A stretch of DNA of 34,797 nt, from the NCBI GenBank assembly GCA_017624955.1, contig JAGAMA010000009.1, forward strand, positions 1 to 34,797, in the 5' to 3' direction. The notes under the pieces are model-generated. The model saw only the letters and a program-made list of their open reading frames with translations. It did no database searches and had not been told where the DNA came from. Numbering within the stretch: the first letter of the stretch is position 1; each line of letters starts with the position of its first letter. The position numbers were made by a program, and so were the translations under genes. Of the stretch, positions 1-34,797 are shown in pieces. The stretch comes from Alistipes sp. (GTDB taxonomy: Bacteria; Bacteroidota; Bacteroidia; Bacteroidales; Rikenellaceae).

Positions 1-1045
1 GACCCTGCTTACCCTTGAGCGAGTCCGAAAGCGACTTCAACGGACGGTTCGACTCGTTCTTCACGGCATTGCTCTTACGCGAGTTATCCAGCAGCGAATC
101 GACAGCCTCCTGCAACATACGCTTCTCATTACGCAGGATCACATCCGGAGCCTTGATCTCGATCAGACGCTTCAGACGGTTGTTGCGGATGATCACGCGA
201 CGATACAGATCGTTCAGATCCGACGTGGCGAAACGACCACCATCCAGCGGCACGAGCGGGCGCAGTTCGGGCGGAATCACCGGAATCACGCTCAGCACCA
301 TCCACTCGGGACGGTTCTCATCACGCGATGCGCGGAACATCTCCACGACGTTCAACTGCTTCAGGGCCTCGGCCTTACGCTGCTGCGAGGTCTCGCGCGA
401 AGCGCGGTCACGCAGCTGGTACGACATCGTATCGAGGTCTACCTGCTTCAGCAGCGTCAGCACAGCCTCGGCACCCATCTGGGCGATGAACTTGTTCGGA
501 TCCTCATCGGGCAGCTGCTGGTTACCCTTCGGCAGTGCGTCGATGACATCCATATACTCCTTCTCCGACAGCGTAGCCAGACGCTCGATGCCCTGCTCCT
601 GCGCAGCACCGGCCTGAATAACTACATAACGCTCGTAGTAGATAATCGACTCCAGCTTCTTCGACGGAATACCCAGCAGGTAACCGATCTTCGAGGGGAG
701 CGACTTGAAATACCAAATGTGTACTACCGGCACCACGAGCGAGATGTGACCCATACGCTCGCGACGTACCTTCTTCTCGGTCACCTCCACACCGCAACGG
801 TCGCAGACGATGCCCTTATAACGGATACGCTTGTACTTACCGCAGTGGCACTCGTAGTCCTTCACCGGGCCGAAAATACGCTCGCAGAAGAGACCGTCGC
901 GCTCGGGTTTGTAGGTACGGTAGTTGATGGTCTCCGGCTTCAGCACCTCACCGCTCGACTGGGCCAGAATCTCTTCGGGCGAAGCCAGACCGATCGAAAT
1001 CGTGTTGTAACCGTGATTCGATTTATTGTCTTTGGTAAATGACAT
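1..1045 (-). CDS. rpoC: RNA polymerase subunit beta' (partial, N-terminal 348 residues)
   Basis: This is the amino-terminal part of the beta' subunit of DNA-dependent RNA polymerase; the rest lies beyond the left edge of the window. The reading frame from the ATG at 1045-1043 begins [14 protein letters not shown]. It carries the N-terminal zinc-binding cysteines at about residues 66, 68, 81 and 84 (CHCGKYKRI, then CDRCGVEV), followed by the clamp segment with [20 protein letters not shown], typical of RpoC. The start is supported by a purine-rich stretch (AAAGAG) just upstream and by its position 37 bp after the rpoB stop, the usual rpoB-rpoC order. It should be co-transcribed with rpoB. Identity is secure; only the C-terminal portion cannot be inspected. 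Confidence 0.97.
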
Positions 1046-1082
1046 ATCTCTTTTTCAGTTTTTACTGTTCAACTTATATACC

Positions 1083-4000
1083 TTACTCGAGTTTGACCGA
1101 AAGTGCCAGACCACGCAGCTCGTGCAGCAGCACGTTCATAGCCTCCGGGATACCCGGCTTGGGCAGGTTCTCACCCTTGACGATCGCCTCGTAAGCCTTG
1201 GCACGACCCATCACGTCATCCGACTTGATGGTCAGGATCTCCTGCAGGATGTTGGCGGCACCGAAGCCCTCGAGTGCCCAAACCTCCATCTCACCAAAAC
1301 GCTGACCACCGAACTGTGCCTTACCACCGAGCGGCTGCTGCGTAATGAGCGAGTAGGGACCGATCGAACGAGCGTGCATCTTATCATCGATCATGTGACC
1401 GAGCTTGAGCATGTAGATCACACCCACCGTAGCAGGCTGGTCGAACATCTCACCCGTACCACCGTCGTAGAGATAGGTGCGACCGCTGTGCGGGATACCC
1501 GCCTCGGCCGTGTACTCGTTGATCTGGTCAAGCGAAGCACCGTCGAAGATCGGCGTAGCGAACTTCATACCCAGCTCGCGACCGGCCCAACCGAGCACCG
1601 TCTCGTAGATCTGACCGAGGTTCATTCGCGAAGGCACACCCAGCGGGTTCAAGCAGATATCCACGATCGAACCATCCTCCAGGAAGGGCATATCCTCATC
1701 GCGTACGATCTTGGCAACGATACCCTTGTTACCGTGGCGACCGGCCATCTTATCACCCACCTTCAGCTTACGCTTCTTGGCGATGTAAACCTTGGCCATC
1801 TGGATCACACCCGTCTGCGGCAGCTCGTCACCATTCGTGAGGTTGTACTTCTCACGCTTGATCGCTGCATCGGCCTTCTTCCACTCGATGATGTAGTTGT
1901 TGATCGTCTTCTCAATCAGGTCGTCGGTGTGCTCGTCGCCCGTCCACTTGCAGGGACCCAGGCTCAGATAACCCGACATAACACCCGTCTTCTCGTCGAT
2001 AACGCGCTTGCCGATCTCCTCCAGCATCTTCTGCGAGAACTTCTGACCGGCACCGTAGAGCTCGACACCGAAGTAGTCGTAGATACCCTGCGTCGTCTTG
2101 CCCTGCAAGAGCGTCCAAAGCTTCTGTACCAGACGCTTCGTCAGCTCGGCAACCTGCTGTGCAAAACGCTCGTCGAGCTTCTCGAGCTGGGCCTTCTCGG
2201 CCGTCTTGCCCTTCTTCGACGAATCCTTGTTGGCACGGCTGTAGAGCTTCGTATCGATTACCACACCGTGCAGCGAGGGCTGTGCCTTGAGCGAAGCATC
2301 CTTCACATCACCGGCCTTGTCGCCAAAGATGGCGCGCAGCAGCTTCTCCTCCGGCGAGGGATCGCTCTCACCCTTCGGGGTGATCTTACCGATCATGATA
2401 TCGCCCGGATTCACCACCGCACCGATGCGGATGATACCGTTGGCATCGAGATCCTTCGTGGCTTCCTCGCTCACGTTCGGAATATCCGACGTCAGCTCCT
2501 CGACACCGCGCTTCGTCTCGCGAACCTCCATGATATACTCATCGACGTGTACCGACGTGAAGAGGTCCTCACGCTGGATACGCTCCGAGATCACGATAGC
2601 ATCCTCGAAGTTGTAACCCTTCCAGGGCATGAATGCCACCTTCAGGTTGCGACCCAGTGCCAACTCGCCCTTCTCGGTCGAGTAGCCCTCCGTCAGGATC
2701 TGGCCCTTGGTTACCTTGTCGCCCGTCAGGACGGTCGGCGTCAGGGTGATCGACGTATTCTGGTTCGTACGACGGTAGCGGGGAAGCTCGTAGGTCGTAA
2801 CCTCCGGCTCGAACGAGGCCAAAATCTCGTCCTCCGTGCGGTCGTACTTGATCTGAATCTTCGTAGCGTCGGCAAAGACCACCTCACCGGTGCCCTCGGC
2901 TACGATCTGAATGCGGCTGTCGGATACCATATCCTTCTCCATACCCGTACCGACGATCGGAGCCTCGGTCGTCACAAGGGGCACAGCCTGGCGCATCATG
3001 TTCGATCCCATCAGCGCACGGTTAGCATCATCGTGCTCGAGGAAAGGAATGAGCGATGCAGCCACCGATGCGATCTGGTTCGGAGCTACGTCCATCAGAT
3101 CTACATCCTGGGCCGTTACCACGGGGAAGTCGGCACCCTCACGCGCCTTGATACGCTCGGGCTGCAGGAAGTTACCCTCGTCGTCAATCGGCATGTTCGA
3201 CTGAGCAACGATCTTGCCCTCCTCCTCCTCGGCCGTATAGTAGCTGACGTGCGAGTTGTCCATGTCGATCTTGCCGTTCTCTACCGTGCGGTAGGGGGTC
3301 TCGATGAAGCCCATGGGCGAGATCTTGGCATAGACGCAGAGCGACGAGATCAGACCGATGTTGGGACCCTCAGGCGACTCGATCGGGCAAAGACGACCGT
3401 AGTGCGTGTAGTGTACGTCTCGCACCTCGAAACCGGCGCGATCACGCGACAGACCACCGGGACCCAGGGCCGACAGACGACGCTTGTGCGTGATCTCGGC
3501 CAGCGGGTTGATCTGGTCCATGAACTGCGAGAGCTGCGACGTACCGAAGAACGAGTTGATGACCGACGACAAAGTCTTGGCGTTGATCAGCTCCACGGGG
3601 GTGAAGACCTCGTTATCGCGAACGTTCATGCGCTCACGGATCGTGCGTGCCATACGCACAAAACCGATCGAGAACTGATTCGAGAGCTGCTCGCCCACCG
3701 TGCGTACACGACGGTTCGACAGGTGGTCGATATCATCGACCTCGGCCTTCGAGTTGATCAGCTGAATCAGGTATTTGATGATCGCGATGATATCCTCGCG
3801 TGTCAGCGTGCGGATCGCCGGATCAATCTCCATGTTGAGCTTCTTGTTGATACGGTAGCGACCAACATCGCCCAGGTCGTAACGCTTATCCGAGAAGAAG
3901 AGCTTCTCGATCACGTCACGAGCCGTCGCCTCATCAGGCGGCTCCGAAGCGCGCAGCTGTCTGTAGATGTAGACCACGGCCTCCTTCTCGGAGTTGCAGG

Positions 4001-4946
4001 GGTCCTTCTGGAGCGTGTTGTAGATGATCGAGAAGTCGATACCCGAAGCATTCTCCTTGTGCAGCAGAATCGACTTCGTGCCGCTCTCCAGGATCTGCTC
4101 GATGTGATCCTCCTCGAGCACCGTCTCGCGATCTACGATCACGTTGTTACGCTCGATCGAGACAACCTCACCCGTATCCTCATCGACGAAGTCCTCGACC
4201 CAGGTCGTCAGGACGCGCGCTGCGAGCTTGCGACCTACGGCCTTCTTCAGGTTCGTCTTCGTCACCTTTACCTCATCGGCCAGGTCGAAGATCTCGAGAA
4301 TCTGCTGGTCAGCCTCGAAACCGATTGCACGCAACAGCGTCGTTACGGGCAACTTCTTCTTACGGTCGATGTAAGCATACATCACGTTGTTGATATCCGT
4401 GGCGAACTCGATCCACGAACCCTTGAACGGGATGATACGCGCCGAATAGAGCTTCGTACCGTTCGTGTGCATGCTCTGGCCGAAGAATACACCCGGCGAG
4501 CGGTGCAGCTGCGAAACGATCACGCGCTCGGCACCATTGATGACAAACGTACCACGCTCGGTCATGTAGGGAATCTGGCCGAAGTAAACGTCCTGTACCT
4601 GCACGCCGAAATCCTCGTGCTCGTCGTCCGTACAGTAGAGCTTCAGCTTCGCCTTGAGGGGTACGCTGTACGTCAGACCGCGCTCCAGACACTCCTCGAT
4701 CGTGTAGCGGGGCGGGTCAATGTAGTAATCGATAAACTCCAGAACGAAGTTGTTCCGGGTGTCCGTGATCGGGAAGTTCTCCTGGAAGACCTTGTACAGC
4801 CCCTCGTTTTTACGATTCTCGGCCGTCGTGTCCATCTGGAAGAAGTCACGGAACGATTTGAGCTGCACCTCCAGCAGATCGGGATAAGGCACCCGATTCT
4901 TCACGGTGGAGAAGCTCGTTCTTGTTTGTTTGTTAGATGTGGACAT
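1083..4946 (-). CDS. rpoB: RNA polymerase subunit beta
   Basis: This 1287-residue protein is the complete beta subunit of RNA polymerase, which with beta' forms the catalytic core. The length fits Bacteroidetes RpoB. Around residues 465-500 it has the rifampicin-binding region with [18 protein letters not shown] then LSALGPGG, so the Asp, His and Ser positions most often changed in resistant mutants carry the usual sensitive residues. Farther on are GRHGNKG and the C-terminal [20 protein letters not shown], which contacts beta'. The start [12 protein letters not shown] at 4946 is the first ATG of the frame and is followed directly by conserved sequence. The gene is separated from rplL by an unusually long 647-bp gap with a terminator-like hairpin and three short repeats. 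I found no TAnnTTTG promoter in that gap on this strand, so expression probably depends on read-through. Confidence 0.98.
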
Positions 4947-5052
4947 CGGTTATTAACCTAATTTTTTGCGATCACCCAACCGCTGTTTCATGGTCGGTGA
5001 CCCATAACTTACCTTTGGGGAAATATCGTTTGTCGCCCTGATGCCGGCCTAT

Positions 5053-5077
5053 AGAGCCCGATGACGGGATTCACTCT
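5053..5077 (-). repeat. Intergenic hairpin repeat, copy 1 of 3
   Basis: A 25-base unit found three times between rplL and rpoB. Read on the plus strand it has stem pieces AGAG and CCCG, a four-base loop ATGA, then CGGG, a five-base bulge ATTCA and CTCT. The outer (AGAG/CTCT) and inner (CCCG/CGGG) stems are preserved in all copies. Here the fourth loop base is A. Copies 1 and 2 also share the next bases, GCAAC. The function is unknown. Confidence 0.8.
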
Positions 5078-5168
5078 GCAACCGATAAGATGCCCTATGG
5101 CGACGTTGCGTGACCGTTTCGGGAAAGAGCCTTCAAAAACCCTCCTCCTCATGACACCGCCGGTTCCC

Positions 5169-5193
5169 AGAGCCCGATGCCGGGGTTCACTCT
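5169..5193 (-). repeat. Intergenic hairpin repeat, copy 2 of 3
   Basis: Second copy of the 25-base hairpin unit, 116 bases after copy 1. It differs from copy 1 at only two positions: the last loop base (C instead of A) and the first base of the bulge (G instead of A). All paired bases are kept. It is followed by GCAAC like copy 1, then by the palindrome-like CGCGTTG. Confidence 0.8.
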
Positions 5194-5241
5194 GCAACGC
5201 GTTGTGTCCGGTCGTTTTGTGATGAGCACCTCCTCAATGCA

Positions 5242-5266
5242 AGAGCCCGATGGCGGGATTCACTCT
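5242..5266 (-). repeat. Intergenic hairpin repeat, copy 3 of 3
   Basis: Third copy, 73 bases after copy 2. It differs from copy 1 only at the last loop base (G). The three copies therefore vary only in the loop and the bulge, which is the pattern expected if the paired bases are what is conserved. Confidence 0.8.
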
Positions 5267-5514
5267 TACGATTCAGGAGCCGCTTCTCACACGAATAATC
5301 CGTTGTGCTCCGACCTCCGCCTGCGCCCTTTCCCCATTGCAGCGCAACATCGTTCGGCCACCCCCGTCTTATCCGCGGAATGCTCCCGAGCAAAAACACT
5401 CATTTTGAGCGATTTGCGGGAGCAATTTCAGAGTCATCACACCTTTCCGAATTTCCAAATACGAGGCCTCATTCTTCACATTGGCCCCCTCGCTTGGCAC
5501 CCGGGGTGTTTAGA

Positions 5515-5555
5515 CCAAGAAAAGGTATAGGGCTTACCTGGTAAGCCACTATACC
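5515..5555 (-). terminator. Terminator or attenuator after rplL
   Basis: On the minus strand a near-perfect hairpin of about 15 pairs (arms 5524-5538 and 5540-5555, one bulged base) is followed by TTTTCTT. It begins about 40 bases after the rplL stop. It has the form of an intrinsic terminator placed between rplL and rpoB. In Escherichia coli a partial terminator in the same place lowers rpoBC relative to ribosomal protein transcription; the same role is inferred here. Confidence 0.8.
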
Positions 5556-5593
5556 TGTTTCTGAGTTTGGCGTGCTTATAGCAGCCTGAAGAA

Positions 5594-5968
5594 TTACTTC
5601 AGCTCTACCTCTGCACCAGCCTCCTCGAGCGAGCTCTTCAGAGCCTCAGCCTCCTCCTTCGAGATACCCTCCTTGATAGCCTTCGGAGCAGCATCTACGA
5701 GAGCCTTAGCGTCACCCAGCGAGAGACCAGCAGCCTCCTTAACGGCCTTGATCACCTGGAGCTTAGCCTGACCGGCGCTCTTCAGAATAACGTCGAACGT
5801 CGTCTTCTCGGCGGGAGCAGCCTCACCAGCAGCTGCGGGAGCAGCTACAGCAACAGCAGCAGCAGCGGGCTCAATGCCGTACTCCTCCTTGAGGATCTGA
5901 GCCAGTTCGTTTACCTCGGTAACCTTCAGGTTAACCAGTTCTTCAGCAAGTTTCTTGATATCTGCCAT
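5594..5968 (-). CDS. rplL: 50S ribosomal protein L7/L12
   Basis: This 124-residue protein is the acidic stalk protein of the large ribosomal subunit, present in several copies on L10, where it recruits and stimulates translation GTPases such as EF-Tu. An N-terminal dimerization helix ([19 protein letters not shown]) is followed by an Ala/Pro-rich hinge near residues 35-53. The conserved C-terminal domain starts at EKTTFDVIL and includes [20 protein letters not shown]. Length and order are normal for the family. It lies 39 bp after rplJ and is followed by the terminator-like hairpin. The start ATG at 5968 is the only sensible one. Confidence 0.98.
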
Positions 5969-6007
5969 AGTAGTAGATTATTAAAATTTTGTTTGTTTCT
6001 TTTGTGA

Positions 6008-6532
6008 TTAATTGTTTCTCTCCTCGAGCGTCTTTACGAGGCCCGCGATCTTCTGACCTGCAGCACCCTGCAGAGCAGAAATAACATTCTTGGCCGGCGA
6101 CTGGAGCAGTGCGATGATATCGGCAACCAACTCCTCCTTCGACTTAATGTTGCAAAGTGCGTCGATCTTATCGTCACCTACATAGACACAACCCTCGGCG
6201 AAGGCAGCCTTCAGCACGGGCTTGTCCGACTTCTTGCGGAACTCCTTAATGAGTACAGCAGGAGCCTTGGCTACGTTGGTGAACATGATCGAGGTCGGAC
6301 CCTCCAGGGTCTTTACCAAATCAGCATCAGCCTTCTCTACCTTCTCCAGAGCCTTCGTGAAGAGCGTGTTCTTTACAACTACGAGCTTCACGTCGTTCTC
6401 GAAGCACTTGCGACGCAGCGTAGCGGTCTGCTCGGCGTTCAGTGCCTCAATATCGGTGATGTAGAAGTGAGGATAGGCTTCGAGCTGCTCGGCGAGGTTG
6501 TTAATTACAACCAGTTTTTCTTCCTTTGTCAT
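6008..6532 (-). CDS. rplJ: 50S ribosomal protein L10
   Basis: L10 (174 residues) forms the base of the ribosomal stalk, binding 23S rRNA through its N-terminal domain and L7/L12 dimers through its C-terminal helix. Visible family features are the N-terminal KEEKLVVINNLAEQLE helix, VVVKNTLFTKALE near residue 55 and the GPTSIMFT segment. The gene is 18 bp after rplA and 39 bp before rplL. In many bacteria L10 or its complex regulates this unit by binding a leader before rplJ. The 18-bp gap here leaves no room for such a leader directly upstream. Confidence 0.97.
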   Translation of the reverse strand: MTKEEKLVVINNLAEQLEAYPHFYITDIEALNAEQTATLRRKCFENDVKLVVVKNTLFTKALEKVEKADADLVKTLEGPTSIMFTNVAKAPAVLIKEFRKKSDKPVLKAAFAEGCVYVGDDKIDALCNIKSKEELVADIIALLQSPAKNVISALQGAAGQKIAGLVKTLEERNN

Positions 6533-6550
6533 CTCTAACTTTCCTCCCTA

Positions 6551-7249
6551 TTATTTGGTTTCTACTGATTTAGGATCGATCTGCACACCGGGACTCATCG
6601 TGGTCGAGAGATAAATGCTCTTCACATAAGTACCCTTAGCGGCAGCCGGCTTGAGCTTGATAATCGTATTGAGGACCTCCTTCGCGTTCTCCACGATCTG
6701 GTTCTCATTGAACGAAATCTTACCTACCGACGTGTGGACGATACCGAACTTGTCAACCTTGAAGTCGATCTTACCGGCCTTAACGTCCTGAACGGCCTTA
6801 GCAACGTCCATCGTAACCGTACCCGTCTTGGGGTTCGGCATCAAACCGCGGGGACCCAGAATACGACCCAGCGCACCTACCTTACCCATTACGTTCGGCG
6901 TACAGATGATAACGTCAACATCCGTCCAACCGCCCTTGATCTTGTCTACATACTCGTCCAGACCTACAAAGTCAGCACCTGCAGCCTGTGCCTCAGCCTC
7001 CTTCTCGGGGGTGCAGAGTACAAGTACACGCACTACCTTACCGGTACCGTGGGGCAGCGTTACCACGCCACGTACCATCTGGTTCGCCTTACGGGGATCA
7101 ACACCCAGGCGTACATCGACATCTACCGAAGCATCAAATTTCGTGAAAGTGATCTCCTTCAGAAGAGCAGCAGCCTCCGAAAGCTTGTAGGCCTTACCGG
7201 CCTCCACCTTGGCGATGGCGATCTTTTGATTTTTCGTCAACTTACTCAT
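6551..7249 (-). CDS. rplA: 50S ribosomal protein L1
   Basis: L1 (232 residues) binds 23S rRNA at the mobile L1 stalk and helps release deacylated tRNA from the E site. It shows the two-domain L1 pattern with [27 protein letters not shown] near residue 45, the [13 protein letters not shown] motif in the second domain and a C-terminal [10 protein letters not shown]. Length is normal. It starts 7 bp after the rplK stop, so the two genes are almost certainly translated from one message. Confidence 0.98.
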
Positions 7250-7256
7250 CTTCTAC

Positions 7257-7697
7257 TTAGTTCTTAGGAAATTCACCAACGACACTGATACCCATACTGC
7301 GAGCAGTACCGGCAACCATGCGCATTGCAGACTCAATCGTGAAGCAGTTCATGTCAGGCATCTTGTCCTGAGCAATCTCGCGTACCTGGTCCCACGTTAC
7401 CTGACCCACCTTCTGGCGGTTAGGCTGAGCCGAACCCGTCTGTACGTTGGCTGCTTGCTTGAGCTGAATAGCTACAGGCGGCTGTTTTACAACAAAGTCG
7501 AACGACTTATCGCTGTAAACGGTGATGATGACCGGAAGAACCTTGCCTGCCTTGTCCTGCGTACGAGCATTGAACTGCTTGCAGAAGTCCATAATGTTGA
7601 CTCCCTTAGAACCCAATGCCGGACCTACCGGAGGCGAAGGATTGGCGGCACCACCTTTGATCTGCAATTTAATGAATGCAGCAACCTCTTTTGCCAT
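7257..7697 (-). CDS. rplK: 50S ribosomal protein L11
   Basis: L11 (146 residues) binds the GTPase-associated region of 23S rRNA. The N-terminal domain has [20 protein letters not shown], the proline-rich region to which thiostrepton-type drugs bind together with rRNA. The C-terminal domain ends with [15 protein letters not shown], the usual rRNA-binding segment. Length is normal. It follows nusG by 16 bp. Confidence 0.98.
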
Positions 7698-7713
7698 AGT
7701 TTTCCTTTGTTAA

Positions 7714-8277
7714 TTATTCTTTTTCTACTTGTGTGAAGCTCAACTCCATCGGAGTCTTGCGCCCGAATATCTTCACCGATACCGTGAGCTTCTTGCGCTC
7801 CATATCGACAGCCTCGATGGTTCCCTGGAAGCTTGAGAAAGGGCCATCGGTGACCTTCACGGCCTCGCCGACGATATAGGTTATTTCGTTCTCCTCCTCC
7901 ATGGCGTTGATCTCATCGACGCGACCGAGAATACGGGCAACCTCTTGTGGACGGAGGGGTGCCGCGTTCATCTTGCGACCATCCTCTTTCGTCTCGCCCA
8001 AGAAACCAAGCACGTTGGGGATATTACGAATTATCATAGGAATCTGGCCTACCAAGGCAGCCTCCACGAGCACATAGCCCGGATACGAGACCTTCTCCTT
8101 AGAGACCTTCTTGCCGTTACGGATCGTGTAATACTTCTCCGTAGGAATCAGTACCTGCGAGATGTAGTCCTCCAAATGAGCAAGGCGTATCTCTTTATCG
8201 AGATACTCCTTTACCTTGGCCTCTTTACCGCCAATGGCTCGAACTACATACCACTCCTTCTTAACCTCACTCATCAC
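7714..8277 (-). CDS. nusG: Transcription termination/antitermination factor NusG
   Basis: NusG binds RNA polymerase and couples it to Rho or to the ribosome. The 187-residue protein has an N-terminal NGN domain (EWYVVRAIGGKEAKVKEYL) and a C-terminal KOW domain near residues 135-165 (VGEAVKVTDGPFSSFQGTIEAVD). Two Met codons stand next to each other at the start (8277 and 8274); either could initiate. It is 11 bp downstream of secE in the common secE-nusG-rplK order. Confidence 0.97.
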   Translation of the reverse strand: MMSEVKKEWYVVRAIGGKEAKVKEYLDKEIRLAHLEDYISQVLIPTEKYYTIRNGKKVSKEKVSYPGYVLVEAALVGQIPMIIRNIPNVLGFLGETKEDGRKMNAAPLRPQEVARILGRVDEINAMEEENEITYIVGEAVKVTDGPFSSFQGTIEAVDMERKKLTVSVKIFGRKTPMELSFTQVEKE

Positions 8278-8288
8278 TTTAGCGACGA

Positions 8289-8480
8289 TTACAGATTACC
8301 GAGCGTCTTGTAGATAAACTCCATCATGTTCTCGAACGTCAAGTCCATTGCCAACACGACAACAGCAAAAATGGCCGAAGCCACCATCACGACGATCGTC
8401 GAACTTTGCAGCTGCGCGAACGAAGGCCACGTCACCTTGTTCACCAGCTCGTTGTACGATTCTTTGATGTATTTCAGCAT
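8289..8480 (-). CDS. secE: Preprotein translocase subunit SecE
   Basis: A 63-residue single-span form of SecE, the small subunit of the SecYEG inner-membrane channel. An amphipathic N-terminal part (MLKYIKESYNELVNKVTWPSFAQLQ) carries the family VTWPS motif and is followed by one hydrophobic segment at about residues 28-46 (STIVVMVASAIFAVVVLAM). The short length is normal outside enterobacteria. It lies between tRNA-Trp and nusG. Confidence 0.96.
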   Translation of the reverse strand: MLKYIKESYNELVNKVTWPSFAQLQSSTIVVMVASAIFAVVVLAMDLTFENMMEFIYKTLGNL

Positions 8481-8500
8481 ACTTATTTCCTTTTTTATCT

Positions 8501-8574
8501 TGGCAGGAGCAGAGAGATTCGAACTCCCATCAACGGTTTTGGAGACCGCTATTCTACCCTTGAACTATGCTCCT
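8501..8574 (-). tRNA. tRNA-Trp (anticodon CCA)
   Basis: A full cloverleaf can be drawn: acceptor AGGAGCA pairs with TGCTCCT, D stem GTTC with GAAT, anticodon loop CTCCAAA (anticodon CCA), and T arm with TTCGAAT. The body is 71 bases and the 3' CCA is encoded. It lies between tuf and secE, as in many bacteria. Confidence 0.96.
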
Positions 8575-8576
8575 AA

Positions 8577-8610
8577 AAGTGAGAAGCGGTGCGGTTTAAC
8601 ACCGCTTCTC
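8577..8610 (-). terminator. Hairpin between tuf and tRNA-Trp
   Basis: A perfect 11-pair stem (8581-8591 with 8600-8610) with an eight-base loop follows the tuf stop by about 20 bases. On the minus strand it is followed by ACTTTTAGG, a short U tract that runs into the tRNA-Trp 5' end. It may be a weak terminator that reduces transcription into secE-nusG or a processing signal for release of the tRNA. The U tract is short, so full termination is unlikely. Confidence 0.6.
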
Positions 8611-8629
8611 GATTATTTTGAGTCGTGTA

Positions 8630-9817
8630 TTACTCAACGATCTCGATGATCTGACCGGCACCTACCGTACGACCACCCTCGCGGATAGCGAAACGGAGAC
8701 CCTCGTTCAGAGCGACGGGATAGATCAGCGTAACGGTGATCGTTACGTGGTCACCCGGCATCACCATATCAACACCTGCGGGCAGAGCAACCTCACCGGT
8801 TACGTCCATCGTACGCAGATAGAACTGGGGACGATACTTGTTGTGGAACGGCGTGTGACGGCCACCCTCCTCCTTCTTCAGGATATAAACCTCAGCCTTG
8901 AACTGGGTGTGGGGCTTAATCGAGCCGGGCTTGGCAACTACCATACCACGCTTAACCTCCTTCTTGTCGATACCGCGGAGCAGCAGACCTACGTTGTCAC
9001 CTGCCTCACCCTCATCGAGGAGCTTGCGGAACATCTCAACACCCGTACAGGTCGACGTCAGCGACTTCTCACCCAGACCGATGATCTCAACGGGATCACC
9101 AACGTGGATAATACCAGTCTCGATACGGCCCGTTACTACGGTACCACGACCGGTGATCGAGAATACGTCCTCAACCGGCATCAGGAAGGGCTTCTCATTC
9201 TCACGAGCGGGGATCGGAATGTACTCATCAACATTGTTCATGAGCTCCATGATCTTCTCCTCCCACTGGGGCTCGCCATTCAGACCACCAAGCGCCGAAC
9301 CGCGGATGATGGGAGCGTTGTCACCGTCGAAGTCATACTTCGAGAGCAGGTCGCGAACCTCCATCTCAACCAGGTCAAGCATCTCGGGATCGTCAACCAT
9401 ATCGCACTTGTTCAGGAAGACAACGATGCGGGGAACGTTCACCTGCTTAGCCAGCAGAACGTGCTCGTTCGTCTGGGGCATCGGACCGTCCGTTGCAGCT
9501 ACTACGAGGATGGCACCGTCCATCTGGGCAGCACCCGTTACCATGTTCTTAACGTAGTCGGCGTGACCCGGGCAGTCAACGTGAGCATAGTGACGACCGG
9601 CGGTCTGATACTCAACGTGCGAGGTGTTGATCGTAATACCACGCTCCTTCTCCTCGGGGGCGTTGTCGATCGAGTCAAACGAACGGAGCTCCGACAGACC
9701 ATTCTTAGCCAGAACAGTCGTGATGGCAGCCGTCAGCGTCGTCTTACCGTGGTCTACGTGACCGATGGTACCGATGTTCACGTGCGGTTTCGAACGGTCA
9801 AATTTTTCTTTTGCCAT
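8630..9817 (-). CDS. tuf: Elongation factor Tu
   Basis: EF-Tu (395 residues) carries aminoacyl-tRNA to the ribosomal A site as a GTP complex. GTPase motifs are visible: GHVDHGKT at residues 19-26 (P-loop), DCPGHADY (switch II) and NKCDM (guanine specificity), followed by beta-barrel domains 2 and 3 ending at [10 protein letters not shown]. Length is normal. It lies downstream of three tRNA genes and upstream of tRNA-Trp. No second tuf copy is in the window. Confidence 0.98.
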
Positions 9818-9902
9818 AGTTGTATAAGTTTTAAAGTATTATAAAAGTTCTTCTTTATCAAATTATGCCGGGCATCGAGTCCTGAGACCCAACCCCCGAC
9901 TT

Positions 9903-9978
9903 TGGAGCGGAAGACGAGGCTCAAACTCGCGACCCTTAGCTTGGAAGGCTAATGCTCTATCAACTGAGCTACTTCCGC
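9903..9978 (-). tRNA. tRNA-Gly (anticodon TCC)
   Basis: The acceptor GCGGAAG pairs with CTTCCGC. The D arm reads AGCTCAGTTGATAGAGC and the anticodon loop CTTCCAA gives anticodon TCC. The T arm contains TTTGAGC. The discriminator is T and the CCA end is encoded. Confidence 0.96.
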
Positions 9979-10059
9979 AAAAACATACCGCATCAGAGCA
10001 GTATTTCCTCATTCGGCGAGCGAAATCGGACATTGCAACTCCAATCGGTACTCTAAAAG

Positions 10060-10142
10060 TGGGAAGTGATGGATTCGAACCACCGAAGGTAAAAACCAGC
10101 AGATTTACAGTCTGCCCCATTTGGCCACTCTGGTAACTTCCC
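10060..10142 (-). tRNA. tRNA-Tyr (anticodon GTA)
   Basis: An 83-base class II tRNA with acceptor GGGAAGT/ACTTCCC, anticodon loop CTGTAAA (anticodon GTA), a long variable arm and T loop TTCGAAT. The discriminator is A. The next bases are CTT, so CCA must be added after transcription, unlike the tRNA-Gly beside it. Confidence 0.96.
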
Positions 10143-10176
10143 TTATTTGCTCACGAGGTTTGGTCTATCTTCCAAG

Positions 10177-10185
10177 CCCCCCCCC
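10177..10185. repeat. C9 homopolymer between tRNA-Tyr and tRNA-Thr
   Basis: Nine consecutive C on the plus strand in the spacer between two tRNA genes. It is one of three nine-base C/G runs in the window; the others are at 16074-16082 and 32103-32111. No function is proposed here. Confidence 0.9.
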
Positions 10186-10208
10186 TCTCGTTCAAGCCTC
10201 CTCGATTG

Positions 10209-10281
10209 AGCCGATGGAGGGACTCGAACCCACGGCCGCCTGATTACAAATCAAGTGCTCTGCCAACTGAGCTACATCGGC
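10209..10281 (-). tRNA. tRNA-Thr (anticodon TGT)
   Basis: Acceptor GCCGATG pairs with CATCGGC. The D arm is AGCTCAGTTGGCAGAGC, the anticodon loop TTTGTAA gives TGT, and the T loop is TTCGAGT. The discriminator is T; the following bases are CAA, so CCA is not encoded. This is the first gene after the operon promoters. Confidence 0.96.
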
Positions 10282-10302
10282 AATTTTAACCGTTTCGGAT
10301 TG

Positions 10303-10333
10303 CAAAAGTATACATAAAAAATTTATTGGCAAA
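10303..10333 (-). promoter_or_regulatory. Proximal promoter of the tRNA-tuf-rpo super-operon
   Basis: On the minus strand TTTG (10330-10333) is followed after 19 bases by TACTTTTG (10303-10310), matching the Bacteroidetes consensus TTTG-N19-TAnnTTTG. The predicted start is near 10296, about 15 bases before the tRNA-Thr 5' end. Confidence 0.75.
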
Positions 10334-10427
10334 ATTTTTCGCCATAAATTTTTCATTTTTCTTCATGCTTCAAAGAGCCCTGATTTCTCACCCGTCCCCT
10401 GCTTGAGTTTAGGCGGGAAATCGGGTG

Positions 10428-10458
10428 CAAATATACGATAGTTTTTGCAATAAACAAA
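10428..10458 (-). promoter_or_regulatory. Distal promoter of the tRNA-tuf-rpo super-operon
   Basis: A second match: TTTG (10455-10458), 19 bases, then TATATTTG (10428-10435). The predicted start near 10421 gives a leader of about 140 bases before tRNA-Thr. The first part of the leader can form an interrupted hairpin with arms at 10382-10387 (GATTTC) and 10417-10422 (GAAATC) plus CCG/CGG pairs. Confidence 0.7.
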
Positions 10459-10488
10459 ACCTTGGGATTCTTTTTCGCATCGAAATGC

Positions 10489-10524
10489 AAAAAAATTGCG
10501 AGGGCCCCATTTCGGAGCCCTCGC
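10489..10524 (-). terminator. Terminator of the SusC/SusD operon
   Basis: GCGAGGGC (10498-10505) pairs with GCCCTCGC (10517-10524). On the minus strand the hairpin is followed by AATTTTTTT. It lies 26 bases after the SusD stop, a strong intrinsic terminator separating this operon from the tRNA promoters. Confidence 0.9.
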
Positions 10525-10549
10525 GTTGGTTTTGTGTAGTGATTAACTA

Positions 10550-12604
10550 CTACTGCTGCGGCAGACCGTAACCGTTGGTCACCTTACCCTTCGACTGGGC
10601 CAGGGTCTCAAACGGAATCGGCATGAGGTAGCGAGGAACGTCGGTCTTAGCCTTAATACCGCTCATCGTGCTACCAATATACGACTGCTCGTTGTTAGCG
10701 TAGGTAATACCGTATTCAACCTTGGTGTAACCATCAGCCTCCAGAGCCTTAGCCTCAGCCGAATCCGGCTGGATAGCCTTAAACAGACCCTCGATAGCGA
10801 GGTTGTGCTCCGTACCCGATACCGATACACCCAGCGTTGCGTAGTCATAGGTACCACGCCATGCAGGCCACATCACGGGATCGCCCTCCGTACCATTGTA
10901 AACGAGCGTTGCACCGGCAACCTTCTTCGTCCAAATGTATGCGGGGAACTGGTTACCGTTCTCAAACTCGTAGTAACCCTTCTCGCGAACATCCTTGCAG
11001 ATATCCTTGATGATGTTCTGAGCATCGATAGCAAGCTCCGAGATGTAACCACCACGGATCTGGAACCACGTCAGACGGCTCTCACCGAAGAGCTCGAGAC
11101 GAGCCTCGTTCATGATAGCCTCCTTCAGTGCATCACCCGTCAGACCCTTCAGGTCATGATTCGAGTCACCGAAAGCACGACGACGGATGTCGTTTACAAG
11201 CGACAGCGCCTCGCCGTCCTTACCCAGACCGGCCTTAGCCTCAGCCAGCATCAGGTAAACCTCACCCATACGCATAACGGGATAGTTGATACCTGCGCAA
11301 CGCTGCTTCGTTACGAACGGATTCGACATATACTCGAACGACCACTTGTTCAAGCACATACCACCCTTCGAACCCTTGTTACCGGGATTCCAGCTGGTAA
11401 CGATCTCGTTACCCTTACCGTCCATACCGGTTACAACAGCCGATACATCACGACGCGGGTCATCGTTCGAGAACACACCCCAATAAGCGGCAGGAGCCAT
11501 ACGAACAGCCGAGAAGAGCTTACAGGGAGCACCGTTCGAACCACCACCGTCCGAACCACGGCCGAAGGCGTAGAGGTACTCACCATTAGCCGTCATACCA
11601 TTGGGCAGTGCGCCCTGCGGGCAAGCGATCTCGAAGAGCGTCTCGGGGCTCACCTGCAGATCAAGCGAGTACTGGAAGTGACGCTGATAGGGGTTATTTA
11701 CATAACCACGCTCATCGGTCGTGATCAGCTTGGCAGCACCGGCAGCCTCACCCATAGCCTTCGTGAAGTAGGTCTCGGCGATAGCCAGGTACTCCTTGTA
11801 GTTGGTCGGACGAGCATAGATGCACTTAGCGGCGGTGTTCTCAGCCTTCTTCTCGAAGCTCATCTCACCATACAGACCCTCAACATCGGTGCGGAGCGTC
11901 TGATAACCGGCAGCGTGCAGCGCGATCTGACCGATCAGGGCGTTTACGAAGGTACGCGATACGCGCTCGCCATCGATACCACCCTCGCCGATCTTATACA
12001 TACCGCCCTCTACCTCCTTCAGCTTAGCGATCAGGGCATCGTAGATAGCGAAACGCGACGAAAGCTCATACTCGGTAACCGACTTGTTCTCATAACCGAA
12101 GGGAACATCACCGAAGTGGAGCGTCAGACGGAAATAGGTGTTAGCCCACAGACCGACAGCCTCACCATAAAGGTGCGTCCAATCGTTTACCTGACCTGCC
12201 TCAACAGCAGCCTGATACTCCGGCTTGGCGGCGATAATGCTGGCGAACTTATCCGTGTAGCTGATAACGCTGTACGAACCGTTGAAACCACCCTGCATAT
12301 CGTTGATGTTGGGAACCGACAGCTCCGACATCATCAGCGCATACTTCGTGTTGGGACCCGGACCCTCGCAATAGTACTCCATATCCGAGCGCAAGGGATC
12401 GTTCCAGTCGTAGAGCGAGAACATGGCACCGCCCTGACGATAGGTTGCATAGGCCTTCGACATAATCTTGAGGGCCTCCGACGGACTCGACGTAGCAAAC
12501 GTGTCGTCCATATTCGACGGCGAGGTCGTGTCCAGGTAGTCCTCGCACGAAACGAGCGACACGCAGGCAGCCGTCAGGAAAAATATCTTCAGAAACTTTT
12601 TCAT
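10550..12604 (-). CDS. SusD/RagB-like outer-membrane nutrient-binding lipoprotein
   Basis: This 684-residue lipoprotein is of the SusD/RagB family, which caps the SusC channel at the cell surface and binds the substrate. The signal peptide MKKFLKIFFLTAACVSLVSC ends in a lipobox with Cys20, and the next residues EDYLDTTSPSN match the usual SusD start. The C-terminal part has PVMRMGEVYLMLAEAKAGLG, LVNDIRRRAFG and MNEARLELFGESRLTWFQIRGG, the family signature, ending in PRYLMPIPFETLAQ. It is somewhat long for SusD (often 500-650). It starts 20 bp after the SusC gene. The substrate cannot be deduced because no glycosidase, protease or regulator adjoins the pair. Confidence 0.95.
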   Translation of the reverse strand: MKKFLKIFFLTAACVSLVSCEDYLDTTSPSNMDDTFATSSPSEALKIMSKAYATYRQGGAMFSLYDWNDPLRSDMEYYCEGPGPNTKYALMMSELSVPNINDMQGGFNGSYSVISYTDKFASIIAAKPEYQAAVEAGQVNDWTHLYGEAVGLWANTYFRLTLHFGDVPFGYENKSVTEYELSSRFAIYDALIAKLKEVEGGMYKIGEGGIDGERVSRTFVNALIGQIALHAAGYQTLRTDVEGLYGEMSFEKKAENTAAKCIYARPTNYKEYLAIAETYFTKAMGEAAGAAKLITTDERGYVNNPYQRHFQYSLDLQVSPETLFEIACPQGALPNGMTANGEYLYAFGRGSDGGGSNGAPCKLFSAVRMAPAAYWGVFSNDDPRRDVSAVVTGMDGKGNEIVTSWNPGNKGSKGGMCLNKWSFEYMSNPFVTKQRCAGINYPVMRMGEVYLMLAEAKAGLGKDGEALSLVNDIRRRAFGDSNHDLKGLTGDALKEAIMNEARLELFGESRLTWFQIRGGYISELAIDAQNIIKDICKDVREKGYYEFENGNQFPAYIWTKKVAGATLVYNGTEGDPVMWPAWRGTYDYATLGVSVSGTEHNLAIEGLFKAIQPDSAEAKALEADGYTKVEYGITYANNEQSYIGSTMSGIKAKTDVPRYLMPIPFETLAQSKGKVTNGYGLPQQ

Positions 12605-12624
12605 GGTTTATCAATTTTTAGGAA

Positions 12625-15600
12625 TTAGAACGACAGGTTAAGACCTACAACGAACGAGCGTGCGCGCGGATAAGCACCCCAATCCAGACCGATGGTCGGA
12701 TAAGCGGCACCACCCTGGCTCTTGTTGGTGTTCACCTCAGGATCCAGACCCGAATAACCGGTGATCGTAAATACATTGTAAACCGATGCGTAAACGCGGA
12801 GGTTCGAGATACCGGCCTTCTTCGTGATCTGCTTCGGCAGGGTGTAACCCAGCGTCAGCGTGTTCAGACGCAGGAACGAGCCATCCTCGATACCATAGGT
12901 CGAAACGATACCGTTCTCCTGGTAACCGAAGGGCATCGTAGCACCCTTGTTCACCTCGGCCATCTTGGTCGGGTTGTCGAACAGCATCACGATGTTACCA
13001 TTCTCAACCGTGAAGGGCAGGAACGAATCGTTCAGGATAGCGAGCTTGTTCTCGAATACACCGGCCTCCTTACCACCGTGCATGGTAGCAAGCTTGTGGG
13101 CGTTGTAAACCTCGTTACCGATGCTCCAGTTGAAGTAAGCACCCAGGTCGAAGCCCTTCCACTGTGCGTTCAGGTTGAAACCACCGGTGCAGTCAGGCGT
13201 CATGTCACCGATAACCGTGATATCGTTATCGTCTACGATGCCGTCACCATTGAGGTCCTTATACTTACCCATACCGGGGAATGCGGTCTGACCGGCAGGA
13301 CGCATCTCCGACAGCGAGGTCGGGTTGAGCTGAGCGTACATCGACTGCGAATCGGCAATACCATCCTTCAGCGTGTAAACGCCGTTAGCATAGGTAAAGT
13401 CATCTACCGTGTAGATACCGTCGAATACCCAACCGCGAACCAGACCTACCGGCTGATCAACCTGCAGGATGTAGTCGTTCGAGGGGAACGTTGCCGACGA
13501 ACACCAGTTGGTGTTGTAGAGACCCGTTACGCTATCAGCCAGCTCATCCACGTTACCCTTGTTGAAGTTCACGTTTACACCGGCCGTCAGGCGGAAGTCC
13601 TTCTTATCAACCAGCACACCGTTCAGCGAAATCTCGACACCCTTGTTCGAGGTCTGACCTACGTTGTCATAGGTAGCCGTGAAACCGGTGATACCCGGGA
13701 TCGAGGTCTGCATCAGCAGGTCCTTCGTCGTGTTCCAGTAAACATCCACGGTACCGCTCAAGCGGTTGTTCCAGAAGCCAAAGTCGATACCGAGGTTACG
13801 CGTGATGGTCGTCTCCCACTTCAAGTCGGGGTTCACCATCTGCGAAGCCGAATACTTATAAGCGGGGATGATGCTCTCACCGCTCATATACATATTGCGG
13901 TGGTCGTTCTCGGCAGCCCAATTCTGCGACCAGAGGTTCGACGAGATACCGTCGTTACCTACCTGACCATACGACAGACGGAGCTTCAGGTTATCGAGCC
14001 ACTCTGCATCTTTCAACCACGACTCCTCCGACATACGCCATGCGAAGGCGGCTGCGGGGAAGTAACCCCAACGATTCGACGGAGCGAACTTCGACGAACC
14101 ATCGGCACGGAACGTGACGGTGAAGAGGTAGCGATCCATCAACGTGTAGTTGATACGGCCGAAGTACGACATAATGCGCTCGGGCATCGACTTGCTCGAC
14201 GAGGTCGAGGTCGAACCCTTGTCAGCATCAAACTGGTTGATCATGGCAAAAGCATTCTCCTTCGTAAAGTTAGCGGGGAAATACGATGCCGTAATACCCA
14301 TGCTCGAGCCACCCGAGTTCGTCACCTCCTGACCGGCCAGGATGTTGAACGAGTGGTTCTCACCCAGGTCAAACATATAGCTCAGCGTATTCGACCAACG
14401 CATGTTCCAAGCATCCGACTTCGAAAGCTCGGCCGAACCGGCATAGAGCTTCTCGCCCGTGTTGGCATCGATGTAGTCGTTCGTCAAGGCACCACGCCAG
14501 GTCTGGTTCTGATTCCACTGACGACGGAGCATGAAGTTCGTGTTGAAGTTCAGGCCCTCGATGATCGTCCAGTTCAGGGTAGCAGCAGCACGGAGGCTCT
14601 GACGCTCCTGCAGCGGCTCAAAGTCGCTGATACGGGCAGCGGGGCTGTACTGATCCCACTGCGTCTGCTTACCGTACATCTCGACGTTACCCTCCTTCAG
14701 AGCACCCAGGTCACCACGGATATCCTCCGTAGCGATCGGACGGAAACGATAAGCATAGGTCAGGATCGAACCGGCACCGTTCGTGGTACCCTCGTTACCC
14801 ATGCGCTCGATCTGCGTGTAACGCGTATCCAGACCGAAGGTCACGTTCTTGGCAAGCTGCTGGTTGATCTTCAGCGAAACCGAAGCACGCTTCGAGTACG
14901 AGTTGTGCTTCATACCCTGCTCGTCCATGTAGTTGGCAGCGAAGTAGATCTTCGTCTTGTCCGTACCACCCGAGATCGAGAAGTCATGGTTGTGCGAGAA
15001 CGACTCGTTGTAAACATCCTTCTGCATGTCGTACTTCTTCACGTTCTTGTAAGCCTCGAGGCCACCGTTCTGCGGCGTAGCGAAGCGACCAATACCGTAA
15101 AGTTTCTCCAGCGGCTCAGCATAAGCGTCACCGAAGAGCTGCGAACGACCCCACGAGTAAACCAGGTAATCATACGGATCGAGAGCGTCCATATAACCGG
15201 TCGGCTCGTTGAACTTGGCATAGCCGTTGTAGTTCACCTGTACGCGACCCTCCTTGGCACCCTTGGTCGTGATGAGGATTACACCGTTAGCACCACGGGC
15301 ACCATAGATAGCCGTCGACGAAGCATCCTTCAGCACGTCGATCGACTGAATCTGATCGGCCGGGATGTCGCTCATCGTACCCGGGATACCGTCCACGAGG
15401 ATCAGCGGCTCGTTCGACTGCGAAATCGAACCACCACCACGCACGCGAATCGAGATCTCGGCATCGGGACGACCGTCCTGTGCAGTTACATGCACACCGG
15501 GGAGCTTACCCTGCAGAGCCTGGGCTACGTTACCAACGGGAGCAGCCACGATATCCTTGGCCGAAACCGAAGCAACCGAACCGGTCAGGTCCTTACGACG

Positions 15601-15945
15601 AACGGTCTGATAACCAATAACCACGACATCCTCCAACGTCGTAGCATCCTCCTCCAGACGAACGAGGATCTGGGTGCGACCATTTACCGGAATGTTCTGG
15701 GTCTTCATACCGATGTACGATACGACCAGCACATTCTTTTTAGCATCAGGTACGTTCAGGGTGAACTGACCGTTCACATCCGTACTCGTACCAAGCGAAG
15801 TACCTTCAACCACAACAGCGGCACCGATAACCGGCTCACCATTGGGATCCGTAACTCCACCCTTTACAGTCTGAGCCTCAGCAGCAAAGGCAAGGCCCAA
15901 GCCCAACACGAAGGTCAGGACAAACTTTAGCGTAAAGTTTTTCAT
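12625..15945 (-). CDS. SusC/RagA-like TonB-dependent outer-membrane transporter
   Basis: This 1106-residue outer-membrane receptor is the SusC partner of the SusD protein downstream, a TonB-driven importer of oligosaccharides or peptides. A signal peptide ending FAAEAQ is followed by a carboxypeptidase-regulatory-like domain (about residues 26-110, GVTDPNGEPVIGAAVVVEGT). Then come the TonB-box region (LEDVVVIGYQTVRRKDLTG) and the plug with GSISQSNEPLILVDGIPG and STAIYGARGANGVILITTKG, the SusC signature. The beta-barrel ends in the aromatic-terminated strand FVVGLNLSF. A good promoter and a small inverted repeat lie upstream. No sigma/anti-sigma pair or other regulator is adjacent. Confidence 0.96.
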   Translation of the reverse strand: MKNFTLKFVLTFVLGLGLAFAAEAQTVKGGVTDPNGEPVIGAAVVVEGTSLGTSTDVNGQFTLNVPDAKKNVLVVSYIGMKTQNIPVNGRTQILVRLEEDATTLEDVVVIGYQTVRRKDLTGSVASVSAKDIVAAPVGNVAQALQGKLPGVHVTAQDGRPDAEISIRVRGGGSISQSNEPLILVDGIPGTMSDIPADQIQSIDVLKDASSTAIYGARGANGVILITTKGAKEGRVQVNYNGYAKFNEPTGYMDALDPYDYLVYSWGRSQLFGDAYAEPLEKLYGIGRFATPQNGGLEAYKNVKKYDMQKDVYNESFSHNHDFSISGGTDKTKIYFAANYMDEQGMKHNSYSKRASVSLKINQQLAKNVTFGLDTRYTQIERMGNEGTTNGAGSILTYAYRFRPIATEDIRGDLGALKEGNVEMYGKQTQWDQYSPAARISDFEPLQERQSLRAAATLNWTIIEGLNFNTNFMLRRQWNQNQTWRGALTNDYIDANTGEKLYAGSAELSKSDAWNMRWSNTLSYMFDLGENHSFNILAGQEVTNSGGSSMGITASYFPANFTKENAFAMINQFDADKGSTSTSSSKSMPERIMSYFGRINYTLMDRYLFTVTFRADGSSKFAPSNRWGYFPAAAFAWRMSEESWLKDAEWLDNLKLRLSYGQVGNDGISSNLWSQNWAAENDHRNMYMSGESIIPAYKYSASQMVNPDLKWETTITRNLGIDFGFWNNRLSGTVDVYWNTTKDLLMQTSIPGITGFTATYDNVGQTSNKGVEISLNGVLVDKKDFRLTAGVNVNFNKGNVDELADSVTGLYNTNWCSSATFPSNDYILQVDQPVGLVRGWVFDGIYTVDDFTYANGVYTLKDGIADSQSMYAQLNPTSLSEMRPAGQTAFPGMGKYKDLNGDGIVDDNDITVIGDMTPDCTGGFNLNAQWKGFDLGAYFNWSIGNEVYNAHKLATMHGGKEAGVFENKLAILNDSFLPFTVENGNIVMLFDNPTKMAEVNKGATMPFGYQENGIVSTYGIEDGSFLRLNTLTLGYTLPKQITKKAGISNLRVYASVYNVFTITGYSGLDPEVNTNKSQGGAAYPTIGLDWGAYPRARSFVVGLNLSF

Positions 15946-15992
15946 TGTAAAAAATTTTAGTTAATAGTGGTTGTTTGCTTACAACTTATAAG

Positions 15993-16006
15993 GTGCACGA
16001 GTGCAC
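15993..16006. promoter_or_regulatory. GTGCAC double palindrome in the SusC leader
   Basis: GTGCAC-GA-GTGCAC lies just downstream of the predicted SusC transcription start (about 16010). Each half is itself a palindrome and the whole is symmetrical. It could be an operator or a leader hairpin. Confidence 0.45.
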
Positions 16007-16016
16007 AATAATTAAA

Positions 16017-16047
16017 CAAAATTAGTCATTTTTTTACATTCAGCAAA
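16017..16047 (-). promoter_or_regulatory. Promoter of the SusC/SusD operon
   Basis: TTTG (16044-16047), a 19-base spacer and TAATTTTG (16017-16024) match the Bacteroidetes promoter consensus on the minus strand. The predicted start near 16010 leaves a leader of about 65 bases before the SusC ATG. Confidence 0.75.
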
Positions 16048-16073
16048 CTTTTCTCCTAATTTTTTATTTTTCG

Positions 16074-16082
16074 CCCCCCCCC
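16074..16082. repeat. C9 homopolymer upstream of the SusC promoter
   Basis: Nine consecutive C (plus strand) start 27 bases upstream of the SusC -33 element. Long homopolymers near a promoter can vary in length by slipped-strand replication; an effect on SusC expression is only a possibility. Confidence 0.9.
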
Positions 16083-16218
16083 AAAAGCCAAGCATGCGAA
16101 CATTATATATATAATAGGTATCGACGGAATCGCCTCACAACTCTTCGCAGGCAGTTACCCTGAGGTTACCGCGCACCATCCCACACACGCGCCGATCGCC
16201 CACTTCACTTTTACAATG

Positions 16219-16261
16219 AAAAAGAGAAGAGCGCGGCAGGAATAACCCTCCGCGCTCTTCT
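16219..16261 (-). terminator. Terminator after the coiled-coil lipoprotein gene
   Basis: A 12-pair stem (arms 16225-16236 and 16250-16261) is followed on the minus strand by CTTTTTC. It lies about 30 bases after the stop of the lipoprotein gene. Confidence 0.85.
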
Positions 16262-16288
16262 GCACTTCGTCGTTTGGCTTTTCGGCCA

Positions 16289-17155
16289 CTATCGGTAACT
16301 TACGATCAACACCTTCGAAGCCTCCCAGAAGCGGACGGGATCGGTGATGACCAGCTTCAGAACCACCTTATTGTCGGCCTCGATGAGCTGATACGAGCCC
16401 TCGGGGTGCGAGGTCACGATCGTCACCTTCTTCTGGCGGATCGGCACCTCCAACAACTCGCGCGAATCGACCTTGAGAAAGAACTCCAGCGAATTCTCGG
16501 CAGCCGTGGTCAGCGTGCGCCCGATAAAGCCGCGCTTGTCGATGATCTGCGCCTCGCGCAGCTTCTTCTCCTGCCCCACGATGTAATAGACCGAGTGCAG
16601 CTGCTCATCGAGGACCGTATTATTCTGCGAGAGCGAATCAACCTCCTGCTTGCGCTCGATCTTCTCCTCCTCGAGCTTCTGCTCCAGCTCCTCGACCTCG
16701 ACGCTCATCTCGGCTACGCGGGTGCGGAGCTGCGAGATCTCATTATTCTTCTCCTCGAGCTGCCCGTTGAGATCCGACACCAGGTGCTCCAGGCTCTTGA
16801 TGCGGACATTGGCCTTGCGCAGCTGTGCCACCGTGCGCTCCATACCCTCGATGCGCTCACGGTTCTGCTGCATCAGCTCGTCAATGGCGGCGATGTCACT
16901 GTTGATCTGGTCCAACGGACGGCGAATACCCTCGGGATCAACCGCCGTGATGATATTCTCACGCGCCTTGATGCGGGCCAGGTTATCGGTAATGGCGTTG
17001 ATATCGGCAAAGACCGTCTCAATGAGCGAGTCTTTCGTGCGCACGACCTGCGCCAACGAATCGCGCTGCGACTCCGTCTCGAGTGCCACCTGCTTCGACA
17101 CGCACGACGGGAAGGCCATTACGACCACCAACAAAAGATAGAAAAACTGTTTCAT
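16289..17155 (-). CDS. Coiled-coil lipoprotein, function unknown
   Basis: A 288-residue protein with no family I can name. The start is taken at the ATG at 17155 because it begins a clear lipoprotein signal (MKQFFYLLLVVVMAFPSC, lipobox Cys18). The frame stays open 23 codons farther upstream, but that part looks untranslated. From about residue 25 to 190 the sequence is charged and heptad-like (LEHLVSDLNGQLEEKNNE, VEELEQKLEEEKIERKQ), so a long coiled coil is expected. The last 100 residues look like a small beta-rich domain (VPIRQKKVTIVTSHPEGSYQLIE). It has its own terminator. A membrane-anchored periplasmic spacer or envelope organizer would fit, but that is inference. Confidence 0.85.
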   Translation of the reverse strand: MKQFFYLLLVVVMAFPSCVSKQVALETESQRDSLAQVVRTKDSLIETVFADINAITDNLARIKARENIITAVDPEGIRRPLDQINSDIAAIDELMQQNRERIEGMERTVAQLRKANVRIKSLEHLVSDLNGQLEEKNNEISQLRTRVAEMSVEVEELEQKLEEEKIERKQEVDSLSQNNTVLDEQLHSVYYIVGQEKKLREAQIIDKRGFIGRTLTTAAENSLEFFLKVDSRELLEVPIRQKKVTIVTSHPEGSYQLIEADNKVVLKLVITDPVRFWEASKVLIVSYR

Positions 17156-17222
17156 ATTCGTTTGAGTTACAATGTATGTACGAAGGTACAAAATAATTTC
17201 GGGATTGCGCATGAAAAAAGAC

Positions 17223-17252
17223 AAAAAAGTGGGCCACCGTTTGGCGACCCAC
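17223..17252 (-). terminator. Terminator after rpmE2
   Basis: A ten-pair hairpin with an AAAC loop (17229-17252, two wobble pairs) is followed on the minus strand by TTTTTTG. It starts about 20 bases after the L31 stop. Confidence 0.9.
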
Positions 17253-17271
17253 TCTTACGACTGACGAAAAA

Positions 17272-17541
17272 TTACTTCGCAGCGTTCTTCTTATCGTAGC
17301 GCTTTGCGTAGCGGCTCATAAACTTATCGACGCGACCGGCGGTATCTACGAGCTTCATCTTACCCGTATAGAACGGGTGCGACGTGTTCGAGATCTCCAT
17401 CTTATACACGGGATAGGTTTCGCCGTTCACCTCAATAGTCTCTTTCGTCGAAACGGCGGACCGACACAAAAACACATGGTCATTCGACATATCCTTGAAT
17501 GCCACTAAACGATAATTCTCCGGATGAATACCCTTTTTCAT
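17272..17541 (-). CDS. rpmE2: 50S ribosomal protein L31 type B
   Basis: This 89-residue protein is L31 of type B: MKKGIHPENYRLVAFKDMS at the start, then VFLCRSAVSTKETIEVNGETYPVYKMEISNTSHPFYTGK and a basic C-terminal tail (FMSRYAKRYDKK). Type A L31 binds zinc through four cysteines; this protein has one Cys, as expected of the zinc-free type B. It lies alone between its own promoter and terminator. Confidence 0.96.
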   Translation of the reverse strand: MKKGIHPENYRLVAFKDMSNDHVFLCRSAVSTKETIEVNGETYPVYKMEISNTSHPFYTGKMKLVDTAGRVDKFMSRYAKRYDKKNAAK

Positions 17542-17580
17542 GTGCGTTTTTGTTTTAATGTGTTATTTGCTTAAGCGCGA

Positions 17581-17612
17581 CAAAGGTAGAGAATGTTTTT
17601 GCGAAAAGCAAA
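17581..17612 (-). promoter_or_regulatory. Promoter of rpmE2
   Basis: TTTG (17609-17612), a 20-base spacer and TACCTTTG (17581-17588) on the minus strand. The predicted start is near 17574, giving a leader of about 33 bases. Confidence 0.7.
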
Positions 17613-17732
17613 AATTTCCAGGAAAAAAGTTGAAAAAGGCGATCAAAGGGGACTAAAGGGAGCTAAAGAAAACTATGCACAGCCTATACGACCCACCAAA
17701 TCGCAGATAGCCGACTACTTATCATGCGTCCT

Positions 17733-18050
17733 CTACCCTTTCTTCTCGAACTTCTTGGCTGAGAGATTTACATAAATCGCTACGGCGACGAGCAAGCCGA
17801 CGGGTACTCCGACGAGCATCGTCATAAAGAGCCCCCTGGTCGGCATCAGGGGTGCCAAGAGCATACAGGGAATGCCGCCATACATCCCGTTCGACACCAG
17901 GCGACCAATGCGATGAAGATCGATCCTCTCCCGCTTCTTGCGCGGCATGGTATTATAACCCGCCATCGTTTCGGGATGGCGACGCACAAAGAGCGCAATC
18001 AAGCCCCACACCAAAGCCGGAATCAACACACCCACAAACATTGCCAACAT
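17733..18050 (-). CDS. Small membrane protein, DUF3784-like
   Basis: A 105-residue protein with three predicted membrane segments: about residues 2-22 (LAMFVGVLIPALVWGLIALFV), 55-75 and 76-94. A basic cytoplasmic loop with RRHPETMAGYNTMPRKKRERIDLHR lies between the first and second. The AGYNTM-K motif after the first span resembles the DUF3784 family of Firmicutes and Bacteroidetes, whose function is unknown. A second gene of the same layout is at 34084-34353. Start at 18050 by first ATG; an in-frame ATG three codons later is also possible. Confidence 0.75.
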   Translation of the reverse strand: MLAMFVGVLIPALVWGLIALFVRRHPETMAGYNTMPRKKRERIDLHRIGRLVSNGMYGGIPCMLLAPLMPTRGLFMTMLVGVPVGLLVAVAIYVNLSAKKFEKKG

Positions 18051-18082
18051 ACCTTATAAAAAAGCCATTTTAGACATACAAG

Positions 18083-18110
18083 GAAGGTCGCCCACAATCG
18101 AGCGACCTTC
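18083..18110. repeat. Hairpin between the small membrane protein and the eno-side palindrome
   Basis: GAAGGTCGC (18083-18091) pairs perfectly with GCGACCTTC (18102-18110). Neither strand has a good T tract after it, so I do not call it a terminator. Confidence 0.6.
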
Positions 18111-18120
18111 TACTACCCTT

Positions 18121-18239
18121 GAAAACGGATAGCCGAGGCTGTTTTTAGGCTTGCGAAGTCTTTGAAACCGGAGCATACTGACGTATGTGAGGATTTCAAA
18201 GGCAAGCGTAACGACAAAACAGCCCGGGTTGTCGTTTTC
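18121..18239. repeat. Nested palindrome immediately downstream of eno
   Basis: A 119-base stretch pairs with itself in successive steps: 18121-18127 with 18233-18239 (7 bp), 18137-18145 with 18216-18224 (9 bp), 18149-18154 with 18202-18207 (6 bp), 18160-18167 with 18194-18201 (8 bp) and CATAC/GTATG at 18174-18178/18183-18187 around a TGAC loop. An alternative hairpin, 18210-18217 with 18229-18236, excludes the outer pairings. It starts 6 bases after the eno stop on the minus strand. It contains no open gene. It may be a structured RNA end or a repeat of a mobile family. Confidence 0.8.
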
Positions 18240-18244
18240 AAAAA

Positions 18245-19543
<1,299 letters not shown>

Positions 19544-19583
19544 TTAAATTATGGTTTTTAATGCGTTTTTTCAAAATTCGGGA

Positions 19584-19591
19584 CAAAGATA
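19584..19591 (-). promoter_or_regulatory. Probable eno promoter (-7 element)
   Basis: TATCTTTG on the minus strand matches TAnnTTTG. Twenty bases upstream is only TTTCG, a weak -33 element. The predicted start near 19577 gives a leader of about 45 bases. Confidence 0.55.
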
Positions 19592-19658
19592 CGATTTTTC
19601 AACGTAAAAACGAAAGATTAAAATTGAAATTTTAAGCCGTAAATTCAAAAGATTATGT

Positions 19659-19666
19659 TATATTTG
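19659..19666 (+). promoter_or_regulatory. Probable promoter of the SDR-uxuA unit (-7 element)
   Basis: TATATTTG on the plus strand matches TAnnTTTG in the divergent gap between eno and the SDR gene. No clear TTTG is found at the right distance upstream. The leader would be about 90 bases. Confidence 0.45.
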
Positions 19667-19763
19667 TAGAATAGAAATTTTGCACCCGACACACGAGCGG
19701 GGCTGTGCGGTACGTTTATCGCATACGAAAGCGAAATAACGACATTAAAACCTATAAAAACCT

Positions 19764-20582
19764 ATGAGAAATTTATTTAGTGTAGAGGGCAAGGTGGTAG
19801 TGATGACGGGAGCCTGCGGTATCCTGGGTTCGACCATCGTAAAACATTTTGCCGAGCAGGGCGCCAAGGTGGTATTGCTCGACCTGGAGCGCACGCGCGA
19901 GATTGCCGAGGGGCTGATTGCCGAGATCAAGGCCGAGGGTGGCGAGGCCTGCTTCTTCCCGACGAATGTATTGGATAAGGAGGTGCTGGAGCAGAACTAT
20001 ACCGACATCATGGCCAAGTATGGCACGATCGACATCCTGCTCAACGCAGCCGGCGGTAACATGGCCCGCGCCACGGTGCAGCCCGACCAGACGATCTTCG
20101 ACCTGGATGTGGAGGCCGTGAAGCTCTGCACGGAGCTCAACCTCTTCGGTACGATTCTCCCGACGATGGTCTTTGCCAAGGCGATGGTGGAGAAGAAGTG
20201 CGGCTCGATCATCAACTTCTCGTCCGAGTCGGCTCTGCGCCCCCTGACACGCGTGGCCGGTTATGGTGTGGCGAAGGCTGCCGTATCGAACTGGACGAAG
20301 TACCTTTGTGGCGAGTTGGCCATTAAGTTTGGCGACGGCCTGCGTGTGAATGCGATTGCTCCGGGCTTCTTGCTCACGAACCAGAACCGCGCCCTGCTGA
20401 CCAACCCCGACGGCTCGCTCACGCCCCGTTCGCACACGATTCTCGAGCACACGCCCTATGGCCGCTTCCTGGAGCCCGACGAGCTGGTCGGCACGCTGCA
20501 GTGGCTCGCCTCGGATGCCTCGAAGGCCGTAAGCGGCACGGTAATCGTGGTCGATGGCGGTTTCGATGCTTTCAGCATCTAA
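19764..20582 (+). CDS. SDR-family oxidoreductase, probable D-mannonate oxidoreductase (fructuronate reductase)
   Basis: A 272-residue classical short-chain dehydrogenase. The cofactor motif TGACGILG is at residues 15-22, and Asp40 at the end of the second strand suggests NAD(H). NAAG is at 94-97, and the catalytic set is Ser153/154, Tyr167 and Lys171 (YGVAK). It ends in the usual TVIVVDGGFDAFSI. SDR sequence alone does not fix the substrate, but uxuA follows 184 bp downstream on the same strand. In many Bacteroidetes an SDR of this type takes the place of the long-chain UxuB, converting D-fructuronate to D-mannonate. That role is inferred from the neighbour. Confidence 0.88.
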   Translation: MRNLFSVEGKVVVMTGACGILGSTIVKHFAEQGAKVVLLDLERTREIAEGLIAEIKAEGGEACFFPTNVLDKEVLEQNYTDIMAKYGTIDILLNAAGGNMARATVQPDQTIFDLDVEAVKLCTELNLFGTILPTMVFAKAMVEKKCGSIINFSSESALRPLTRVAGYGVAKAAVSNWTKYLCGELAIKFGDGLRVNAIAPGFLLTNQNRALLTNPDGSLTPRSHTILEHTPYGRFLEPDELVGTLQWLASDASKAVSGTVIVVDGGFDAFSI

Positions 20583-20623
20583 TTCAAAATGTAGAATTTA
20601 GAATTCAAAATAAAAAAACACTG

Positions 20624-20746
20624 TTTTTGATTTTAGGCGAGCAGCTTTTTGTTTTCGTGAAGTACGGCACGGATGGGCTGTACAAGAGGTACTGCCCATT
20701 CGGGGCGTGCGAGGGAAGGCGAAAAGATGCCGCATAAAATCGAAAA
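20624..20746. repeat. Nested palindrome between the SDR gene and uxuA
   Basis: Arms pair stepwise: 20624-20635 with 20735-20746 (11 of 12), TTTTCG with CGAAAA farther in, GCACG/CGTGC (20667-20671/20706-20710), ATGGGC/GCCCAT (20673-20678/20694-20699) and GTAC/GTAC around AAGAG. It ends 20 bases before the uxuA start, so it would lie in the uxuA leader if the two genes share a message. No T tract follows the inner hairpin. Confidence 0.75.
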
Positions 20747-20766
20747 CCCTAAATAGCATTACTACC

Positions 20767-21939
20767 ATGTATCTTTGCAAACAATCATGGCGTTGGTACG
20801 GTCCAAATGACCCCGTAACGCTTGCGAACATCCGTCAGGCAGGTGCGACGGATATTGTACACGCCCTGCACCACATCCCCAACGGCGAGGTATGGACCGT
20901 GGAGGAGATCCAAAAGCGCCAGGCGATGATCGCCGAGTACGGCATGACCTGGTCGGTCGTGGAGTCGGTGCCCGTGCATGAGCACATCAAGACCCGCGAG
21001 GGGGAGTATCAGAAGTATATCGAGAACTACAAGCAGTCGATCCGCAACCTGGCTGCCTGTGGCATCAAGTGCATCACCTACAACTTCATGCCCGTCCTGG
21101 ACTGGACGCGCACGAACCTGGCCTACACGGTCGAGGATGGTTCGAAGGCGCTGCGTTTCGAGCGTGCCGCCTTCATGGCCTTCGACCTCTTCATCCTGAA
21201 GCGTGAGGCTGCCAAGGAGGAGTACACGGCCGAGGAGCAGGCTCGTGCCAAGGCGCGCTTCGAGGCAATGGACGAGGCCGAGAAGGAGCTCATCACGCGC
21301 AACATGATCGCCGGTCTGCCGGGTGCCGAGGAGAGCTTCACGATCGAGCAGTTCCGCGAGGCCCTCGACCGCTACAAGGATGTCGATGCCGAGACGCTGC
21401 GCTCGAACCTGATCTACTTCCTGAGCGAGATCTGCCCCGTGGCCGACGAGGTAGGTGCCGAGATGGTGATCCACCCCGACGATCCCCCGTATCCGATCCT
21501 GGGTCTGCCGCGTATCATGTCCACGGCCGAGGATTTCCGCAAGCTGATCGCCGCCGTGCCCAACAAGTCGAACGGGCTCTGCCTCTGCACCGGTTCGTTC
21601 GGCGTGCGCGCCGACAACGACCTGCCGGCCATCATGCGCGAGTTTGGTGAGCGCGTAGGCTTCGTGCACCTGCGCTCGACACGCCGCGATGCTGACGGCA
21701 ACTTCCAGGAGGACAACCACCTGGAGGGCGATGTGCCGATGTATGAGGTGATGAAGGCCTTCCTCGAGATTCAGCAGAAGTATCAGCGCTCGATCCCGAT
21801 GCGCCCCGACCACGGCCATCAGATGTGCGACGACCTGAATCGCAAGTCGAATCCGGGTTATTCGTGCTACGGCCGCATGCGCGGTTTGGCCGAGTTGCGC
21901 GGTCTGGAGATGGGTATTGCCTGCTCGCTTTACAAGTAA
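20767..21939 (+). CDS. uxuA: Mannonate dehydratase
   Basis: UxuA (390 residues) dehydrates D-mannonate to 2-keto-3-deoxygluconate in the hexuronate (glucuronate) pathway. The start is set at the ATG at 20767 because [19 protein letters not shown] matches the usual UxuA beginning; the frame is open 20 codons farther up but that part lies in the palindromic gap. Conserved pieces are [49 protein letters not shown] and the metal-binding [10 protein letters not shown] terminator hairpin follows. Confidence 0.97.
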
Positions 21940-21969
21940 AATCGGCGATAAAACGTCAAAAAATGGAAA

Positions 21970-21994
21970 AGGCTGTCCGAAAGACAGTCTTTTT
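21970..21994 (+). terminator. Terminator after uxuA
   Basis: AGGCTGTC (21970-21977) pairs with GACAGTCT (21983-21990, one wobble pair) around a five-base loop and is followed by TTTT on the plus strand, 30 bases after the uxuA stop. Confidence 0.8.
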
Positions 21995-21997
21995 CAT

Positions 21998-22005
21998 TAT
22001 CTTTG
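21998..22005 (+). promoter_or_regulatory. -7 element directly before the WaaP-like kinase gene
   Basis: TATCTTTG lies just 4 bases upstream of the kinase start codon and just after the uxuA terminator. No TTTG is found 19-20 bases upstream. If it is used, the message would begin at or next to the ATG (leaderless). Confidence 0.45.
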
Positions 22006-22009
22006 TGGT

Positions 22010-22768
22010 ATGAAGTGCTATATCAACCCCTCCATGGAGCGTTTTCGCTCGTTTATTGAGCAGCTGCCCGACCATTTCGATCGGGGCGAGCTGATCTTTC
22101 AGGGTCGCAACACCATCCGTGCCTTCGAGGTGGAGGGCGAGAAGATCACCGTCAAGCGTTTCCGCAAACCTTCGGGACTCAATGCCCTTTGTTACGGCCA
22201 CCTGCGCAAGAGCAAGGCGCGCCGTGCCTATGAGCACGCCACGGAGCTGTGCCGCCTGGAACTCCCCACCCCCGAACCGATCGGTTGGCGCGAGGACTAT
22301 AGCGGCGGGTTGATTCGGGAGACCTACCTCATTACCCGCTTCTCGGACTTCAGCCCCATCTCGGAGATCACCAACGCCTTCCCCGCAGGCAACACGGCGC
22401 AGGTACTCGATGCCTTTGCCGCCTTCATTGTCGAGCTGCACAACAAGGGGGTCGAGCATGGCGACTTCAACAACGGCAACACGCAGTGGAAGATCGACGA
22501 CGAGGGGCGCTGCCACTTCGAGGTGATCGACATCAACCGCATGAACTTCCGCGGTCGTGAGCTCACGCGCAAGGAGAGCCTCTTCAACCTGCGCCGCATC
22601 ACCTGCCCGATGACCGCCTACACCTACATCCTGGGGCGCTATGGCGAATTGCGCGGCTGGGACAACTACTACACGCAGCTGGCCGGTGCGAAGCGCCTGG
22701 GCGGATTCATCGCCCGCCGCGATCGCCGCTACGCCCTCAAAGCCCTCCTCCGAGGCAAGAAAAAGTAA
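22010..22768 (+). CDS. Lipopolysaccharide kinase-like protein (Kdo/WaaP family)
   Basis: A 252-residue protein with a protein-kinase-like fold of the kind found in Kdo kinase and WaaP, which phosphorylate sugars in the lipopolysaccharide core. Visible are an ATP-lysine (ITVKRFRK, Lys49), the catalytic loop HGDFNNGN (His150, Asp152, Asn157) and a metal-binding segment VIDINRMNF (Asp174). No signal peptide is seen, so it should act on the cytoplasmic side. The ATG at 22010 is chosen since the upstream codons overlap the uxuA terminator. A GH20 gene follows by 17 bp, suggesting joint expression. The exact substrate is unknown. Confidence 0.85.
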   Translation: MKCYINPSMERFRSFIEQLPDHFDRGELIFQGRNTIRAFEVEGEKITVKRFRKPSGLNALCYGHLRKSKARRAYEHATELCRLELPTPEPIGWREDYSGGLIRETYLITRFSDFSPISEITNAFPAGNTAQVLDAFAAFIVELHNKGVEHGDFNNGNTQWKIDDEGRCHFEVIDINRMNFRGRELTRKESLFNLRRITCPMTAYTYILGRYGELRGWDNYYTQLAGAKRLGGFIARRDRRYALKALLRGKKK

Positions 22769-22785
22769 CCTAAACAGACCCGCTC

Positions 22786-24393
22786 ATGAGACACACCCTG
22801 CGCAGTTGGGTGGCAACTTTTGTTGCCCTGCTTCTCACGTTCGGCGCATCGGCCACAACCTACTCGATTCTGCCTGCGCCCACCTCGATTCGCCCCTCAG
22901 AGGGAATCTTCCGCCTCACACACAAGACACCGATTCGGATTGAAAAGGGGCTTGAGAATCCCGCCGAGCGATTTATCGAGGATGTAGCCCCCATCGTATC
23001 GTTGAAGGCACCCCGCATCCACGCCAAGCACGCCGACGGCATCCACCTCGCGCTCGATGCCACGCTGCATGCCGAGGGGTATCGCATGCAGATTACGCCC
23101 CAGGCAATACACATCGCAGGCGGTTCGGAGGCGGGTGTTTACTACGCCCTGCAATCGTTGCGCCAGCTCATCGTGCAGCATCGCACAGCCATCCCCTGCT
23201 GCGAGGTGGAGGATCAACCCAACTTCGCCTATCGCGGCGCGCACATGGATGTCGTGCGCCACTTCTTCACGGTCGAGGAGGTAAAGTGTTACCTCGACAT
23301 CCTCGCCGCCCATAAGCTCAACCGCCTCCATTGGCACCTGACGGATGACCAAGGGTGGCGCATCGAGATCAAACGCTATCCCGAGCTGACGGAGCACGCC
23401 TCGAAGCGCAACGAAACGCTCATCGGCCACTGCCTCCGCTCGACGACCTACGACGGTATCCCCTACGGTCCCTACTTCTTCACGCAGGAGGAGATCCGCG
23501 ACATCGTGCGCTACGCCGCCGAGCGTTACATCACCATCATCCCCGAAATCGAGATGCCGAGCCACGCCCAGGCAGCCCTGCACGCCCTGCCGTGGCTGGG
23601 TTGCGAGGAGCAACAGGTCGAGGTGTGGACTCATTGGGGTGTATCGCCCGAGGTGATGTGTGGGGGCAAGGAGACGACTTATGAGTTTTTGGAAAACGTG
23701 CTGACCGAGGTGATCGAACTCTTTCCCTCGGAGTATATCCACATCGGCGGTGATGAGTGCCCGAAGGAGCGTTGGGAGGCGTGCGAACACTGCCAGGCCC
23801 GCATCCGCGAGTTGGGACTGAAGGACGAGAGCGAGACCCGCACGGCCGAGAATCAGCTCCAGAGCTACCTTACGGGGCGCATCGAGCGCTTTCTGGCCAA
23901 GCATGGCCGCCGCATCATCGGTTGGGACGATATCCTGGCAGGTGGCGTGAGCCCCGAGGCTACGGTGATGTCGTGGCAGGGGTCGAAGGGTGGCATCTAC
24001 GCCGCCAAGCATGGCAACCTCGCCATCATGACCCCGATGGATTACTGCTACTTCGACTTCTACCAGACGAAGAGTCAGGAGGGAGAGGGGCTGGCAATCG
24101 GTGGTTGGGTGTCATTTGAGAAGGTCTATGGGTGGAATCCCTACGAGGGGCTGACGGCCGACGAACGGTCCTACATCTACGGCCTGCAGTGTAACCTCTG
24201 GAGCGAGTACATCACCTCGTTCGATCACCTGCAACGGATGCTTCTGCCACGTCTGGCGGCTCTTTCGGAGGTGCAGTGGGCCACCGATAGGCGCAATCCG
24301 GCAACCATCCGCGCCCGCATGGAGCAGATGCGCCGCCTCTACGAGCTGTACGGCTGGAGCTACGCGCCCTACTATTTCGAGGGTCGGGAGTAA
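22786..24393 (+). CDS. Beta-N-acetylhexosaminidase, GH20 family
   Basis: A 535-residue exported glycoside hydrolase of family GH20, which removes terminal N-acetylglucosamine or N-acetylgalactosamine. A signal peptide (about residues 1-24, ending FGASA) is followed by the GH20b N-terminal domain and then the catalytic barrel starting near YRGAHMDVVRHFF. The catalytic pair Asp323-Glu324 lies in HIGGDECPKERW. Other family pieces are HWHLTDDQGWRIEIKRYPELT, EIEMPSHAQAAL and GWDDILAGG. There is no obvious C-terminal binding domain. A role in host-glycan or peptidoglycan-sugar recovery is likely. Confidence 0.96.
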   Translation: MRHTLRSWVATFVALLLTFGASATTYSILPAPTSIRPSEGIFRLTHKTPIRIEKGLENPAERFIEDVAPIVSLKAPRIHAKHADGIHLALDATLHAEGYRMQITPQAIHIAGGSEAGVYYALQSLRQLIVQHRTAIPCCEVEDQPNFAYRGAHMDVVRHFFTVEEVKCYLDILAAHKLNRLHWHLTDDQGWRIEIKRYPELTEHASKRNETLIGHCLRSTTYDGIPYGPYFFTQEEIRDIVRYAAERYITIIPEIEMPSHAQAALHALPWLGCEEQQVEVWTHWGVSPEVMCGGKETTYEFLENVLTEVIELFPSEYIHIGGDECPKERWEACEHCQARIRELGLKDESETRTAENQLQSYLTGRIERFLAKHGRRIIGWDDILAGGVSPEATVMSWQGSKGGIYAAKHGNLAIMTPMDYCYFDFYQTKSQEGEGLAIGGWVSFEKVYGWNPYEGLTADERSYIYGLQCNLWSEYITSFDHLQRMLLPRLAALSEVQWATDRRNPATIRARMEQMRRLYELYGWSYAPYYFEGRE

Positions 24394-24431
24394 ATTTTGC
24401 CCCGACAGGACGAAAAATTTGGCCAAAAGGG

Positions 24432-24461
24432 TTGGATTTTTCCACTTTTTGCCTAAATTTG
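24432..24461 (+). promoter_or_regulatory. Promoter of the phe leader and operon
   Basis: TTG (24432-24434), 19 bases, then TAAATTTG (24454-24461) matches the Bacteroidetes consensus. The expected start is near 24468, only a few bases before the ATG of the leader ORF at 24471. Confidence 0.7.
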
Positions 24462-24470
24462 CAAACAGAT

Positions 24471-24551
24471 ATGACGAACTTTTTTGCATACGGCTTTTAT
24501 TACTTCTTTTTTGGCGACAAGAAAAGGGGCGAGATGGCGCGTGTGCGTTAA
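24471..24551 (+). CDS. Phe/Tyr-rich leader peptide (pheL-like)
   Basis: A 26-codon ORF beginning MTNFFAYGFYYFFFG: nine of the first 14 residues are Phe (six) or Tyr (three), followed by a charged tail and a TAA stop. It lies between a good promoter and an intrinsic terminator upstream of prephenate dehydratase, the first committed step to phenylalanine. Enterobacterial PheL (15 residues, seven Phe) is organized the same way, so I infer a leader peptide whose translation senses charged tRNA-Phe (and perhaps tRNA-Tyr). The codons for the FFF run are at 24504-24512. There is almost no room for a ribosome-binding site, so translation may be leaderless. Confidence 0.75.
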   Translation: MTNFFAYGFYYFFFGDKKRGEMARVR

Positions 24552-24587
24552 ACCATAAAGAAAAACCAAAAAATCCCGCTCCTGCCC
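24526..24587 (+). promoter_or_regulatory. Possible antiterminator pairing
   Basis: Bases 24526-24537, inside the end of the leader ORF, can pair with 24576-24587: GGG/CCC, C/G, GAG/CTC, then TGG/GCC including one wobble, about ten pairs with small bulges. This uses up the left arm of the terminator. A ribosome stalled on the FFF codons would leave the first segment free, whereas one at the stop codon would cover it. The pairing was found by hand. Confidence 0.5.
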
Positions 24588-24606
24588 ATGCAAGAGTGGG
24601 ATTTTT
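24571..24606 (+). terminator. Attenuator terminator before pheA
   Basis: AAATCCCGCTC (24571-24581) pairs with GAGTGGGATTT (24594-24604) in 11 pairs with one wobble, loop 12 bases, with a T run at 24602-24606. It starts 19 bases after the leader stop codon and ends 27 bases before the pheA start. Confidence 0.85.
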
Positions 24607-24633
24607 ACTAACACGGGGCAACCCCCAAAAGCG

Positions 24634-25473
24634 ATGAAACAGGTAACAATTCAAGGTATATCGGGCTGTTTTCACGAGACGGCAGCGCACTGCTTCTTCG
24701 GAGAGGAGAAGATCGAGGTCATCCCCTGCGATAGTTTCGAGGTGCTCTTCGAGCGCCTGGAGGCCGACCGCTCGCTGCTCGGTATTGCCGCCATTGAGAA
24801 TACGATTGCAGGTTCGCTGCTGCCCAACCATGAGCTGCTGAGCCGCAGCCACCTGAAGATCATCGGCGAGGAGAAGATCCGCATCTCGCACATGCTCTGC
24901 GCCCTGCCCGGCCAGCGCCTGGAGGATATCGAGGAGGTGCGCTCCCACCCCATCGCCCTGATGCAGTGCGGCGACTTCCTGAAGACGATGCCCCACGCCC
25001 GCGTGGTGGAGCGCGACGATACGGCCGGCTCGGCCCGTGAGATTGCCGAGGGCAACCTCCGCCATACGGCCGCCATCTGCGGTGAGGATGCCGCCCGTCT
25101 CTACGGCCTGGAGATTCTCGCCCACGCCATCGAGACCAACCGCCACAACTTCACACGCTTCCTGATCCTGGCCGACGAAGCACAGGTCAAGGTCGATCCC
25201 GAGGCGGTCAATAAAGCCTCGCTACGCTTCACACTGCCCCACACGCAGGGGTCGCTCTCGAAGATTCTGACCGTGCTCTCGTTCTACGACATCAACCTGA
25301 CGAAGATCCAGTCCCTGCCGATCATCGGCCGCGAGTGGGAGTATCAGTTCTACATTGATGTTACCTTCGACAACTACACCCGCTACCGCCAATCGGTCGA
25401 GGCTGTGCGCCCTCTGACGAGCGACTTCACGATCCTGGGCGAGTACCGCGAGTGCCCCAATCCCGAAATCTAA
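24634..25473 (+). CDS. pheA: Prephenate dehydratase
   Basis: This 279-residue enzyme makes phenylpyruvate from prephenate, the step to phenylalanine. The catalytic PDT domain (residues 1-180) includes IAAIENTIAGSLLPNHELL and the NFTRF motif with Thr174-Arg175. The ACT regulatory domain (about 196-270) includes GSLSKILTVLSFYDINLTKIQSLP; the classical ESRP Phe-binding motif reads QSLP here. There is no fused chorismate mutase, unlike the enterobacterial P-protein; mutase activity is supplied by the next gene, 27 bp downstream. It is preceded by the leader-peptide attenuator. Confidence 0.96.
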   Translation: MKQVTIQGISGCFHETAAHCFFGEEKIEVIPCDSFEVLFERLEADRSLLGIAAIENTIAGSLLPNHELLSRSHLKIIGEEKIRISHMLCALPGQRLEDIEEVRSHPIALMQCGDFLKTMPHARVVERDDTAGSAREIAEGNLRHTAAICGEDAARLYGLEILAHAIETNRHNFTRFLILADEAQVKVDPEAVNKASLRFTLPHTQGSLSKILTVLSFYDINLTKIQSLPIIGREWEYQFYIDVTFDNYTRYRQSVEAVRPLTSDFTILGEYRECPNPEI

Positions 25474-25500
25474 CCCGAAAAAACGTAAAAACAAGATAGT

Positions 25501-26562
25501 ATGAAAGAGTTACAACCCATTACCCTACCGGGTCTCGATACCGCCCGTCCGCTACTGATTGCCGGCCCTTGCAGCGCCGAAACCGAGGAGCAGGTGCTCT
25601 CGACGGCTCACGCCCTGGCTCGCCGGGGGGTGCAGATTTTCCGTGCCGGCATCTGGAAGCCGCGCACCAAGCCGGGAGGCTTCGAGGGTGTCGGCCCCGA
25701 GGGCATCGCCTGGCTCCGCCGCGTGAAGGAGGAGGTGGGGATGTTCACCGCTACGGAGGTGGCCACCCACGCCCACGTCGAGGAGGCACTCAAGGGGGGC
25801 ATCGACCTCCTCTGGATCGGTGCCCGCACGGCTGCCAACCCCTTTGCCATGCAGGAGATTGCCGACTCGCTCAAAGGGGTCGATATCCCCGTCCTGGTCA
25901 AGAACCCCGTGAGCCCCGACCTGGAGCTCTGGATCGGTGCCCTGGAGCGCATCTACAACGCGGGCATTCGTCGCCTGGGTGCCGTGCACCGCGGCTTCAC
26001 CTGGGTCGATAAGTCGATCTACCGCAACCACCCCTTCTGGACGATTCCCATCGAGTTGCAGCGCCGTATCCCCAACCTGCCGATCCTCTGCGACCCGAGC
26101 CACATCGGCGGCAAGCGTGAGCTGATTGCTCCCCTCTCGCAGCAGGCCATGGACCTCGGCTTTGACGGCCTCCTGATCGAGGCGCACTGCAACCCCGATG
26201 CGGCTTGGAGCGACAAGGCGCAGCAGGTAGCCCCTGAGACACTCGCCTTTATCATCAGCAACCTTATTCTTCGCGATATGAACACCACCACGGATAATTT
26301 GAACGAGCTGCGCCGTCAGATCGACAAGCTCGATGACGAATTGATCGACCTCCTGGCACGCCGTATGCAGGTCTCGGCCGAGATTGGCCGCTACAAGAAG
26401 GCACACAACATGTCGGTACTCCAGTCGCAGCGCTACGAGGAGATCCTTGCCCGCCGTGCCCGCCAGGCCGTCGAGGCAGGCATGGATCGCGAGTTCATGC
26501 GCTCGGTGATGCAGGCCATCCACGAGGAGTCGATCCGCCAGCAGCAGAAGGTGATTGAGTAG
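25501..26562 (+). CDS. Bifunctional DAHP synthase / chorismate mutase
   Basis: A 353-residue fusion. Residues 1-258 are a type I-beta DAHP synthase, which joins phosphoenolpyruvate and erythrose 4-phosphate to open the shikimate pathway: LIAGPCSAE, FRAGIWKPRTKPGGFEGVG, IGARTAANP, LVKNPVSPD and CDPSHIGGKRE are visible. Residues 260-353 are an AroQ-type chorismate mutase helix bundle (LNELRRQIDKLDDELIDLLARRM). The same order, with the mutase at the C end, is known from Porphyromonas gingivalis, where the mutase domain mediates feedback control. Together with pheA this makes a two-gene phenylalanine unit; no tyrA or aminotransferase follows. Confidence 0.96.
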   Translation: MKELQPITLPGLDTARPLLIAGPCSAETEEQVLSTAHALARRGVQIFRAGIWKPRTKPGGFEGVGPEGIAWLRRVKEEVGMFTATEVATHAHVEEALKGGIDLLWIGARTAANPFAMQEIADSLKGVDIPVLVKNPVSPDLELWIGALERIYNAGIRRLGAVHRGFTWVDKSIYRNHPFWTIPIELQRRIPNLPILCDPSHIGGKRELIAPLSQQAMDLGFDGLLIEAHCNPDAAWSDKAQQVAPETLAFIISNLILRDMNTTTDNLNELRRQIDKLDDELIDLLARRMQVSAEIGRYKKAHNMSVLQSQRYEEILARRARQAVEAGMDREFMRSVMQAIHEESIRQQQKVIE

Positions 26563-26607
26563 CAATAAAAAGTCGGGGCGAAAGCGTAAAAATTCCAATT
26601 TTTATGC

Positions 26608-26615
26608 TACCTTTG
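26608..26615 (+). promoter_or_regulatory. -7 element of tRNA-Ser(GGA)
   Basis: TACCTTTG matches TAnnTTTG and lies 11 bases before the tRNA 5' end; no clear -33 TTTG is seen. Confidence 0.5.
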
Positions 26616-26626
26616 TCCCGCAAAAC

Positions 26627-26714
26627 GGAGAGGTGCAGGAGTGGTTGAACTGGCTCGCCTGGAAAGTGAGTAAACGCCAAAAGTGTTTCAGGGGTTCGAA
26701 TCCCCTCCTCTCCG
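26627..26714 (+). tRNA. tRNA-Ser (anticodon GGA)
   Basis: An 88-base class II tRNA with acceptor GGAGAGG/CCTCTCC, anticodon loop CTGGAAA (anticodon GGA), a long variable arm and T loop TTCGAAT. The discriminator is G; the following CAA shows CCA is not fully encoded. Its 3' end abuts a palindromic element and an accessory region, the usual place for integration. Confidence 0.96.
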
Positions 26715-26865
26715 CAAAAGGGCAAACGAACGATTTGCACGGCTTCTGCATCTGCAGAAGCTTTTTTGTTTTAGGGCAGTGCTATGCTTGCATAGGCAAT
26801 AGCCCTAAAACAAAAAAATGCTCCCTACGGGAGCCGTGCAAAATCTCGTTCGTTTGGCTTTTCGC
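26714..26865 (+). ncRNA. Branched palindromic element at the tRNA-Ser(GGA) 3' end (terminator-containing)
   Basis: The stretch can fold as a closing stem with three arms. Closing pairs are 26721-26733 with 26846-26858 (12 of 13) and 26734-26743 with 26833-26842 (TTTGCACGGC with its complement; its last bases compete with arms A and C). Arm A is 26742-26750 with 26753-26761, followed by six T (an intrinsic terminator for the tRNA). Arm B is 26762-26777 with 26802-26817 (16 pairs), with CTATGC/GCATAG inside. Arm C is GCTCCC/GGGAGC at 26820-26834, which with the A run before it would terminate transcription from the other side. The same layout with different stem sequences follows the other tRNA-Ser (32333-32484). 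Whether it is a bidirectional terminator, an RNA or a mobile repeat is not known. Confidence 0.7.
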
Positions 26866-26967
26866 AGGGATGCCGCCGGCAGGCAGGGGAAAGGCGTCAC
26901 GAAGCGAGCCCACGGCTCGCGTAGTAGCCAATTCCCTCCTCCATAACCATCGCCAGGCATCCCTGCG
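26863..26967. repeat. Second palindrome beyond tRNA-Ser(GGA)
   Basis: A perfect 12-bp arm pair, 26863-26874 with 26956-26967, encloses GGGAA/TTCCC, GGC/GCC and GCGAGCC-CAC-GGCTCGC (26904-26920). Diverged sequence of the same kind follows the tRNA-Ser(GCT) element on the minus strand (about 32270-32332). Confidence 0.75.
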
Positions 26968-26976
26968 AGAAGCAAA

Positions 26977-26991
26977 CCCTTTTGCGGAGAG
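26977..26991 (-). repeat. Inverted copy of the tRNA-Ser(GGA) 3' end
   Basis: CTCTCCGCAAAAGGG, 15 bases identical to the tRNA-Ser acceptor end plus flank at 26708-26722, occurs here on the minus strand. The two copies bound the 284-bp palindromic region. It could be an attachment-site remnant or the outermost arm of the palindrome. Confidence 0.65.
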
Positions 26992-27011
26992 ACCTTGACA
27001 ATCCTCCCCAA

Positions 27012-27033
27012 CCCCTCCTTTGAGAAGGAGGGG
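27012..27033. repeat. Perfect nine-pair hairpin
   Basis: CCCCTCCTT and AAGGAGGGG around TGAG. No T tract follows on either strand. Confidence 0.6.
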
Positions 27034-27059
27034 CTTACTACCTGACACAAAAAAACACA

Positions 27060-27106
27060 GCTCGCGCAGTAGCCAATCCCCAAGGGCCCTTGCAAACCCT
27101 TTTGCG
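27060..27106 (+). repeat. Direct repeat of part of the preceding palindrome
   Basis: Bases 27060-27081 match 26915-26936 at 20 of 22 positions, and 27092-27106 (GCAAACCCTTTTGCG) is identical to 26972-26986. The spacing between the two blocks differs (35 versus 10 bases between them), so it is a second, rearranged copy. The rest of 27107-27242 holds no gene I can support. Confidence 0.7.
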
Positions 27107-27215
27107 AAGAGGAGGGGATGGCCTTCGGCCTCCCTACACTTAAAATCCCTCCAAACCTCCCATAAAACCATGGTAAAACTATAAGAACTCGCTAAAGATA
27201 TGCCGGTTATTTGTT

Positions 27216-27231
27216 ATATTATTACAAATCA
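27216..27231 (+). repeat. Left copy of a 16-bp repeat flanking the recombinase genes
   Basis: ATATTATTACAAATCA. The right copy at 29758-29773 differs at one base. Both serine recombinase genes lie between the copies. A candidate element boundary or attachment site. Confidence 0.45.
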
Positions 27232-27242
27232 GTATATTATGG

Positions 27243-28757
27243 ATGAGAAAGGCGATTGTTCTAAGTAGGGTTAGCACCTTGCAGCAGGATCTAAGGCAGC
27301 AGACCGAGGAGATTTTGCGGGAGGTGTACAAAGATGGATACAAGAAGGAGGAGGTAATTGTAATTGAGGATAAGGAGTCGGCCATTAAACTCTCCGAGGA
27401 GGAGCGGCGTGGGCTGAACAAACTCAAAGAGCATATTCGTACCGATCCGACCATTACGGCGGTGTATATTTACGAACTATCGAGATTAAGCCGTAGGCAG
27501 TTGGTATTATTCAGCATTCGAGATTTTCTGATTGAGCACAACATCCAGCTCATCTGTCTAAAGCCCTATTTCAAACTGCTTGAACCCGATGGTAAAATGT
27601 CACAAACGGGGTCACTGATGTTTTCGATCTTCTCTTCGATGTCTGAATCGGAGATGGCATTGGCCAAAGAGCGCATGATGAGAGGGCGGAAATTCAATAT
27701 TGCGATGGGAAAATCGGGAGGAGGCAGAGCGCCATTCGGCTATACGACCGACAAAGATAAAAGGTATGTAATCCATCCCGAGCAAGTAGCAATCCTTCGG
27801 AGAATCTTCCACGATTACGCCTATTCCGGCAAATCACAAGTCAAAATCAGCAAAGAACTCAAGGAAGAGGGCCTATTTCCACATTTACAGCTGCATAGTC
27901 TTAACAATCAAATCAATCTCTGGATTAGGCGCACCTACTATACGGGAACAAATCAATTCCCTCCAATCATATCCAAAACCCTCTTTGCCGAAGCGCAAAG
28001 ATCGTTAGAACGAAATCGAATAGTACACACTAATACCCCTCGTGAGTTGTTTCTACTTAAAGGGATAATTCGCGATGCACAGACGGGCTATCTGCTACAT
28101 AGCAATAGTAATTCGGGACACTATCAAGCTCGGCGCGCTTCATCTCTTACAATCAGCATGCGCAACATCGACCCATTGGTCTGGAGCGTCGCCAAAGAGC
28201 TATATGAAAAGTTTGTGGTAAATAAAGAACTCTTATACAAACAACTCCTCAAAGAGGTTGGAACCCTATCCGCAAAAATCGATCATCTGAATCGAGAACT
28301 ATCCTTTATTCACGATAAGATGGAAAGAGTCGAGGAGCGTTTCATTTTCGGCAGATTGCGAAAAGCTCGCGCCGAAGAGTTGATTGCAGAGCTCTCGGTA
28401 GAACAGATGGAGATCGAGACGAGATTGGTTGAGCTTGCCAATGAGTCGGCGATGAAACAGTGTCAGATAAACGATGTGTTACTATCGGAAGAGATTGATG
28501 ATGAGAAGTTGTCGCTAAACGAAAAGATAGAGATCGTAAAGAAGGTGATCTACATGGTTACCGTCCGCAAGCCGAGTAGAAAAGAGACAGAGGTCAAACT
28601 CTACAACAAAATCAATAATGAGGTACTCGTGTACAGGGTTGATTGTTGGCGTCGTTCATGGCAGCTAATCAGCCAATCGAATCGGGCAGAGAATCCACCG
28701 CCTAAAATCCCGAAGAGTCACGAGACCCGTATTAAAAACCGAACCCTATTAATTTAA
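27243..28757 (+). CDS. Large serine recombinase
   Basis: A 504-residue site-specific recombinase of the serine type. The resolvase-type catalytic domain spans about residues 1-150 (VLSRVSTLQQD, with nucleophile Ser11; YELSRLSRRQL holding conserved arginines; ESEMALAKERMMRGRKF). A Recombinase domain with GKSGGGRAPFGYTTDKDKRYVIHPEQVAILRRIF follows, and a long charged coiled coil lies near residues 330-400. The zinc-ribbon found in many large serine integrases is not recognizable: only three cysteines are seen and none form CxxC pairs. Lower GC than the surrounding genes suggests transfer. It could integrate or excise the segment beside tRNA-Ser, or invert DNA. Confidence 0.9.
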   Translation: MRKAIVLSRVSTLQQDLRQQTEEILREVYKDGYKKEEVIVIEDKESAIKLSEEERRGLNKLKEHIRTDPTITAVYIYELSRLSRRQLVLFSIRDFLIEHNIQLICLKPYFKLLEPDGKMSQTGSLMFSIFSSMSESEMALAKERMMRGRKFNIAMGKSGGGRAPFGYTTDKDKRYVIHPEQVAILRRIFHDYAYSGKSQVKISKELKEEGLFPHLQLHSLNNQINLWIRRTYYTGTNQFPPIISKTLFAEAQRSLERNRIVHTNTPRELFLLKGIIRDAQTGYLLHSNSNSGHYQARRASSLTISMRNIDPLVWSVAKELYEKFVVNKELLYKQLLKEVGTLSAKIDHLNRELSFIHDKMERVEERFIFGRLRKARAEELIAELSVEQMEIETRLVELANESAMKQCQINDVLLSEEIDDEKLSLNEKIEIVKKVIYMVTVRKPSRKETEVKLYNKINNEVLVYRVDCWRRSWQLISQSNRAENPPPKIPKSHETRIKNRTLLI

Positions 28758-28810
28758 CATTGAGAAGGGGTTTAATTGGGTTGAAAAAACATATTGATTT
28801 AAGGTTTTAT

Positions 28811-28867
28811 ATTAAAGTTATTGGACTTTTTGTTATTTATAAATAACAGACAGCCAATAACTTTAAT
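28811..28867. repeat. Double palindrome before the small recombinase gene
   Basis: Perfect 14-bp inverted arms, ATTAAAGTTATTGG (28811-28824) and its complement (28854-28867), surround a perfect 16-bp palindrome (28832-28847) with practically the same centre. It ends 13 bases before the recombinase start. It has the symmetry expected of a recombinase crossover site or an autoregulatory operator. Neither strand has a T tract as in a terminator. Confidence 0.8.
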
Positions 28868-28880
28868 TATTTTATGTCTT

Positions 28881-29513
28881 ATGGAGAAAGTAGTAATTCT
28901 TGCCCGAGTAAGTACCGACAAGCAGGAGTATGAACGACAAATCACGGAACTTGCCGAATACTGCCGAAAGATGGGTTGGGAGGTAGTCCGCATCTTTGCC
29001 AACAAAGTCAGCGGAGCGAAGACCAACGAAGAACGAGAGGAGATTCAGGAGCTGATCGAATTTGTAAAGACCCACCAAATCCAACGAGTCGTCTGTTTAG
29101 AGATTAGTCGTATGGGACGAAACACCTTGGAGGCGCTCAAAGTCATCCAACTCCTCAACGAACACAAAGTAAGTCTCTATGTGAAGAACTACAATTTAGA
29201 GACTTTGGATAGTGAAGGCAAGGTCAATCCCGTCGCATCATTGATTTGCACCATTCTATTGGAGATTGCCCAAATGGAACGTTTAACGATCAAGGAGCGC
29301 ATGGCGAGTGGCCGAAAGCAATACATTGAGAAATGTAGGAGAGAGGGTATTAAGATGGGGCGTCCCGAGACCTACCGCAAGAGCATTGAGGAGTACAAAA
29401 AACAATACCAGAAAGAGATCTCACTGATTCGTAAAGGTCTCTCTCTGGCAAATATCTCCGCGATTACGGGCACTTCGATTAATACGATTCGAAAACTACG
29501 GTCTATCCTTTAA
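28881..29513 (+). CDS. Small serine recombinase (resolvase/invertase type)
   Basis: A 210-residue protein of the resolvase/DNA-invertase class. The catalytic domain has MEKVVILARVSTDKQEYERQ (nucleophile Ser11), LEISRMGRNTLEAL, and IAQMERLTIKERMASGRKQY leading into the dimer/DNA-binding helix. GRPETYRKS then leads to a C-terminal helix-turn-helix (IRKGLSLANISAITGTSINTIRKL). The ATG at 28881 is used; an in-frame ATG 20 codons up would start inside the palindrome. It differs from the large recombinase upstream in size and domains, so the two are not duplicates. Confidence 0.9.
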   Translation: MEKVVILARVSTDKQEYERQITELAEYCRKMGWEVVRIFANKVSGAKTNEEREEIQELIEFVKTHQIQRVVCLEISRMGRNTLEALKVIQLLNEHKVSLYVKNYNLETLDSEGKVNPVASLICTILLEIAQMERLTIKERMASGRKQYIEKCRREGIKMGRPETYRKSIEEYKKQYQKEISLIRKGLSLANISAITGTSINTIRKLRSIL

Positions 29514-29574
29514 TGGAGACTGGGGCATCCTTTGTGCCACTTCGGGCTTGCCCTTGACAGTCTTATACTTTGAT

Positions 29575-29724
29575 TTATGCGATCGAAATCGAACCTATTG
29601 ATGCGCTCAAAAAACCTGTCGAGCACTCCTCATTGAGGGAATAGCACACCCCTATAACCTCCTTCTCTATATCCAGTTCAGAGGTCAATTCTCTTTTATA
29701 TTCTATGCGGTTGTTTTCGGTCAT
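29575..29724 (-). pseudogene. N-terminal fragment of an AlbA_2 (Schlafen-like) protein
   Basis: A 49-codon reading frame begins MTENNRIEYKRELTSELDIE-KEVI, which resembles the start of AlbA_2-domain proteins (often annotated as RecG-like helicases or transcriptional regulators). After about residue 24 the resemblance is lost and a stop follows. The first two dozen residues are what I recognize; the rest is broken. No intact copy is in the window. Confidence 0.5.
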
Positions 29725-29757
29725 ATTTTCACAATCTCATCAAATAGATTACCTACC

Positions 29758-29773
29758 ATATTATTACAATTCA
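29758..29773 (+). repeat. Right copy of the 16-bp repeat flanking the recombinase genes
   Basis: ATATTATTACAATTCA, 15 of 16 identical to 27216-27231. Confidence 0.45.
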
Positions 29774-29946
29774 CGGTAAATCGCGATTGGGTCTATTATA
29801 CATTCATTGTCTACTCGTCCTAAAAAGACATTCTCTACAATTGTTAATTTGTCTACAAGATTTAAACAGGCGTTTTTCATTCCATTTGGTTCGCGCTCCG
29901 CTAGAGATTCGGTTGTCTTACCCGATTGAGTAATTATTCCAATCAT
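29764..29946 (-). pseudogene. Internal fragment, probably of an AlbA_2-type protein
   Basis: A 60-codon frame includes LNLVDKLTIVENVFLGR and IIDPIAIYREL, similar to the middle of AlbA_2 (Schlafen-like) proteins, where a VDKL..EN segment precedes a DP.A.REA motif. It stops directly after that point. On this strand it lies upstream of the N-terminal fragment, the wrong order for one gene, so either two copies decayed or the region was rearranged. The assignment is by memory of the family and is uncertain. Confidence 0.35.
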
Positions 29947-29955
29947 AGTAAAATC

Positions 29956-30276
29956 ATGATTGTTGAATTAGTCAACAAAAATTACACGCTGGATCAAATA
30001 GCCGCAGCGCTAAAACATCGATTTGACCTAAAAGTCTCGTTACCGACACTCTCCAACTACATCCGAAGTGTAGGTATTGCGAGAATGGACAATCGCCATA
30101 AAGAGAATTCCCATAAATTCAAATTAGAGGTAGCCCAAGAAAGATACATACGAAATCTATATGAAGATTTAGGCTTTCCCATTGCAACTATTTGCGAGCA
30201 ATTGGATAAGTTATACAACACTTATATAAGTTACATATCACCAAAAAAGACCTTACAATTTTTTCAAAAAATTTAA
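29956..30276 (+). CDS. Small HTH-like protein, function unknown
   Basis: A 106-residue frame. Residues 10-36 (YTLDQIAAALKHRFDLKVSLPTLSNYI) look like a helix-turn-helix, and a second helix pair may follow (DLGFPIATICEQLDKL). I do not recognize a family. The ATG at 29956 is chosen; a TTG ten codons upstream keeps the frame open. It could be a DNA-binding protein of the mobile segment or a truncated remnant. Confidence 0.4.
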   Translation: MIVELVNKNYTLDQIAAALKHRFDLKVSLPTLSNYIRSVGIARMDNRHKENSHKFKLEVAQERYIRNLYEDLGFPIATICEQLDKLYNTYISYISPKKTLQFFQKI

Positions 30277-30356
30277 CATCCCTGCACTTTTTTTTCATGA
30301 CACCGACGATTTCAAGCCCCAAAAAAATCGCATCAATACGCTGGTTACAGTAAGAA

Positions 30357-30392
30357 ACAAAAAACCTCTCCAATGCAGTCATCGAAGAGGTT
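30357..30392 (-). terminator. Terminator after fecR
   Basis: AACCTCT (30363-30369) pairs with AGAGGTT (30386-30392). On the minus strand it is followed by TTTTTTG. It begins about 25 bases after the FecR stop, closing the sigma-FecR unit. Confidence 0.8.
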
Positions 30393-30416
30393 ATGCGCTA
30401 AAAAATTGTACGTTTA

Positions 30417-31445
30417 CTATTGATAGAGCAGATATCCGTCGTCAATTTTCCGCACCCGAATTCCTTCGCTTTGATTCAGCACTTTGAAAATATGCTCAAA
30501 CGAGAGGGAATGAGGCAGATAGCCGTAGAAGGTCACATCCTCAATCAGCGGGTCTCCGATATAGATTTCGGTATTGTATTGACGGCTGATTTTCCGTGCC
30601 AACACCGACAGCGGCTCATTGTCGCAGCTGATACTTTCGCCAAACCAGGCTGTGCTCATCTTCGTATCGACCCAACGCACATCAAAACCCTCCTCGACCA
30701 CACGGGCCTGCTGTCCGGGCAGCAGACGACAGGTATCACACTGCGAAAGCACCCGTACCGCACCATCGAGCAGCGTTACGGCACATGGAGTTTCGGGATA
30801 GGCCGTTACATTGAATTGTGTACCCAGCACCTGCGTTTGTACGCCATGTTCGGTAATCACACGGAAGGGGCGCATGCGGTCTGCCGTAACCTCAAACATA
30901 GCCTCACCACACAGTTCCACCTGGCGTACCGAGTCGGCGAACTCCACCGGATAGCGCAATCGGCTATCGGCATTCAGCGTCACGCAACTACCATCGGAGA
31001 GGGTCAGCGAATAACGATGTCCCGGCGGAACGGTCAAGGTGGCATATTGCATCGGGCGCACCTCGATACGATAGGCCATGCTATCCGTAGCCTCACTGAT
31101 CACCTCCAAGGTCTGGCAATCGCCCCGCAGGCTGCTTTCGGCTGGCAACTCGGCGATGAAATCCTCATCCACAGCCAACTGAATACCTGTCGTAGCAACA
31201 AATTGACGCACCGGCGGCGTCGAAGGTTCAAAGCGATTCGGCCAGATAAGCAAGAGACCGATGGCCAACAACGCAGCAACAGCCGTAGCACTTATCGTGA
31301 TACGGTGCATCCATCTTCGGCGTTGGAGATGTTGCCACATGCGGTTGGATGCTCCATGGGCATTCCATTCGCCCTCCACATCCAACGTGTGCTCCCAAAT
31401 CCATTCCAACGAACGATTTTCGCTATGCTGCCACTCGTTATTCAT
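30417..31445 (-). CDS. FecR-family anti-sigma factor
   Basis: A 342-residue inner-membrane anti-sigma/signal transducer. A cytoplasmic N-terminal part (residues 1-48) precedes one membrane span at about 49-69 (ITISATAVAALLAIGLLLIW). The periplasmic FecR domain follows (TLTVPPGHRYSLTLSDGSCVTLNADSRLRYP, RPFRVITEHGVQTQVLGTQFNVTAY, VTLLDGAVRV), with a C-terminal DUF4974-like domain (NEPLSVLARKISRQYNTEIYI). It should hold the upstream ECF sigma factor until a SusC-type receptor signals substrate binding. In most Bacteroidetes a SusC/D pair comes next; here a terminator and the recombinase region follow instead. Confidence 0.94.
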   Translation of the reverse strand: MNNEWQHSENRSLEWIWEHTLDVEGEWNAHGASNRMWQHLQRRRWMHRITISATAVAALLAIGLLLIWPNRFEPSTPPVRQFVATTGIQLAVDEDFIAELPAESSLRGDCQTLEVISEATDSMAYRIEVRPMQYATLTVPPGHRYSLTLSDGSCVTLNADSRLRYPVEFADSVRQVELCGEAMFEVTADRMRPFRVITEHGVQTQVLGTQFNVTAYPETPCAVTLLDGAVRVLSQCDTCRLLPGQQARVVEEGFDVRWVDTKMSTAWFGESISCDNEPLSVLARKISRQYNTEIYIGDPLIEDVTFYGYLPHSLSFEHIFKVLNQSEGIRVRKIDDGYLLYQ

Positions 31446-31526
31446 ATTTTCCGTCGCACTCCTACTTAATAGTTATTTTTTTCGCAAAAACACCTTACAA
31501 AAATAAACATTTATTTATATCGCCTG

Positions 31527-32141
31527 CTATTTTTGGGTGAAAATATCATCCTTTGCGTTCGCGGTTGTCTCCTTTTTGTGCAATTGTCGCAGCTGCACAT
31601 ACTCCTTGATTTTCCGCACAGCACGAGTAATCTGCGTATCCACCGTTTTAATCGAGAGGGAGAGCATGGCTGCAATCTCTTTTTGGCGCAACCCCTCACG
31701 CTTATTCAGCAGGAAGATGCGCCGACATTGTTCCGGTAGTTGTTCTATGGCCGTATGCACCATCTCCAAGCGACGGACCTCCTCATCCGAAAAACCCTCG
31801 GGCCATCCCTCGCCTTCCGTACCCTTCGGGAAAAGGTCGGACAGCGGTTGTTGCTGGTGAATACGTGTATGATGCTGGAGTGCAAGGTTATAGACACTGC
31901 GCATCAGGTAGTGGTCGACCGAGGTGTGAATGATCAATTCGCGGCGACGTTTCCACAGCGAAAGAAAGGCCTCCTGCACCACATCCTCCACGGCACTGCG
32001 GTCGTGCAGCATCAACGAGGCAAAGGCGCAAAGTCGGGGATAGAGCCGTTCGTAGATACGCTCGAACTCCTGCGTACTCGCAATGGAATACGCCTCACCC
32101 ACGGGGGGGGGAATTTTTGCAGGTCGGTCGAGTTTGTTCAT
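31527..32141 (-). CDS. ECF sigma-70 factor
   Basis: A 204-residue extracytoplasmic-function sigma factor with region 2 (FERIYERLYPRLCAFASLMLHDRSAVEDVVQEAFLSLWKRR) and region 4 (IEQLPEQCRRIFLLNKREGLRQKEIAAMLSLSIKTVDTQI). The start MNKLDRPAKI at 32141 is supported by a promoter whose predicted start lies 12 bases upstream; the longer open frame up to 32348 would run into the palindromic flank. Codons 11-13 are three CCC codons forming a run of nine C, so a one-base slip would shift the frame almost at the start. The fecR gene follows after 81 bp. Confidence 0.93.
   Translation of the reverse strand: MNKLDRPAKIPPPVGEAYSIASTQEFERIYERLYPRLCAFASLMLHDRSAVEDVVQEAFLSLWKRRRELIIHTSVDHYLMRSVYNLALQHHTRIHQQQPLSDLFPKGTEGEGWPEGFSDEEVRRLEMVHTAIEQLPEQCRRIFLLNKREGLRQKEIAAMLSLSIKTVDTQITRAVRKIKEYVQLRQLHKKETTANAKDDIFTQK
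32103..32111 (-). repeat. C9 tract at codons 11-13 of the sigma factor gene
   Basis: Nine G on the plus strand (nine C on the coding strand) exactly fill three proline codons. It is a possible contingency tract for on/off switching by slippage. Confidence 0.85.
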
Positions 32142-32159
32142 ACGAATAGCAAGAAAGGG

Positions 32160-32191
32160 CAAATATAGCAATCTTTTGGTAAATCGACAAA
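32160..32191 (-). promoter_or_regulatory. Promoter of the sigma-fecR unit
   Basis: TTTG (32188-32191), a 20-base spacer, then TATATTTG (32160-32167) on the minus strand. The predicted start is near 32153. Confidence 0.7.
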
Positions 32192-32332
32192 TAGGAAGCC
32201 GGCAGAGATTGGAGGCTATGAACGAAATTGGCGGTTGGTTGTTGTAAGGCGGTAAGGTGGTCGAGATTGGCTCCTTCGCACGCCTGTGGCTTGCTTCGTA
32301 ACTTCTTGCTCTTTCCCGCCGGAGGTATCCTT

Positions 32333-32484
32333 GCAAAAAGCCAAACAAGATTGATTTGAACGGTTACAAAGTAACTTACTTTGTGCTTTTAAGGGCAATC
32401 TTATGCGAGCACAAATCCCCTTAAAAACAAGAAGACCTCTGCAAAAGCAGAGGTCGTGCAAATCCATCTTGTTTGCCTTTTTGC
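32333..32484 (-). ncRNA. Branched palindromic element at the tRNA-Ser(GCT) 3' end (terminator-containing)
   Basis: Closing arms 32333-32362 and 32455-32484 pair at 27 of 30 positions. Inside are arm A (32434-32442 with 32447-32455, nine pairs, loop TTTT on the RNA, then a U-rich stretch TTCTTGTTTTT), arm B (32387-32395 with 32418-32426, nine pairs, with TGTGC/GCATA inside including a G-U pair on the tRNA strand) and arm C (32366-32374 with 32376-32384, nine pairs). The order and placement equal those of the element after tRNA-Ser(GGA), but most stem bases differ on both sides. Arm A would serve as the tRNA terminator. The flank at 32270-32332 is a diverged match to the second palindrome at the other locus; 32192-32269 shows nothing I can name. 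Confidence 0.7.
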
Positions 32485-32571
32485 GGAGAGGACGAGATTC
32501 GAACTCGTGGTACCCTAATCAGGTACGTCGGTTTAGCAAACCGGTGGTTTCAGCCACTCACCCACCTCTCC
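32484..32571 (-). tRNA. tRNA-Ser (anticodon GCT)
   Basis: An 88-base class II tRNA: acceptor GGAGAGG/CCTCTCC, anticodon loop TTGCTAA (anticodon GCT), a long variable arm and T loop TTCGAAT. The discriminator is G; CCA is not fully encoded (CAA follows). Confidence 0.96.
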
Positions 32572-32599
32572 GTTTGGCCTTTCTCGTTGAAAGGGTGTG

Positions 32600-32630
32600 C
32601 AAATATAGGTGCTTTTTTGGAATTAACAAA
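32600..32630 (-). promoter_or_regulatory. Promoter of tRNA-Ser(GCT)
   Basis: TTTG (32627-32630), a 19-base spacer and TATATTTG (32600-32607) on the minus strand. The predicted start near 32593 is about 22 bases before the tRNA. Confidence 0.75.
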
Positions 32631-32664
32631 ATTTTGTGCTGAAAAATTAGCGTTAATCTACAGC

Positions 32665-34062
32665 TTACTCATCTCCAAGTTGCGCATGCTCACTATCGGC
32701 ATGCAACACCACCCGCTCTGCAATCCGACGGATTGTTTGAGCCGTTTCCGGATTTACACCGCAGCAGGAAACCGTTGCCGTAAATGGCGCACGATAAATC
32801 AATAAATAATTGATACAGGCCTTCATATATGCACCCTCACGGCTTTGATGGCGATGATCGGTATGAAGCAACGAGAGGTTTTGCGCGCGTCCAAGGGTAA
32901 ACCCCTTCCCGATGGGACTTACCCATATTTCATACTCCGCGAGCTGTTCGGTAAGTTGTTGAGTGCCACGTTCAAGTAGCTCTTCAAGACGTTCATAGCT
33001 GCCATATCCACGATAGTTGCCATACGGGCATCCCCACGTATGCTCGTAAATGAGTTGACAATTCGGCGAATAACATAACGTAAGATCATTGATCTTCTTA
33101 CAAGCCTCCAGAATTGCAGCATCGTGAGTGTCAGCGTATTTGGCAGCATTGGGGGATGTATCCTGCAAAAAGGCATAATCAAATCCACCCCGTGTTATCG
33201 CCTCGATGGTTCGCTCCAGTTCAAGGTGTTCGCTAAACTCCTGTCCGCCCTTTACAGACACCACAATATCGACCTGATGACCCTCGGAACGGGCAATCTC
33301 CTTAAACATAAAAGGCGTACCATAAAAATAGGTAAATGAGTTGCCGACAAAGAGGATTCGTCGCTGATCACGCACATCGGGGGCACCCTTATATCGGAGC
33401 AGTTGCAGGCTTACATATTTACTACTACCCGTCAGTTTCACCTTCCCCTCACCGGCCACAAGGGTGCGCAAACGCACCTTCACACGGCCGTTCTCGATGG
33501 GTTGCATGAGCGTAAACGACTGTGCAAATGTCACAGGATGTGCTGATTGAAAATATTTGGTATAGAAGGAGTAACGGATGGAAGAATCCTCCTCGGCACT
33601 ATGCAATGCGGCATCCACGCTATTCCAACGCCCACAATCCCAATACTCAAACACCCAATACTTCGGAGCATCGGGCTCTACCGCAGTCATCGTACACATA
33701 AAGTCAAACTGCTCACCGGCCATCACATGTGTCACGGGTACCTCCAAAAGGTAGTAATCCCCCAGACCCATACCTGCAACCGTTGCGCCCTGTTCGTTGG
33801 TTGTAAAGAGGGTATTTCCGCTTTCACTCACAACACTGAGTCGAGCATCACTCCCTTGTAGCGAACAACATCCATAACGGCTCCACTGTGCGGTATCATA
33901 TCGTTGCGCCTCCATACGCACCGGGAAGCTATCCACAGCTTTTGCATTGCCCGGCAACGCACCAACCATCGCCGCACCTCCATGTTCCCCACGTTCCCCG
34001 GCCATTGCCTGATGGCCACCGATTGCAATCAGCACCGCTACATAAAGCAAAAATCTTCTCAT
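32665..34062 (-). CDS. DUF4886-domain secreted protein (SGNH-hydrolase-like)
   Basis: A 465-residue exported protein. A signal peptide (about residues 1-21, ending HQAMA) precedes an N-terminal beta-rich region. From about residue 235 comes RILFVGNSFTYFYGTPFMFKEIA, the block I typical of DUF4886 and resembling the GDS-type nucleophile segment of SGNH esterases. A later LLHTDHRHQSREGAYMKAC supplies a plausible Asp/His pair. The substrate is unknown; relatives often sit with polysaccharide-use genes. It lies 21 bp after the small membrane protein gene and is probably in one unit with it and the MetH-like gene. Confidence 0.85.
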   Translation of the reverse strand: MRRFLLYVAVLIAIGGHQAMAGERGEHGGAAMVGALPGNAKAVDSFPVRMEAQRYDTAQWSRYGCCSLQGSDARLSVVSESGNTLFTTNEQGATVAGMGLGDYYLLEVPVTHVMAGEQFDFMCTMTAVEPDAPKYWVFEYWDCGRWNSVDAALHSAEEDSSIRYSFYTKYFQSAHPVTFAQSFTLMQPIENGRVKVRLRTLVAGEGKVKLTGSSKYVSLQLLRYKGAPDVRDQRRILFVGNSFTYFYGTPFMFKEIARSEGHQVDIVVSVKGGQEFSEHLELERTIEAITRGGFDYAFLQDTSPNAAKYADTHDAAILEACKKINDLTLCYSPNCQLIYEHTWGCPYGNYRGYGSYERLEELLERGTQQLTEQLAEYEIWVSPIGKGFTLGRAQNLSLLHTDHRHQSREGAYMKACINYLLIYRAPFTATVSCCGVNPETAQTIRRIAERVVLHADSEHAQLGDE

Positions 34063-34083
34063 ACCACCATCTATTTCAATGTG

Positions 34084-34353
34084 CTATTTTATCGAAAGCT
34101 GTATCGCCACAGCCGTACCTAAAGCAAAGGGAATACACACGGCCGGTGGTATCAGGTCATGATCGACGCCACACCCATACAGCACCAACAATATCAAAGC
34201 CGGCATCATCAGCCCCACGAAGGCTATTCGCCCCACCTTGCGACGATCCATGCGTCGTTTCTCGTCGGCTGAAAGGCCGTTAATCAACTGCGGAAAAGCC
34301 CCCGTCAGGCAGGCACAAAGTGCCAAGATACTTGCTGTCAGCAAATAGGTCAT
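34084..34353 (-). CDS. Small membrane protein, DUF3784-like
   Basis: An 89-residue protein with three hydrophobic segments, about residues 3-21, 45-62 and 67-86. The basic loop between the first two has FPQLINGLSADEKRRMDRRKVG, similar in position and pattern to the AGYNTM loop of the protein at 17733-18050. No function is known. It is 12 bp from the upstream gene. Confidence 0.7.
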   Translation of the reverse strand: MTYLLTASILALCACLTGAFPQLINGLSADEKRRMDRRKVGRIAFVGLMMPALILLVLYGCGVDHDLIPPAVCIPFALGTAVAIQLSIK

Positions 34354-34365
34354 AGGCTCTTTTTT

Positions 34366-34797
34366 TTACATCTCGCCCTGCTCACGTGCCACAATCTTGC
34401 GATAGATGCAGGTCTTATTCTGGCAAATCACACAGCCATAGGCACGACGACGCGCCTTCGCACCGATACCGATGATGCCGCTCACCGATTTAATCGGGTG
34501 CATCAGACACGAATCGCTCAACACGATGCCCGTCGGATTCTCCCCGACAAAGGCAAACAACGCTCGCTGATCGACCAGCGGCCAATTGCAGTAGCCCGGG
34601 CTGTAGCGATTTGTGATTTTCAATCCGCGGGTCGCTTGTTCCTCGGCCAACGCCCGATGGATGCGGTCCATGGCGTGTTCAACGGTCATCGACCCGATGG
34701 TATCGATGATGTAGGCCTCGAGAAACTCCCCCTGCTCGTTCAGGGCATGTGCCTCATCGGAGAACAATGCACCCGCCGTACACAAAAAGAGAGCCGC
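34366..34797 (-). CDS. Stand-alone MetH activation-domain-like protein (partial)
   Basis: The frame is open to the right edge, so the start is missing; 143 codons are visible. The sequence LFLCTAGALFSDEAHALNEQ, then EAYIIDTIGSMTVEHAMDRI and NRYSPGYCNWPLVDQRALFAFV resembles the reactivation (AdoMet-binding) domain of cobalamin-dependent methionine synthase. SDSCLMHPIKSVSGIIGIG follows. The tail has a cysteine cluster (CVICQNKTCIYRK) like stand-alone members of this family. In full-length MetH this domain transfers a methyl group from AdoMet to cob(II)alamin. Here it seems to be a separate short protein, perhaps partner of another B12 enzyme. An apparent start at 34785 is only a TTG within the family match. 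Confidence 0.8.
   Translation of the reverse strand, partial: AALFLCTAGALFSDEAHALNEQGEFLEAYIIDTIGSMTVEHAMDRIHRALAEEQATRGLKITNRYSPGYCNWPLVDQRALFAFVGENPTGIVLSDSCLMHPIKSVSGIIGIGAKARRRAYGCVICQNKTCIYRKIVAREQGEM

Follow-up and report, generated by a model that had tools for sequence, protein, structure and literature searches.

A putative phenylalanine/tyrosine leader-peptide attenuator upstream of pheA in Alistipes sp. and other Bacteroidia

The stretch of Alistipes sp. DNA analysed here (34,797 nucleotides, contig JAGAMA010000009.1; hereafter the window) very probably contains, on its forward strand upstream of pheA, a ribosome-mediated transcription attenuator that senses phenylalanine, and probably tyrosine, and that controls both pheA and the DAHP synthase/chorismate mutase gene behind it. 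With appreciably less assurance, we lean towards regarding this as a class-wide and probably ancestral Phe + Tyr attenuator of the Bacteroidia, absent from Rfam and operating without Shine-Dalgarno initiation, which in the window's clade would act on an almost leaderless mRNA (5' UTR of about 5 nt). The leader open reading frame (ORF), the terminator, the antiterminator with its covariation and the spacing are established by comparison with relatives or by folding of the RNA.

The leader ORF comprises 26 codons (MTNFFAYGFYYFFFGDKKRGEMARVR; 24471..24551, with the ATG at 24471 and the stop codon at 24549-24551). Nine of its residues 1-14 are Phe or Tyr, the control codons (six Phe and three Tyr, within codons 4-14) occupying 24480..24512, and similar aromatic leaders are found in relatives. 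An earlier note on this DNA had pointed to a promoter and to a 26-codon ORF with nine aromatic residues among its first 14; the ORF and a -7 box are both seen directly in the sequence. The -7 promoter element (TAAATTTG, 24454..24461) follows the TAnnTTTG consensus of Bacteroidetes sigma-A, and as this box is placed at -12 to -5 in published work (PMC9723704), transcription is predicted to start at about 24466, leaving a 5' UTR of about 5 nt. A scan for sigma-70 type promoters, which is of little use for this phylum, found none at the leader.

In 152/197 leaders a TAnnTTTG box precedes the ATG by 60 nt or less, as against 4% in shuffles, and in 123 of these 152 the box-to-ATG spacing is 16-34 nt. 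In 17 leaders, including that of the window, the box sits only about 7-11 nt before the ATG; ten relatives with such short spacing (L002-L008, L017, L036, L039) have PheA proteins 72-91% identical to that of the window, and for these and the window itself, all with a spacing of 8-11 nt, the leader-peptide mRNA is predicted to be almost leaderless. Transcripts with 5' UTRs shorter than 10 nt are reported at about 3.7% in Bacteroides thetaiotaomicron (PMC7366714), and leaderless mRNAs at 5.5% in Flavobacterium psychrophilum (PMC9723704).

The leader falls within a 240-nt intergenic gap between pheA (24634..25473) and an upstream ORF with a weak beta-N-acetylglucosaminidase match, whose end at 24393 leaves 77 nt to the leader start. 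That the gene behind the terminator encodes prephenate dehydratase, as the earlier note had it, is borne out by a family match (NCBIfam PRK11898, E 4.9e-54) which, at 183 bits, lies under the curated cut-off of 219; the nearest titled relatives of the protein come from Alistipes sp. and Rikenellaceae MAGs (90-91% protein identity). The second gene of the presumed operon (25501..26562) matches DAHP synthase (PRK08673, E 3e-54) and, C-terminally, the chorismate mutase family TIGR01803 (E 1.3e-16), both under the curated cut-offs, and a DAHP synthase gene is found directly 3' of pheA in the window and in five relatives (L032, L035, L036, L039, L052). In the window the pair is followed by a tRNA-Ser and then by two recombinase-like genes, one with a serine recombinase match (27243-28757) and one recombinase-like by eye (28821-29513); the region 26627-29513 is possibly an integrated element, and a similar recombinase ORF stands behind the operon in L032. 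Across the congeneric genomes a pheA match occurs in just 54/101 (20/38 among the more complete ones), a patchiness that suggests repeated loss of Phe synthesis; a plasmid collection yielded two partial pheA matches only.

Upstream regions of pheA were gathered from 30 congeneric loci, 80 GTDB contigs and draws from the order and the phylum, 100 stretches being cut from match lists; once 20 duplicates had been set aside, 110 loci and the window's own left 91 distinct upstream regions, 82 of them with a leader at a score of at least 6. A leader was counted where a small ORF with at least six F/Y in ten consecutive residues lies no more than 450 nt upstream of pheA. Counted in this way, it is present in 47/48 congeneric genomes (48 of the 54 genomes with a pheA match, the window's own being among the 54), in 68/75 order-level genomes (76 of 79 besides the window's, less L185, at a contig edge), in 71/80 GTDB contigs and in 32/33 other members of the class, these sets overlapping partly. 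The genus and order figures answer the refuting condition set in the earlier note, namely relatives that retain the terminator but lack an aromatic-rich ORF: the prediction held, the aromatic ORF being kept there along with the terminator. Members of other classes of the phylum have a leader in 5/28 cases, a figure from a non-random sample, since the phylum draw took 61 regions of 258 genomes with a match from the top of the list and from a hand-picked spread. L235 was left out of the counts; L128, with 15 nt of upstream sequence only, was counted as without a leader, as was L151, whose ORF scoring 6 sits farther upstream than the limit, and L175 offers about 200 nt only.

At a stricter score of at least seven F/Y in ten residues, 187/238 distinct pheA-upstream regions are positive compared with 7/1190 dinucleotide shuffles. 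Control ORFs of at least 180 aa in L031-L110 reach this score in 17/345 cases, 16 of them pheA itself and the last (L041) an ORF overlapping pheA in a different frame; with pheA and pheA-overlapping ORFs set aside, 0/328 control ORFs do so in these GTDB loci.

Eighteen loci within the class have pheA without the leader. In ten of these (L072, L073, L074, L075, L083, L092, L095, L119, L167, L226) a long open frame (over 100 codons) terminates 2-49 nt ahead of pheA with no promoter box close to it, so that pheA has no promoter-leader unit of its own, as expected if it had joined another operon. Five more (L063, L081, L209, L211, L212) lack the leader but do carry a TAnnTTTG box 100 nt or less from pheA, indicating that the gene can be driven without a leader; here the attenuator appears to have been lost and the promoter kept. 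L125 and L238 have neither a near open frame nor a box, and the sequence of L128 is too short to judge. In other classes, the five leaders and the distal ORF of L151 belong to the six genomes with the most window-like PheA of the 28 (L145, L151, L237, L239, L241, L244; E 1.3e-63 or lower), with a leader in 0 of the other 22. Joint transfer of pheA and its leader to other classes is thus possible, in a sample that is partly hand-picked.

Downstream of the leader ORF lies a strong intrinsic terminator hairpin (segments 3:4, 24570..24605; -20.3 kcal/mol, z -6.4) with a U tract at 24602-24606. None of 200 shuffles is as stable, and for the whole leader (24466-24612) the folding energy is -45 kcal/mol (z -4.4). 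The terminator with a T run described in the earlier note is therefore present, but its stem has 12 outer and 3 inner pairs (13 + 3 in a longer fold) in place of the 11 pairs counted there. A hairpin-plus-U candidate lies downstream in 197/197 leaders and reaches -10 kcal/mol or better in 195/197, compared with 24/197 shuffles searched with the same step, and also 24/197 at a coarser step; the stems vary by lineage (UCCCGCUC, UCCUGACC, UCCCGUUC, UCCUGCUC, UCCCGGC and others). A terminator scan of a 6-kb stretch picked up parts of this hairpin on either strand, but over the stretch as a whole its hits were no more frequent than in shuffles (6 vs 5.9).

Segment 2 (AGGGGCGAGAU, 24525..24535) forms the 5' arm of the antiterminator and pairs best, at 10/11 positions, with segment 3 (AUCCCGCUCCU, 24573..24583), which by folding is common to antiterminator and terminator. 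The antiterminator proposed in the earlier note, with 24526-24537 pairing with 24576-24587, thus exists, but in a register about 3 nt away. In relatives, too, the segment just after the aromatic run looks like the 3' arm of the terminator and is able to base-pair with its 5' arm: the median complementarity score of segments 2 and 3 is 21 for true pairs, 12 for shuffled and 14 for swapped partners, and 178/197 leaders score at least 15. Swapping partners makes a weak control, since UCCCG recurs in many stems: the threshold is reached by 37% of swaps vs 90% of true pairs.

Covariation between the two segments was assessed in the 120/197 loci that could be anchored, the 77 un-anchorable ones being left out, against permutations that ignore shared ancestry. 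At position +1, the most variable, 111/120 loci are paired (permutation mean 54.2, maximum 68), and GC, AU, UA, CG, GU and UG pairs are all seen, a number of pair types that argues for repeated compensation. Position +2 is paired in 99/120 loci (permutation mean 68.1, maximum 78), position +3 in 52/120, little above permutation (mean 42.0, maximum 53), and position +4 in 31/120, not above permutation (mean 28.2); all of the first three pairs are formed in 46/120 loci only. These comparisons argue for a segment 2 that follows the lineage-specific terminator stem. Both the terminator and the antiterminator are accordingly found in the relatives, where the earlier note had proposed that they be sought.

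Segment 1 (UGCAUACG, 24485..24492) can pair with 24540-24547 (CGUGUGCG), and in the window this pairing is part of a larger hairpin (24486-24546, -22.9 kcal/mol) over segment 2; in relatives it can pair with a UAUGC- or UGUGC-like stretch after segment 2. The codon before Tyr in [FY]-A-Y and [FY]-T-Y motifs is GCA for 56/57 Ala and ACA for 20/23 Thr, whereas in the pheA genes of the same loci GCA accounts for 21% of Ala and ACA for 18% of Thr. With a bias so far above that of the pheA genes, the segment 1 stretch seems to be held at the nucleotide level. Across relatives the 1:2 pairing is in modest excess (mean 16.9 vs 14.2-15.0 in three controls), and the contingency between GCAUA/ACAUA and UAUGC/UAUGU is borderline (Fisher p 0.049, for sequences that are non-independent).

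From this arrangement we infer ribosome stalling, coupling of translation to transcription, read-through, the amino acids sensed and a role for the 1:2 hairpin. Expression of pheA and the DAHP synthase/chorismate mutase gene would in this way follow the charging of tRNA-Phe and, probably, of tRNA-Tyr. With enough Phe and Tyr, the ribosome would clear the aromatic run and occupy or unwind segment 2 while ending the leader; segment 3 would then pair with segment 4, and transcription would stop at the terminator. Were Phe or Tyr to run short, the ribosome would stall on the aromatic run and cover segment 1, leaving segment 2 free to capture segment 3 ahead of the synthesis of segment 4, and the polymerase would then read into pheA. 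In a leader that is not translated, an early 1:2 hairpin may hide segment 2 and favour termination.

The geometry of the leaders is in keeping with stalling at the aromatic run. By toeprint geometry, the front of a ribosome should lie about 10 nt beyond the codon in its A site. The distance from the last Phe codon to the start of segment 2 is 12 nt in the window; over 178 leaders, measured from the last aromatic codon, it is 10.6 ± 2.4 nt (shuffled 18.3 ± 11.5), so that a stalled ribosome would just free the segment; placed at the last aromatic codon, the ribosome would cover 35% of segment 2 or less in 168/178 leaders. The leader stop codon precedes segment 2 in 56 leaders and comes once the segment has begun in the other 122; a ribosome standing on it would cover at least half of segment 2 in 149/178 (null 55%). 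In the window, however, it would cover only 1/7 bases of the contiguous segment 2 core, a point against the model in its simplest form for this locus. As regards the order of folding, masking of the leader to 24522 (the initial 52 nt of the ORF) gives the antiterminator as the minimum-energy fold for RNA extending to 24600, and the terminator from 24605. Unmasked RNA ending at 24586-24595 has the antiterminator, not the 1:2 hairpin, as its minimum-energy fold, and from 24600 the 1:2 hairpin and terminator take over; equilibrium folding therefore gives no support for a protector role of the 1:2 hairpin before 24600.

Tyr is kept in 194/197 leaders, and the operons of Parabacteroides and Seramator include a TyrA-like fourth gene (the order being pheA, a second ORF that we take to be aminotransferase-like, DAHP synthase/chorismate mutase and the TyrA-like ORF). 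Both observations speak against sensing of Phe only, with the Tyr codons as tolerated fillers, a reading that we consider unlikely, though it deserves serious weight: the last aromatic codon is Phe in 140/197 leaders and Tyr in 57, the leaders together contain 1092 F vs 728 Y, and the tyrA match of the window's genome lies elsewhere. This match, found by Pfam PDH_N outside the pheA operon (G000:C3, about 13920-14762; L272 2421-3263), is directly behind another ORF, presumably peptidase-E-like, and has no aromatic leader, so that the pheA operon appears to serve Phe and the common pathway. Used as a query, the TyrA-like operon ORF hit the positions in G003 and G006 that PDH_N also picked out, and the Parabacteroides ORF found no convincing match in the window's genome (best E 0.0067).

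The aromatic core common to the peptides might also reflect nascent-peptide arrest, in which the peptide would stall in the exit tunnel, as in TnaC, in response to free Phe/Tyr or another ligand and not to tRNA charging; a stall late in the run would give the same picture in either case. We consider this improbable, given that the order, length and flanks of the core vary (FYFYFYF, YYFFF, KRFYYYR, FFFFFAFFF) whereas the number of F/Y and the spacing to segment 2 are kept across leaders; arrest by a free ligand would, moreover, be expected to turn the genes on at plenty, the wrong sign for biosynthesis. Even less credible is a ligand riboswitch, T-box or protein-bound attenuator overlapping a translated ORF, which would account for a structured leader with a terminator but leaves the aromatic codons unexplained; it was rejected on this ground and because no Rfam family reaches its gathering score over the leader in the window or in 12 relatives, the T-box in particular not being among the Rfam matches at the window locus. 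Least credible of all, a constitutive terminator with a chance ORF, for example at the end of a transcript of the closely preceding upstream gene, would suit the strength of the hairpin but is contradicted by the comparison, in which leader, spacing and antiterminator are conserved and covarying, and by the promoter box between upstream gene and leader, and was rejected.

The preferred reading, a ribosome-mediated attenuator sensing Phe and probably Tyr, has its closest counterpart in enterobacterial pheL, where a short Phe-rich leader ORF with alternative antiterminator and terminator precedes prephenate dehydratase. The window shares each of these features, and the pheL-pheA-like arrangement recognised in the earlier note gains support from the conserved leader, the terminator and the co-varying antiterminator, all seen by comparison and folding. 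Rfam RF01859 (Phe_leader) scores 18.5 bits at the window leader (E 0.92), below its gathering score of 55, and the best reading is that the window attenuator would work like pheL-pheA without being a member of the Rfam Phe_leader family. Unlike pheL-pheA, the Bacteroidia leaders mix Phe and Tyr codons and place the stop codon before or after segment 2 by lineage, pheA in the window is followed by the DAHP synthase/chorismate mutase gene, and the host phylum is described as lacking Shine-Dalgarno sites (PMC9723704).

A second motif for comparison, Bacteroid-trp (RF01692, gathering score 49 bits), is not among the matches at the window locus and was found in 0/31 congeneric genomes, with a Bacteroides control matched. 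It has been proposed as a trp leader. Its listing as a Bacteroidetes cis-regulatory motif (Table 1 of PMC2864571) is the likeness to the element described here. For Flavobacterium psychrophilum, clues to leader-peptide attenuation upstream of amino-acid operons have been reported, together with a conserved structured 5' element upstream of pheA that is also present in other Flavobacteriaceae and has no Rfam family (PMC9723704). As described there, that element comes with no peptide, no antiterminator and no range beyond Flavobacteriaceae; it is probably the same element as the window attenuator. In B. thetaiotaomicron, likewise, some long 5' UTRs contain short ORFs that have been called reminiscent of leader peptides (PMC7366714). 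In light of what these sources report, the earlier note's view that no Phe/Tyr leader peptide of this kind had been described in Bacteroidetes was too strong (PMC9723704, PMC2864571). None of the literature matches listed describes a Phe/Tyr leader peptide that precedes pheA across the Bacteroidales. Vitreschak et al. (2004) reportedly already mention Bacteroidetes/Chlorobi.

Naville and Gautheret (2010) stated that no leader peptide system was known beyond Proteobacteria and Actinobacteria before their own Firmicutes case (PMC2965389), a picture that a class-wide leader with a covarying antiterminator would widen, offering at the same time a simple, testable control of aromatic amino-acid synthesis in gut Bacteroidales. 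If the class-wide reading is true, it would imply tight transcription-translation coupling in Bacteroidia, and the attenuator seems to travel with pheA into other classes. Because attenuation needs a ribosome close behind the polymerase, the element would be a ready reporter for such coupling. Bacteroidota are not listed among the phyla classed as showing runaway transcription, as given in PMC13323073, and this phylum-level label could be tested with the pheA element. The kind of control is known, and was partly anticipated in Bacteroidetes; what is new is its reach, the covariation of its antiterminator and, in the window's clade, a predicted 5' UTR of about 5 nt.
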